Positions 1-64,000 of a stretch of DNA of 64,000 nt are shown piece after piece. The translations under genes and the position numbers were made by a program. The notes beneath the pieces were generated by a model that made no database searches, was not told where the DNA came from, and worked only from the letters and a program-made list of their open reading frames with translations. Numbering within the stretch: position 1 is the stretch's first letter; the number at the start of each line of letters is the position of its first letter. This DNA comes from Saprolegnia diclina VS20 (Eukaryota; Oomycota; Saprolegniomycetes; Saprolegniales; Saprolegniaceae), in NCBI RefSeq assembly GCF_000281045.1, contig NW_008246100.1, positions 514,489 through 578,488 on the forward strand, given 5' to 3'.

Positions 1-1325
1 TCGTCGTCCGAAGGGCGCTTGTCATCCTCCTTGTCGATGGCACTCATGCAGGAGTCGTCGTCGGAGGAGGAGGAAGAGGTATACGAAGGGGACACGGTCT
101 CCTTTGTCTGCTACATCGCATGCAGCATGATGAGCATCGCGCCACGCTGGCGTCATGGCACCCTACCTTCTTCTCTTGGAATCAGCCACAATCAAAGAGT
201 AGAATGCTGCCTCAAAATGGCTGCTATCCGGATAACGACTTTCGTTACTCGCTGTCACACGACCGGACGCCTTCGCCGCCACGACAGGCCCGTGCCATGC
301 CACGCACCACAGCCGCCTCGGGGATGCAGACGATGCTCTAGGTCCATGGGACGCTTGGCGCGAGGTGGCTCTGAGGTGCGAGAGGCGCTGCGGGCGAACC
401 TGACGCGTCTGTGCCACCTTTGCTGGCGCCGGCTTTCGAACCGACGTGGCACTCGCCGACCAGGACACGCTAGAAACAGGTGCTTTTCGCAAAGGCCCGC
501 GGCGACCGTCATATGGTGGCGGCCTCCTTGCCGTCGCTAGCGGCCGCGGCCATGCACCGCAACAGTGCGTCGACAGCGTGTGCTGCTCGGCTCGGGACCC
601 GTCGACGCCGTGGGCCTCGTACAAGTCAAAGAGTTGGGTGGTGTGCGTGCTCGACGGCGCCACAGGGGCGACGCAAGCGGGTTCTGGTGCAGCCTGGATG
701 ACGCTAGACGAGCTTGTGGCAGCCTTCGCAAACTGGGACTGCATCAGTGGGTCGTGTCTTGCCCGCGTGTGGGCCTTGGCAACAGTGCATAATCTTGACC
801 TCGAGATAGCACCTGCCTCTTGCGCGCCCCAATGGCATACCGCATGTGGTCGTCACTTCAACTGCTCAACCAGCGTCTTGGGTCTCGTCTAGCGGCGTCA
901 AAGCCATCTTCCCGCGTCATTCGTCGAACACGAGGAGAGCACGCGGGAAGGACCGGTTGCATCCTTCTTGGGTGTGGGTCCTCCTGTGCAACTGCAAGGA
1001 AACGTGACTTTGCGACTCGCTCTAGGAGGTTGCTCAAGGTTTCCTGTGGTGAAGACGGTACTAGAGGCCGTCTCGTTCTCTGCGAAGGCTCCTTGGAGGC
1101 GGCCGGGACACATTGCGGTACGTACAGATCTCACTTGCGACACCGAGCCCCTCATTGTCGGTATGCCTCCTGAGAGCTCGCTGCCAGATCCTGAGAATGA
1201 GTTACCCGTGGAAGCTGATATAATTTCACCTGTTTCTATATCTCAAATACACTGTATCCATTTATACACTGCATGCTGCAATACAGCAAAATGCGTGACG
1301 TGGCACGCTTAGGCGATCGACCTCG
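1..1325. other. no confident gene; possible 3' end of an off-window gene
   Basis: The first ~110 bases read on the + strand as a serine- and glutamate-rich stretch (five consecutive Glu around 73-87), followed by a possible donor GTATAC at 79. This could be the acidic tail of a gene entering from the left. The rest holds only overlapping ORFs in several frames with no family I recognise; one + frame at ~968-1312 is open but shows no domain. A perfect palindrome TATCCGGATA lies at 225-234 and an ATACACTGTA motif at 1247-1256, about 70 bases before the PX gene. Confidence 0.4.
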
Positions 1326-2081
1326 ATGGCGTCCTTCGTCTCTGAGACGCGGCGCCTAGCCGCGCGAGGACTGAGCGTCGCCAACGGCGCCAACTGCCGG
1401 TGCGCCGTTGGAACGGCCAGCTTGGATCTTCTTCGCCGACCTACACCTGCCAGGCGAGATGGCTATGGCCGTTCAGAAAGATACCGTCTTGCTCACTTGG
1501 CGATGAGCGGGCCGCACCGACTGTCGCTGGCCGACGCGCTCGAGGAGCCCGCGCCCCGCCTCTTTGCAGTCGCCGTTAACGTGCTCAGCGGGACCCCGAC
1601 GCGGTACGTTTTCCTCGTCGCGTTTCACGGCCACGCACCGTGGCGGCTCGTCGCGCGCTACTCGGCGGTCCGCGCCTTCCGGAACCGCCTGCGCAGCCTC
1701 ACGCACAAGGCGCCGTGCCCGAGCCCGCAAGACCCGCTATTGTCGCTGCTCGAATTTGAGTTTCCGTCCCGGCGCCCGTTTGCGCTGGCGTCGCCGCAGG
1801 TGCTGCGTGAGCGCCGCGACCTTCTCGAGACATTTGCGACCAAGCTACTGAACCTCCACGCGCGCTGCCTCCAGAACGGCCGCGGGTCGTGCCCGATTGC
1901 AGACGAGATCCGCACCTTCTTCGGGATGGACCACGCCACGGACGGGCAGCTACAAGCGCACCGGTACCGCCAAAACAGCCGCTTGTCACCACGGGGCCAC
2001 TCGCCTCGGCACGCGTCGCCCATGTTCCACTGCGTGTCGCCGAGTCCCAAGGTCATTGTGCTTGGGCACGAAGTGACCTAA
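1326..2081 (+). CDS. PX (phox homology) domain protein
   Basis: Single-exon protein of 251 residues. Residues ~60-205 look like a PX domain, which in other proteins binds phosphoinositides on endosomal membranes: a basic RYSAVRAFRNRL helix-like stretch, a proline-rich FPSRRPF turn, then VLRERRDLLETFATKLL and a closing IRTFFGM. Family knowledge says the Arg of R(R/K)Y and the Pro-loop form the lipid pocket; the RYSAVRAF arginine fits. The N-terminal 50 residues and the last 45 are low-complexity and basic. The start is the first ATG of the frame; an in-frame ATG at 1503 (MSGPHRLSL) would give a shorter protein beginning nearer the domain. The downstream neighbour, AP-1 mu, is convergent and its stop is only 80 bases away. 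The match is by eye, so another small lipid-binding fold is possible. Confidence 0.6.
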   Translation: MASFVSETRRLAARGLSVANGANCRCAVGTASLDLLRRPTPARRDGYGRSERYRLAHLAMSGPHRLSLADALEEPAPRLFAVAVNVLSGTPTRYVFLVAFHGHAPWRLVARYSAVRAFRNRLRSLTHKAPCPSPQDPLLSLLEFEFPSRRPFALASPQVLRERRDLLETFATKLLNLHARCLQNGRGSCPIADEIRTFFGMDHATDGQLQAHRYRQNSRLSPRGHSPRHASPMFHCVSPSPKVIVLGHEVT

Positions 2082-2160
2082 TATGCAAAAGACGCTGTGT
2101 TGCGAATGTATAGCATGCAGGCAGAGTGTGTATTGTAGTCTTCTTGTGCGAGCAAGCCAA

Positions 2161-3548
2161 CTAGGACATGCGCAGCTGGTAGTCGCCGTTCTGCGTGATG
2201 TAGCGCACCCACGGCAGCGCCTGGTAGCCCGACTTTTCAATGATCTTGAGGTACCGGACCTGGATGCCCGAGACCGTAAAGTACGGGATCTCAAACTTGA
2301 CCTGGATCGGCGCCTTCCACTCGTCGCTCGTCGCCTGGCAATGTGGGACATGAGAAAATAAGACTTAGTTCGGGCGTACCGTGTTGGAGTTGGTGATCGA
2401 GGGCAAGCCAAAATGCGCCCGCATGGCATACTCGCGCGACCCGTTGAACTGCTTGATGGTCCAGACGATCGCGTCACGGTCGGGCACGTACGTGACGCTG
2501 CCGATCGAGCACTTGAACGACGGACTGTCGACATCCGGCGGGACCGGGATCACAATCTCAACGTTGTTGGCGATACTCCGGCTCTTGAATTGGCTCTTGG
2601 TCTTGATCATGTACTCGATGCGGCTGCGCGAGTGGGGCTCAACGACCGCCTCGACCCAGATGAGCGGCTTGACGTGCGTGTTGAGGCGGTACGTCATCAA
2701 GTCAAACTCGCCGTCCGGCGGAATGAACGAGATCGTGCGGTCGGTCTCAAAGCGCGCGAGGCGGACGCACTGGTGGAACTTGATGTCCTCCATCTCGACG
2801 GCCTTGCCTTTCGACGACGTTGTTGAGCGCCCCGTCGCTTCAAAGAGCATCTTGTCGTTGAGCCCGAGCTTGAGCTCGGGCATGCCACTCAGAAACGACT
2901 TCATCTTGACCGCGCCGAGGATCTCCGAGTGCAGCACCGTGCCGTTCGATGCCACGAGGAGGTTGAGCTTCTCAACGACGTCGAGAAAGATTTCGTTCTT
3001 GCGGTGCTTGATGCCCTCGGAGCGCCACGAGACGGCGTTCGTGAGCGCGGTCGGTGGGCGCGGCGCCGCTTCCATGCGATGGCCTTCCTGCGTAATGTAC
3101 TCGCGCAGAATGCGCGCCTCGGTCGTCTGCGGGTACCCGTGGTCGATCGTCTCGTCGAGGAGCTCAAAGATAATGACAAAGTTGTCGCGAATGCTCTCCT
3201 CTTCGAGCTCGCCAAAGTAGTCCTGGAACACTTGGCAGATGCGGTTGAGGTACATGAGCATGAGCGCGACGTTCGAGTTGACCTTGGTGACCGTCATGAG
3301 GTACAGGTTGTTGAACTAATCCATGCGCCATGACGAGCCATCGAGGCGGCTAGCAAATGTACCTTGATGTAGACAAACGTGACGCCCGACTCGTCGTGCG
3401 TAAAGACCGGCCGCTGCTCGGCGTCGTCCTTCTCGGTGACGTACTGCGTGAACTTCTCCGCGATGGACATCGGGATGTCTCCGCGGTAGTTGCGGCTGAT
3501 GATGATCTTGCCCTTGAGGTCCGTCACGAAGACCGCGCTGAGCACCAT
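2161..3548 (-). CDS. AP1M1: AP-1 clathrin adaptor complex, mu subunit
   Basis: Medium chain of the AP-1 adaptor, which sorts cargo with YxxPhi signals into clathrin coats at the trans-Golgi and endosomes. Three exons, transcribed leftward: 3363-3548, 2380-3315, 2161-2334. The introns are 47 and 45 nt (GTACAT..TAG and GTACGC..CAG), and the sum is 431 residues, close to the animal protein. The N-terminal longin-like domain opens VLSAVFVTDLKGK; the mu homology domain contains SFIPPDGEF, MTYRLNTHVKPLIW and SRIEYMIK. The last exon encodes PYF.VSGIQVRYLKIIEKSGYQALPWVRYITQNGDY, nearly identical to animal AP1M. This C-terminus, together with EGI at the MHD start, separates it from AP-2 and AP-3 mu chains. 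No sign of disruption. The splice model is required: without the 45-nt intron the protein would lose its last beta strands. Confidence 0.96.
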
Positions 3549-3714
3549 GATGGTCGTCCGTCCACCGCCGATACGAATCCCAACAACGCACCCACTTCGT
3601 CAGCCTGCCACCTCTAGCAATTAATTTCCAATATAAACTTATAGAGGTTTGCACGCCGCACACGTGGCGCGCGTCATGCACGTCACTTGCCCGAGTATGT
3701 CAAAGTGGCTCGTA

Positions 3715-5722
3715 CTATGAGTACTTAGAGGACGTGGCGGCGGTGGCCCACGCGGCTCGTTTGCGGTAGACCTTTTCCTGTCCACGGATGAGTGGCTACC
3801 GAGGTGGTGAGGAGCACCTTGATGTCGGTGACGGTGCGCGATACGAAGAAGCCCTGCGCTTGGCCTTCGCTGAAAATGGCGCCGAATCGGTTGCCGTACT
3901 TGGCATACGTGGTGCGCAGAAAGGCAAGTTCCGCCGGCGTAAACATCGCGCTGCGGACCGCCTTCTGGGCAAAGCCGCGCTCGACGAGCCTTGCATACTG
4001 GTTCTGTCCATCGACGCCATGACATGAGGCTTTTGGTTGACAGCACGCGCACCTTGGCGCCGTACGGGGTCCGTGACGGCAGCAGCGTCTTCTCGGCGAT
4101 GCCTCGTGAGACGACAGCGCCCCACGCCGAGCCGAGCTCGATCACGAGCGCAACGAGATGGTGACACTCGGCCGCACTCCATTTGTTGTTTCTACCATAC
4201 CGTCTGTGAGCAGCATACATCTAGTATGCTGGAAGAGGGAGGACCTCGCTTCTTGTACATGCGTGATGACAACGTCGTCATCTTCATCCTCTTCGTCATC
4301 GTCTTCGTCCATCGTCGCTGCATCATGGTTGTCTTCGTTTGGCTCCATGACTTGGATGCTGTCGTCCGGAGCAGTTGATGGTAGTGAACTAGCGAGAAGC
4401 TCCAGCTTGGGCACAATGGTGTCCAACGGCTTGGGTGTCTTCTTGCTCTCGTCGTCAGTCTTGACGCGTGCCGGCGTCGGCATGAGCTGGCCATCCGGGT
4501 CCGCGTACCCAGATCGGACACTGCCGCTGCGCACGTCGTCGACGAGCTGGAGGCAGACGCTGTCGCTGTGCTTGGTGCTGTGGCAGTAGGTGCAGAAGCG
4601 TCGCTTGCTCTCGACGAGGTCGTCCGACAGCAGCGGGATCGGCACACCGCGTGGACGCGTATACCCCTCGCGCACGATCTTGTCGCGGTACGCTATCGCG
4701 AGGTGGAAGCAGGAAGCGTCCGAGTGCTTCTTGGAGTGGCAGTACGCACAGTACAGCTTCAACTTGCTCTTCTTCTTCCGCTCCTTGGCGCGTCGGTGGG
4801 TCGGTGACGACGCTGCATCATGCGACATGGGCTCATCCTCCGTGTTGTGGAGTGTGACGGCGGTGGTCGCATCTTGGCCATCGGCGTCGTCGGTCGAGTA
4901 CGAGGCGCCGCCGCCGTCCAGAAGCATTTCCTGGTCTTCTTCGAGGTGCGTCTCGGTACGGCGCGCCCACTGTGTTTGTAAATCCTCCTGGAAAGCCTCG
5001 TAGCTCCACTGCGCTTCGTTGCGGTAGGAATCGTCCAGCATCCCGGGGGGCATCGCATGCGCCAACAGCATGCATCGAAGCTTCTCGCCGACGCTGTGGC
5101 TGTACACAATGGCGTTTGTATCGCCTTGGGCAGCTGCGACGCCCATGGCGACGATGCTGTCGACGTACGTATTCGCGGGACCGTCCAAGCGGCGGGCGAA
5201 GGTGGCCCAGTCCTCGTCGCTGTGGATCGTGATGCTCATGGCGTCGAGGAGCGCCGGAATATGCGGCAAAGGTGTGCTAGGCGTCGCGAGTAGGCGCTTC
5301 CACTTGGCGTACGGACCGCACTCGGCCGCGAGCGTCGCGTGCCAGCACGGGTCGACGGCGGAGAGCAGGTAGCGCTCAGCAGCCCGCCGGTCGCGCGCAC
5401 CGATCGCGAGTGCCTCCTTGGCCAATGCCGCTGCGACGCGGTCCTGGACGCGGGTTTGTCGCGCTTGAGTTGCGCGCCTGTGCTCGGACGGCGAGAGACC
5501 ATTGTATGGCACCTCGGGCTCCATGGCCTCGGCCTTGCTCACAATGAGGTGACGCTTGGCTGTCGACACACGCAGCGCTGCGCTTGCCGCGTCGGCGTAC
5601 TCGTCGACGGTGAAGTACTTGTCGAGGCCAACCGCTGCTGCTTCGTCCAGGAACTGCGTCGTCCAGGCGGCGATACCGGTCGCGTCCTGCAGCCGCGGCC
5701 CCGCGTACCGGTGTGCCATCAT
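3715..5722 (-). CDS. gag-like / zinc-knuckle / double Myb-SANT protein (array copy A)
   Basis: Fifth and last gene, in transcription order, of a five-gene tandem array. Exons 4259-5722, 4053-4220, 3818-4003 and 3715-3777 sum in frame to 626 residues. Residues 1-~290 are an all-helical region that starts YAGPRLQD and resembles Ty1/copia gag (UBN2-type) proteins. Two perfect CX2CX4HX4C zinc knuckles follow: CAYCHSKKHSDASC at ~325 and CTYCHSTKHSDSVC at ~377. A very acidic stretch precedes the Myb part. The first Myb/SANT-like domain (NKWSAAECHHLV...W..VV..GI..K.LLPSRT) and the second (FTPAELAFLRTTYAKYGN) lie in separate exons. The first intron is only 38 nt and is the least certain; the introns of 49 and 40 nt match copy B. 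The start is set by homology at an ATG (5722) before the YAGPRL motif; an in-frame ATG 26 codons upstream exists. Function unknown; nucleic-acid binding is inferred. Confidence 0.7.
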
Positions 5723-5945
5723 GCGGGATATCTTGTCTTGCTTGCAACCAATAGGACAAGCGCCATCTGCTTGAACGCGTTTTATGTTCAGGTTTTTCAA
5801 TTATTTAACGTTTAAATGGTTTTACGCGGTGCATGACGAGTTTTACGTACGTTTTACTCCGCCGTGTAGCATCGAGTGGAGGCTCTGGGAACGCTCAAGC
5901 TTGCGTGTTGCATAAAGGTATAGCGATGCGTCAAGATGCGTCTTC

Positions 5946-7141
5946 TTAGCTAGTAGCTCCGTGGCGTGGCATGCGGTAATATTTCTTCTACCAAAATACA
6001 GGTCAGGGCCCTCATCCTCATAATGCCACGTCATATGTACCTGGAGCGACTTGGTGGTTCGGCACGGCAAAAGCACCTTTCTCGCGTGGCCTTCGACCAA
6101 GATGGCCGCCCAGTTGCGGCCGTGCACGGCCATGAGCTTGGTGAGCGCCTTGGTTTCTTTGGGCGACCACGCGTTGCGTCTACATAGTGTAGTTGGTCGC
6201 AGGCGCAGGGATCCAAGTCTGTCTTACGGAGCCAGGTTGACCACGTCGACAGCCGTCTTGGCCTTGTACGGCAGGGGCTTGGCGGAGACGTGCAGGAAGC
6301 TGTGCTGTGGCGACGCTTTCTTGGGAATCGGACGCGCGTTCCCGGCGGTCGGAGACGTTCGCAGCGTACGGTATCGCTGCAAGCGCAGTGGGCTTCCTAG
6401 GGGCTGCAGCGGACGACGCACCAGGCTAGCGCCTGGCGGTGCAGGTCGCATGCGCTCGAGGGCGCTTGTGGGGAAAGGCGAAATGTGCGGTGTAGTGGGG
6501 ATGGACGACGTGCTGTCGGCATCTGCGGAAAGCGCCACCTTGAGTCGACCGACGATAGCGCGAAGCCAATCGTTGGACTCTTCTGCCCCGCGCATCGCCA
6601 AGAGGTCCTGCAGAGATTGGTCCATGGGTGCTTCAAGGGGTGCAACACCGTCGGTGGTGCGTTCTTGGAGCTCCGAAATGTCGTGGACCTGCTGCGCCAA
6701 GCTGGGCATGAGGCTCTTCACATGCAAGAAGAGCCATGCGTCGAATACGGTCGGCGCGGCTTGCATGGTGTCGACGAGGGCGGTGTCGAGCGCAGCGATC
6801 AAATACTGCCGCGCGCGGCGCTCGGCATCGGCGCGGTGGCGGGCGACTTGGTTCTGGATCGCTTCCTCAAGGCGCGCATGCACGCGCAGCATCCGATCGT
6901 GCGTCGCCATCTCGCGCTTGGTCCCTGAGAGCATCGGAGGCACGATGGGCTCGGCGAGCTCGGCCTCGTCGCGGAGGCGCTGGACGAGCGCCGGCGACAC
7001 GAGCAACAGGTCCTCGAACTGTGGCTTGAGGAAGTACTGCGAGAGCTGCTCGGACGCCATCGCGGCCATGAAGCCCGCCTTCCACTGCGGAAAGGCCGAC
7101 CAGCTCCCGAGCCGCGGGCCCGTGTACGGCTGGCGTTCCAT
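5946..7141 (-). CDS. gag-like protein with single Myb-SANT domain (array copy C)
   Basis: Fourth gene of the array. Exons 6228-7141, 6041-6179 and 5946-5987 (introns 48 and 53 nt) sum exactly to 364 residues. The N-terminal helical gag-like domain begins YTGPRLGSWSAFPQWKAGF, aligned with the starts of the other copies. There are no CX2C zinc knuckles; that position is a Pro/Ser/Arg-rich linker. Exon 2 gives one Myb/SANT-like domain (AWSPKETKALTKLM.VHGRNW..IL..G...K.LLPCRTTKS). The last exon starts KKYYRM at the position equivalent to NQYARL in copy A and SKYTKL in copy B, but stops after 13 residues, so the second Myb domain is missing. I chose the ATG at 7141 by homology; a TATCCGGATG motif at 7185-7194 just upstream would lie in the promoter. 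Unknown function. Confidence 0.65.
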
Positions 7142-7285
7142 TTTGCGATCTTGCATCGCATCCGGACGAACCAGGCTGGCACCGTATCCGGATGCCAACG
7201 CCTCCGGCGCCACGTCATCGCGCCTCGCCCGCCAGTCCAGCACGCATGCGCAAGGTACTACAAATCACGCTGAGAAGACAATGCA

Positions 7286-10212
7286 TTAAATGGTCACATG
7301 GGGCACGTCGTAGCTATAGGTACCGACGTCGCCAGCGTCAGCTATCGATCCGCGTCCTTGCCGTTCGAGCCAGCGCATTCGGGTCTACGCAGAGAGAGAC
7401 ATGAGCCCCTGTGCCCAGGAGCATGCATGGACCGTACCCGAACACTGTCTGTCGTGCGGCTTGGCAAGAGCGTCTTGTCGTGGTGCCCTGCAGTTAGCAC
7501 ACGGTCCCAGTCCTGTCCATGCGTCTGGACCAAGCGTTCAAGCGCCGCCGTCTCGTCGGTCGACCAAATCCTATGCAGGCGAGGTCAGTTCGAACTACTA
7601 CAAGGCCAGCATTACTCGTTGCAAGCTACGCCATCGCCGTCGCTACTGTTGGCGCGTAGGCGTTTCTTGGTCGTCGTTAGCGGCAGCGTAGATGGGGCTG
7701 GCTCGGTACGCTGCCGTTCGTTGTTGGGTTTGGTTGGCGCCACGTAACCCCGGCGCAAGCACTTTGTCTTCTTGTGCTTGGCGCGCATAGGGCACTTGTT
7801 GTCGTAGTGGCGTGTGGACTGGCAGTACGTGCAGAAGCGGCGATCTTCCTCAACGAGGTTATCGCTGCCAAGCTCTGGAAACGTCATGCCGTATGGGAGG
7901 TCGTAGTCGCTCCGAACGATCGTGTCGCGCACCGCCTGCGCCAAGCGCTTGCACGCTGCGTCGACGTGTTGGGTTCCATGGCAGTAGGTGCAGGTGGTGC
8001 GACTACGAGATTCGTCATCTTCTCGTCGTTTCGAAATCGCGTCCTTCGTGGCCGCAGCAACCGAGGACAAAAGCACCTCTGGCGAACCCCGGTCGGCGGC
8101 TTCTATCGATAAATGTACTTAGGCTTCAAAGGGGCTCCAAGCACACGTACCCTGCAAAGGCGGGGTCGACGTGCGGGATAGCTGCATCGGCGGCAATGAC
8201 GTCGTCGCGTCGGCATTTTCGGGTTGTAGGGCTAGGTAAACGGAGCGACGCTCGACTGGGTGCAGAGGCGACGCCAGAGAGTCTTCTTGCATCGTCGCCT
8301 CATACGCGGCAGCCAGCATCGTCGCCGCCGGTGACACCAACATGACGTCCTCTTCCGCGTTCGTGTCGGGAAGAGTCGCAGCGTGCGTGAGGAGGCAACA
8401 CTGCAAGTGCGCAAAGTCACCGCTGGGCACATCGGCGAGCCACAGTGCAAGGTCGCTGCGCAAGTGACACTGCAACGCGCGCACCAAGAACGACATCTTG
8501 AGGCTATCGACGACGCTGTGGTACAGCGCTGCATGCGTGCTCGACATTGGTGGAAGCGCAAAAGTTGCGTAGCGCGCGACAGCCGCCTCGAGCCGCTGGA
8601 GGAAGAGCGCGGCCTTGCACCTCGGCGAGTACGTCATTGCTGCCAAGTGCTCGAGCAACGCTGCCTTGGTGCCGTCGGGGCTGATGCAGTAGCTTCCGAA
8701 GAGGGCTTGCCACATCTCGAACGGCGACGAGGCGTCTTCAAAGTGGCCGTGGAGCGCTCCATCGACAGCCGATCGGAGATACGCGGCAGCCTCCTCGCCC
8801 ACCTCGTAGGTCTTGGCGGCATATTTCGCATGCAAGAGACCGCGCATGTGGCGAAGACGTCGACGAACACGCATGTCGTGGTCGGCGATCGTAGCCTCGG
8901 ACGGTGCCTGTGGCTCGGCGTCACGCGCGCTGGCGTGCACCTCGCGCAGCTCGGCGGGTGTGACGAGCTTCGGGTTGGCTTGCGCGTCGACCAGCGTGTA
9001 AAACTCGACGTAGCAGTGCAAGGCGGCGCGCGCGAGGAACGCAGGCTTCCATTGCGGGAAGTCTGCCATGTCCGTCAGCACCGGCCCTTCGTACCAATCG
9101 CGCTCGGGGGTTCGGTCGTGTGCATGTGGCGAGGCAGCAGCGTCGGTATCTTGAGCATGTTTGGCATCCTCACGCACGACGCCGTCTTCCTCTTTGATCA
9201 CACCTGGCGACCCGTGGCTGGGTGCATCCATTGCCAGTCCATTGTCGCGGTTAGGGCAGTCGTCGTCTCGGTGGCGTGTCGACTGGCAGGTTGTGCAAAA
9301 GCGCCGCGTCGTTATTTGGAGGCGAGAAGCGTCGCTCATCGATGGGTACGTGGAACCACTTGGGAGCACGTACCCAGCCCGCACGGTGCGCTTCTGCCGC
9401 GCCTGCGCAAGGTTGTAGCAAAAGGCGTCGACATGTTCCTTGGAGTGACAGTAAAAGCAATATGCGCCGTCGAGGTGCGCCATCATTCGCTGCTTGAGAA
9501 GCTCGTACGACAGAGGCTTTGTCTGCTCAAACGAGCCCGTGACGTCGACGGGCCAGGCGCGTGCAAACATCAAGACCTTGGTCAAGTCCATCACATTCGC
9601 CTCAAACCTCGGGTCGGCGCTGCAGCGGGCTTTCCCAAACGAGTGGCAAAGGAGAGACTGCGCGTACTGCTCCGTCGACGCCTCCAGACGCGCAAAAAAG
9701 GTCCGCGGCGCTTCGCCATCCTGGACGCGCAGGGCAAACATGCCGCAGAGACCGACTGCAAGACTCTCGGGACTGCTGACAAGGGTGCAAAGGCGCCCCC
9801 ACATCTCGTATGGCCCGCCGGCGCCGTGCAGCAACTCGCTGGAGATGGCGCTGTCAACAGCAGCGAAGAGCAGCTGCACTGCAGCGAGCATCTCGTTAGC
9901 GTAGAGCACAGTGCAAGCGCGGTCCACCGACTTCTGGACGTACTCGTCCCGAAGACTCGCGCGGCGCTTCTCGGCTTCACGGCGCTCGGCACGACGGAGG
10001 TCGAGCGACACCTCGAGGAGTCTCGAGTCGGCCGTCACCGTGAAGGCGTCCATCGTAGCAGCCGAAATGCGATCGGCGAGGGTCGGGTCGCGGTAGTCGG
10101 GCGTCGTAAAGTACGCGTCCAGCCCGCGCATGGTGGCGGCGGCCAAGAACGCCGGCTTCCACGTCGGGAGCTCGTGACAGGCGGTGAGCACGGGACCGCG
10201 GTACACTGCCAT
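7286..10212 (-). CDS. double gag-like / four zinc-knuckle / Myb-SANT protein (array copy D)
   Basis: Third gene of the array and the largest: exons 8151-10212, 7616-8102, 7438-7570 and 7286-7384 sum in frame to 926 residues. The first exon alone is one uninterrupted frame with two complete gag-like units. Unit 1 starts VYRGPVLTACHELPTWKPAF and ends in two CCHC knuckles (CFYCHSKEHVDAFC, CTTCQSTRHRDDDC). Unit 2 starts WYEGPVLTDMADFPQWKPAF. The second exon adds two more knuckles (CTYCHGTQHVDAAC, CTYCQSTRHYDNKC). The third gives a Myb/SANT-like domain (IWSTDETAALERLVQTHGQDW, LLPSRTTDSVR). The short last exon (TRMRWLERQGRG) matches the linker of copy A but lacks the second Myb domain. Introns are 48, 45 and 53 nt. 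The start at 10212 is by homology; an in-frame ATG at 10266 could add 18 residues. Confidence 0.7.
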
Positions 10213-10688
10213 CGTCAAAGAAGATATTGCCAACAACAACGCTCGCATCCAAGATCGTTCGGCCAACTCAGGTGTTTAAACAGGTACAACGGGGTCACAA
10301 TAGAAAAAACGTTTCGATTTCAGAGGGTAAATGACTACGTTTTTCAAGCTGCACGAGCTGTCGCTACCCCAAACCCCACCGCAAAGAGGTCATGTTTGAC
10401 GCGGATTGTCGATAGCAGTGGCGACAGACTAGAGCACACCTTGCGCCATTGTTCTGTTGACGCGTGCATTGTGCGGTCAGAAAATAAGGGAAGCTCGGCG
10501 AGCAGTCCAAGTCGGCGGCTACGTGTATGTCTGTTCACTCAAATAGAGACCTTATGCTAGGATGCTCGAATGTCTGTACGGGTGGTGAACCAAGCCTGTC
10601 TTATTGTCATCACCCATAGTCTTGACCCACGACACAGCAACACAGTAATGAAAGGCAAGTATATCAAAAGGCTCGAACCAAAAGGCGA

Positions 10689-12192
10689 CTAGATGATTGC
10701 TTGGGGTGTCATCCCCGCGCGCATTCGCTGCAGCTTTCTCTACGAGATCGAGTATCAGCAAGTGCTAGGACTCGTACAAGAACAGTACATATATGCCTTC
10801 GAGTCCGCGGCCAGCCAAAAGGCCTCTGGCTTGTGCCTTGGCCGCGATGCGGGGCGCGTCGTTGCCGTACTTGGCGAGGGCCTTTTCGAGAAAAGCCATC
10901 TCGGCGGCCGTGTAAGCGCCCGACACCATTTGCGGGTTCAACGATTTCTCGAGGTGACACAGTTTGGTGTACTTGCTCTACAAAAAGGATCGTAGAGCGC
11001 TGTCAGCAGCGTATTCGGAGCGTTGTACCCGAAGGCTGCCCTCGGTGCGGCTCGGGTGCAGCATCTTGTTTGAAATGCCCTTCTGAAGTACCGTCGTCCA
11101 CTGCCGCCCGTGCCTTGCTACGAGCTCCACGAGACGCTGACATTCGCCGTCTGTCCACCTAGGAAGCGACATGAGCGTGTCGATCCATTGCTCTCGAGCG
11201 AGGTACCAAGCGTGGCCTTGCTCCTCGTCGTCCTTGCTGTTGCTGCTGCCATCTCCCTCCTCGTTTTCGCTCATCTCGGATGCGGTCGAGATGTACTGTG
11301 TCTCGTCGCACGTCGCGGCCACTGGCAGCGACGAGGCCTGGTGCCGGTTGGCCGCATTGCTGTCGAGATCGTCGAGGGCACGCTTTCTTTTGCGCTGCTG
11401 CCCGGCCCCTTCGGAGCGTTGGAGGGACGGAGGAAGGCGCCAGTGTGTGTAAACCCACTGCTTTAGACTCCCATAGTCCCACGACGGATTGCCAAGCCGC
11501 CAGTCGCGCAAGGTGTCGTGGAAGCGGGGACCGACGGCCTGCGCGAGCAAGGTCGCTCGGAGCCGATCGACGACTGCATCGCCTTCTGCCGACGCCGCCA
11601 GTGGTCGAAAGAGCGCCTTGGTGTAGCGGTCAATAGCGTCCTCCAAGCGGCTGCAAAAGGCACCCGCGGACTCGTATCGATCGTCCTGCACGGACGATAC
11701 GCGGTCGAAGAGCTCGATGAGATCACTGTCCCGAGTCGCGTCCTCGCTTCTCTGACGCAGTGCCTTCCACATGTCGTATGGACTGTGCAGCGTACGTACG
11801 CAGTCGCGGAGGCCCGGACTCAGCGCCGAGCGTAAATGCTGCGCGGCGCGCCGAGCCGCGCGCGTCTTGATCGCCGCGCACTCGGCTATGACCGCAACCG
11901 TGATGCGGTCGTTGACAAGACGCTTTCGCCGATGGAGTGCGTTCTCGTACGCGGCCACGGTCTCTTCGGGGTGCAAGTACGGCTCGGCAAACTCGGCATT
12001 GGTCGTAATGAGGTGCATCTTGGCTGGCGAGATGTAGTCGGCGAGGTCCGGGTCTTCATACTCCTTGGTCGTGTAGTACTCGCGGAGGTTGAGCTCCTCG
12101 GCTGCGTCGAGGAAGCCGACGTACCACGTCTCAAAGTCGCCGATGGCCGCAAGCAGCATTGGTGGCGGCGTCGTTGGCACACCCAAGCTCAT
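10689..12192 (-). CDS. gag-like / double Myb-SANT protein without zinc knuckles (array copy B)
   Basis: Second gene of the array. Exons 11029-12192, 10789-10977 and 10689-10739 (introns 51 and 49 nt) sum to 467 residues. The N-terminal gag-like domain (DFETWYVGFLDAAEELNLREYY ... SPYDMWKAL ... Y.SAGAFCSRLEDAIDRY) is followed by a basic patch (RKRKR) and an acidic linker. The first Myb/SANT-like domain is LPRWTDGECQRLVELVARHGRQW...GI..KMLHPSRT. The second, in exon 2, is YTAAEMAFLEKALAKYGN followed by AQARGLLAGRGLEGI. The exon 3 tail (RKLQRMRAG) aligns with EKVYRKRA of copy A, so the two intron positions flanking the second Myb domain are shared between copies. There are no CX2C knuckles at all. 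A nuclear DNA-binding role is inferred only from the Myb-like folds. Confidence 0.7.
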
Positions 12193-12371
12193 CCCTTGGA
12201 TTTCGTTGGCCTCTACCGCGATGCCATTGGTCGACAGTGACGAATCAGCGTGCAGTGCTTCAAAACATGTTTAAACAGGTTTAGCCCATCGCGCCAACGT
12301 GCACGAGCATGATGGCGAATTGCTGTTTCATTTGGCAGAAGTGCGCGATTCGAATTCGTTTACCCTATCGT

Positions 12372-13475
12372 TTAACGTCGTTTGACATGGGCGTCGGACG
12401 AGTCGGCAATGGAGATCGCCCGCTCGCGTCCCTCGGTCTTGATCCGAGCTGGCTCTTCGACCTGTCGGCGGCGCTTGCGAGGTGGCACCTGATCGGTGGC
12501 GTGAGCGCTGGCCTTGGTGGGCTGCACGCACGTTGCTTCCGAATGTCTCGTCGACTGGCAAAAGCTGCAGCTCGGCTCCTTCTTGACGGGCAGCCCGTCG
12601 TGCACTAGCTCCTGCGGCGGACTGGCAGCGCGTGCTGCGTGATGCGCCGCTTCCATTTGACTCACGACGTGCTGCTTGATGCGAGTGTAGTCCCAGTGCG
12701 CAAAGCCTGCTTGCCACTGCTCAAACTGGTCTCGCAAATGCGGGGGCAGCGCATTGGCCAGCAGCGCGACGCGGAAGCGGTCGCCCACCACGTCGGCGTA
12801 AGACTGCGTCGCATCGCTGGCACTGCCGGCCGCGGTTAGATACGGCACAATGTACTCGTTGGCGGCGATTTCAAAGCGCTCAAAGAACTCCATAGCGTCC
12901 TCGCCGCGCATGTGCTTGATCTGCATGGCGCACTGGAGCTGGCGAAAGAGTCCCGCGCCAGTCGCGTGGATCGGTGCACCGCGAAACGTGGTGTCGAGCC
13001 ACGACCAGATCGCGCTTGGGCTTGAGAGAGCGCTGGCTTTCGAGCGCAGCGGTGGCGCCAACGCAGAGAGAAGGTACAGACGCGCGGTGCGCAAAGCGCG
13101 ACTCTTCAAGTGCGCTGCTTCTTTTGTCAACGCCAGCGCGACGCGCTCCTGCACGCGGGCCTGGCGACGTTGCATGTGTTTTTCCCACTTGCGAGCGCTC
13201 AACCCACTCGGCACCTCGGGCTCGGCGCACTCGGCGCGGCTCGTCAAGAGATGGGTCTTGGCCGGGGAGATAAGGTCGGTCAGGACCGCGTCTTCATAGT
13301 TGGGGTTCGTGTAGTACTTGGCGAGGCGCAGGTCGCCCGCAGCACTCAAGAACGCTACTCGCCATGCAGCGAATCCGCCGATTGAAGCCAAATGTGGGCC
13401 CTGGTACACGGCCGACACACTCGCAAAGCTCATCGGTCCAGCCACACGCGGAATCGTCGGCAGTTCTTCTGCCAT
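12372..13475 (-). CDS. gag-like / single zinc-knuckle protein (array copy E)
   Basis: First gene of the array, single exon, 367 residues. The gag-like domain begins VYQGPHLASIGGFAAWRVAF and shows the array signature: helical segments, .Y.NPNYEDAVLTDLISPAKTHL, paired Arg/Gln-rich helices, a W-containing segment and AMEFFERFEIAANEY. One CCHC knuckle follows (CSFCQSTRHSEATC), then a strongly basic PPRKRRRQVEEP stretch that looks like a nuclear localisation signal. No Myb/SANT domain follows before copy B starts 180 bases downstream. The frame opens further upstream without an ATG; the first ATG is 13475, and a second in-frame ATG lies nearer the VYQGP motif. It may be a truncated copy or a stand-alone nucleocapsid-like protein. 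Function unknown. Confidence 0.68.
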   Translation of the reverse strand: MAEELPTIPRVAGPMSFASVSAVYQGPHLASIGGFAAWRVAFLSAAGDLRLAKYYTNPNYEDAVLTDLISPAKTHLLTSRAECAEPEVPSGLSARKWEKHMQRRQARVQERVALALTKEAAHLKSRALRTARLYLLSALAPPLRSKASALSSPSAIWSWLDTTFRGAPIHATGAGLFRQLQCAMQIKHMRGEDAMEFFERFEIAANEYIVPYLTAAGSASDATQSYADVVGDRFRVALLANALPPHLRDQFEQWQAGFAHWDYTRIKQHVVSQMEAAHHAARAASPPQELVHDGLPVKKEPSCSFCQSTRHSEATCVQPTKASAHATDQVPPRKRRRQVEEPARIKTEGRERAISIADSSDAHVKRR

Positions 13476-14299
13476 CCGGTTGCTCAACCGTTACCCGCGC
13501 AAACGAGGCAACCGAGACCCGTGGTTTGCTGTGCGCCTGGTTGGGCAGACCGATGCGTGGAGCGCCCGTAGCAACGTGCTGTCCTTTCTTCCCTGTAGCT
13601 TGGCAGTCCCTGGCTCGAGCTCACAGGGCTAGGTGTCGTGTAGCGTGCTGGTGACGGCAACGGCGTCGACTCAAGCACCCACAAGAACTGGTGTGACTAC
13701 AGGGAAATGAATGAAAGTTGCACCTGGTTATTCGACAAGCGCTCTGCAGACTGACCTCCATGCTCCATTTGCTTGGGTTGTGCAGCAGTTGCACGGAGCG
13801 AGCTGCTCCTCACAAATTTGTAGCCAAAGCAGCGGGTGGTCAATACACTGTATGGGATTGTGGTAGTTGAAGTGCAGACCAAGCGACTACAGGGTCTTGG
13901 GTGCGTAGGTCGATTGCGCTTTGCGGTGAAGTGCTCAACATTCCGCTATTCGCAGTCTGCTGGTGATCAATCGTTGAGGCTCGCGCTGGAGGCCACCAAC
14001 AACGATCAAAGCCGCTCGCAAATCAGATTCTGTACGGTACACTGGCCGCAGCATGGGTGCCGGTAGCCATCGTGATACCTTGATTCAGCATCGCGATGTG
14101 GCTCTGTGGGGCTCGGGCAGCCACCCAGAGAAGAAATCTTCGCTACAAAGCATGCTACTGCTACTACTGCTACTACACTTCCGGTACCGTACTAGTACAT
14201 CGGTGTCTTTCTTCCATACAGTGTCTTTTACACTGTACATACACAGTATTACCGCAAAGTTCAACTTGGCTGGATTGTTTCTCGGCGCGTAATGCTACA
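13476..14299. other. intergenic, no gene recognised
   Basis: Region between array copy E and the 3' end of REV7. No open frame here carries a recognisable domain. It holds ATACACTGTA at 13843-13852 and TACACTGTA at 14229-14237, two of five copies of this motif in the first 17 kb, and a CTA/CTG trinucleotide-rich stretch near 14150-14175. Confidence 0.5.
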
Positions 14300-15019
14300 T
14301 CACGGCGTCGTTGCCATACTGGGTTCGCCCGTCAATGGCGGCTCTCGGACGACGTAGACGTTGAGGCGCAAGGGAAGCGCGGATGCTGTCGACGCTATTG
14401 GGTACAGCGCTCGACCTGGCACATACGGCTCGTCTGGCGTAAGCACCCACGAATTTTGCAGCTCCTCCTGGACCCTTGTCTCGGGCGCCGCGCTCTCTTC
14501 GTAGGTATCGACATACAAGCGAAACGACTTGGTGAACGGCGTGCCCGCCGGTGCGACCGCCACCGCTGGCGCCGACGCGATGTGCACAAGTGCCTTCCGA
14601 AAGGCCTCTTCAATTGCCACAAGCGGCATCTCACCCTTGGCGCTGGCGTGGACGCCGACCTCAAAGACGCACGTGTCGAGGACCTCGCCCGACGCTGCAA
14701 GAATCGCGACGTGCAGCTTGTCCAGTCGCCCGTCGACGATCCACGCGCGACAGCTCTCAAGCATCGTGTGAATGTACTCGCCAAGCGCGGGATGACGACA
14801 CACATGCACGGGCACGCTGTATTTTTGACAACGCTCAAAGAGCTCTAAAGGAAATTGAAGAGATGTGCGAAGAAGACCGCCGTACCTGGCGGGTAGACTT
14901 GCCAGCCATAGCTACAGCAAGGGGCGTGAGCGGTGGCAGCAAGCAGGAGAAGCATACATGAATTCGTGGACCCCGACCTCGAGGAACTCGACAACGAGGT
15001 CGGCCAGCACCGTCGTCAT
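14300..15019 (-). CDS. REV7: REV7 / MAD2L2, HORMA-domain protein
   Basis: HORMA-domain adaptor known from other eukaryotes as a subunit of DNA polymerase zeta (translesion synthesis), with roles in repair-pathway choice. Exons 14958-15019, 14886-14911 and 14300-14844 sum to 210 residues, almost the length of human MAD2L2 (211). Exon 1 gives VLADLVVEFLEVGVHEF. A 26-nt micro-exon gives IYGWQVYPP. Exon 3 continues ELFERCQKYSVPV then CRHPALGEYI, matching the family pattern YP..F..R.KY.VPV....HP.L..YI. The seat-belt region (YEESAAPETRVQEELQNSWVLTPDEP) and LRLNVYVVREPP are also recognisable. Introns are 46 and 41 nt; without the micro-exon the frame and the conserved V-YP step are lost. The start ATG sits right before the first HORMA helix, as in the family. 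Confidence 0.9.
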
Positions 15020-15618
15020 CGTCTTTGTAAACGACCGTCGGATTGGTGGGTTTTTGGCCAATCATACGCGATTGCAATGCAAGACTGGCCGTTCGCCCGG
15101 CGGAAAGGTCGGTCGATCGGAGTTGTGCTGTGCTGCCACTATCATTCTCTGCAGTGCAATCTTCCACTGCCCACTGCGGCCAAATGATCTGCCGCATTGG
15201 GTGAATGCGCGCCTTTTCTTTGCGTCCGCTTGAAGGAGCGGCATCGGATGCTACTAATAGCCCGCTGAAACAGTGTTGCTCGCTGCTGGCAATGCATACA
15301 CTGTACGAGTGTGCGTCCAGTGGCCAGCACCCATGCCCACCACCCCGCGACTCATCCAATCGTTCATCCTCGGCCGTGTCCAGCTAGCTGCCTTGCCGCC
15401 GATGGTCTTCGATCGGACAACCACCACGTCCATCAAGGGAAATCGTGTCTATTGTTCAACAGTGTATGCTACCTCACAGCAAAAAGACATGTCTAAACTA
15501 CAGTGCGCGCGGAAAATGGGCGCCGTGGACGAGCATCAGGTGTGCGCGGAACGTCCTGCGCAGTCGTACGACAAGAACGTCGTGGCTAGAGTTACATGGG
15601 TCGGGCAGCGGGTGCAAG
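15020..15618. other. intergenic between REV7 and the RING gene
   Basis: No coding segment with a recognisable domain. It should include the REV7 promoter (15020 upward) and the 3' flank of the RING-H2 gene. ATACACTGTA occurs at 15296-15305, about 280 bases upstream of the REV7 start. Confidence 0.5.
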
Positions 15619-16254
15619 TTAGCCCGTGCGGAGGCGCTTGAGCGCCGCGGCGGCGTCCGACGTCGATAAGGATCGCTTCCTTGTCTTCTGGGGCGACGAC
15701 GGGCCGGCTAGCCGTTCGGCCTGCACACACACCACAACGTCGCAGGCGGCGCTTGTCGCGTCCACGGCCTGCACGAGGGTCATCTGCACGACTGCGTTCA
15801 TCGTTTGGCCGCCAACGGGCTCATCGTGCACAGAGGCCGAGGCAGTGATGGTGTCGTTCAGGAGCAGCGTGGTCTGGAGGCGCGAGACCGCGTACTTGCC
15901 CGAGAGCTCCTTCTCGAACGCGTGGCGGCAGTGCGGGCACGTGTTGCGGCGCGAGAGCCACTCGCGGATGCAGGTGTGATGAAAGGCGTGCTGGCACGGC
16001 AGCGCAATGCGGTCATCGTCCATCGGTGACATGCAAATGACGCACGCATCGTCGGACGCGGCGACCTGCCAGGACGGGAGCTGCGCGAGGATCGTCGTGC
16101 TCGTGGGCGTGTACGCCTTGAGGTGCGGGCCAATGTACGTGACCATAAAGTTGGCCCACGTCGTCGACTCGAAGACCTGGATGACGTTGGCGACGTTGGC
16201 GCCGGGCAGCGCCTTGTACTGCACGTTGACGTTGATGTGAACGCCCTTTGTCAT
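15619..16254 (-). CDS. RING-H2 zinc finger protein, probable E3 ubiquitin ligase
   Basis: Single-exon protein of about 211 residues. A RING-H2 domain spans residues ~71-113: CVIC at the first ligand pair, C.HAFHHTCI in the cross-brace with two histidines, and CPHC at the end. This is the C3H2C3 pattern typical of E3 ligases that recruit an E2 enzyme. The N-terminal ~65 residues (VHINVNVQYKALPGANVANVIQVFE) are predicted beta-rich and unassigned. The C-terminus ends in a basic KTRKRS...ALKRLRTG stretch, possibly a nuclear signal. I chose the ATG at 16254 because the reading frame upstream crosses a palindromic promoter-like motif (16443-16458) and reads as non-protein-like sequence; an in-frame ATG at 16344 cannot be excluded. 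Substrate unknown. Confidence 0.75.
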   Translation of the reverse strand: MTKGVHINVNVQYKALPGANVANVIQVFESTTWANFMVTYIGPHLKAYTPTSTTILAQLPSWQVAASDDACVICMSPMDDDRIALPCQHAFHHTCIREWLSRRNTCPHCRHAFEKELSGKYAVSRLQTTLLLNDTITASASVHDEPVGGQTMNAVVQMTLVQAVDATSAACDVVVCVQAERLAGPSSPQKTRKRSLSTSDAAAALKRLRTG

Positions 16255-18341
16255 GCTCGGCGCGAATTGGGAAATGACCATTACGCAGACAAGGGTCTGG
16301 TCAAGAAGTATGTAATCCTGGTCTCCATTAGTTGAGGTACCCATCCGATAATCTTCTATGCCACACGTTTGCGAGCACTGTCGCCGCGCGTTCCGCGGCC
16401 TCTTCGCGCGGCGCCGAATCTCAACGCAGTGATATTTTGCTGTATCCGGATCCGGATAGGAAAGTCGGATCATCTTTATACTCGTGTTTGTATGCGACGT
16501 ACACTGTACGAAGCAGTGTATTTTTCGGATTGCAGCGCGCGCTTTTTCTCGGTGCTAGTGCAGGGTCTGAGTGTAGGTAGGCTGCTGCACAGCGTTCCAC
16601 CCTGTTCCAGTCGTGAAGAGAGAAGCTTGCCTATCATCGGCTTCAAGGAATCAATGACGCGTTGGAGCCGAGCCACCGGAACAGCACTATTGATTGTCAA
16701 CACGAAAGGAGTCTGTCCCATGAGCAGCCGACCAATCCAGTGCTTTTACCGGGCACCCTGCACGACCAGAGCGCAGTAGCGGGCCGTAATGCTATCGACT
16801 GTCGGCATTACGAGTTGCTGTACACGCTGCCTTGCACGAAAGCGTTGGCAACGCCCGGCCTCCTTGCACTTACGAGCGGTGACCACTGTTGGTTGCGCAC
16901 TGGTTCGAAAGTACGCCATTGCAATGGCACTTCTGAGCTGCCGGATGTTCCACGCGAAGTGTCATTGACGCGCTGCGATTGGTGAGCTACGGTCGTCGGG
17001 CTTGGTTTTGTGTGGACAGAAGCATCAGAACCAAACACATCTGGTGCGTGCGTGTCTGGTCTGGCGCCAGACGAGATACTCACACGGCCGTCTCCCCTGC
17101 ACCACGATAACACCACATAAAAGAAAGGCTCACGATCCAAATGGCACAGCACGGAGGACATCTGTACCTGTAATGCGCCAGCTCATCTCCGCACAAACGC
17201 TGGTTGGTGGACCCAACACGTCAGGCCCGCTGGCATCAATTCGTCCGTCCAGACGACCGATGTGCAAGGCGCACTTGACACAGGAGAAAAACGTCTACAG
17301 GGATGTGCGTCTGCCGTTGTGGCAACCACTTTAGGGCCCAAACGTCGCTCTTCAGCCCTTGCGCTGGCTGGTGCCAAATGGGATCGTAACCTCAACTGCA
17401 TTTTCTTACGTCCTACTCATCGGTAGGACTCGAGGTACTAGTGGTTCACGACCAAGACATCAAACCCTTGTGCATACTTATCTTGGTCGCGATTTTCAAG
17501 CCCTGGCTACGAGTAAGAAGTGAGATGCCAAAGCTAACTCTTAATGGGCAAGTACAAATGTTCAATACGTTAGCTGGGGCGCCATCACTCGAGGCATAAG
17601 GGACGACGTTGACGGGACTGCATCCATTGTCGTGTCGGTGGATATTGTTTGTGATGGTTGTCACACACGGCATGACAACGAGTGTGCAAAATCGCGCCAC
17701 GTCAGCTCATAAATCAGCAAAGACTACGACTTGAAGCCTCGCTCGACGACGAGCTTGGGCTGCTTGCTCTGGTACATGTAACAAGGGGTATCAAACGTGC
17801 TTTGTTCGCTTTGCTGTGATTCACCACGGGACTGCACTTGACGACCCACTTGGACAACAACCACGGGACTGCTCTTGCTCATGCTGAGGCACTCAGATCT
17901 CAGCGACCTTTGTTATTTGAGTGAAATCGGTTTCAGCAGTATTTGTGCCAACCTGCTCACGGATTTGGGCGCAACGACTATGCGATGGTTGGTCGCTCGT
18001 TTCTCGTTGCTTTGAGCCTATTTGCCGCCAGCAACCAGATGGACGACTGATCAACACGACTCTCTTGGCCTCAGTATGGCCCGTCAGTCCTCACGCGACA
18101 ACATATTTGGCCGAGTCCGAGGCCGCGACAATTTTCCGCGGCTTCCGTCCGCAACCGACGCGGCTTCTGCGACGAGCTGGCTAACCCTCTTTTGCTCGAA
18201 TCGAGCAATAGCACTCGCAACGCCCAATCAGCGACGCGCGAACAAAACTGTGGCCAATCGAAGCGCTCGGCCGCGATCCTTCGCTTGGCGGCGTCCAACC
18301 TTCTTCTTTGGTGCATTGCGCAATTTGCTCTTTGACGAAAC
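16255..18341. other. 2-kb intergenic region, no gene recognised
   Basis: I found no domain-bearing frame on either strand. It includes the RING-gene upstream region with the perfect 16-base palindrome TATCCGGATCCGGATA (16443-16458) and TACACTGTA (16500-16508). On the right it contains the promoter of the EGF-like protein, with CCAAT-type boxes around 18228 and 18252. Several short frames (60-110 codons) are open but look like chance in GC-rich DNA. A short-exon or non-coding RNA gene cannot be excluded. Confidence 0.45.
18313..18327 (+). promoter_or_regulatory. initiator-like element (INR/FPR type)
   Basis: GCATTGCGCAATTTG lies 15 bases before the ATG of the EGF-like protein. It resembles the oomycete core promoter, a (T/G)CATT initiator followed within a few bases by a CA(A/T)TTT flanking region. 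By eye only. Confidence 0.45.
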
Positions 18342-19289
18342 ATGAAGTCGACATCGTTGATTGCGCTGCTCGCTGCCACTTTGGTGACCGCGCAGCAGCC
18401 CGGCCAGTGCAAGACGACGCCCGACTGCGCGCAGTATGGCTCGGGCTACACGTGCGTCGCCGTGCAGTCGGCCATCGCTGGCATCACGCTCGCGTCGCAG
18501 TGCGTCATTGGCACGACCTGCGGTGGCAACACGCCCGGGAAGTGCCCAACATTTAGCTCATGGTCGTCCAAGTTCCAAAAGATCCAGCCGGTCTGCGCCT
18601 TCACCAATGTCACCAACTGCGTCAACCCGATCAAGGACGGGTCCACGGCCAGCTCGGCGGCCGGCTCCACGAACGTCAACTGCTACCAGGCGACCTTCAC
18701 GGCCAACAACGTCTCCCAGATCGTCAATGGCATTTACAAGTGCGTCGACTCGGGCATCTACGTCTCGCAGAACCTCGGCGCCATCACCAACTTGACGACG
18801 ACGCAAATGGACACGTGCGCCGGAAACACGTCGACGAGCGGCGGCGCTTTGTGCAACGGCCACGGCACATGCGCGCCGACGGTCGCCTTCTCGAGCAAAT
18901 ACCAGTGCCTCTGCAACGAAGGCTTCTCGTCCTCGGACAACTGCAATGTCGCGACGTCCAACGTGTGCGACAGCTTTGGAAGCTGCGGTTCGGGCAACTC
19001 GTGCGATACGACTTCCAAGCAATGCAGCTGCTCGTCGGGCACGAAAGGTCCCCAGTGCTCGCAATGCGACTCGACGGCCGCGGCCTCGAACCAGTGCAGT
19101 GGCAACGGCGTCTGCAGCACGGAAGGCGTCTGCAAGTGCAACTCTGGGTACACGGGCTCCCTCTGCGCCAAGGTGGCCACGGACAAAGCGGGCAGCACGA
19201 CGGGTGATACCAACAAGACCGGCGCGGCCACACAAACAACGCTGTCACTAATTGCGGCCCTTGTCGTCGTTTTGGCTGCCGCGCTCTAA
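18342..19289 (+). CDS. secreted cysteine-rich EGF-like protein with GPI-anchor signal
   Basis: Single exon, 315 residues. The N-terminus is a clear signal peptide (MKSTSLIALLAATLVTAQQ). The body is rich in cysteine and in N-glycosylation sequons (NVT, NVS, NLT, NTS). From about residue 165 to 275 it carries EGF-like repeats: C.GHGTCAP.....YQCLCNEGF, then CSGNGVCSTEGVCKCNSGYTGSLC. The last ~20 residues are hydrophobic (LSLIAALVVVLAAAL) after a small-residue/Thr-rich spacer, the layout of a GPI-attachment signal. So the mature protein is probably displayed on the outer leaflet of the plasma membrane or in the cell wall. The N-terminal cysteine-rich part (residues 20-160) is unassigned. A role in adhesion or wall contact is inference; nothing here shows it. 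Confidence 0.8.
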   Translation: MKSTSLIALLAATLVTAQQPGQCKTTPDCAQYGSGYTCVAVQSAIAGITLASQCVIGTTCGGNTPGKCPTFSSWSSKFQKIQPVCAFTNVTNCVNPIKDGSTASSAAGSTNVNCYQATFTANNVSQIVNGIYKCVDSGIYVSQNLGAITNLTTTQMDTCAGNTSTSGGALCNGHGTCAPTVAFSSKYQCLCNEGFSSSDNCNVATSNVCDSFGSCGSGNSCDTTSKQCSCSSGTKGPQCSQCDSTAAASNQCSGNGVCSTEGVCKCNSGYTGSLCAKVATDKAGSTTGDTNKTGAATQTTLSLIAALVVVLAAAL

Positions 19290-19869
19290 ATCGTATTCCA
19301 GCGATCCGAATACATGAATCTTTGCTACTTGATATGTCCAACCACCCCAAGAATCAGCGGCAAGCGGCCGTCCAGGGTATCACGCCACCGTCAGTGCGGT
19401 GGTGCAGGAAGAGGACGCGACCGTGCAAGCAAAAGTGCTGGAAGCTTCTCGCCAAGGATTCTACCTCTCGCTGAGAACCCTTCGCAGTCGTTCTTGGTTT
19501 CAGACGGCCACCGCGGTCCTCTCCACAAGTCGCCATCTCGGCTACTCGTGGCGCCATCTTGAGTCTCTAAAAGGACATACCGGTTGTCCGTATACGTTTG
19601 TCCGGATAGTCCTGTGACAACGGATGCACCATTTGATTGGCGAACAGCGCATTTATATTAATACCCACTCGTTTGTATGCGGATGCGACGTAGTGAAATA
19701 AAAAATACAGCGCAAAACAATACGTCCCTGGCAATAGAAAACCAAAGGTATTTTAAAAACAGTGCGAAATGCAGCGGCGCAAGTGGTTGGTGTGGAATGA
19801 TGGCCTGCTTTCACTGGCCAGAAGTATTAGTCCAAAAAGCATTCCTAGTTTTTCCTCAAAAGCTCGAAC
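19290..19869. other. intergenic upstream of RPL39
   Basis: No recognisable coding segment. TCCGGATA occurs at 19601-19608. Just upstream of the RPL39 start, GCATTCC (19839-19845) followed by a T-rich run could be its initiator. Confidence 0.45.
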
Positions 19870-20124
19870 ATGGTACGTCGGCCGCGGAAGCGCTACGAGT
19901 AGGCGCTCATGAGCATGGTAGCCTTCGCACAAGTCGTTCCGTACCAAGACCATCCTCGCCAAGAAGATGAAGCAGAACCGCCCGATTCCCCAGTGGATTC
20001 GCCTCAAGACGGGCAACACGATCCGGTACAGTGGCAGGATGGCTGTGCACGCAGAATGGCTCATCCGTCTTGTAGCTACAACGCCAAGCGCCGCCACTGG
20101 CGCCGCACCAAGCTCGGCTTGTAA
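19870..20124 (+). CDS. RPL39: 60S ribosomal protein eL39
   Basis: Tiny structural protein of the large ribosomal subunit that lines the exit tunnel. Three exons: 19870-19872 (the ATG alone), 19922-20025 and 20076-20124, with introns of 49 and 50 nt. The spliced product is 51 residues, the exact length of the family. It reads [15 protein letters not shown], then [19 protein letters not shown] and [14 protein letters not shown], which match eL39 across kingdoms almost residue for residue. The first intron sits immediately after the start codon, so exon 1 contributes only Met. Without splicing, none of the frames makes the protein. The gene is short enough to be missed by ORF-length filters. Confidence 0.95.
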
Positions 20125-20338
20125 GCGCGCAGCGAATCTGCAAGGCAAGCGATGCGTTAACTTTGATGAATGGGGGATGATGGACCGTCGTTCGACCACT
20201 GCGTGCGATACCCGTGTCTCTCGTTCGTCTCTGTTGGACGCTGTACTTTGCCATGCTTGCACTAGCTTTTGGGGAATTATCGACTTCGTAAGACGAGTGG
20301 AGAATACAATGATTCACTTTTGACTGCGATGCTACACT

Positions 20339-21544
20339 CTACGCCGCCAAGCTCGCCGAGACGAGCGCAAAGAGCCCGGACGGGTTGTCGACGTGCACCC
20401 AGTGGTCCGACTTGGGCAGCAAGTGCACGTGGACGCGGTCGCGCGACGGCAGCGCGTCAAACCGGTTGAGCACCGATTGCGTCCAAAACTTGTTGTACTC
20501 GGCGCGGACAAAGTGGATTGACGTGCTTGGCGGCGGGTGCGCCAAGATCGGCCAGCAGTCGGTGGCGAGGAACGCCTTGAAGAGCACGTCGATCACCGGG
20601 AGGTCCATCTTCCACTCAAACTCGTCGGCGTTGACGGCCGTCGGCTTGAGGTTGGTCGTCATCCACTGCGCTTGGCCCGTCTCGAAACCCTTGGCCTCGA
20701 GGACAGCGACAAGCTCGCGCTTGGACTTGATCGGCAGCGGCACGCTGAGAAGCGCCGGAAGCACATGGTCCGTCGAGCTAAAGCTGACCTCTTGCGTTCG
20801 CGCCACATAGTCGGTTTGCGCTACGACGTCGTGAAGTCAATCACCCAAGGATGACTGGGTGCGTACCGCAGCCGGGCAATGCGTCAAGGACCCACGTGTC
20901 ACGGGGCACGCTGCGGTGCTGGCGACGGCACGCGTCGAGGTACGTCAAGGCGACCTTGCCACCAAACGAGTGGCCGGCGACAACGTCCGGCGTCACGTCA
21001 AGTGCATCCGAGAGGTCGCTAGCGCAGCAGGATCACCCACGCGTCACATGAAGAAGACACGTACATGACGTCTTGCGCGCACGCGCCGAGGTTGTGCGGC
21101 GGGCTAAACGACGGGCTCTCGCCGTGGGCTAATAATATGCGCACAATTATGCAGGGTCAGCGTTCATAGAGCGTACCGCGGTGGTCGATCGCGACGACTT
21201 GCCAGTTCGGGTACGTGTTAACGATGCTACAGGCCGCCCCTGGAGCTTCTCTTCTCAGTGCGAACGTACCGTCGGCAGAACGTGCCCCAGTTGCCCTTGT
21301 TGCCTAGTCCAAACAGAGATGAGCCACGAGGTGCCACGCGAGCAGACGTCTACCAAGAATGCCATGCATGATAAAGATGGTCTTCTTGGAGGGATCCAGC
21401 GTCGTGCCGCCGACGATCGTGTGGGCGAGCGTGCTCTGCGCTCGCGCCGCAAGGCTAGGGCTAGGATGAGCGCCAATTCGCTGCGATAACCTCGCTGTCG
21501 TACCGGCCAAGGTGTGTCAGCTTCAAGGGTCCGTGGCGCAGCAT
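20339..21544 (-). CDS. alpha/beta hydrolase, ABHD11-like, probably mitochondrial
   Basis: Seven exons, transcribed leftward: 21504-21544, 21354-21454, 21270-21303, 21177-21226, 21065-21128, 20867-21018 and 20339-20820. All six introns are 43-50 nt and the total, 924 nt, gives 307 residues with no break. The fold landmarks are present: the oxyanion-side IFIMHGILGNKGNW, DHRAHGESPSF, the nucleophile elbow GHSFGGK (serine nucleophile) and a late catalytic His in SDHWVHVDNP. This is the layout of ABHD11 and plant relatives, esterases/lipases that in animals sit in mitochondria. The N-terminus is basic and hydroxylated (LRHGPLKLTHLGRLAARAQST), consistent with a mitochondrial presequence. The substrate is not evident. 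An unspliced reading of this locus shows only the last exon. Confidence 0.88.
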
Positions 21545-21858
21545 GTTCGGCCTCGAAAATAACAAAGCGACTCTGGTGCAACGTATTCGCTTTGAGAGGT
21601 CTGTAAATATCATGTTAAAGAGGTCCTCAGACAACCCGATGGCATGTCGCACATCACTTGCCAAGATTTGGCGCAGCTTTTGGCGCCGGTCACCTAACAA
21701 GCAGCGCCTTCGTCGATCGCAACCCGGGCAATCGGCAGATACTTCTTGGCGGCTGCGCAACGAAGGACGAAGCGCAGAGACGAGCTATTTCTTAGACATG
21801 CAAGGAAAAGCTTATAGTTGATGATTGTTGTTGTTAATTCACAGATAATATTGGGGTC

Positions 21859-22446
21859 TTAGCATACTTTTTGCTGGTACGAGTACATGGAGATAGGAAG
21901 CGACGACATATCGACCGTCTTGGGCGGGATATGGGCCTTTGTCGGGCCGACCTCGTCGCGGTTCGAGGCCGAGAGCGATCGTCGCTTGGTGAGAAACTTG
22001 CCGCGGAGCGAGCCCTTGAGGAGGTCGTAGAGGTAATGGTACTGCGTGCGAAAGTACGCTTCTTCTTCGTCCTCATTCATGTTGAGCGACGCGTGCTGCG
22101 GCTCGCGCCAGTAGTGTCGCTGCCACGAGTGGATCGCGTTGCCCCATTCTTTGCGCTCGGCGTTGGACGGCGCCGAGAGCATAAAGTTCTCGGGCGTCCC
22201 GATCGGGTTTTGCCGGCCGTTGACGAGCTGCGTGCGGCAGACGCTGACGTGGAAGCTGTGGTCGCACTGGTACGCCTCGGCCGGCGTCGCGCCGCGGATC
22301 TTCAACTTGGTTTTCGAGAGCCCGATCTCGTCAATGAACGCGCCGTGGCGCTCGTCGTAGAAGCGGACCTTGCCGTCGGCGAGGACAACATAGACGATCT
22401 CCGAGACAGTCGACCCGTGGCGGATGAGGTACCCTTCCTTGGACAT
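21859..22446 (-). CDS. PH-domain protein
   Basis: Single exon, 195 residues. A pleckstrin-homology domain occupies roughly residues 1-115: it opens SKEGYLIRHGSTVSEIVYVVL, continues DGKVRFYDERHGAFIDEIGL and ends with the conserved tryptophan helix ERKEWGNAIHSW. The C-terminal part is Glu/Arg-rich and ends in a PPKTVDMSSLPISMYS tail of unknown role. PH domains usually bind phosphoinositides or proteins at membranes; the basic residues of the first beta strands suit lipid binding but prove nothing. The ATG at 22446 starts right at the first PH strand. The gene is divergent from RPS24, and the shared 375-base intergenic stretch carries TCCGGATA (22637-22644). No other domain is visible. Confidence 0.78.
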   Translation of the reverse strand: MSKEGYLIRHGSTVSEIVYVVLADGKVRFYDERHGAFIDEIGLSKTKLKIRGATPAEAYQCDHSFHVSVCRTQLVNGRQNPIGTPENFMLSAPSNAERKEWGNAIHSWQRHYWREPQHASLNMNEDEEEAYFRTQYHYLYDLLKGSLRGKFLTKRRSLSASNRDEVGPTKAHIPPKTVDMSSLPISMYSYQQKVC

Positions 22447-22803
22447 GCTCGTCGTCGTCTTTGGCGGCGAATTGGCAAATACTCTCCCAACGCCAGACGT
22501 GACGCAAGTCGTAGTCGAACGTGCAGCTTGCGTGACACGCGCACCGGGCCTTTCTGATACGAACCTTGCACTTTGTATGCGCACCTATTTCCCGAGATCA
22601 CGCGGAAAGACAGCGCGGCTCGCCTTTGCGCCGGTGTCCGGATAAATCAAAAGCCGGAGTATGTACTCTGACAGGTTTATGCGTATATTAACAAAGAGAG
22701 GTCGGGCTCGCGGGTTGGCTGGCACAGACGGCGCCGAATTGATTGGTTTGGAGTTGCGGCCTCTGCGCTTTGGTCCGAGGGAGTTTTCACTATTGGTAAA
22801 CGC

Positions 22804-22819
22804 TCATTTTCCCCAATTA
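22804..22819 (+). promoter_or_regulatory. oomycete-type initiator plus flanking region
   Basis: TCATTTTCCCCAATTA begins 18 bases before the RPS24 ATG. It combines the TCATT(T/C) initiator and the CA(A/T)TT flanking element described for oomycete core promoters. Confidence 0.65.
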
Positions 22820-22821
22820 AA

Positions 22822-23405
22822 ATGTCCGACAAGGCTCCCGTCACCGTCCGCACGCGCAAGTTCCTCCGCAACGCGCTCCTCGCGCGTCGCCAGATGCTCG
22901 TCGACGTCCTCCACCCGGGCCGCGCCAACGTGCCCAAGGCCGAGCTCCAGGAGAAGATCGCCAAGATGTACAAGATCGCCGACACCAACACGGTGTTCCT
23001 CTACGGCTTCCGCACGGCCTTCGGCGGTGGCAAGTCGTCGGGCTTCTGCCTCATCTACGACACGGTCAACGATGCCAAGAAGTTCGAGCCCAAGTACCGC
23101 CTCATTCGCGTACGTACTAATTGCCTCTTGGTCATCGGCAGACGTGGCATCGTCATTGTTGGATCTCTCTCTCGATGTGATGATGCATGATGACGCTGAT
23201 GATGCCACGCACTGCGTCCTGTCCAACGCATGAAACTCCATGGACAGATAGGCTCATGCGCGTTTGTTTCGTTTCGTAGCAAGGCCTCAAGGACAAGGTC
23301 GAGACCTCGCGCAAGCAGATCAAGGAGTCGAAGAACCGCGGCAAGAAGGTCCGTGGTGTCGGCCGCCGTATCGCTCGCCACAAGGCCGCCAAGGCCAACA
23401 AGTAA
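22822..23405 (+). CDS. RPS24: 40S ribosomal protein eS24
   Basis: Component of the small ribosomal subunit. Exons 22822-23109 and 23280-23405, with a 170-nt intron (GTACGTAC..CGTAG), long for this window. The product is 137 residues. The match to eS24 is direct: [51 protein letters not shown], then after the intron [20 protein letters not shown] with a basic tail. The start ATG lies directly behind an initiator element. No defects seen. Confidence 0.96.
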
Positions 23406-24781
23406 GCGATCTCTTGATCCAGTTCGCTGCTTGGGGAGCCCGATCGTTTACTGTTGGGAGCGTTGCCGCGGTGTGCTCGCTAGCATCATTCTATCGATTT
23501 GGATAACATGATGTGGTCGACCGCAGTGACAACCTACTTATATCTCGTCTTTTTGCGTTCCTTTCAGCGCTAAGACGAACCAAGCTCATTTTTGGCTACG
23601 TTCGCAGGTTGCACATTGGCCTTTGTTTCTCGAACGACCTTGGATGCAATTGTACAGCGTAGTCCTCGCAGCATCGTTGACGATGGCAGTGTACCGCGGT
23701 CCCGTTCTCACGGCCTCGCTCGAGCTCCCGACGTGGACTGGACGCGCACTTTGCGACGCCCAACAACCGCGAGAGATCGCATCTCGGATGCTACAAGCCA
23801 ACAACAACACTCGTATCCAAGATCGTTCGTCCAACTGAGGTGCGTTAACAGGTATTAGTGCACCGGTCCAAATAAGGCTTCAAAGTAGAAATACGAGTCT
23901 ATGAGCGGGAGCTTCATAGCATGTTGGTGAACTCGGTGGTGCCGGAACGAGTGCTGTTGCGATGCCTGTGAGCTCCGCTGGTGTGGGCTTGTCGATTCTT
24001 CGATCACGCCCAGCGTCTGTTGTTTGTCGCTGCGAGTCTGCTCCCATGGTATATGTACTTTCATTGGCTCGACTGGTTGCATCACCGCAGCGGTCCAACG
24101 CGCTGCAGAAAGAAGAGCGGCGAGATTGCACGATGCAATGGTCGACTCGGTGACCTCCTGCCAAAGCTCGTGGCCATGAGGAGAGTGTCTTGCTTTCACT
24201 GTCGCTCAGCGACGGGGCGTAAATGCCGTGACATCGCCGGTGAGTTCCATGATATTGCGTTTCATAGCACAAACGTCGGCGGCATAGACCAAAACCTCAC
24301 CATTCTCAGCGCCCTCGGCCAACCCGACGTCGGCCAAGACGATGGGGACTCGTCCAACGTATTCGCACCGGACCACGGCTTGCTCTTTGCTGTCGATGCC
24401 TCCAGAGAGCTTCAAGTCCTTCTAACGCAATCGTCTACTGCAGTCGACGAGCGACAATGGTTCATTGGTATGATAGCTCCTGCTCTCGTTCGAGGCCAAT
24501 GTTGGTGATGTCGAGCTCGTCGTCGTCGAAGCGTCGTCCGACACGGAGCGATATCGTGCCAGTGGCAGCGACCCAAGGTGATCGCTGCTGGCCGCGTGCA
24601 AGCAAGCGATAACGGCGCCAAGTAAAAAAAGCTGTTGGGCCCTCGAATTAGGCAGGCGTTTTCGCAGCAGCAGAATACAAATATAGTGGGTTTCATTTGC
24701 TGAAGCGGCGCAAGCGAGACGACACGGAAGACTCGTCGCGAATCGCAGTACATGGAACGCGCCTAAGGACGACGAAGATAC
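23406..24781. other. intergenic with gag remnant, otherwise unassigned
   Basis: Apart from the gag-family fragment at about 23.63-23.85 kb, both strands show only medium-length frames without recognised domains. A + frame through ~24190-24505 starts with a CFHC motif and is unusually even in composition, and a - frame (24206-24415) is also open; neither matches a family I know. The stretch may be decayed mobile-element sequence. Confidence 0.4.
23628..23853 (+). pseudogene. scrambled, inverted-repeat remnant of the gag-like array family
   Basis: The + strand reads LTMAVYRGPVLTA.LELPTW from ~23677, nearly the same as the start of array copy D, with matching upstream bases (CGAACGACCTTGGATGC at 23631-23647). 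The frame breaks after about 20 codons. At 23797-23853 a second piece follows that corresponds to the 5' flank of copy D (10229-10285, roughly 85-90 percent identical by eye). It lies in the opposite sense relative to the first piece. The two pieces thus form an imperfect foldback with arms at 23631-23647 and 23813-23829. Not functional. Confidence 0.7.
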
Positions 24782-25084
24782 ATGGCAAAAGTCGCATCGG
24801 AGCAAGCACTTACTATCGCGCCCATGGACGAGACGAGGACCGAGACGCCGGAGCGAGCAGTCGAGGAAGAGACACCCGAGGGCCTGCGCCAGTCGAGCTC
24901 GTTTATGAACGAGAACCCGTGGAACCGAGCGCGCACGGGGCGAAAGATCGTCTTTGTCGACGAGCAAGACAGCGGCACGCCGCTGCACGAGATCACGTAC
25001 TCCAAGCAGACGCATTACTCGAGGACGACGCAGGCGCCACCGCCGCCGACGCCGCCGAGTGGCGGCTGCTGCGTCGTACAGTAG
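24782..25084 (+). CDS. small protein with RVxF-like motif and C-terminal CaaX box
   Basis: Single exon, 100 residues, no recognised family. The N-terminus is acidic and Thr/Glu-rich. Residues ~53-78 form a compact motif RKIVFVDEQDSGTPLHEI that contains KIVF, a match to the RVxF docking pattern for protein phosphatase 1. It is followed by TYSKQTHYS, a proline run (PPPPTPP) and the C-terminus GGCCVVQ. The final CVVQ fits a CaaX box, so the protein may be farnesylated, with the adjacent Cys a possible palmitoylation site; that would tether it to a membrane. All of this is motif reading, not homology. Coding quality is supported by an even codon pattern. A 5' exon is possible. Confidence 0.5.
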   Translation: MAKVASEQALTIAPMDETRTETPERAVEEETPEGLRQSSSFMNENPWNRARTGRKIVFVDEQDSGTPLHEITYSKQTHYSRTTQAPPPPTPPSGGCCVVQ

Positions 25085-25400
25085 CATAGACCACGACGCG
25101 TAGGCTGCGCGTTTTGGACACCCGCGCCGCGTCCGCGTATACAGACAATATTAGAGTGTTAGGCTTGTTCAATGGATGATTATGACCAAGTATTCGTGCG
25201 TCCTCTTCGCTAGAACGTGCAGCGACCATTACCTGACACTCTCGCCCCGTCACTCCCTCGCTGTGTGCATGCAATGCATCTACAACGCAGCGTACCACCG
25301 TCGTCGGCTATTTCATCTCGTTGATGAGAGGTCTCGAGCCTTAGTTGGCCCGACCCACAAGAGTAGCGGATTGCTCAAAGTTAGTCGAAATGAGTTGGAT
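25085..25400. other. intergenic, nothing recognised
   Basis: Convergent 3' flanks of the CaaX protein and the CBM9-like gene. No coding feature or clear motif seen. Confidence 0.5.
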
Positions 25401-26244
25401 TCACTCAAAGTGAACGCGGCCAAAGCACGACGTCAGGTGAAAGTTGTCTTGGTTGGGCGCGTTCCAGGCGCCGCACGCAAGCTGCGGGAACGTTGTCGGC
25501 GACGTGATCTTGCGCAAGAAGTTCATGCGCCATACGGAGCCTTTTGGGTTGACCACGTTGAAGAGATTGAGGGGCAGCGACGCGTTGGATGTCCACGTCT
25601 GGCTGGTCTCGTCCATACTGGTGGTCGCCGTGATGCCGAGTGCCCGTGCCTCGGCTTCGTCTTTTCCGACGTAAAAGTGGCCCACGGGCGGGCTAAAATC
25701 TCTGCGCGGATTCAAGATGAACGCGCTGTACGTCTGGTTGGTCGGCGAGACCTCAAACTCAAAGTAGCTCGTTGGGTCGTCGTCGCCAAGCGCAAGGAAC
25801 ATCTCCATGACTATCATGCATGAGCTACACAAGCTGCAAGAGCGTCGTACCGTTGTACTCCCAAATGTTGTCGTTGTGGCCATACGTGGGCTTGACGAAG
25901 AAGGCATCTTGCTGCATCGCACTGAACGTGAGCTCAATCGTCGTGTTGGTGTAGCACAGCGCGACGGTCGTGCCAGGGTACATCGATCGGCTGATGACGC
26001 TCTGACCGACGGTGATGACGGACTGCGCGGGGCAGGCAGCCACCGAGAGCGACGGCACGGGCAGGCAGCCAAACGGTCCGGCGCTCACGTCGAGCGACGT
26101 GACGCGCAGCGTCTGGTCCATGCGGACAACCATGGCCAGTGAGTAGAGCGCTGCGATGGCGATGCAGAGAAAGACGCGGTGGCGGCGCAGCGCCTGGCCG
26201 TGCACCTCGAGAGCGTACGTGCCGTACATTGCGGCGCGGTGCAT
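25401..26244 (-). CDS. signal-anchored membrane protein with CBM9-like carbohydrate-binding domain
   Basis: Two exons, 25851-26244 and 25401-25810, joined over a 40-nt intron; 267 residues. A basic stretch then a single hydrophobic segment (VFLCIAIAALYSLAMVV, residues ~20-40) makes a type II signal anchor. The rest, probably extracytoplasmic, resembles the family-9 carbohydrate-binding module: DNIWEYN-VMEMFLALGDDDP, SYFEFEVSPTNQTYSAFILNP, then WTSNASLPLNLFN and WRMNFLRK. This is the pattern of CBM9-like domains in which tryptophans stack on sugar. Splicing restores the E(Y)N.V.EMFLA..DDDP core, which is strong support for the intron. The PIEZO stop codon lies 131 bases upstream on the same strand. 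A role at the cell wall is likely but inferred. Confidence 0.75.
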
Positions 26245-26375
26245 CTTGCAATCTTCCGGTCGTTGCGTTGATTGGCCAAAATGAAAAATATGGAAGCCAG
26301 CCTCGCTTCGATATTCTCTGGGGCGCCTTCAACACTGCAGTGTCGATGTGTATATATTACGCGTGCAATAAATGG

Positions 26376-29300
26376 CTAATCAATTTTCTCTTTGGCGTGG
26401 GGAATGTGAATCACGTTGGGGCCCGTGACCTTGAGGAGCGTCTCGGGCGATCGAAGGACGCGAATGAGCGTCTCGAAGAGTCGGGCTTCGTCCTTTTCGC
26501 TGCTATGAGCTCCGATACCTAAAATTTGTCGAATTACCTTGAGATGTCCGACATATTCTTCTTGTCGCGCAATGTAAATGCCCTGCAAAGACATGGAATC
26601 GGAGGATCGAAAAGCGAATTTTGTGCACCTCGACCAAGTCCATGAGGTCGTCCGGATTCGGAAGCTCCGTGTACAGAATGTCCGAGACGTTGCCGCGCAG
26701 GATGCTCTTGACATGCGCGCCGATGGTGAAGAGCACCTACGCAAATATTGTCCAATTGTCCATTGCACAATATGTTTCGCACAAAGACATAAGTCGCCGT
26801 GATGCCGTAGGAGCCAATGCCGATCGAGTTCAAGCCCGGCACAATGTTGTCCGAGACTGTGATCAAGCAAAAGCCCGCACTCGCCGGGCACGAAATCGCC
26901 GTCGCGTTGCTGACGGGTCTACTTCGACGATGAGCCATGTCGGTGATTCGCATCATATACGACGTAGCATTGGTGTAGGCAAACGTATCGAGCGAGACGA
27001 GGGACCAGTAGCTGCCACTCGACGCCTCGGCAAACCGCCGGATCTACACCAGCATTTGGTGGGCGCCATCTCCACGTCGTGCATACCTCGATCGTGCGGA
27101 GTAGAAACGGGGCGCGGACGTGCGGCGGCGCCGTCGCTGCAATGTTGAGCACCGAGGGGTACATATTTGAAATGCGCAGCGTCGCCGACGTGCCGATCTC
27201 GTAGCTGGCTTGCGACGCCACGTCCACGTTCATCATGACGGCCATGAGCTGTCGCTGCGGCGCGGTCACATTCTGCAACCACGAATAGGTCACCTACAGA
27301 CCCTCAGCACGCTTCTTCTGCGACGTGCGTACCGCTTGCTGGCCTTGGGGCGCCGGGCGTGAGAACGTCAATGTCATCTTCCATTGAATGACGTCGGTCG
27401 AGTTGAGCTTCTCAATGAGCTTGCGTCGCAGCGGCGGCGAGCTGCTCCAGAGGTTGTTCGAGTAGGAGGCAAATGCTATGTCTTGCGCATACGTTTCGAT
27501 CGCCGATGTAAATATGAGCTTGGACGCTGGGTTCGTATTCGACTCTACAATGCTAGAATGAAAACTTGAACTGTAGCCGGTACGGTACGGCTCGTGTAGA
27601 GCTGCTGGAACGTGCCGTCGCTCTGGACAAGCCCAAACTCGGCCGACGCCTGCACGACTGCATTCTGCACTGTCGTTGGGTTGGCCGTGCTGAAGAGCGC
27701 CAAGGGCGCCACGAGGCAGACGAGAATACCCGCAAAGTAGACACCCGCCGTCTGGAGCTTGCTCTTCATCGGCTGCCGCTGGTTGCCCTGCGTATGGGCA
27801 TGACTGACGGTGACGCAGCCACCTGAACGTACCGTCAAGATGTCGCACTGCTCAACTCGGGTGTCCATGGCCAGCTTGACCTGGAAGAGGTGTGCGGCGA
27901 TGCCTTCGAGCGTCAGCCACATGCGAAGGTCGAGCGCGGTCGTCGAGCAAATGTAGTCGAGAAGCGCGCGCATCTCAAACGCAAACGGAGTCGCGAGGTA
28001 GATACCAAAGGTTGTCTTGGTGAGTGCGTCGGCTTGGCGAATGCTGAGCGGGTTGCCGCGGAAGACGACGTAGCCGTACTTGATTTGCTGGCTGCTTAGC
28101 ACGAGGTAGATGCACTGGAGACCGTAGTAGGCGACCAGCGACGGCGACGACGGGAGGTACGTGGTCGTCGCGGTCGGCAGCACGAGCCACACGAGACTGT
28201 GCACGCACAGCACGACAAAGTAGTGCAAACACAGCTTGATGCGCAGCGAGCCGTAGACGTACGCGACGCGGTCCCAAATGATGACTGCCACGTGGAAGAA
28301 GACCAAGCCGACCATGTAGCCCGAGAGCATCGAGCCGTTGAACGAACTCAAGCTCAAGGCCGACGACGGCGCAGCGCCTGGCACGGGCGGGTCGCCAAGG
28401 TTGTGGAAGAAGAGGACTGCGTACGCCATCGAGAGAACACACGCGCCAAACGAGGCAAGCGTGTAGTCCCGGCCGGGCTTCGTACCTAGCGCCGCCTTCT
28501 TGATGTCCTTGTCCCAGTCGACCGGCGGCGACGGCAACAGGTGCTTGTAGTACTCTAGCACCCACGCCGGTGCCTACAAACCAGCGTATTCCTATAGATC
28601 GCTCGGGACATCTCTACCTCGCGGCCAAAGAGCGCTTGAAACCGGCTGGGCCGCGGAATGAGCGCTTGGGCTTCATCAATGTAGACGGGCTCCACACCAC
28701 TCGGCAGTCCCTCGCTGGGCACAGCCGGCTCGCTCGGCGTCGTGCTTGAGCTCGGCTTGGTCTCGTCGTTTTCACTACCTTCGTCGCTGGCGTCGTCGTC
28801 ATCCAAATCAAACGACGGCGACAGCGGATGCAGCAGCAACGGCGCGTGGTCGTCGAGTCCTTCGTCCAAAAGCCGCTCCACGTGGTTGTTGAGATCACTG
28901 AGTGCGTCCTGCCGCGTATGGTGTTCGATACTTGGAACTTCGTCGCCACTTGGCGTCATGGGCACGTCGGCCGTGTTGGACGCGGCCAGAAAGTCGGCCA
29001 GTTCAAATTGGTTGCCGTTGAGCGAGTCGGTCGAGTCGTGCCGGCGTATACGGCGGCGGCTCAGCGTGCTCTGACTTGCGTCAGTATCGTCTTGGTTGTC
29101 TTGAGCTTCGGTCTCTTCGATGGCTTGCAGCGCGTCTAAATGCAGCCGCGTCAAGTCCAAGTTGGCCACCATTGATCCATTGACGTTCTTCTTCGTATCC
29201 GACTTTAGCGGTCGTTTGACCAAGTAGCGCTGCCAGACGTACTGCCAGCGCGGCAGCGCTTTCAACGCTGCGGCATCGTCGTCGTCGTCGTTCGGATTCG

Positions 29301-32300
29301 ACGTGGTGACGTGCGCCAGCACCCAAAACCCGCGAATCTGAAGCTCGCGCCGGTGAAAGAGCACAGCACAAATCACAAGAAAGGTCCACTGGAGACCTTG
29401 AAACTTGGTGGTGACGGCCGACGTTGCGCTGCCGTCGTACTTGTAGAGCCCGGCAAGTACGATGGGTTGGAAGGGCACGGCCGTGAGCGAGAGCTGGGTC
29501 TCGGGGCAGAACGGCTGCATGCTACACCAGATACCCTAGCCCTTGTCCTCACGATCTCGCATTTCTTGCTACCTCGGGTACAAACGTTGGCTCTGGGTGT
29601 AGTTATGACAAAAGAACGGTAGCTGGAAGAGATACCGGACAAAGAGCGCTATAAACGACTAGGATTGACGTGAGCATCCTCAAAATGACGCCAAAACACG
29701 CAATATACGTATTTGAGAATCCACTTCCAGAGGTAGGCGCTCGGTCGCGGGTTCTCGCAGAGCACGACGAGGAAGAGAGCGACGACGTAGACGGCATTGA
29801 GCGCGTCGGCCTGCGCGCCATCAACGACAGCCCTTGACACGTACCATGCGTGTTACCTGAAATGCAAACGCGGCGATGAACGAGAGGTAGCAAAATGGCC
29901 CCGAGTGGCTGCGCAGAACGTTCACCAGCACCGCGCAGAGCTCGCTCACGCTTGGCACGTCGAGCGTCTCGATCTGGTTCAGGTCCAGCGCTCTTGTCTC
30001 GTGCTGCAGCGCCACATCTTGTAGTGTCTACCGCACCATACAAATATATGTCATGTTGAACACAGCCTCGTCCTTACATGGAGAATCGCATACAACTGCA
30101 CGAACCACAGCACTTGGGGTGCTCGCGCTGGCGGCGGCGCGTCGACGACCGATGCAAGCGAGTCGCGCCGGGTCGATGGGGACAGTGAAAACGAGAGGCT
30201 CCGCGACGATGGACTCTCGAGACTCCGCAAGTCGGGCTGCGTCGAGTGCCGGCGCATACTCGTTGGCGGCGGCGTCAGAAAATACGCGGGGATCTGCAAG
30301 TGCTTGCTACCGAGGTACGCGAGGAGACGCGGTCCCAACGCAAGCGGCGGCGCGCCGTACGCCAGCGCAGCGACCCACGTATCGAACGTCGCCATTGACT
30401 CGGGCTGGAAGCTGTACGTCCGCGTCTTGGGTGGGCCCTTGGGTGCAGGTACGACGACGTGCACGTCCATGCAGTACATCTTTGGCGACATCTCGTCGAG
30501 CTGGTGTTGGTGCTCGGTGAGATCGAGGCTCGCAATATGGCCCAAGCAGAAGCTCGGAAACTCCTTCTTTGCTTGCATTGCGCGCTTCTTGCGAAGCGTC
30601 GGCTGCGCAGCGACCTCGTCTCGGTGCTTCATGGCCACGACTTCGCTTCGATACAGCGTGAGCCGGTCGCCGTCGACTACCACGTAGCGCTATGTACATG
30701 GTGAGCTATGCATATTCCGGGATGGCCCTACGAGGGTGTGGCGCGCGGTCTGGAGCGAAGGAAAATACGTGCTGAGACGCAAAAGAGCACCGTGCCGAGG
30801 CACCGTCTTGCGCGTGCGCAGCCAGCCGCCGGTGCAGCTGTCGCCCCAATTGAGCGCGATCGTGCCTACGTCGGACTCAGCGGCCAGACGTGGAGAAGTG
30901 TCGCGTACTGGCGGGGGCACTCGGGGCGCTAAAGGGTCCTTCGCCCATGCGCGAGACCGCGGCCACTTTGAACTGGTACGTCGTGTCAGGCCGGAGGCTT
31001 CTGATTTCACACGAGGTCGAGTGCGCCTTGATCGTGACGACGTCGCCAAAGTCCCCAAGCAGCGTCAGCGATGGAAACACTTGGCGCGAAATGCGGTAGC
31101 TCCGAATCTTGTGGATCTTGGACTCGGGCGGCGTCCACTGCAGCGTCACGGAATTCTGCGACGTGGCCACAACGCGCGGGCGCGCGGGGGCGACGGGGGG
31201 TAGCGAATAGTGCAGCCTAGACATACATTTGTATCAACTTGATATCAACCAAGAATCAAGAAAGCGCAAGGAAATCGATGGCTACCCCATCGCGATGTCC
31301 ATCATCTCTTCGACCTTGTTGACGAGCTTGGACACGATGACTTTGAGGCGCTGGATCGCAGCCTGTTTTTCCTGCTTGAGGTGGCGCCACTGTAGAATGC
31401 GATCTCTTGCGATCGCGTCGTTGAGAAGGAACCCGCGCTTCTGACACCGCTCGAGCTGACTCCGATGATACTACAATGACACGTCCCATCGTCAAGGAGA
31501 ATGAAGAATCGAGAGGGAGTCGGTACGTCGAGAACATCGGCATACGCTGGCGAGTCGAGGATCTGCGCCAGCAAGAGCAGCACGAGAAACATCACAATCG
31601 ACAGCGTCGGTGGCGACGCCGCGTCCGAGGTGCCTACTGCCGTACCTGCCTTGTAGAGCCCGAGCGAGACGGGGACGGAGAGGCAGACGCCGTTGGACGC
31701 GGACCGCGTGCCGAGGTTGCATGCTTCCGTCGTGTCGTGAAGCCACGGCATTTGGTAGACGAGGAGCGCAATCAGGTAGAGCCAGTTGAAGCCCATGAGG
31801 GATCGCAATAGCTTGGGTTGCAAGTCGCTCCGGTCCAAATGGAAGAGAAGGTAGATCGAGTAGGCGAGGTACACGCCAGAGGCAACGCCGAATTGCGCAC
31901 AGCCCGTGACAAAGACGTAGACGAGCACGGTGGGCACCGAGTAGTGCAGCACAAGCGTCGAGAGGGTCGTCCAAAGGGCCGGCGGTCGTTGCATATTCTC
32001 TGGGTGCGACGCGATCGCGGTCAGCGCCGACGGCCGCGGTAGCAAGGCGAGACACAACATGCACGAGAAGTCCGTGACGAGCGACCACTTGTGCTGGAAG
32101 CGTAGAAAGAGCCACTGCTGCAGAGCGGGTGACAAGGCCGACCAGGGCAAGTAGCTGCTCTGCGCCGCGAGGAGCCACGACGGTACCCACAGCATAAGTG
32201 CATATTGCGCTATCGCGATACACATGAGGAGGGGTGTGAGGCGGCGCAAGAGCTGCAGATACAGCCCGTCGCTGGTCCAGTCGGCGTGCCGCACCGCGCG

Positions 32301-35300
32301 AACGACGAGCAGATACCCAAGCGAAAGCACGTTGAGATGCACGAACGCCGACACGACGAGCGCGAAGAGGAGAACGCTGATCGCCAGCGGGCGCGTCCAG
32401 AGCCGTGAGAGTATCGTGACCCAGCTGGCGACGACCGGTGGCGGCGTAAATGAGTCGGGCACGAGCCAAGAGGCGACACGCTGGAAGCTGCAGAGCACGA
32501 GCATTAGCACCGGCGCGCGACCGAGTCGCCAGAGCGTCGTGTTGCCCGCAGAGTCGTCGAGGCGGGCAAACCCTAACCAGCGTCGCGTCGCGGCCACATC
32601 GGCGTTTGCGAAAATGTCGAGTCGAAGTTGCACGCTGTACAAGACGACGAGTACGAGCAGCGCAAGGGAAAAGAGGTATGGCCACGCCGCATCGAACCGG
32701 CGGTTGGGCGTCGCGCAGAGCGCAATCAAGTAGAAGGCCAAGCCGACGGCGCTGATGTCGACGGTCGCCAGGATGGCTGCAAGAAAGACGAGGAGAAAGC
32801 AGCTGTGCGAGACGCCGTGGATGAGACAGAGTGTGTACTGCCAGTAGGCTGCGCACGTTGGCGTTCGAAACACACTGTGAACGTGAATGGCCTTGTCCAT
32901 GGCGGCGAGCTGCCACGCCGCCAGCCCCGCCATCTAGACGTGTTGCCATGAGTCCGTTGGTCATCGAGTCGAATGCTGTGTACCGCGCACGTGGGCAAGA
33001 GGTACAAGAAAAGCCCCGAGAGCTCCGTCTGGGACGCTAGCCTGCGAAAGCCAATGTCCTCCATGTTGCAGTACGGGAAGCTCCAGTTGCGTAAAATCGC
33101 GTCCGCGACTGGCTCAAACTGGTAGACGTAGCGCAGCACGAGGATAACGAGCTCGACGACTAGCACGAGCCGCCAGAGCCGGCGGTAGTGGGGCGTGCCC
33201 CGTGGAAAAGCCGTCAAGTTGCTCAAGTGCGAGTCGAGAAGCGCGGCCAAGAGAAGGAGCTGGACGCAGCCGACGGCCGTCGCATACCGTCCGTCGCTCG
33301 TGCGCTCGTACACGAGGGCGACGGCAAGTAGCACAACGTAGTTGACGGCGACACCAACGAGGCGGTACGCGCGGTCAATCTCCAGGGCAAACCGAGACAC
33401 ATAAAACCACGGGCGCTTGCTACCCGTGATCGCACTAGTCAACCCGAGTGAGCACCTACGCTCCACATGGCAAAGGACACAGCGGCTACCGTAAATGAAT
33501 GTGCTTGTTATAGAGCACGAGCTGAGCGACGACTTGGGCGATGAGCAGCAGCTGCGCGTTGAAAAGCGAGGACGTCCAGAGGCTCCCAAGCCGCGGTGCG
33601 GTCGTATTAAAGACACCGACTTCAATGACCATGCCTAGCGCATTCCCGCTGCCGCTGCCATTGTAGAGAATAATCAATGGCGTCGGCGTCGGTGTCACCG
33701 TTGGCACCGGCGCCGTCGTCGTTGCAGGTGCCGAGAGGGTGGATGGTAAAGGCGCCGACGTCAAGAGAATCGGCTCCAGCGTCGGTGTGTCGGCAGATAT
33801 TGGGCGTGGCGTGGACGGCAGGATCGTGACTTTGGTGTCGCGATAGCAGCTGAGGCCGGCGATGGTGTAGAGAGCTGCATCGGTCGTTGGCGTCGGACAC
33901 GTTATGTTCCACACGTAGACCGCAAAGCAAATCGCGAGCGAGTAGAGAAGAAGGCCGCGCCAGAGCCGCTGGCGGTGGGTTTTGTATAGCGAGAGGTACG
34001 TCGCTAGGATGAGAAAGCCGGCTTGGAACAAAGTCGCGGCCGTGCTCAGCACGACGACTACACAGACACAATAACGTCTCTATCGCATCCTTCGCAAGCA
34101 GCTACGTACCAAAAATGGTAAACAGCACCATCTTGTCGACGTGGCAGAGCGCCATGAGCCGCATGTCCTCGAACCAGCGAGCAAAATGCGACGTGGCGTC
34201 GGCAGGACCCTCGGCCGCAGATGTTGAACGTGGCGCTGGATGATGCCAGACACGCCGCGTCCGATGGCAGCCGCAGAGCACAAGTGCGCAGATCGTTTGA
34301 AGCCCCAGATCCATGTCGTCGTAGCCTAATGTCGCATAGTACGTTGGCAGTGCCGATGCGACGCAAGGGAGCAGGAGCAGGTACGCCGACGTGGCGTACG
34401 CAAGGCTGTAGCTTGTCATGAGCACAAGTAGTGGCGTTGACGTGCCCTGGACGCCGTACACGCCGAGGAAGGCAAACGTGATGCCCAAGAGACCCGCGCT
34501 CACGTACGACGGGTACGAAATGCACCAAAACACCGCGACGACGACCGCGACGAGGTCGTAGCAGAAGAGTTTGGCGACGACGTCGGGCAAGCTCGACGCG
34601 AGCGCGTTGGCGGCCGGTGCGCGCGCGTGCATGTAGAAGGACCGGAGCTTGGCGGCGCTGAGAAACAAACCGACTTGCGCGGCTATCGACACGTAGGGCG
34701 TGCTTGCCTCGCGCTACCGATACGAGATCAACGCTGCAATGCAACGCACTGACGACGTACATGTACTTGGAGACCGAGGATCTCGCCGGCGCGCTCGGTG
34801 AGCGGCATGGTGGCCCAGAGCGGATACTGGTAGACGTGTCTACCAAGCATGTGAGGCGTGTATGTTCACAAACGTAGCGGTTTACGCGCAGAGGAGGCAC
34901 ACGACATTGATCGTCAGCAAGACGGGAATGTTGGCGTCGGTGAAAAAGTCTTCGGCCAACGGCGTCGCGTGAAAGGACGGCTGCCGCTCGACGATTGGCG
35001 ACGGCAGGTCCTCCAGCGTCGACGCGATGCGCGTGGTCGTCTGGTAGCGCACGCCGAGGTGGCCGCACCCCGCGCCGTTTGCGAGCAGCTGGAATCGGGC
35101 GTCGGACTTGCCGTGCTTGGCGAGCAGCGTCGAGGATCGGAACGTGCACTGACCCACGCGCCGCATGTTCTCGATGCATGCTCCGTCCGAGGCCGACGCG
35201 AGAACGACGGCCTTGAGCTGCACAGCCTACATCAACCGTGGTCTTGGTATAGTGGTCTCCAAAGCGGACCTCGTCGGTCTCGAGAGGGACTGAGACGGGG

Positions 35301-36217
35301 ACGTGGAAGGTTGCGTTGACATCTTCGACGCTCTGCGTCTCGGTTGCGCCGACAAGGACAGATTCATCGCCGCCTACACGCACACATCACCTCCGCGTCG
35401 ACACCAACGACACGAGTACGTTGGATGTAGACACCAATGGCCCGTCGCCGAGGGCTTGTTGTCGTTATCCCAGTGTAGCTCATATGCAGCTCGAGAGCTT
35501 TGTGCAAAGTGGTAATGATACGGGGTGGCGGCGCGGCGACCACCGCAGGCGGCGGCAGCGGTGGGATCATGGTAGTCACAAAGGTCCACTGCACAACGCG
35601 CCCGACGCCAAACAGATAGTAGACGCCCCCGAGGGCGCCAGGGGTCGCCAACGCTGCAACGAAGAGGCAGCCGCCAATGATAGCTTGGTTGAGCAGCACG
35701 ACAAGCGCTTGGAGGTTGATGTGTGCGTCGAGACGATGCACTGCGTTGCGCAGCGCAGGCAGTCGTTCCAAGAGCGACGCCAGCATCGCGACACCCGACA
35801 CCTGACGCTGCAGTGGCCGCCTAGAACGCCGTATGAGTCTTCGCGGGATGGAGCTCGCACATACGGAGACGCGTGTCGCTGGCGAACGGTCTGCGCAAGA
35901 CCGAGGACGGCAATGGCAACGTCGACGAGGATGTTGCCGGTGCTGACGTTGACGCCGGCAAAGGCGAACCAGACGTTGGCGCGCGCAAGGGGCCACCCCG
36001 CCGCCATACAGTAGCCGACCAACGATGCGGCGGCGACCGCGGCGGCCATTGGCGGTAGTGCTGGGCGCGCAAACGATGTGAGGCAGCCAGCGACGCTGCC
36101 GAGAAGGTACATTGTCGCGACTAGACTCGGCGTGCGCCAAACGGCGCCGGCGAGAAGTGCCAACGAAAAGGCGTCGAGGACGTACGCCGTCGTCCGCGCT
36201 CGCCACGTGGATGCCAT
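26376..36217 (-). CDS. PIEZO: PIEZO mechanosensitive ion channel with internal FN3 and PH domains
   Basis: Very large many-exon gene of about 9.8 kb, estimated above 2,500 residues. The C-terminal half is clearly PIEZO: KYGYVVFRGNPLSIRQADAL, FAFEMRALLDYICSTTALDL and LTLEGIAAHLFQVK, cap-domain segments (NLWSSSPPLRRKLIEKLNST), DNIVPGLNSIGIGSYGI and a final exon RLFETLIRVLRSPETLLK. The N-terminal half is a string of multi-TM segments (36217 to ~31550). A coiled coil (31286-31470) is spliced in frame to an FN3 domain (30909-31216), then to a PH domain (30804-30865 plus 30078-30689), then to the exon SVSELCAVLVNVLRSHSGPF that corresponds to the TM unit after the beam in animal PIEZO1. I checked these junctions; several N-terminal ones are not resolved. 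The family conducts cations when membranes are stretched. The start at 36217 has an ACCATGG context. Confidence 0.85.
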
Positions 36218-36737
36218 GGTGGGAGCTCGTGAAACGCCGACTGGCACGACTCCCTGCCCATAAGACTCGTGTTGTCGCATAGATCTTAGAGCGATGGATC
36301 GGGTGATTTGCGCACTTTATGAAACCGAAACGTTGGTTTTTAGGAAACAAAGGCGGCGACTTGACAATCCGAGGGGCATGGACGCTGGTTGTCGTGCAAA
36401 TACCTCTTCTTTTTATACGGCGATGCTGTGATGTGGCTACTGGCGTACATCTTAGGAGGCGCTTTGGTCCTTCTCGGTCCCATGAGGTCGCTTGCTATCG
36501 AACAGAGTTGCAATCTTCGAACGTGCGACTGCTCGACGCGCGCAAGAACCAGAAAACCGCCGACGGATGCTCGTCAGGTGAAGCAGTCGAACGTCCGACA
36601 AACGTTTTTGCTCCAATCTCTAGGAAAATTGAGGGTCCAAAGTGTCTCCACCAGCATTAGTCGCACCACCACCAGGCCGCCTTAGTTGTATTTTGCGCTA
36701 ATTGAAAGAATGGTATCGTGCGAGCGTTCAAACCTTA
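36218..36737. other. intergenic, nothing recognised
   Basis: PIEZO upstream region and the 3' flank of the HA-repeat gene. No coding feature seen. Confidence 0.5.
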
Positions 36738-38213
36738 TTACAGAACGAGGCCTCGGAATTTACGAAGCGCGCGGAGCTTTTTGGGGTCCATGATGTACGA
36801 GTCGCCATTCCGAATGTGCCAGAGCGTACCCCCGAGGTTGAGGCCCCACGTCGCTTCTGGCCACGGCGCATGCGACGGCACGTGGAAGCTCGACGAGATG
36901 GCTTCGCACGATCCATGCAGCTCGCTGTACGTCTTGACCGCGGGCAGCACGACGTTCTCGAACCGCTCGTCAAAGTGCCGCCACACAATACCGGACTCTT
37001 CGAGGAGAAACTGCAGATTGTGCGGCAAATTGTCGAGCTCGCATCGCGTGCGCGCGATCCAGTGACCGAGCTTCATGTGGTGCGAGAGCGTTGGCCACGG
37101 GCGCGTCGCCGGTACGACAAAATTCGAAGGCACAAAGGCATGGCCGTGCACGTCGCGGTAGACTGCCATCGCTGGAATGACCTTGGATTGGATCGTGAAC
37201 GCCATGCGCTCTTGTTGACTCCACACAAAGCCCAGCGCCCGCAGTGTTGCTTCGTCTCGCTCGACAAACTCGCTGTACGTCCCGGTACTTCGGAGGTCGC
37301 GCACGATGCGCCCAAGGGCCAAGTCTTTAGCTACCGCTGGCCACGGCGCGCCGCCGGGCACAAGAAAAGCCTGCTCAACGTCGCTGTGCCCGTACAACGA
37401 AAAGTAGACGTGAAGACTTGGTAGAATCACGTCTGTCCACTTGGCTTCCCGCAGTGTTTGGTCCAAGTCGAGGTCGAGGTCGTGGAGCGCCGCAAGGACG
37501 GTCTCGGGGAGCGTCCCGGCGCGGTGCTTGGCCTTGAGCGCCATCATGGCGTGGCCCAGCTTGTACCCATGCAGCTCACTTGGCCACGGCTGCTGCGAAG
37601 GAACGACAAAGGCATTGGGGACGTGCGGCGACCCGTGGAGGCCACGGTAAGTACGGAGTGCGGGGAGCGTCAACGTATGCAGCCGGTCGTTGCGTGCATG
37701 CCAAACGAATCCCTCTGCGTCCAGCGCCTTGGTTTGCGCAATCGGAAGGTCGTACTTGGCTTTGCGGAGGTAGCTGACGCGCTCGCCAAGGCGAAGGCCC
37801 CACGTGGCTGCCGGCCACACTGGATCGCACGTCGGCACGACGTACTTTTGGGGCACCCAGAGATCGCCAAACACGGCCTTGTACGTCTGTAGGGCAGGTA
37901 GAATCGCAGTGCCGAGAAGATACGCATGCCAGTCGAGCGGAAAGCCAATCGCGTCTAGCTGGTGGCTGCGCTCGCGAGAGATGGTCGGTAGCTTCCGAAT
38001 GAGGCCTTGGAGCTTCTGCCCCAGCGGGAACCCGTCAGGCGACTCGTGGTCGCGGGGGACGATGAAGTGGCCGTGGTCGCGCTGGAACTGCGCGAGGCCG
38101 TCGACAAGAGGTGCGGGCAGCAACCGGCGTGGGCGCAGCGTCGCGAACGCACGCGCAAGACCATGGCTGCGTCGGAGCATGCCTTCAACCAAAACGGGAT
38201 GCGTCGATGCCAT
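36738..38213 (-). CDS. helicase-associated (HA) repeat protein without a helicase domain
   Basis: Single exon, 491 residues, made of about six tandem repeats of ~70-75 residues. Each repeat runs: L.al..Y...G.l.VP..fVVP...PWP....G..LG......R.......L...R...L.alGF.W. Examples are YKAVFGDLWVPQKYVVPTCD, YRGLHGSPHVPNAFVVPSQQ, YFSLYGHSDVEQAFLVPGGA and YRDVHGHAFVPSNFVVPATR. This is the pattern of the helicase-associated domain (PF03457 type), often found as stand-alone repeats in stramenopiles; its molecular function is not established, though nucleic-acid binding has been suggested. There are no Walker or DEAD motifs. The N-terminus (MLRRSHGLARAFATLRPRRLL) is basic and could be a mitochondrial presequence. 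The start at 38213 is the ATG directly before that segment. The ZNHIT2 ATG is only 43 bases away, divergent. Confidence 0.78.
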   Translation of the reverse strand: MASTHPVLVEGMLRRSHGLARAFATLRPRRLLPAPLVDGLAQFQRDHGHFIVPRDHESPDGFPLGQKLQGLIRKLPTISRERSHQLDAIGFPLDWHAYLLGTAILPALQTYKAVFGDLWVPQKYVVPTCDPVWPAATWGLRLGERVSYLRKAKYDLPIAQTKALDAEGFVWHARNDRLHTLTLPALRTYRGLHGSPHVPNAFVVPSQQPWPSELHGYKLGHAMMALKAKHRAGTLPETVLAALHDLDLDLDQTLREAKWTDVILPSLHVYFSLYGHSDVEQAFLVPGGAPWPAVAKDLALGRIVRDLRSTGTYSEFVERDEATLRALGFVWSQQERMAFTIQSKVIPAMAVYRDVHGHAFVPSNFVVPATRPWPTLSHHMKLGHWIARTRCELDNLPHNLQFLLEESGIVWRHFDERFENVVLPAVKTYSELHGSCEAISSSFHVPSHAPWPEATWGLNLGGTLWHIRNGDSYIMDPKKLRALRKFRGLVL

Positions 38214-38256
38214 TGGTTGAAATCCAAGTGTTAGCCGTCCACGATTGGATCCATGA

Positions 38257-39462
38257 ATGGCTTTGCAACCAATCACATGCGATTTACACTTTCCAGTCGC
38301 GATGGACCGAAGAGCGCAGCCTCCGCCAACGCCCATCACGGTCCCGATCCGGTTCGGGCGCACAAAGACGACGCTCGGGCCGTCCGCCTCCATACAGCTG
38401 CATAAAGCCGCGTCGTCCGCCGGCATTAGCAACAGCAGCGCGCTGCGCGTGTGCGGCGTGTGCACCGAGGCCGCCTCCAAGTACACGTGCCCGCGCTGCA
38501 ACGTCGTCTACTGCGGCGTCGCCTGCTACAAAACCCATGGCGAGACGTGCACCGAGCACTTTTACAAGGCGCACGTCGAGAGCGAGATGCAGCTCAACAA
38601 GACCGTCGACACGACGTCCGCGCATGCGATGCAAGAGGCGCTTCGCCGCGTCTACGACGAGTTTGGCGACGAGGACCATGGCCTCGATGACCGCCTCGAG
38701 CAGCTCGTCGAGCTCATGGAGTCGGACGCGCTGTCCCTCGACGCGCTCACGCCAAACGAGCGCGCGCAATTCCTCCGCGAAGTGGCCGACGGGCGGCTCG
38801 GGAAGCTCATTGCGCTCTGGACTCCGTGGTGGACAACGTCGCCTGCAGCGTACGCAGCGGCCACCCACTCTGCCCGGCACCAGCTCATTACAGCCGTCGA
38901 CGACGACGAAGATGACATCGATGGCGACGTCGAGGTCCCTCCCCAGCACCCCAAACACATTTTGACGACGCGGCGCGCCAAGGCGCTGGAACCGATCAGC
39001 GCGCTGCATGCATCGCCCAACAGCCCCGTGCTTTGCTGCAACTTGTTTGAACTCCTCTTTGCATACGCCTACACGCTGCGCACGTACAACGGTGACTGGA
39101 CTGCCGACGTGGCCGAGGCCAGCGCGACCCTCGTCGCGCTCTCGGCCGTGCTCCACAGCCAACGCGTGTATATGACCATCGACGACGTCCGTACCGCGTG
39201 CGGTAGTGCGTCGCTCCCCGATCTGAATGCGGCGGCCGCCGCGGCAGCGCTCGATGACGCAGCGACGCTGAGCAGCGCGTCGCTCTTCATCTGCGATGCG
39301 CTCTGCGACCTCGAAATGCTGCTGCTGAGTGCGGTCGACGTGGCCGACAAGAGCAGTCGGAAGCGTCTCCGCGGTATGGCCAAGAAGGTGCACTTCTACC
39401 TCGTGTGGAGCAACGCCGATACCAGTGCTGGCGCAGCAGAGGATAGACTTACTATAAGTTAA
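38257..39462 (+). CDS. ZNHIT2: zinc finger HIT domain protein, ZNHIT2-like
   Basis: Single exon, 401 residues. A HIT-type zinc finger sits at residues ~66-98: CGVC....KYTCPRC...YCGVACYKTHGETCTEHFY, with the eight metal ligands in the expected order. The remainder (LEQLVELMESDALSLDALTPNERAQFLREVADGRLGKLI.LWTPWW) matches the conserved region of ZNHIT2. ZNHIT2 acts with R2TP in assembling the U5 snRNP and other complexes. The middle part has an acidic insert (DDDEDDIDGDV). The tail is Ala-rich and ends in LTIS. The first ATG is used; a second in-frame ATG at 38302 would remove 15 residues and widen the divergent promoter to 88 bases. Confidence 0.82.
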   Translation: MALQPITCDLHFPVAMDRRAQPPPTPITVPIRFGRTKTTLGPSASIQLHKAASSAGISNSSALRVCGVCTEAASKYTCPRCNVVYCGVACYKTHGETCTEHFYKAHVESEMQLNKTVDTTSAHAMQEALRRVYDEFGDEDHGLDDRLEQLVELMESDALSLDALTPNERAQFLREVADGRLGKLIALWTPWWTTSPAAYAAATHSARHQLITAVDDDEDDIDGDVEVPPQHPKHILTTRRAKALEPISALHASPNSPVLCCNLFELLFAYAYTLRTYNGDWTADVAEASATLVALSAVLHSQRVYMTIDDVRTACGSASLPDLNAAAAAAALDDAATLSSASLFICDALCDLEMLLLSAVDVADKSSRKRLRGMAKKVHFYLVWSNADTSAGAAEDRLTIS

Positions 39463-39492
39463 AAAAACACATACGAGACCGCGTCCTCCGTC

Positions 39493-41391
39493 TTAGGCCG
39501 CCGACGGCGACACGAGGCCGCCAACGGTGGTGTTGCGCTGCAGCTGGAACGCCTGGAGCGACGAGATCCACTTGTTGTACTCGCGCGCGTTGGCCGCGAT
39601 CAGCGTCAGCTTCTTGCCCGACTTCGCGAGCTCGGGCGTCGAGATCTCAAACTTGAAGGCCTTGGCGTCAATGACGCGCACGACCGCGTCCCGAAGCAGC
39701 ACGGTCGACGGCTTGGCTTCCTGGGCGTTCACGACCGAGTCCTTCTTGTAGCCAGAGAGCTTCTCGCCCTTCAAGACAAAGTACCGCTTCTTCGAGCCAA
39801 GGAGCGAGTTCGAGTCGACCTTGAGGTAGCCCTGTGTGTTGGTGAACGGCAAGATCGCGCGCACCCACACCGACGGGCCGATAAAGCTGTCGTTGAGCGT
39901 GTACTCGGCTTTCGTCGTCGTAATGACGAGCTCGTGGACCTTGGTGCGGGAGCTCACCGTCACAATGTGCGAGCAGAGAATCTCGTCCTCGAGGGCGTTC
40001 GTCGCCTTGTTAACAAAGAGCACACGCTCGTGGTCCGTCAAGAGCAAATGATACCGCTTCGTCTTCTTGAAGGTCACGGGGCCAGCGAGGATGATCGATT
40101 CGCGCGTCTTGAGCAAGTGGTCCCAGAGACGCATGGTCGGCGACCGGACCAGCGCCACGATCGCGTTCTTGTTGCGGTGCCGAATGGCCGACGCGAGGTC
40201 GCCGCGCCCGCCGTTGAGCATGTCCTTGAGGATCTCCGTCTCGTGCGCCGAGACGACGCCAATCGATGCGATCGTCTCGCAGTAGTCGATCATGTCGTCG
40301 ACCGACATGTTGTCGCCAAAGAGGCTGCCGCCCTGGATCGTTGACGTGTTGTTGTAAATGTCATAGTTGCTTTGCTTGGTCGACATGCGCGGCGACGGAC
40401 GCGGCGACGGACGTGGCGACGGGCCGTTGGTGGAGAACGTCATGGCCTTGGCGCGGTTGGGCGTCACGACGTTCATGTTCTTGGACGACATGCGCGGCGA
40501 CGGCGACGCAAGCGACCCGGTCGTCGACCGCCCCGAGACGCTCTTGGGCGTGTCGACCTGCGGTAGGTACTGCGGCGTCACGGACGCGCGCCAAAAGACC
40601 ACAATCATCGGGCGCTGCGGCCGCTTGAGCAAGCTCACGGCGCGACCGTACTCGGGGCCGTCGAGGATGTGGCCATCAATCGCGTGGATCGAGTCGCCGA
40701 GGCGCACACCGTGGGCTTCGGCGTACCCCATGACGTTGGCGTGCGGCTGCGGCAGCCGCGAGACGAGCACGCGTGTATCGTCGGTCGTGATCGTCATGTT
40801 GAGCGACGCGCCTGTGAATTCGACGGCGTAGAGGCCTTCGCGCATGCGCGGTCGAAAGAAATGTACACTCAAAGGGCGCACGGGGCTCTGCAGCATCTGG
40901 ATGACGCTGTCATAGGGGCGGCCGACGGCGCGGACGCCGCCCACCTTGTACACGACGTCGCCGAGCGCAACGAGGCGCGTGGCCTCGGCGTAGCCCATGG
41001 TGCCATCGGCGTTCGACCGGAACGCGTTCACAACGACGTTGTCGCGGTGGTAATCGCGGATCGTAATGCCGAGCGAGCGCTCGGTAAAGACGACCTCGAT
41101 GATGTCGTCCTTCTTGAGCGGGCTCAGCGCCTCCGTCTTGGACGAGAGCGTGAGCACGAGCGGCGTGCCCGACTTGGCCTGCGACGCCAGCAAAGCGTCC
41201 TTGTGCATCGGCACGAGGCTCGAGTTGTTGAGGTCGATGAGGTCGACCCATGCGTCCTCCGTGATGCCAAAGGTCTCGCGCAGGAGGCTCTCAAAGACAC
41301 CCTCGAAGGCGTCGTCCGGGACCGTCGGGTCCCATGAGACGTACTGCGCTCTGCCCGAGTCGAGGTCGATGATCCGCAGTTGCATGTTCAT
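39493..41391 (-). CDS. PDZ-PDZ-PH multidomain protein
   Basis: Single exon, 632 residues. After ~90 residues of a beta-rich N-terminus come two PDZ-like units: one around VVFTERSLGITIRDYHRDNVVV...LGDVVYKVGG, the second around VEFTGASLNMTITTDD...VRLGDSIHAIDGHIL. A Ser/Pro-rich linker contains the short repeat SPRPSPRPSPR. Then come two PH-like regions: one with AGPVTFKKTKRYHLLLTDHERVLFVN, and a classical one with GYLKVDSNSLLGSKKRYFVLKGEKLSGYKK ending in the tryptophan helix REYNKWISSLQAF. Oomycetes have many such scaffold proteins combining PDZ and PH modules; the cargo is unknown. The start is placed at 41391 (M-N-M) since the upstream frame lacks ATG. The 3' end converges on ZNHIT2 with only 30 bases between stops. 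Confidence 0.75.
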   Translation of the reverse strand: MNMQLRIIDLDSGRAQYVSWDPTVPDDAFEGVFESLLRETFGITEDAWVDLIDLNNSSLVPMHKDALLASQAKSGTPLVLTLSSKTEALSPLKKDDIIEVVFTERSLGITIRDYHRDNVVVNAFRSNADGTMGYAEATRLVALGDVVYKVGGVRAVGRPYDSVIQMLQSPVRPLSVHFFRPRMREGLYAVEFTGASLNMTITTDDTRVLVSRLPQPHANVMGYAEAHGVRLGDSIHAIDGHILDGPEYGRAVSLLKRPQRPMIVVFWRASVTPQYLPQVDTPKSVSGRSTTGSLASPSPRMSSKNMNVVTPNRAKAMTFSTNGPSPRPSPRPSPRMSTKQSNYDIYNNTSTIQGGSLFGDNMSVDDMIDYCETIASIGVVSAHETEILKDMLNGGRGDLASAIRHRNKNAIVALVRSPTMRLWDHLLKTRESIILAGPVTFKKTKRYHLLLTDHERVLFVNKATNALEDEILCSHIVTVSSRTKVHELVITTTKAEYTLNDSFIGPSVWVRAILPFTNTQGYLKVDSNSLLGSKKRYFVLKGEKLSGYKKDSVVNAQEAKPSTVLLRDAVVRVIDAKAFKFEISTPELAKSGKKLTLIAANAREYNKWISSLQAFQLQRNTTVGGLVSPSAA

Positions 41392-42193
41392 ATCTACAAG
41401 TCTCGGCGAATGGCGCTGTCCAAGCAGCAATAGGCGACTGACGGTCGGCGGCCAATTTTTTCCCCGCGCTGTCACACGGGATCGAATTTTTATTCAGTGC
41501 GACCACCATTACTGCCGCCTTGTATCGGACATTCAGCCGCGCTTTTTATTACAAAAGCGAGTGCATTTTATTATTTCGCCCATTAAAATAGCCGTGCGCG
41601 AAAAAAGTGCCTGCCAAAAGAACTCCCTCGCTTTACCGACAAAACGGACCGATATCGAAACAGAAAGGTACGGAAATCGACCTTGGCGTAGACGAAAATG
41701 CGCTCTCTCCCGAGGGAAAACGCACTGTCGCACCCGACGTATTACCTGCGAGTGTAATTCGAACCACGCAGCGCACACGATTTCCGTACGCATACGTGAC
41801 ACTATTTTGCATTTGCTCGTTGTGGCCACCGATCTTGCATTCAAATGGAATAAAAAAATAAGAATGACGTGCGCGAAGGACGTTCGGTTGCAGCGATGGC
41901 GCAAGCGAGTACGCGCTATGGAATCGATGCGTCAATGTCTCTGCAAGAGGCACGCGGTGTGCGTGCGACCACGTGGCTGCGGTAATGCGACTGAATTTAT
42001 CGCACACACGATATCTCGGGCGACCGCACGCTTTTGGTGTATCATGGATGGACCAATCAGGGACGCGACGGTTCAAGATCGCAACCCTCGAACAACGGGC
42101 CGACGTGGCGCCAGCGCACGCTGTGATTGGTACGTGAAGCGACGTTCGAGGACCGCAGGGCCTCAAGTGGGCGCATTTGGGATCCGAAACACC

Positions 42194-43183
42194 ATGACAA
42201 CAGACGGCCGCAGCAACCAGGACGCGTCGGCGCTTGAGACGCTTGTCGCCGACGCCAACGCGGCGCTGCGCGGGCGGTCCGCACCCGAGATTGTCGCGTG
42301 GGCCGTCGCAACCTTTGGCGACGGCGTCGTCTTGAGCTCGAGCTTTGGCGTGCAGTCGGCGCTCATGTTGCACTTGGTGACAGCCGCCAAGCCCAACGTG
42401 CCTGTCGTCTGGGTGGATACTGGATACCTCTTTCCCGAGACGTATGCGTTTGCAAACGACCTCACGACGCGTCTGCACCTCAACTTGCACATTTCGCAGT
42501 CGAAATTGTCGCCGGCACACATGGAAGCGATGCACGGCAAGCTCTGGGAAGACGAAACCATCGACGCGCACAAGCGGTATGGCTACATCCGCAAGGTGGA
42601 GCCCATGGAGCGCACGCTCCGCGAGCTTGGCGCGACCGCGCTGCTCGTCGGGCTGCGCGCGCAACAGACGTCGCATCGGCAGAGCCTCGACATTGTGCAT
42701 CTCCACAACGGCCGCGTCAAAATATGCCCCATCTTGGAGTGGACGAACGCCGATGTCGACAAGTACATGACAAAGCACGGGCTGCCGTACCACCCCCTCA
42801 AGGCTCGCGGCTACGAAACCATTGGAGATACGCACTCGAGCCGCCCCGTCGACGCGACAGCGTCAGGCCGCGACACACGCTTCCGCGGTGTCGCCCAAGA
42901 GTGCGGGCTGCACATGAACTGGTCGGGCCCCATCATCGAGCACGAGGCCCCGCTTGACACGATCACGGTGTACTCCAAGCCCGACTGCAGCTACTGCCAC
43001 GAGGCCAAGCGCGTCTTATCGGAGGCTAAATTGGACTTCAAGGAGTACACGGTCGACGTCGATATTTCGTATACGCATCTCTGCGACCGCGTCGGCCACG
43101 TCGTGCACACGGTGCCGCAGATCTTTGTCAACGACACCTACGTGGGTGGCTGTACCGAGCTCAAGGCATTTCTGGGCGTGTAA
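42194..43183 (+). CDS. PAPS reductase fused to a C-terminal glutaredoxin
   Basis: Single exon, 329 residues. The N-terminal two thirds are a phosphoadenosine phosphosulfate reductase of CysH type, which reduces activated sulfate to sulfite in assimilation: LSSSFGVQSALMLHL (nucleotide loop), VVWVDTGYLFPETY, IRKVEPMERTLRELGA, YHPLKARGYETIGDTHSS and the catalytic ECGLH near residue 237. The CC..(R/K)..CC pairs that bind the iron-sulfur cluster in APS reductases are absent, so the PAPS form is indicated. The last ~80 residues are a glutaredoxin: ITVYSKPDCSYCHEAKRVL with the CSYC redox motif, then VPQIFVNDTYVGGCTEL. The fused domain would recycle the enzyme's active-site cysteine with glutathione. 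No transit peptide is obvious, suggesting a cytosolic location. A CCAAT box at about 42049 supports the chosen start over an upstream in-frame ATG. Confidence 0.9.
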   Translation: MTTDGRSNQDASALETLVADANAALRGRSAPEIVAWAVATFGDGVVLSSSFGVQSALMLHLVTAAKPNVPVVWVDTGYLFPETYAFANDLTTRLHLNLHISQSKLSPAHMEAMHGKLWEDETIDAHKRYGYIRKVEPMERTLRELGATALLVGLRAQQTSHRQSLDIVHLHNGRVKICPILEWTNADVDKYMTKHGLPYHPLKARGYETIGDTHSSRPVDATASGRDTRFRGVAQECGLHMNWSGPIIEHEAPLDTITVYSKPDCSYCHEAKRVLSEAKLDFKEYTVDVDISYTHLCDRVGHVVHTVPQIFVNDTYVGGCTELKAFLGV

Positions 43184-43229
43184 TAGAAGACGATGTCCGT
43201 TCAGTTTGTACAGAGTGCTTGTGCATTGC

Positions 43230-45599
43230 TTACGTAGCGACGGGCTCGGCGGGCCGTTCGATCGGCAGCGTGCTCTCGTCGGCCGGCTTGTCGAGCGCTG
43301 CCTCGTCTCCTGCTAACGCTGCAGGCACGTCGTCGGTATCGTCGACGACCCGATGGACAGCCAGCTCGTGCTGCTTGAAAGACTGGGTGTAGCTAAAGAG
43401 CCGCAGCAAGCTCAGCACTTTGAGCAGATTGTGCTCGAAGATGAGGTTGGAGTTCTCCATGCGGTCCTTCGCGTCCGGTGTGCACAGCGGACCGAGCGCT
43501 TCTTTGACGTGCACATACGTGTCGTACGGGTTGGAGCTGCGGTTGGTGCTGAACTTGATGCCGGCGCTCGTCTGTGTATCGACCTGCGCGGTGATGTGCA
43601 CGTAATCGCTGACATCGAGCGACTTGACGTCGTCTTCGGTCTCGTGCGTCACGAGCGGCCACACGATCTCCTTGACGCTAAAGACGGCGTGCTTGGGGCT
43701 CGCGATGATCACCGGGTCCCACTCGTGGCCGTGTGGAATGCTCGTGATCTCAAAGGCACACGCGATTCCGAGCAGCTCGCACACCAAGCTCTCTTCCAAA
43801 GCGCGATCTTTTGGCATAACACCGAAGCGCGCATCGTCAGCCACGGAGGGCGTCAGGTCGATACCGGCCATCGCAAGGCGCTTGAGCGTCTCTTGCGGTG
43901 GCAAGTACGCACTGTTGAGCTCCGAGAGTTGCTTGACGCTCGGCGACACGAGGCGCACGCCAATGTCGGTCACCTCCAAGTGGATGAGCCGGTACATGTC
44001 GTTTTGGAGCTTGAGGTGCGCGACGCACGTGTGCTTGTCGCCGTCGTTGACTGTGCTCATCTTGAGACTCCACGAGTGCTTTGTGTGGTTGGCGTTGCGC
44101 TGTTGGAGCACGGCGATCTTGGTGAGTTTGAGTGTATTGAAGTTGAGGACGTTGGCTTCCTCGTTGAATAGGATTTCAGAGATCCCGTCTTCGACCCACG
44201 TCTCAGCGTTGGCATCCCACCACCCGACGCGTGGATTCGTGGGGTAAATCACATCTTTTGGTAACGTCACCGACACCTAACCAAGCTGTGGAGCCGAGTG
44301 CCTAAATGGCACGTCATACCTTGATGGCGAGCGACGCTGTCGCGACAGAGCCTTCCAGTGGGTACTCGAGTCGATGGATTTTTTCCACGCTAAGTTCTAC
44401 AATACCATCGATCCGTTGTGCTATGTAGGCCAGACATGGACGTACCTCGCATGACCCAGCCGCGCGCACGCTTCGGGGCCGGTGGAAGGCAGAGTAGATC
44501 AATCGAAAAGACGCCTCCGAGAGCGACGTCGAGGTTGTGGACCGAGTTCGGCGCGTTGTCATACGGAAGGTAGATGGCGCGCACGGCGAGGGACTGCATC
44601 ACAACAGGCTTGGGCACATCCACGAGCATTTCCATTTCGGCAAAGTCGATCTTTTTGTTCCGTAGTCCTTTCGGTATAATGTTGATCCAGAGTCCGACCT
44701 GGCCACGTTTGAAAAGATCCAATGTGGAGCGAAGGGAGCTGTGTACCTTGACAGGGCCAGCCGCGCTCGTGATCTTGACTTCGCCCTTGGAGTTGGCGGC
44801 AGCGTTTTGGTCCAGGAACTCATCCGCGTACTGTAAGATGTGGGCCGTGTTGGTCTCGATCTTTTGCCGTGTTAGCTCCATGATGTGCTCGATGAAGCCT
44901 TCGCAGCGCGCGAGCTGGGCGGGCTGGTTGAGCGCTTGCGCCTCGGCGCAGACGAAGATCAGGTCCAAGATCACACGACGCGCGTCTTCGCACGACTTGA
45001 CGACGCTCGGAAGGTCCGTGTCGTCCTCGAGAAGCCACGAGTTGACGAACGCGTTGATGTCGCCTTCGAGCGTCGCGTCCGGCTTGGTCTCGCAGGCAAG
45101 GTATTTTTCCCACTACGAGCCATGAGCCGACAAGACAGCATGGCGCAGCGTACGTCTTTGATCTCCTTTCGGTGGCGAAGCTCCTGCTGCAGGCGAGCTG
45201 CCTTGGCTGCAATCGCGTCCTTGCTCGACTCGAACTCGTCGGCCAGCCGCACGAGCTCGGCCGCGCGGCTTTTGGCTTCCTCCTCCCGACGCTTTCGCTC
45301 CTCTTCTTCGTGTCGCTTGCGCTCTTCCTCGAGGCGCCGCTCCTCCTCTACCGAACGGAGCTTGATTCGCGCCCATCGCTTCCTTCCATGTGCGTACCTT
45401 GCTTGGTACGAAGGTCTTCCTCCTCCTTGAGCCGACGCTCTACCCGTCGAATGGTGAGAGGTCGTATTCCATGAATCCATCATGCGCGTTGTCTACCTTC
45501 CTCGAGCTCTTCCTTGGACTTCTTCTTCCCCTTCTTCTTCTTCGGACCCTACGACGGACCATCGACCATCATGCTCCGCTCCCGCCGAGGTCCCACCAT
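43230..45599 (-). CDS. DNAI7: axonemal dynein-associated protein DNAI7 / CASC1
   Basis: Component of the ciliary/flagellar axoneme (called CASC1 in animals), linked to inner-arm dynein. Seven exons: 45597-45599 (ATG alone), 45497-45548, 45398-45439, 45154-45347, 44470-45112, 44320-44420 and 43230-44276; the sum gives 693 residues exactly. The N-terminus MGPKKKKGKKKSKEELEEER and a long Glu/Arg coiled coil are typical of the family. Next come WEKYLACETKPDATLEGDIN, PKPVVMQSLAVRAIYLPYD, FSIDLLCLPPAPKP-QRIDGIVEL and WWDANAETWVEDGISEILFN, all matching CASC1. Introns are 41-57 nt. For the 44421-44469 intron I used a GTGCGC donor, because the nearer GTACGT donor would leave a 25-nt intron. The presence of this gene implies motile flagella in the life cycle. 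Confidence 0.88.
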
Positions 45600-45636
45600 G
45601 GTGCGAGCAAGGCGTCGTTTGGGTCTTGGATCGTGT

Positions 45637-45668
45637 TATTCGGATACGCGGTCGTATTATCCGGAATA
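45637..45668. promoter_or_regulatory. paired TATCCGGATA-like motifs in a divergent promoter
   Basis: TATTCGGATA (45637-45646) and TATCCGGAATA (45658-45668) lie in the 149 bases between the divergent DNAI7 and macrodomain start codons. The motif family recurs upstream of other genes in this window. Confidence 0.45.
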
Positions 45669-45748
45669 AACAGGAAAATCAAGTCGCCCTTTCGCTTTGG
45701 TTGTCACAATCGGCGTCCCGTGGGTTGCATCATTTTCGAATTGCCTTC

Positions 45749-46440
45749 ATGGAGCCATCGACGTTCCAGCTCTCGCCCACGTGCCGGCTCGTCGTGTCGC
45801 TCGGCGACATCACGCGCTGGGAAGGCGACGCCATTGTGAACGCTGCCAACGAGCTCATGCTAGGCGGCAGCGGTCTGCGCACGATTGGTCGACAACCCTC
45901 GTACTGATCTCGGATACTGGTCTAGGCGTCGATGGCGCTATTCACAAGGCCGCGGGTCCACAGCTGCTGCAAGCGTGCATGCAAGCTCCTGAAGTGCGAC
46001 GCCACGTTCGGTTCGTCCATCGGCAGTGCACTTGTCGAGATGTCATTTTCATTTGTAGCTGTCCCGTGGGCGAAGCTCGCATCACCGAGGCCTATCGCTT
46101 GCGTGCCAAGTACGTCATTCACACCGTGGGACCGGTGTACCGCCGCAAATCGCCCGTGGCGGAGCTTCTTGGCGATGCGTACTGGCGGTCCCTCGAGCTC
46201 GGGTACGCGTACGGATGCAAGACGATCGCGTTTCCCGCCATTAGCTGCGGTGTCTACAGCTACCCGCTCGAGTCGGCAGCGCTAACTGCACTCGAAACAT
46301 GCTTGGAATTTGCGGAAGCGACGGGCGAAGATGCATACGAAGCCATCGAATTTGTGCTCTTCAACCAGGCAACGTACGACGCGTGGCTCGCAGCGGCGAG
46401 TACGCTGGCGATCGTGGTCTGCGACGAGCGTGAGCAATAA
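45749..46440 (+). CDS. macrodomain protein, O-acetyl-ADP-ribose deacetylase type
   Basis: Three exons, 45749-45872, 45926-46010 and 46059-46440, total 196 residues in frame. The MacroD-type signature is complete after splicing: GDITRWEGDAIVNAANELMLGGSG joined to VDGAIHKAAGPQLLQAC, then ARITEAYRLRAKYVIHTVGPVY and IAFPAISCGVYSYP. These form the ADP-ribose pocket; MacroD enzymes remove ADP-ribose from acidic residues and hydrolyse O-acetyl-ADP-ribose. Introns are 53 and 48 nt; the second uses a GTTCGT donor chosen because it gives an ungapped fit between the two halves. The C-terminus (FVLFNQATYDAWLAAAS) matches the end of the family fold. Cytosolic or nuclear; no targeting signal. Confidence 0.9.
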
Positions 46441-47163
46441 GAAAACGCAACGTGCTAAGAACTTGATTTTTCAACATGCAGTTGCTGGGCAGCTCAGTAG
46501 GCGAGCAGCAGTGCTGTTGCAGGCGAGGCGAGGCTAGTTTGGACGCCATCACAATTAATACACATGGCTACCATCACCGTATCAGGAGATCAAGATCATA
46601 GACGCGGCCAACTGCAAAGTACGAGACTGCGGTGCCGCATTGCCTTGTTATAATAAGAACTGATATCTAACAATAGAAGACGCCCGTCTGCAGCGAATGT
46701 CTGGTGCACCGAGGACCGCAACCCACGCACCAATCTTGCTACACGCAACTTCTCCTCGCCAAACTCGGCCAGCGCAGCCATCGCTTCGAGAAACTCTGGC
46801 GAGGNNNNNNNNNNNNNNNNNNNNNNNNNNNNNNNNNNNNNNNNNNNNNNNNNNNNNNNNNNNNNNNNNNNNNNNNNNNNNNNNNNNNNNNNNNNNNNNN
46901 NNNNTTCTACCACTGCTCCGTCAATGGCTCACTGGCCACACTGGCACTGGCAGCATGATACAACGGGTGAGGCACGGCTGACCCAGGCATTGGATGTGCC
47001 AATCGACGACGTCGTTCGCAGTATCGTTCCCGTGTACACGTTCGCGTCGAAAACTGCTGCCTCGCCCGAAATTGCACTTGCACTCGTCGAGTTGAAGCTG
47101 CAAGATCGCTCGCCATTTATCCGGCCGTCCGGTTGTGAGCATTATCTGCCACCACGAGCAATA
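46441..47163. other. intergenic with assembly gap
   Basis: Between the macrodomain gene and ORC5; nothing recognisable on either side of the gap. The frame just after the gap is open into ORC5, so a longer ORC5 N-terminus or an upstream exon cannot be excluded. Confidence 0.5.
46805..46904. other. assembly gap (N run)
   Basis: One hundred N bases, the usual placeholder size for a gap of unknown length. Confidence 0.99.
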
Positions 47164-48843
47164 ATGCTTGGCCGCGCGGCCCAACTCGCGGAGCTTGTCG
47201 CGCTCATGGGCGGCGAGCCGGACGTCGACACGACGAGCTCCGAGATGCACGAGCCGATGACGAGCGTTGGGTACCCCGTCATCGTGGTGCATGGCTACAA
47301 CTCGACGGGCAAGAGCAGCTGTGTCCGCACCGCGCTGGAGGCCGTCAAGCAGGCCAACCACGCCATGTACACGGCTTTCGTCGACTGCACGACCATCTAC
47401 ACGCGGCGCCAAGTCTTCACCGACATCTTGCGTCAGGTGCTTTACGAGGTCATTCGTAGCTCTCGCTGACCGTGACTTTCTAGATCGATCCGCTGGCGCG
47501 CTCGCAGCCGGACGAACTGCTGCCGATATTTCAGTCCAAGGCCACGGGCGACGGGTACCACAACCTGAACCTCCTCGGGTTCGTCCAGTGCCTCTCCAAG
47601 ATCATGACGGGCCTCCACTCGACGAACGTGCCCAACGTCCTCGTTGTCCTCGACAACATCGATCACTTTCTCACGCGCGGGTTCCGAGACCTCCTCCGCA
47701 GTCTTTGCCGCCTCAACAACGAGGTGGATCGCATTCTTTCGTGTATATCGAGCTGCATGGCTGTCTGTAGCTTGGTATGAAGATGCGCTTCTCGCTCGTC
47801 CTCGTCACGCGCGGGATCTCGCTCTCGCTGGAGCGTCTGCTCTTGCCATTCGTGCCCGTGCATGTCCATTTTCCTCTCTACACGCAAGGTTCCATGCCCG
47901 CTTGATCTTGCACAAAGGTGTTAGTCTGATTTGATAGAACAAATCTGCGATATTCTGGTCGACCAGCTCAAGCTCTGGGAGCACGAGCGACTCTTCCGCG
48001 CATGGATCAAGTACCTTTACTCGCTCTTTGAGCACGATTGCCACGACTGGATCGAGTTTCGCTACATGGTGATCCAGCTCCTCCCACTCTTTTACGAGCA
48101 CGCGCCCGACGATGGCGGGCACGACCCGACCGCCGGTAAATTTCGATATATATATATGTACGAGTGGCATCATTGGCGTGACGCAGACTCGTACAAGACG
48201 GCCCACAAGCAGCTCGTGCACCAAACGCAGCTGCGGGCCAAGAGCCTCTTCCAGCATTTGTACCACCGCAACACCGCGATCGAGTCCCACACCGAGTCGA
48301 CGACGACCGAGCGTGTGAACCTCCCGTTTGGGTGCCTCATGCTCGTGCTCGCGAGCTACCTCTCGTCCTTCAACCCCCAGGAGAGCGATGCCGTGTACTT
48401 TTCAACGGCGGCCTCGAGCAAGAAGCGGCGCAAAGGCGGCGGCAGTAGCGGCGCCCGGAAAATGACAAAAAAACAAGCTGAAGCGATCCCGCAGCAGCTC
48501 ATCGGTCCCAAAGTGTTTCCGCTCCAGCGTCTCCTCGCGATTTACTCGAGTATTCTCGAAGAGTACGACCCGCCCGCCACGCTCGGACTCGAGGCCGACG
48601 ACCTCTCGACGACGCTCTCGCGCAGCGATGTCTTCAACCACGTACTACACTCGGCCACGCGCGCATCTCTGACGTGTGGAGTAGGTGAACGTACTCGTCC
48701 GGATGCGGCTGTTGCAGCGCGTCTCGTCGCTCGACGACCTCGACGACATCAAGCTGCGCTGTCTCGCCGACCACGAGTTTGTCGAACGCATTGCGCGGCA
48801 GATTGAGTTTCCGCTCGAGAATTTCCTCAACCAGCTCACGTAG
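47164..48843 (+). CDS. ORC5: origin recognition complex subunit 5
   Basis: Subunit of the origin recognition complex that loads MCM helicase at replication origins. Exons 47164-47448, 47484-47723, 47771-47888, 47938-48135, 48187-48641 and 48685-48843 sum to 484 residues. The AAA+ part shows a Walker A (HGYNSTGKSS), Walker B-like VLVVLDNIDHFL and FVDCTTIYTRRQVF. The ORC5 C-terminal domain carries NLPFGCLMLVLASYLSSFNP..SD, KVFPLQRLLAIYSSILEEY and RMRLLQRVSSLDDLDDIKLRC, as in animal and plant ORC5. Introns are 35-51 nt. The 48136-48186 intron is 51 nt and would also read through, so it may be retained. The start ATG is directly before GRAAQLAELVALMG, matching the usual N-terminus. Confidence 0.9.
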
Positions 48844-48866
48844 CATTACGCGAATAGGAAGAGGTA

Positions 48867-49334
48867 TTAAGTCATAATGACCAAGTAGGTCAAGATAATC
48901 AGTACAAGACTGAGTGCGATGATGATGCAAAAGTTCTGCATCCCACCTACGTTGACGTCATGAGCCCACGACGATCGATGGGCAAAGGTACGACCTGCTT
49001 GCTTCACAAGCTCGCGCGTCTTCTGCGTAATGACGTCCAAGTTGTCCTGGGCGCGGTCCGTGTCCGCATTGACTTCGTCCAGCATGCTACATGGGGCCAT
49101 GAACATGGGTGATGCCCACGTGGAGCCGTACTGGTTCTGGGTGTCGAGCTCGGCGCTGATGTTCTTGCTCATGTCGCCCAACCGCTTTACTGCGTCGTGC
49201 AGCTGGCCCAGCTCTTCGTCCTGCTTATGCATTTCCATCTACCATCGTCGTCGTCAGCGATGCGATCCTGATGGTCGTGGTCGTACTTGTTGCGTTTGGC
49301 CTTCGTTGAGGAACGATGCTTCCTCATCGTCGGG
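48867..49334 (-). CDS. Qc-type SNARE (syntaxin 6/8/10-like), 5' exons unresolved
   Basis: Tail-anchored membrane fusion protein. Resolved exons, 3' part: 49287-49334, 49132-49238, 48995-49086 and 48867-48946, with introns of 45-52 nt. They encode PDDEEASFLNEGQTQQ, then the SNARE helix QDEELGQLHDAVKRLGDMSKNISAELDTQN-HMLDEVNADTDRAQDNLDVITQKT. The central Q (ELDTQN region) fits the zero layer of Qc SNAREs. The C-terminus is a hydrophobic anchor (FCIIIALSLVLIILTYLVIM) with only two residues behind it. The N-terminal part lies upstream, probably between 49340 and 49500, in short exons I could not join with confidence. The gene is convergent with ORC5, 23 bases between stops. Confidence 0.75.
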
Positions 49335-50076
49335 CTACGAACAAGTGGCATGAGCATGGAGACCTTGCCTTAGGAAGAAGCATCTGCATGCAGCGCTACG
49401 CATCATCTCCTCCGCCACTAGCACATCCATACCTCCTCGCTCACCTTAGTGTACTCGGACCGTCCTCGCATCGTCGCCGGCTTCCGTTTCTTGACGGCCT
49501 GCGGTGGGACCCACAATAATATAAAGGATGTTAATAATAATATTCAAAGCGTCAATCACAATTACATATATCAGGTTTAGCCTTTCAAAATATAATATAT
49601 TTCATTGGACTTGTTTTAAAATATTGGGATGGTGGTCATAAAAATAGACGCCAACTGGTCGAATGACGTTGGCGTCATCGGATTGGCTAAAATCTCCTTT
49701 GAAAAATCCACCAATGGCAGCCGTCTATCACATACCATGAAGCCACAAACCAGCTGGGTTCGAAAACCCAACCGCAAAAGAAAACCCCAAGATGTAGTCG
49801 ACCATTTCGACTAACTAACCTTGCCAGAGGCCGACTTACCTACGGTACTTGAGGTCCCAGCGCACATCAATGGAGCCTATAGATTGCTCAAGCCGATGAA
49901 TGCCATTGCTTGCTGGGCTATGGTGCCGTAGAATCGAGCTCCTTTTTGCTTCGAAGGGCTGGCACGCCGCATTGATGTATTGGGGCAAACCTATTAGTTA
50001 GTCAAACCAGCTGCTTTAGTCGGTTCATGACTGAGGGAGGGCATTGCATTTTCGTGGGAAAGGAAGCGCAAGCAGT
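49335..50076. other. AT-rich island and unresolved SNARE 5' region
   Basis: 49340-49500 probably contains more SNARE exons. From ~49510 to ~49630 base composition flips to strongly AT-rich (runs such as ATAATATATTT), unlike the rest of the window. The following frame at 49629-49814 encodes a basic 61-residue peptide of no known family. A perfect 9-bp stem (GACGCCAAC / GTTGGCGTC, 49647-49655 and 49668-49676) with a 12-base loop lies at its start. It could be a small inserted element. Confidence 0.45.
49647..49676. repeat. perfect inverted repeat (9-bp stem, 12-base loop)
   Basis: GACGCCAAC is followed 12 bases later by its exact reverse complement GTTGGCGTC. It sits at the edge of the AT-rich island. 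Confidence 0.7.
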
Positions 50077-51779
50077 ATGCGATCCGGTATCTTCCTCGCG
50101 CTGGCTGTCTGCTTCGGGGCGATGGAGGCCTCGATCCATGTGGTCGATGGCCCTGCCGTCGGATGGAAGGCCTCGGAGCGCATGTTCCACAGCGAAGCCG
50201 CCGCCGACTCGTGGGTCCATGTCGACTTCTTGGCACTGCCCATCGAGGACGAGCTCGACCCGACGTCCGAGTACGCCGTCGCCGTCGTCATCTACACGGA
50301 CGACGACACGGTCCAGACGCCCGACGATTACTGCAGCCAAGACTACAACCAGATGAACACGTCCAATCTCACGGGCAAACTCTTCTTGCCATCCGACAAC
50401 TCGACGGTCATGGAAGGGAAGGACGCGTTCGTGGTATCGACGACCGGCGTTCAGACCGTCGTGATTGTCACGTGCGCTCGGCCCAAGTGCAATGAGTCGG
50501 AACCGGCCGCCTACCTGCCCTATGAAGAGAATCCCAACAGCGCTGCGTTCGATCTGCGCGCCGCCATTGCGTTCAAGAACCCGTACGGATACTTGCCGGG
50601 GCTCATGTGGGGCCTTCTTCCATTCAGGTAAGCTGTGACGACACTACCTGTATTGACGCCCTTCGTGTAGCGGAAGCCTCTGCCTGGCGTACCTTGTCGC
50701 GGACGGCGTCTTCCTCGTCCTGCTCTTCCGGAATCGCCATACGCTCATTCGCTTGCACTACTTTATCCTCCTTGTGCTGCTGCTCACGACTCGTATGCAC
50801 CTCTCTCTTGTCGAGACAGTCGTCTGAAACGGGGTCGTTGTGTAGTGGAGACGCTGCTCTGGTATGTGACCTACGCGTCGCTCAACGAGTCGGGCGAAGC
50901 GCTCTGCTGCCCGTACCCCAAGATGATTGTCGCCTCGACGCTTCTCAAGGTACGTCCTTGTCTGGCTCTTCAAGGAGGTTTGCTACAAACGACATAGGTG
51001 TTTTCGAAGCTCATTGCACGCGTGCTCACGATGATCATTTGCTTGGGCTACGGGATCGCGCGGCCGTCCCTCACGTGCGCCGAGATTGCGCTTGTCACTG
51101 GTCTCGGCCTCTGCTATATCGTCTCTACCGGCGCGTTGGAGATCACACACCTCTCCAACCAGTCGGCGGGCGATGTCTCGCCGCCGCTCGTATGGGAACT
51201 CCTCGCGACCGCGACGGACGGGTGCTTTGCCGGCTGGATCTTTACCTCGCTCATGCTCACGCGCAAGACACTCCGCGCGACAGGCCAGGTATGCCATTGC
51301 CACTACCTCGTCGTCGACTGAGTATTTGTTCTAGTCGGCCAAGTACAAGATGTACGACACGCTCTTCACGGTCCTCGTGACCTTTATGGCCATTACGTTT
51401 CTCTTTACGGTGTTTGAGAACGCCGTGTACGTCTGTCGTCGCTCATGCCCCTTCGGATTTATTTACACCAATTTGTAGCTACTCGAAGCGCATTGAGCTC
51501 TCGTGGGACTGGATGTGGGTGCTCTGGGCCTCGAGCCGCGCACTCAATTTTTGTGTTGTCTTTGTTGTCTCGATCATTTGGCGGCCGACGCGCACGAGCT
51601 TGCTCTACGCGCACTCGGTGCAAGTCCCGTCGTCCGAGGCCGACTGCCCGAGCACCAAGGCCGGCGACGTCGAGCTCGTCGTTGTCGAGGAGACGTCCGA
51701 CACGGAGACCGAAGTGAGTCTCCATCCCGACGATGGCGACGAGGCGGCAACGACGACGCCGGCGCGTGACGCGATTTAA
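50077..51779 (+). CDS. GOST-family seven-transmembrane protein (GPR107/TMEM87-like)
   Basis: Six exons: 50077-50627, 50671-50792, 50846-50949, 50998-51288, 51335-51426 and 51479-51779; the total is 486 residues in frame. The N-terminus is a signal peptide (RSGIFLALAVCFGAMEAS), followed by a beta-rich luminal domain with N-glycosylation sites and cysteines. From residue ~185 a seven-TM domain follows: GLMWGLLPF-SGSLCLAYLVADGVFLVLLF, HYFILLVLLLTT, ETLLWYVTYASLNESGE, VFSKLIARVLTMIICLGYGIARP, LYDTLF-like and ELSWDWMWVLWASSRALNFCVVF. The W..Y.....N..G and L.....R..L.......G.G..RP motifs are those of the lung-7TM/GOST family, Golgi and trafficking proteins. The cytosolic tail is acidic. Introns are 43-53 nt. 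Confidence 0.85.
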
Positions 51780-52781
51780 TTTTCGTTTCTGCGTGCGGCT
51801 GGTGCTTTGCATTAGGACGATGATAAGCGTAATCGACCTCTGCCTTTGTAGGATGACAGTATTCTGTGGACCGGCAGGTCAGGGAAGTAGGGTTGCTACT
51901 CTGGGACCTGAGGCCTAGCAGCAGTGAAGACCGGGTTCGTGCAGGCCAGAATCCGGTCGTCTCAACCGTCGTGATGGAGTGCGTCCTTCATGTGAAAGAG
52001 ACCGGCGCTTGCGTGTAGTATGCACATAGTGTGCGGCGCAATGGGCAGCTGTCTCGGGTGGTACTAGTGGTGTAGTTTTTGCTTCAGTCGATCGTTTTTG
52101 CAGTCGAGCCAGACGAATTGAATGTAGTGATTGACCCCGAGTACTAGACCCCTACCCGCAAGCTCTCAGTGCTGCGACTCATGGAGACAGCTGTGCTCTC
52201 GCGTCGAAAATGGTGACGCTTGCGACTCAGGCTGGAGAAAGCACTAACGACTGCTCGATGTCAATGCGTCAGACTGAAGTCTCTATCCCCGTCTTTGCCT
52301 AAGCGCAGTCACTTCTGAGGTCTCAAAACGCAATAGATGGCGCTGCTTGAACGGCGCGAATCTGCTGCTTGGTGTCACCGAGCTTGAGCGAGCTGGAAGA
52401 GAAGCGGCTTGGTCTGACAGCGCTAATACAAATCTCTGCGTCGTCTACTCGTACAAGACAGTCTCTCAACGCGCCGCCCGGACCCACCAACGCCAAGCGA
52501 CGAATGAAGACGATCGCGGGCGCCAAGCCGTTATCCCCATGAATTTTGTCCTTGGCCAACGCCCAGAACGATCATTCGATTGCAGATACCTGCGAGCGAC
52601 CAGCTCGCCAACGTAGAAGAGAAACCCGAAGGTATGTGCACCGAGCTCATCTCTAACCCTGTCGCTTCGTCATGCTGCCAGACAGACCTTGGAGCGCGCT
52701 GATTTAGATCGGAGCCGGATGTTTCGCGCCATTGTTATCCGGAACTCCGGATACCACACTACATTTGGCCTTTCACAAACC
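51780..52781. other. 1-kb intergenic region, no gene recognised
   Basis: No domain-bearing frame on either strand. The right end contains the double motif TTATCCGGAACTCCGGATA (52735-52753), starting 47 bases before the EXO1 ATG. Confidence 0.5.
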
Positions 52782-55216
52782 ATGGGGATTGCGGGGCTCC
52801 TCGGCGCGCTCAAGGAGGTCATGGCGCCATCCCACGCCCGCGACTTCCGAGGGCAGACCGTCGCCGTCGACGCTCTCTCATGGCTCCATAAGGCGTACGC
52901 TCCTGTCCTCGTCATGGAGGTCCCAAAGCATGCCTGCATGTAGGTGCTATGGCTGTGCATGGGATCTCGCGGTCGGCAACGAGACCGAAACGTACGTCAA
53001 GTACATCCTCCGACGCACCGACATGCTCAAGGCCGTCGGCGTCAAGCCGCTTCTCGTCTTTGACGGCAACAAGATCCCGCTGAAGGTTGACCTGATCCAT
53101 GGAAGGGCTAAGGTCTTACATGGTTGCAGTCGTCGACGCACGACAAGCGCCGCAGCGCCAAGCAAGAGAACCACGACATGGCCATGCAGCATCTGCGAGA
53201 AGCCCGCAGCCTCGTGGGCGACGAGCGCAAGGAGAAAATGGCCAAGACGTCCCAGTACTTTCAGCGGGTACCATTACATCCTACCTCTACGCCGCCTTTG
53301 CCTCACGCAGCCTAGTCGATCAACATAACGTCTGCGATCATCGCATCAGTGCATGACGCCTTGCGCAAGGCCAACGTCGAGTTTGTGACAGCGTACGTCC
53401 CTGTCTTTACGCTGTATGGACTCATCTGCAGCGTATCTGCAGGCCATTTGAGGCCGACGCGCAGATGGTGTTTCTCTGCAAGCACCAAGTGACGACGGCC
53501 ATCATCACGGAGGACTCAGACATCCTCGTCTACTGCGCGGCCGCCAACATTAGCGTCCCGGTCCTCTTCAAGCTCGAGGAAACCGGTGACTGCAAGGTCC
53601 TCCATAGCACCACAAGAGAACCGGTCTTACGCTGCAATAGATGCTTAGCAAGGACGCGATTCATACCCACGGCAAGACGAGTGGTACAGCTACATGGCGC
53701 TTTGAGCTCGTTGATCAAGGGTGTATGTAGCCAACGGCGTCCTACGCAAGCTTTCGTACTTTCTGTCTGGCGGCCACGAGCCGACGCGGATGTTTGTGCA
53801 CGCGTGCATCCTCGCGGGCTGCGACTTTCTCGACTCCCTGCACCACATTGGCATCGTCGTACGCTAATTTCTGATGTCATTTGATTTGAATTCGCTTTGT
53901 AGCGAGCCATTCAACATGTATTCGACTACCGCGGTGTCAAGGGCACGCTGCGCATTCCCCGGCTTTTGAGCAAACTCAAGTTTGACGGCGCAACCGTGCC
54001 CGACGACTACCTCGAGCGCTTTTACAAGGCCGAAGCGCTCTTCTACCACCACTACGTCTACGACCCGTCGACGCAGTGCTGCGTCCACCTTGTCACCGCG
54101 TCCGACTATGAAGTGGTCGAAGATATCTTCGAACGTGTGACTGCGTCGTTGACGGAGACGCCTTTTCTGGGCATTCTGTCGCCGCAGGAGGTCATTCGCG
54201 ACATTTACAACAACAAGCGCCTCGCACGAAGTGACGCGTCGGAGTCGAGTTCGCAAAGCAGTTCGCAGCCGAGCCAGAGTGCCCTCTCGACGCAGAGCTC
54301 CCAGCCAAGTCAGAGCACAGGGGCAACACAAAATTCAGAGCCGAGTCAGTCGTCGCTCTCGCAACGAGCCCCGTCGTCGCCAAAGCAGCAGAACTCACCG
54401 GCGTCCCAGTTCTCAACGTCGCAGCGAGCGCCGCCATCGCAGTCGTTCCAGTCGCCACCACCCCGCGCGACAGGTCGGCGCTGGTTTGGGGCTCATGCCG
54501 GAAGCTCGCCCGAAGCAACTCCGTCGCCCGCTGTCGCCAAGCGTCCAGTGTTCAAGCGTCAGCCCATCGACTGCGACGAGGTTCGCGCCAAAACCATGGA
54601 GAGTATCTTTAGCGTTTACGCGGCGCCAAGCCAACGCTCGTTCGCTCCGTCCTTTGGCGGCATCGCATCGCCCGTCGCAAGCCCACGCAAGTTTCCTCCG
54701 TCGTTTGGCTTGCCCGCGGCAACCAAACGTTCGTACTCGCCATCGACTCGTGACGCGCTGCCGTCACCGCCTGCCAAGAAGCCAAATCTCTTTGCAAACG
54801 TTAGCGACGATGAGGATGACGACGAGGAAGATGCAACGCTGTCGGGGGCCGCCTTGCACGCCGCTATGGCCGTCGAGCCCACGACGATTCGGACCGTCAA
54901 TTCAGGCATGTCGATCTTCTCGGCGCCAAAGAAGGCTGTGCCCGTGCCCCGCTTGCAGTTTAAGAGCCCCACAAAAGGAGCTGCAGTCCAGCGCGCCTCG
55001 AATGCGCTGCCCCCAACGACCAAGAAGGCCGTCAAGACGCCAGCGCCTATTGCCCTACCCAAGAACCGGGCCTCATCCAAGAGCCCTACAACATCGCAGG
55101 CGAACGGAGCTACCCGCGCCTCGTCCAGAGCCTCGTCCAAGAAGACACCACCGATCAAGACGCAAGCTGGCACGCTGCTCGGGTACTTTACGAAAACAAC
55201 GCCGACGACCGAGTAA
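52782..55216 (+). CDS. EXO1: exonuclease 1 (EXO1), Rad2/FEN1 family
   Basis: 5'-3' double-strand DNA exonuclease of mismatch repair and end resection. Exon 1 (52782-52894) encodes MGIAGLLGALKEVMAPSHARDF, the Rad2-family N-terminus, and WLHKA. A GTACGC..TAG intron of 49 nt joins CYGCAWDLAVGNETETYVKY and VKPLLVFDGNKIPLK (52944-53085). Further exons are 53130-53267, 53316-53392 and from 53443, giving APFEADAQMVFL and TAIITEDSDILVYC, with metal-binding acidic residues in place. Later blocks give MFVHACILAGCDFLDSLHHIGI and the last large exon (from about 53903 to 55216). That exon continues the nuclease, then a 360-residue tail rich in Ser/Gln/Pro with a local QSSQPSQS repeat. Two exon borders between 53600 and 53760 are uncertain. 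The tail normally binds MMR partners; no PIP box is evident besides the final GTLLGYFTKTT segment, which is PIP-like. Confidence 0.88.
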
Positions 55217-58200
55217 CATCTCCTTGTATGGCACTCTTCTGACGACTGCTACTACTGCGTTTCGAGAGTTTGATGGGGTGGGCGAGCATGTACTTGAGCA
55301 TTCCAGGGTACGCTGGCGCCGACCCACAGCGCTTGCTCTTTTGTTTGGCAGGCGGCGGGTTGCCGCGATTGGCGACCGTGATGCGCACGCCACACGCTGC
55401 GAGCTTTTGCATGTGCAGTTTGGCCACGTCCAGGGCCACGAGCGACTCATGGCGCGACGCTTGGCGCAAGGCCTGTGCTCGGTCGTGCTGCTCCCGCGCA
55501 ATCCGCTGGGGGCTGCCAAGGGGGGCGGGAAGGCGACCTCGCTTGGCTCGCCGACATCGCCACGCCGACTGGATCGAGATGGCGGCGGCCTCGCGCTTTG
55601 CGTCATCCCAGCGCGGCGCGTCGGCAAGAAAGCTCGCGTCGACCCCGAGGGTTTGCAACGTGCTCGCATTCGCCTCGGCCGCTGCCAGCCAGTGCAGCCC
55701 TTGCACCGCAGCGTCTTGGCTGGCCTGGAGCGACGCCAGTTGCAGTGTGAGCTTTTGTCGCTGGATACCGATCGTGAGCGCGTGCTTGGCGCGGACTCGT
55801 TTGGCGCGCCACGCACACTGAACCACCTTGGCGGCTGTCACGCGCCGCGCCGCCTCAAAGTCAAGCGCGTCGGTGCTGGAGGCGCGCTCGAGACGGTGCA
55901 GCCGCTGGTGCAGCACGACCTCCTCCTGCGTTTGCTCGTGGAGCACCTTGGTCAAGTTGTCGACCATCTCGACGTACATAGTGCCTACGTCCATAGCTAC
56001 TTGTGTTGTATCTTGCTCGAGCGTACCGCGGCGGGTCTCGGCGGCGAGCTTGGCCTCGAGTGCACACATCTAGTGGGGTAGGAAACGCCTCTCGTGATGC
56101 CACGTCATGATTACGTGATTGCCGTAGAGCGCCAAGTCGTCGGCAAGCTCGCCGACCGCATTGGTTTTAGCCTTGGCCGTCTCCGTTGCCATCTTGAGTC
56201 TACAAGCCATCCATGCAACTTCTAATTCAGTCAAGGCATGGGGACCGCTTGTAGCACTTGGCGTAGCGATGTCGCAGGGCGCCGTGCTCGGTCTGCACTT
56301 GCTGGAGCGCCCGTGACGCGTCGTCCAGACGGCTCTCAAGCGCGTGCCGTGCGATTGATGCGTGCTGGCGCTCGAGCACAAAAGCCTGCAGCTGGGATTC
56401 TCTGCGGCGCAAAAGCGACGCGACGCAGTCTTCGTAGGTCATGGCAGCGACGTCAGCGTCGTTTTGAGCTTGGACGAGCGCCAGTGCGCGCACCTCGAGC
56501 TCGGCTGCCTGCTGCGCCGTCTGCACTTGAAGCTCGACCGTTCGTCGCTGGGCCGTGTATGTCTCTGTGCGTTGGGCTTTCCCTTGAGTACTGAGTTCCT
56601 CTACACGGCGCGCAAGGGACCGGTTCGTCTCGGTCACGTCTCGCAGATGCTCCTGGAGGCTGGCTCGAGTCTGTTCTAGCTCCTTCGTGGTATGGGCCAT
56701 CGCGATATCTTTGGTCGCTTGGGCCTGCAAGAGAAACGCGAGCCTCTCTCGCAGTGCGGTGACGGTGTGTCGCAGAAGCTGTACGAAGGGAAAGGAGATG
56801 AGCTGCTGACAAGTGCGGCTGAAGTAGTATCGGAGACGCTGCAAGCACAGCGCACGCTACAAGCACGCTGTTGTGGACGAGGACCTTGTTACGTAAATGG
56901 TAGGTACCTTGGTAATTGCAAGCTCAACACGCAGATGCTCTAGCTTGTCTTGGCACTCGGCCCGTATTAAGGCCAGTGCAGAAGCTGAGGTTGCCGCCAC
57001 GCGCTCGTGCTCACTCTGTTCGTCAATAGACGCGCGCGATGCGACCTCGGTCTGGGCAAGTAGCGCTGTGTTCAGTTGGGTGATCGTCTCGTGGGCGATT
57101 GCTAGGGCTGCTGCGAGCGGCGAGAGACGCATGGCATAATCTTCCAGTTGCATGCTCGTTGTATCTTGAAGACGGCGCAAGGACTCTCTGGCTTCGCCAA
57201 GCTTCCGTGTGAGTACGTTCAACTCGACGAGGTACGTAAGCTTTGTCTGCTCTTCGATGAGTCGCACGCGCTGTGTCATCTGGTGCAGCTCGAGTCGAAC
57301 TTGGTCGTGGCGCTGCTTCGCAACCTCGTGCGTTGCTTCTAGCTGATGCAGTCGGCCTTGGAGGTCGGCTTCTCGTTCTTGCGCAGCACTGAGCTCAATT
57401 TTGGCTGTCGCGAGCGTCTCGCGGGTTGCTGCGCACTGGAGCAGCGCAGCGTCTCTGGCGCGCTCCGTGGTGCCGAGAGCCTTTGCCAGCACGTCGTGGG
57501 CTGCTCGTATGGCTTCCGTCTACGCACTCGCGTCATCGTTCACGCCTCGCGGCTCGACGTACCTTGGTCGTTTGCTGTTTGAGGTCGAACGCGACCTGCG
57601 TCGCCTCTGCGACGCGCGTGCCCATGGCCACGAGCTTGGCTTCCAGCCGCTTTTTGGCGTCACCCACCGAGCGGTGGGCGGCTTGCTCCTTGAGGAACAT
57701 GCGTTGCATCTGCGCGAGCTCGGTGGTTGCGGCCGCCGCGGCTGCATCCGCTTCTATTCGCGCATGACGCAGCGACCCCACTTGCGCTTCGAGTGCTGCG
57801 ACTTTGTCAGCTGCGATCTTCAGCGCTTCGTCCTACGCAGGATTTGCACGATGGCGCGACGAGCACGAATCGTACGTCGGTGCGAAGCATGACGACGCTG
57901 CCGCCGCACGCCTACAGCTCTAGTCGCACTACCTCAGTTGAACGCAAGGTACCTTGCACGGCGAGATGCGAAGGGCTGCATTTGTCGGGCTAAACAGCGG
58001 CAAGTGTGGCGTGAGGTCGATGCTGGGCAACGCGCGGAGGGCTTCGTCGGGGTCTAGCCCATGGGCAAAGAGCCGATCGCGCACGACAATGACGTCGTGC
58101 ATGTACGCAGTCCGCAGGTCGTCCAGGAGCTGGGTGCGCCGGTGCAGCTGGTCCCGAAGCACGTCTACGACGTCGTTGCTGCGACTGCATGCGTCCTCTT

Positions 58201-58293
58201 GCATAAATGGCGTCGTTGGCCAGCGGTTACAGCGCCTTTCCAAGTACCGACAGCGCGTCCTATCGTCAGCCTTGCGCGTGGACGGCGCTGCAT
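55188..58293 (-). CDS. coiled-coil protein with two C-terminal IQ motifs
   Basis: Multi-exon gene, mostly long coiled coil. The probable first exon starts at 58293 (MQRRPRARLTIGRAV) and splices over 50 nt to EDACSRSNDVVDVLRDQLHRRTQLLDDL. Later blocks (57.5-57.8, 56.9-57.5, 56.2-56.85 and 56.06-56.2 kb) are Ala/Glu/Gln/Arg-rich heptad sequence such as ESRLDDASRALQQVQTEHGAL. The last exon, up to 56069, ends at 55188. It contains two IQ-type calmodulin-binding motifs, VVQCAWRAKRVRAKH and AISIQSAWRCRRAKRGR, before a basic tail. The total is roughly 900 residues. No specific family could be assigned; such coiled-coil/IQ proteins are frequent in flagella and basal bodies. The gene overlaps the 3' end of EXO1 by 29 bases in convergent orientation. 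Confidence 0.65.
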
Positions 58294-58402
58294 GTGTGCT
58301 ACGGCAAGCTGCGTGGGTGCGAAATGCAGTCGATGAACGACGTCACAAGTCACACGTCAATTCGTAGATGCTTAGCCAAAACGGTTGCTTCTCGTGCAGG
58401 GT

Positions 58403-58678
58403 CTACTTGGTCTGCTTCACAGCGTCCAGGACGAGGCCGCGGAAGGCGAGGACGCGCGAGTTCCAGCTCTCGCGCACATTCGTGTAGTACTCGTGTTCGA
58501 CGGCGTGGCGCGGCAGCGGCTTCTTGGTCGTGGCCCTTCGGACAGGCGGGTTGACGCGCGTGCGCATGGCGTCGATGCGCAGGAGCGCGTCGGCCGTGCG
58601 CTCCTCGATGAGCGCCCGCGTCGAGAGGTACCCCGCGGCCGCCACGAGGACGCCAGCGCTAAAAGCTCGGGCCACCAT
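58403..58678 (-). CDS. small single-TM protein, possibly mitochondrial inner membrane (MICOS MIC13-like?)
   Basis: Single exon, 91 residues. The N-terminus VARAFSAGVLVAAAGYLSTRAL is a hydrophobic segment without a long signal region. The middle is charged, and the C-terminal part reads EYYTNVRESWNSRVLAFRGLVLDA. The start (MVAR plus a hydrophobic helix) and the late RESWN motif recall animal MIC13/QIL1, where IRDSWN occurs at the equivalent place, but the similarity is short and could be chance. Two TCCGGATA motifs (58720-58727, 58741-58748) lie 42-70 bases upstream of the start. Alternatives: a small respiratory-complex accessory subunit. Confidence 0.5.
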   Translation of the reverse strand: MVARAFSAGVLVAAAGYLSTRALIEERTADALLRIDAMRTRVNPPVRRATTKKPLPRHAVEHEYYTNVRESWNSRVLAFRGLVLDAVKQTK

Positions 58679-59483
58679 TCTTCCTCTCTTGCTTGTTGAC
58701 AGAACACAAAAAGGCAACGTCCGGATACACGCCAGCCACATCCGGATAAACAACCGAAGATCGCGATGGGGGCCTTCCAGTGGGGCCTTCTACGATCTTC
58801 GACCGAGTCCACACTGGAGCCCACACCAAGAGTCTTATCACTCACTCGTACATTGCCCTCTGATACAAGGACCACTTCGGCAAAGGTCGGTCGTCGGTGC
58901 CATGTACCATCATAGGTATGGCCCAGCGTGGACTGGCCGACTTGCTTGTCGAGTTGATGCCATTTCGGAATGTCCGACGTCAATACGCTGCACCAAACTG
59001 CACCAAATGGAGCCTTCTGGAAAGGTCTCTTTCCAGGTTCAAAGCTCCGTTGGGCTCAAAATGTTCGACTTGAATTTCCGCCCGATCGGGCTATGCGTGC
59101 AAACGGTGGCCGCGTCGCTTCTGTGTCTTGGGTCGCTTACAGGTCTTGGCTGTGACGTGACTACCGCACCAACAGCAGCAGCAACACACGCGGGCAACGA
59201 TGGTGGTATCGTTTCGTCCGCCGACGCGGGAGTTTCAAGCGCAAGCTACTTTGGGAACCGGCGCGCCGCAACACTGTGCGTAGTCGCCACCACCACGCTG
59301 CTAGGACGAGCATGCTCGTAAGCTACAGTAGTGACACTGCGATAGGCGAGGTGTCATCGGAGCCAGCGCGGCGAGGGTGTTGCTCACGTCGAAGACACGG
59401 GGCGAAGTCGGCGGTTTTCTTCGAATTTCGAATGCAACGAGCGTGGCGGCGGTTCACATGGCCATTTGCGATCCGGCCTCGTC
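58679..59483. other. divergent promoter region, no gene recognised
   Basis: Lies between the small TM protein and the START protein. It contains two TCCGGATA motifs near its left end. No domain-bearing frame recognised. Confidence 0.5.
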
Positions 59484-62400
59484 ATGCGCCACCACTCGTC
59501 GCCCGAGATCTCGTCCGAGGTCATGGCGTCGGCGCTGGAGCTCACGGAGGCGTCGCTCTGGGCCAAGATGGCGGACGACGAAAAGGTCTACGTGGAGCCG
59601 CAGTTTGAGCTCTATCGCTGCTACCCGCCCGACACGACGCTGCCCAAGTACTTTGTCAAGGCATGGCTACCATACGCCGCCGATACGCTCTTCAACGTGC
59701 TCGCCGACATTGCGTACCGCAAGACGTGGGACGCGTCCGTGAAGCAGGCCTACGTCGTCGACCAGTCGCCGCGCGACTGCATGCTCGACGTTGTCTACTG
59801 GTGCATCAAGATGCCATGGCCCTTCTCGAACCGCGACTACGTCTACCACCGGCGCGTCGCGTACCTCGAGAACGCGTTTGTGCTTGTCGCCCACGCCGGC
59901 CTGCACAAGGACGCGCCCGAAGTCAACCACACGATCCGCGTCGAAGCGTTCGCGTCGCGCATCGTGATTCGGTCGTCCGGCGTCAACGGCTGCGACATAT
60001 ACGTCGAGTACTGCGACGAGTCCAACTACAGCGTGCCGAACACGCTCATCAACTGGGGCCTCCAAACCGGCCTCTCCTCGTACCTCAACGACCTCAAGAT
60101 GGCGTGTGCCAACTACGCAGCGTACACGCGCAGCTTCAGCGATGACGCGGTCCAAGAGATTCCGTCACAGCTCGTGCGACTGCGCTCGGAGCGAAAGAGC
60201 TCGATGCGGCGGCCGTCGCTGCGGCATGCGCGGTCATACTCGGTCGACGAGCCCGACCCGACGGTGTTTCCGCCGTCGCCGACGCACCGCCGCTTGTCGC
60301 CAACGAGTCGCAGCGCGCGGTCCGTCTCGGCGTTTGCGTTGCCGACCGCCGACGCCTCGACGTTCTTCCTCGACTTTATGCAAGATCACACCGGTCTCCG
60401 GCTCGAGACGGACGTGTATTCCAAGCTTGCAGTCGTCCTCGGGTGTGATCCCGGCACGGAGGCCGCCAAGTCGATGGCGGCCCTTCCTCGTGGCACGATC
60501 GTCGTGTCGCTCAACGCTGTCTCGGTCCAAGGACAGAGCGTAAAGGAGATCGTCGACCGCATTCGGCGGGCGCCGCGACCGCTCGTCATTGGCTTCCAGC
60601 TCGTCCATGATGATATTGTGGCAACGTCCGTGCTGGAAAAGTGCGTCTCAACTTGATTGTTTGATCGATTGATAGTATTCAAATGGAGTAGGTCGGACGA
60701 TGCGGTCAAGCTCCACGTCCACCACAGTGACAACCTCCACGAATACATTGGCGGCCGCGCGCCCAAAGCCGGGGCCGTGCTCATGCGCCCGTTCACGTTT
60801 CACCACGACGTGATTGTGCCGGCGGGCTGGCAAGTGCTCGAGATCAACGGCGCCAACATGCTCGAGCTATCGCTGAACGAGGTCGTGCACTATCTCCGCT
60901 GCAACACGTCGGCCAAGCTCGTCGTCCTCGGCAAGGAAGATCGACCGAAACTATCGCTCACGCGGCGGCTCTCGCGCGCCTTTAGCTCCAAGTCGCTCAA
61001 GCCAAAGCCACTCTCGGCTTCGTCATCGTCGTCGTCGACACCGCTGAGCACGTTGCCGCCGAGTCCGTCAGCTGCCGACGTCGACGCCCGCGCACTCCGC
61101 GAGACGCTCATGGACTACGGCCACGTCGCCGTCAACCTCGACAATGCGCAGTGGGTTTGGACACACATTGAGCTGCTCATGAACGAAGAACGGCACTTCT
61201 CCGCGGGTCCGCTCATTGAAAAGCTCGAGCAATTTCTGAGCGCGCGCAAGGACAACCCGCTGTGTGCGTCGATCCAAGCGCAAGTGGACGCCAAGCAGCC
61301 AGCCCTCACCGTAGTCAAGGAGCGATGTGCCCAAGGTATGCACGCTCTGCACGAGTTCAACGCCGACGCCGACGCCGGGTGGCGGTTCGCCCAAACCTAC
61401 TTTGGCGTCTCGACTCACTGGAAACCGGGTATCTTACTTGTGCATTCTCGCAGTGCACCTGACGCTAATGGTACTAGGCGACGATGGCACGATTTGGCTC
61501 AAACTCGATGGCATCTGCGAAGGCGTCGACATCTTCAATGCACTCGCGGTCGTGCGGGAGACGGACCTCTTCAACCTCTGGGCGCCATTCTGCAACAAAT
61601 CGTCGCTGCTTGCGACGCTCGGCCGCGTGGAACTGATCACGTACCTCAGCGTTGCGATCCCGCTCATGCAGCGCGACGCGGTGGTCCACGCATTCGGCAT
61701 CAACGCCACGTACGAGCACCGGTGTGTCGTGCTCCTCGGCAAGTCGATCACCGAGGACCAGAGTCCCGTCAACAACATTGAATTTCCACCCGTCAAAGGC
61801 TGGAACGCCGACCGCATGGAGCTACGGGCGTTCCGCGCGCTCGTCGAGCCGTATGCGCGCAATCGCGGTCGCACCTGTACAGTCGCCTCGCTCCAACGCA
61901 ATAGTCTTATTTTAGCAATCGACTAGGTATCGTCGTCAACGTACACCCCAAGTGCCCCGTGCCCATGTCGCTGCTCAACTTTACCATTAAAAAGATGGCT
62001 GGCGTCCTCCTCTACTTGCTCATGCGCGAAGCCGCCAAGGTTGAAAAGCATACAAACGAGCCGGGTACGACCAATCCGCACGTCTTGCGCATCCAGAACG
62101 ACCCGTTCTACGCGTGGCTGCGCCTCCGCATGAACAAGTGGTTCGAGCACTTGGACGCTGGCACGCTTCCGACGCCGCTCTCGGTGCGCCCGCGCCTCGA
62201 CCGCGCGTCCTCCGGGTCGGTCTACGGCACCCGCATCGAGTCCCAGACCAACCTCAAGTCGGCTCCGACGCGCCGCAAGAGCGGTGTCGACGTTGTGCGT
62301 GCGGTGCTGGACCGCGTCTATGACGTGGCCGTCTGGCCGTATGTACTTCTCGCGCTCGTGTACGGCTATCTCGTGACGCCGGCGACCCCGCTGCTGCATG

Positions 62401-62795
62401 CCCACGGCATGAAAGCTCTCTTGACGTGCGCCTTTGCGTGGTTTGGCGTCGCCGGATCCTTCTCGTGGCAGGCGCGCGTGAATGGTAGTCCTCGTTTGCA
62501 GCTCGGAATAAGAGGTTGATGGTGCTGTCTAGAGCACGTCATGGCCGAGATCCAACGGCTTCGGTTCCGAGTGGTGGTGCTGGCGCTCTTCTTTGAGCTG
62601 CTCTCGACGGTGATGGCGTACGTATGGACGCACCACTTGGCGTGCCGCGTCGGCCCCAGTCACTCGCAGCTCGCTTGCAGCCAGCGATCGCCCATCGAAG
62701 TCCGCACGACCGACCATTTTTGGATGGTTGCCAACTCGTTTCTCGCCGCGAGCTTTACGGTCGGAATCCAAATCCTTGTCAAGATACATATTTAA
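59484..62795 (+). CDS. START-PDZ-PDZ-START protein with C-terminal membrane segments
   Basis: Five exons, 59484-60640, 60692-61428, 61478-61876, 61927-62484 and 62533-62795, sum exactly to 1037 residues; introns are 48-51 nt. Residues ~35-215 are a START lipid-transfer domain: YFVKAWLPYAADTLFNVLADIAYRKTWDASV, MLDVVYWCIKMPWPFSNRDYV. A Ser/Arg-rich linker precedes two PDZ-like units (LPRGTIVVSLNAVSVQGQS; VPAGWQVLEINGANMLELS). Residues ~590-830 form a second START-like domain (TIWLKLDGICEGVDIFNALAVVRETDLFNLWAPFC, ending VPMSLLNFTIKKMAGVLLYLL). The last ~180 residues contain about four hydrophobic segments. It is likely a lipid-transfer protein anchored in a membrane. An alternative start ATG is at 59523. 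Confidence 0.8.
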
Positions 62796-63067
62796 CTCAC
62801 ACACAATACAGCCAAGTAGCATGGGGACGCGGCGATCGTCGTTGCGGTGCTGTAACACCAGGATGCCACGTCATGCACGAATCTCACACACCATTTTCAT
62901 AAAATGTGTTGTTGGCTTCCACTGAAAACACGTGCACATACCACATTATTGGTTTTGACGCATGGTGCGAACGTCGCAGCTTCGAGTGAGCGGTTGGCAC
63001 CTTGATATACATTTGGCACAGGGAATACGCGTAGCAAATGGTAGCCTCGGGTTGAAGAAGGTAGTTA
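62796..63067. other. short intergenic region
   Basis: Convergent 3' flanks of the START protein and the kinase-like gene; nothing recognised. Confidence 0.5.
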
Positions 63068-64000
63068 CTACTTGTTGCCCAAGGCGAGGAACGCATGTGC
63101 CTCAATGGCGCTGAGCGAGAGTCGCTTCGTCTCGTCGTCGACGAGGATCTGGGAGATCAAGTCGATGCCATCGACCGACATGTCGTCGGGGAAATTGAGG
63201 GGCAACAGCGTGTCACCCTCGCCGTCAGTGACCGGAGCGGCCCCCGTGAGAAGGGTGAAAAGAACGATGCCAAGGCTCCACAAGTCCACCTAACATAAAC
63301 AATATGAGAACGCGGGGCGTTTTGTGTTCCTGGACGTGCCGGTGTCGAGTGGCACTTGTCCGACTTCATTTCCTTGGGTGGGTTAGTGTTGGGGCCCGGG
63401 AGAGAGACCCGCTTGCCCCGAGCGGCCCCACTAAAGTTTGCGATCTTCACCTTGCCCTAGACAAATAGAATACTCCAAATGGCAGGTCCTTCGTGGTCAT
63501 ACGTCTTCCGTGACAAGAATGTTGTCAAACGTGAGGCGGCGGTGAGCGACCCCGTTGCCGTGGATGGTCTTGAGGCCTTGGACCAGCTGGCAAGCAACCT
63601 TGGCAACTTCCAGCGGCGCAACGGGACCTGGCGCCGGGTAAACGTCGTTCAAGTCGCCCATGGCGCAGTACTCCGTCACGATAAATACTTTGTCGGCGGT
63701 GTAAAACCACCCAAAGACAGGCACGACTGCGGGATCTTGAATGTGAAAACCAAATTCGACCGCCCGCCGAAAGTTCACACACGCGCCGTACGTCATCGAC
63801 GCGCGCACGATCGCCTTGATGGCGACAGCAGTGCCAGTCGGACAGTGTGTGGCCTTGAACACGGTAGTGGTCTTGCCCGTCGCAATTGGTGCGTAGTCTT
63901 CAAAGTCGTCATAATCGAGCAACGTGCCGCCTTCCGAAAAGGGGCGTGGGTAGCAACCCAGCTCGCGAGGGTACTCTTCGCGGAAGAGGTGCGGAAACAA
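63068..64000 (-). CDS. protein kinase-like gene (probable pseudokinase), 5' end outside window
   Basis: Partial gene: coding enters from beyond position 64000. Exons 63503-64000, one starting at 63456 (its 3' end is unclear), and 63068-63289. The first gives a degenerate glycine loop (IATGKTTTVFKA), the VAIK lysine (TAVAIKAI), VPVFGWFYTADKVFIVTEYCAMGDL and HRRLTFDNIL. The last gives VDLWSLGIVLFTLLTG and the C-lobe end. The HRD aspartate is replaced (HRR) and the DFG motif reads NFSG, so two catalytic aspartates are missing and the product is expected to be inactive or atypical. The activation segment between 63456 and 63290 could not be spliced cleanly: joining after MKSDK would give an ideal fit but is one base out of frame. 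This may be an intron border I misread, a sequencing error, or true decay. Confidence 0.7.

Follow-up and report, generated by a model that had tools for sequence, protein, structure and literature searches.

Architecture of the Array

Do neighbouring genes that all start with a Gag-like domain represent a retroelement, its remnants or a family of host genes? The question is raised by Saprolegnia diclina VS20, in which positions 3715-13475 on the minus strand of the window (the whole stretch of DNA analysed here, 64,000 nucleotides long) are filled by five neighbouring genes, A to E (Table 1). A previous interpretation made from the letters alone, hereafter the sequence-only reading, described five adjacent same-strand genes with a common N-terminal domain, and these are indeed present at those positions. 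It assigned one such domain to each gene. All five have one, but gene C has two, which brings the total to six copies of a capsid-like domain of ~260 residues. The six copies score 211 to 312 bits against a family HMM that the same six helped to build, and their pairwise identity is ~24-38%, with BLASTP E-values down to 7e-40, far above chance. A Y.GP.L start motif, presented as common to all genes, is found in every one of them except D, and twice in C.

Downstream of the capsid-like domain, gene A encodes two knuckles, an acidic stretch and two Myb-like repeats; gene B one Myb-like repeat and no knuckle; gene D two Myb-like repeats and no knuckle; and gene E one knuckle and no Myb-like repeat. 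Gene C runs from a capsid-like domain over two knuckles to the second capsid-like domain, two further knuckles and one Myb-like repeat. Knuckles of the form CX2CX4HX4C accordingly number two in A, four in C and one in E (none in B and D), and all three modules occur together in A and C only. The description as gag-like/CCHC/Myb genes thus fits all five for the N-terminal domain, but knuckles are limited to A, C and E and Myb-like repeats to A-D. The models of A, C and D are predictions spliced by hand, with the splicing of D supported by the S. parasitica protein SPRG_03616, and the donor of intron 1 in A (GTCCTC) is weak. The spliced model of B matches the annotated S. diclina VS20 entry SDRG_10141 in every letter. 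On its contig (C33), the array has ordinary neighbours: a RING protein and the medium subunit of an adaptor complex (PF00928, 8e-74). An NCBIfam search returned no match, and a levanase match of gene E in a PDB search (E 0.019) was taken as chance.

Table 1. Genes, domains and motifs of the array (positions in the window).
Feature	Position	Strand	Details
Gene A	3715..5722	-	exons 5722-4245, 4191-4053, 4003-3818, 3777-3715; 621 aa; hand-spliced model, first donor weak
A capsid-like domain	4940..5710	-	family HMM, residues 31-287 of 552-aa frame
A knuckle 1, CAYCHSKKHSDASC	4709..4750	-	
A knuckle 2, CTYCHSTKHSDSVC	4553..4594	-	
A Myb repeat 1	4053..4191	-	exon between common phase-2 and phase-0 introns
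Gene B	5946..7141	-	exons 7141-6228, 6179-6041, 5987-5946; 364 aa; hand-spliced, identical to SDRG_10141
B capsid-like domain	6431..7129	-	family HMM
B Myb repeat 1	6041..6179	-	exon between common phase-2 and phase-0 introns; PF00249 8.8e-5
Gene C	7286..10212	-	exons 10212-8151, 8102-7616, 7570-7438, 7384-7286; 926 aa; hand-spliced model
C first capsid-like domain	9463..10206	-	family HMM
C first knuckle pair	9256..9459	-	
C second capsid-like domain	8350..9096	-	family HMM
C second knuckle pair	7792..7992	-	
C Myb repeat 1	7438..7570	-	exon between common phase-2 and phase-0 introns
Gene D	10689..12192	-	exons 12192-11029, 10977-10789, 10739-10689; 467 aa; hand-spliced, splice backed by SPRG_03616
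D capsid-like domain	11410..12156	-	family HMM
D Myb repeat 1, first part	11029..11169	-	up to common phase-0 intron 11028-10978; PF00249 3e-4
Gene E	12372..13475	-	single exon, 367 aa; open reading frame
E capsid-like domain	12618..13409	-	family HMM
E knuckle, CSFCQSTRHSEATC	12528..12569	-	

Shared Introns and Myb-like Repeats

As had been read from the sequence, four of the five genes contain introns (A-D in our models), while E is a single exon. Myb repeat 1 of A-D ends at a phase-0 intron common to all four. Ahead of this repeat, A, B and C have a phase-2 intron in common, and where Myb repeat 2 ends, A and D share another intron of phase 0. Intron sharing had been noticed for A and B; it holds for both, but is wider and reaches C and D. 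Since retrocopies would lose their introns, the common introns argue against A-D being retrocopies.

One or two Myb-like repeats are present in each of A-D and none in E, a second repeat being found in A and D. Repeat 1 of B and D scores 23 and 21.3 bits, respectively, against PF00249, just under the cut-off of 24.4 bits. The repeats are similar to c-Myb R1R2 in that repeat 1 resembles PF00249 and both repeats align with c-Myb in 1h88 (E 0.0019), but they differ in that repeat 2 of A and D has lost its tryptophans and that the N-terminal half of the proteins is gag-like. In a genome search for repeat 1 of the array type at E <= 1, all four matches listed are those of A-D. A possible repeat-2-like stretch is found on contig C39 (BLASTP 6e-5, HMM 0.04).

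Search for Retroelement Hallmarks

A Ty1/copia retrotransposon combines Gag with LTRs, integrase and reverse transcriptase, and none of these companions was found at the array. The genome matches listed at E <= 0.001 comprise four for RVT_2, eight for RVT_1 and six for rve, with zero on the array contig. Likewise, no reverse transcriptase or integrase is among these matches on the other contigs C132, C39, C86, C35 and C109 that carry relatives of the array genes, while C1 has two RVT_1 matches, each >150 kb from its family cluster. No LTR-like pair emerged when the 50 kb surrounding the array were compared with themselves, or in the other clusters tested (C1, C132, C86, C35 and C39). The same script did recover, as a positive control, the LTRs of a copia element on C36 (106716-107080 and 112754-113118; 365 bp, 99.5% identical). 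The claim that reverse transcriptase, integrase and LTRs are missing is therefore borne out for the matches listed on the contig and for these 50 kb. Gag-only elements with terminal repeats are named TR-GAG; terminal direct repeats around a gag-like open reading frame (ORF), by which they are recognised, were not found either, with the control positive. In a neutral simulation that included substitutions only, capsid exons were still free of stops in 17/400 cases at 73% identity, 9/400 at 60% and 0/400 at 38%; the real copies have open frames at all of these distances.

Family Members and Orthologues

Searches with E, with the C35 and C132 members and with the family HMM point to ~17 family genes at seven loci of the S. 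diclina genome: five on C33, six on C1, two on C132 and one each on C39, C86, C35 and C109, where the C86 member spans two frames and is counted once, and two C1 members match only partly. The C35 and C86 members have six knuckles each. In the C109 member, the capsid-like domain is followed by an RRM, which scores 27.5 bits against PF00076 (cut-off 20.7) after removal of an inferred intron and 15.5 bits unspliced. According to the family HMM and a knuckle search, C7 harbours knuckles with no capsid-like domain.

Relatives were found in S. parasitica (SPRG_03616 and SPRG_20185) and Achlya hypogyna (ACHHYP_02065, ACHHYP_08943 and ACHHYP_08947). The single predicted protein SPRG_03616 consists of an E-like part (73% identity over 343 residues) and, after it, a D-like part (68% over 463). 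S. parasitica thus retains the order E-D, and annotators have probably merged two genes here. The synteny check proposed in the sequence-only reading thus had a positive outcome for E and D. SPRG_20185 and ACHHYP_02065 are 91% (over 386 residues) and 58% (over 420) identical to a C132 member, and in ACHHYP_08943 the capsid-like domain is accompanied by two knuckles and one Myb-like repeat. The contig listed for ACHHYP_08943 equals that of ACHHYP_08947 in length. Among the matches listed, a protein search with gene E alone returned only E itself and one with the family alignment three proteins, whereas the knuckle region of C132a gave four among 188 candidates. As these searches are word-based, they speak for the matches listed and say nothing on Phytophthora, Aphanomyces or others.

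In a tree of 20 domains, partners from different species group together and paralogues lie far apart. E joins its S. parasitica copy with support of 100/100, D its copy with 100/98, and C132a the S. parasitica and Achlya copies with 99/100; the grouping of the first domain of C with ACHHYP_08943 is less firm (94/93). Of 17 inner branches, seven have good support and another seven, among them those of the deep order, are open. The expected orthologues in related oomycetes are hence found, with tree support, and judged by these sequences the family is older than the split of Saprolegnia and Achlya and has been inherited vertically. Given the missing reverse transcriptase, integrase and LTRs at the array, the common introns and the orthologues, we discarded a live retroelement. 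For the same reasons (common introns, orthologues, no pol or LTR found), the array very probably is an inherited host gene family that spread by DNA duplication, in agreement with the earlier preference for duplication of a host gene over fresh retrotransposition.

Relation to Ty1/copia Gag

The two gag ORFs of copia type in the same genome (L001 on C5 and L002 on C95) allow a direct comparison. In hhalign, the family aligned with these two gags at a score of 28.3 (P 0.002), which 0/200 column shuffles reached and which compares with 12.2 for the reversed profile; the hhalign probability amounts to 13.7% for the two gags jointly and 3.2% and 1.4% singly. When the family HMM was run against 1,233 ORFs, the top match outside the family was the gag ORF on C5 (E 5.7e-4, against 0.021 for the best reversed ORF), a match reached by 0/2000 shuffles. 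The C95 gag alone matches weakly, as 2/200 and 4/2000 shuffles reach its score. The C5 ORF not only passes the Pfam gag cut-off (39.5 bits) but also carries the knuckle module of the family (1.7e-7). A long-spacer version of this module is present in the C36 copia element (4.7e-4 / 0.0016; hhalign P 0.0011), in which no capsid was detected.

Pfam's Retrotran_gag_2 (PF14223) gives 11.2 bits for B, 14.1 for C and 11.3 for the family member C1b, in about one register, with none reaching the cut-off of 27 and no listed match for the other members scanned. Even at an E-value of 10, PF14223 retrieved from the genome only C5 and C95 and no family member. No PDB capsid exceeded the threshold with E, the family profile, the C5 gag or the C95 gag; weak PDB matches of the C5 ORF to nucleocapsids (E 0.7-1.8) cover the knuckle only. 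Like Ty1/copia Gag, the family has a helical domain with a CX2CX4HX4C knuckle behind it, and the profiles of the two are similar in one register; unlike Gag, it remains under the Pfam cut-off, lacks pol, has up to six knuckles and adds Myb-like repeats or an RRM. The gag origin proposed earlier gains from copia gag profiles that beat shuffles and from the shared knuckle module, but loses from the missed Pfam cut-off and the lack of a PDB capsid. In view of profile matches to copia gags that beat shuffles and of a knuckle module that a copia element has as well, the N-terminal domain is likely to descend from a Ty1/copia Gag capsid.

Putative Function and Alternative Explanations

Our preferred explanation, which we hold with moderate confidence, is that the array belongs to an old Saprolegniaceae host family of probable Ty1/copia Gag descent that acts as a multivalent nuclear scaffold. 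By analogy with Gag, the capsid-like half would most likely self-associate, and the multiplied knuckles of nucleocapsid type would, as in nucleocapsids, most likely bind RNA. The Myb-like repeats of A-D would most likely bind DNA, at least through repeat 1, as repeat 2 is degenerate. Together, these activities would produce a multivalent scaffold, presumably located in the nucleus, that links transcripts with DNA or chromatin. On its own, the idea that the family proteins are nuclear nucleic-acid scaffolds stands at about an even chance. The likeliest client of such a scaffold would be retroelement RNA or Gag; even so, restraint of retroelements as the role of the family is doubtful.

Two rivals concern ancestry. 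The N-terminal domain could be an unrelated helical domain of the host, the genes then being lineage-specific Myb-like/zinc-knuckle regulators with no retroelement in their past. This is what the unattained Pfam cut-off, the low hhalign probability and the absent PDB capsid match would lead one to expect, and host proteins may also have CX2CX4HX4C knuckles, as indicated by weak AIR2-like matches. Yet it leaves unexplained that copia gag profile matches exceed shuffled and reversed controls, that a helical domain followed by a knuckle is the order of Gag, and that, in the same genome, a copia element and a gag ORF recognised by Pfam contain the same knuckle module; we regard this rival as rather unlikely. 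Far less credible is a view of the genes as gag-only remnants or as non-autonomous members of a retroelement, mobile via a partner. Gag-like proteins without pol are scattered over seven loci, as such elements might be, but LTRs or terminal repeats are absent although the positive control worked, and retrocopies would have lost the introns common to A-D. Moreover, the copies are 24-38% identical to each other while cross-species partners are 58-91% identical, which is the opposite of recent mobility. A third rival accepts domestication but sees the present job in ordinary gene regulation, RNA storage or development rather than in restraint of retroelements. With orthologues kept across genera and varied partners (Myb on C33, RRM on C109, knuckle arrays on C35 and C86) that suggest varied jobs, its chance falls only slightly short of even.

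A bolder extension of the scaffold explanation is that the host owns a toolkit of Gag-derived scaffolds, in which one capsid-like domain is combined with varied readers, DNA being read by Myb and RNA by the RRM and knuckle arrays. This toolkit would engage copia elements that share its genome. At its most far-reaching, the idea would have the young copia element on C36 rely on, or be checked by, host-encoded capsids. We consider this extension improbable.

Comparison with Known Domesticated Gag Genes

Most known domesticated capsids come from animals, in which Arc, PNMA, SIRH/RTL and Drosophila Gagr are domesticated gag/capsid genes, mostly from Ty3/gypsy-type elements. The array, which is probably a domesticated gag-like family, is comparable in that the host appears to have retained the capsid part of an LTR element as a gene of its own that lacks pol and LTRs, sometimes with a CCHC knuckle and often as families. 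In contrast, the family resembles Ty1/copia gag, occurs in an oomycete, includes Myb-like or RRM modules and has introns in the added part. A fungal PEX14-gag fusion also joins a gag, of Bel-Pao type, to a host domain and has gained an intron (PMC10799480); it differs from the array in gag superfamily and partner, and the parts of that report available to us mention no tandem family. Domesticated gags and the gag-PEX14 fusion are hence already known, while the combination of a gag-like domain with Myb and RRM in an oomycete appears unreported: the open-licence literature yielded no gag-Myb or gag-RRM family in oomycetes, in line with the earlier supposition that the family is undescribed. If the proposed descent is true, gag would have been domesticated independently in stramenopiles, from a copia-type source and before the Saprolegnia-Achlya split. 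It would then also become a testable question whether Gag scaffolds encoded by the host bind jointly to the RNA and the DNA of retroelements.

A side observation concerns those parts of the family proteins that do not belong to the capsid-like domain. There, [VIL]KxE, a form of SUMO site, occurs nine times compared to 1.35 times in shuffles (0/1000 shuffles reach nine), but a single protein from C1 accounts for four of the nine, and this test was picked after looking.

Related sequences in the S. diclina genome

Knuckles of the family's type are also found in copia-like sequences (Table). The solitary gag ORF (338 residues) carries one, and among the matches listed there is no RVT_2 within 600 kb on the same contig. 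The copia element on C36, whose LTRs are 99.5% identical, has a family-like knuckle in the N-terminal part of its 1850-residue open frame; no capsid was detectable in that part with Pfam, the family HMM or the two copia gags. In the relative on C109, the capsid-like domain and the RRM are joined across an inferred intron. The C7 protein has knuckles of the family's type without the capsid-like domain.

Features located in the window and in the S. diclina genome (G000)
Feature	Location	Basis
GTTTAAAC	window 10274-10281 and 12269-12276	upstream of gene C and gene D starts
Solitary gag ORF	L001:1177-2190 (C5)	copia gag cut-off passed
Copia element	C36:106716-113118 (L028, L031, L032)	LTR pair and long open frame
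Relative, capsid-like domain + RRM	L043:3280-4450 (C109)	family HMM
Knuckle-array protein	L042:3472-4453 (C7)	family HMM search

Sequences associated with genes C and D

Genes C and D each have a copy of GTTTAAAC upstream, some 60-80 bases from the gene start; the window holds two copies in all against 0.4 expected (at least two in 6 of 100 shuffles). At window 23674-23854, 13.5 kb from where gene C starts, lie two short rearranged pieces of its start region: the inverted piece matches at 91% over 64 nt, the direct piece at 88% over 58 nt.
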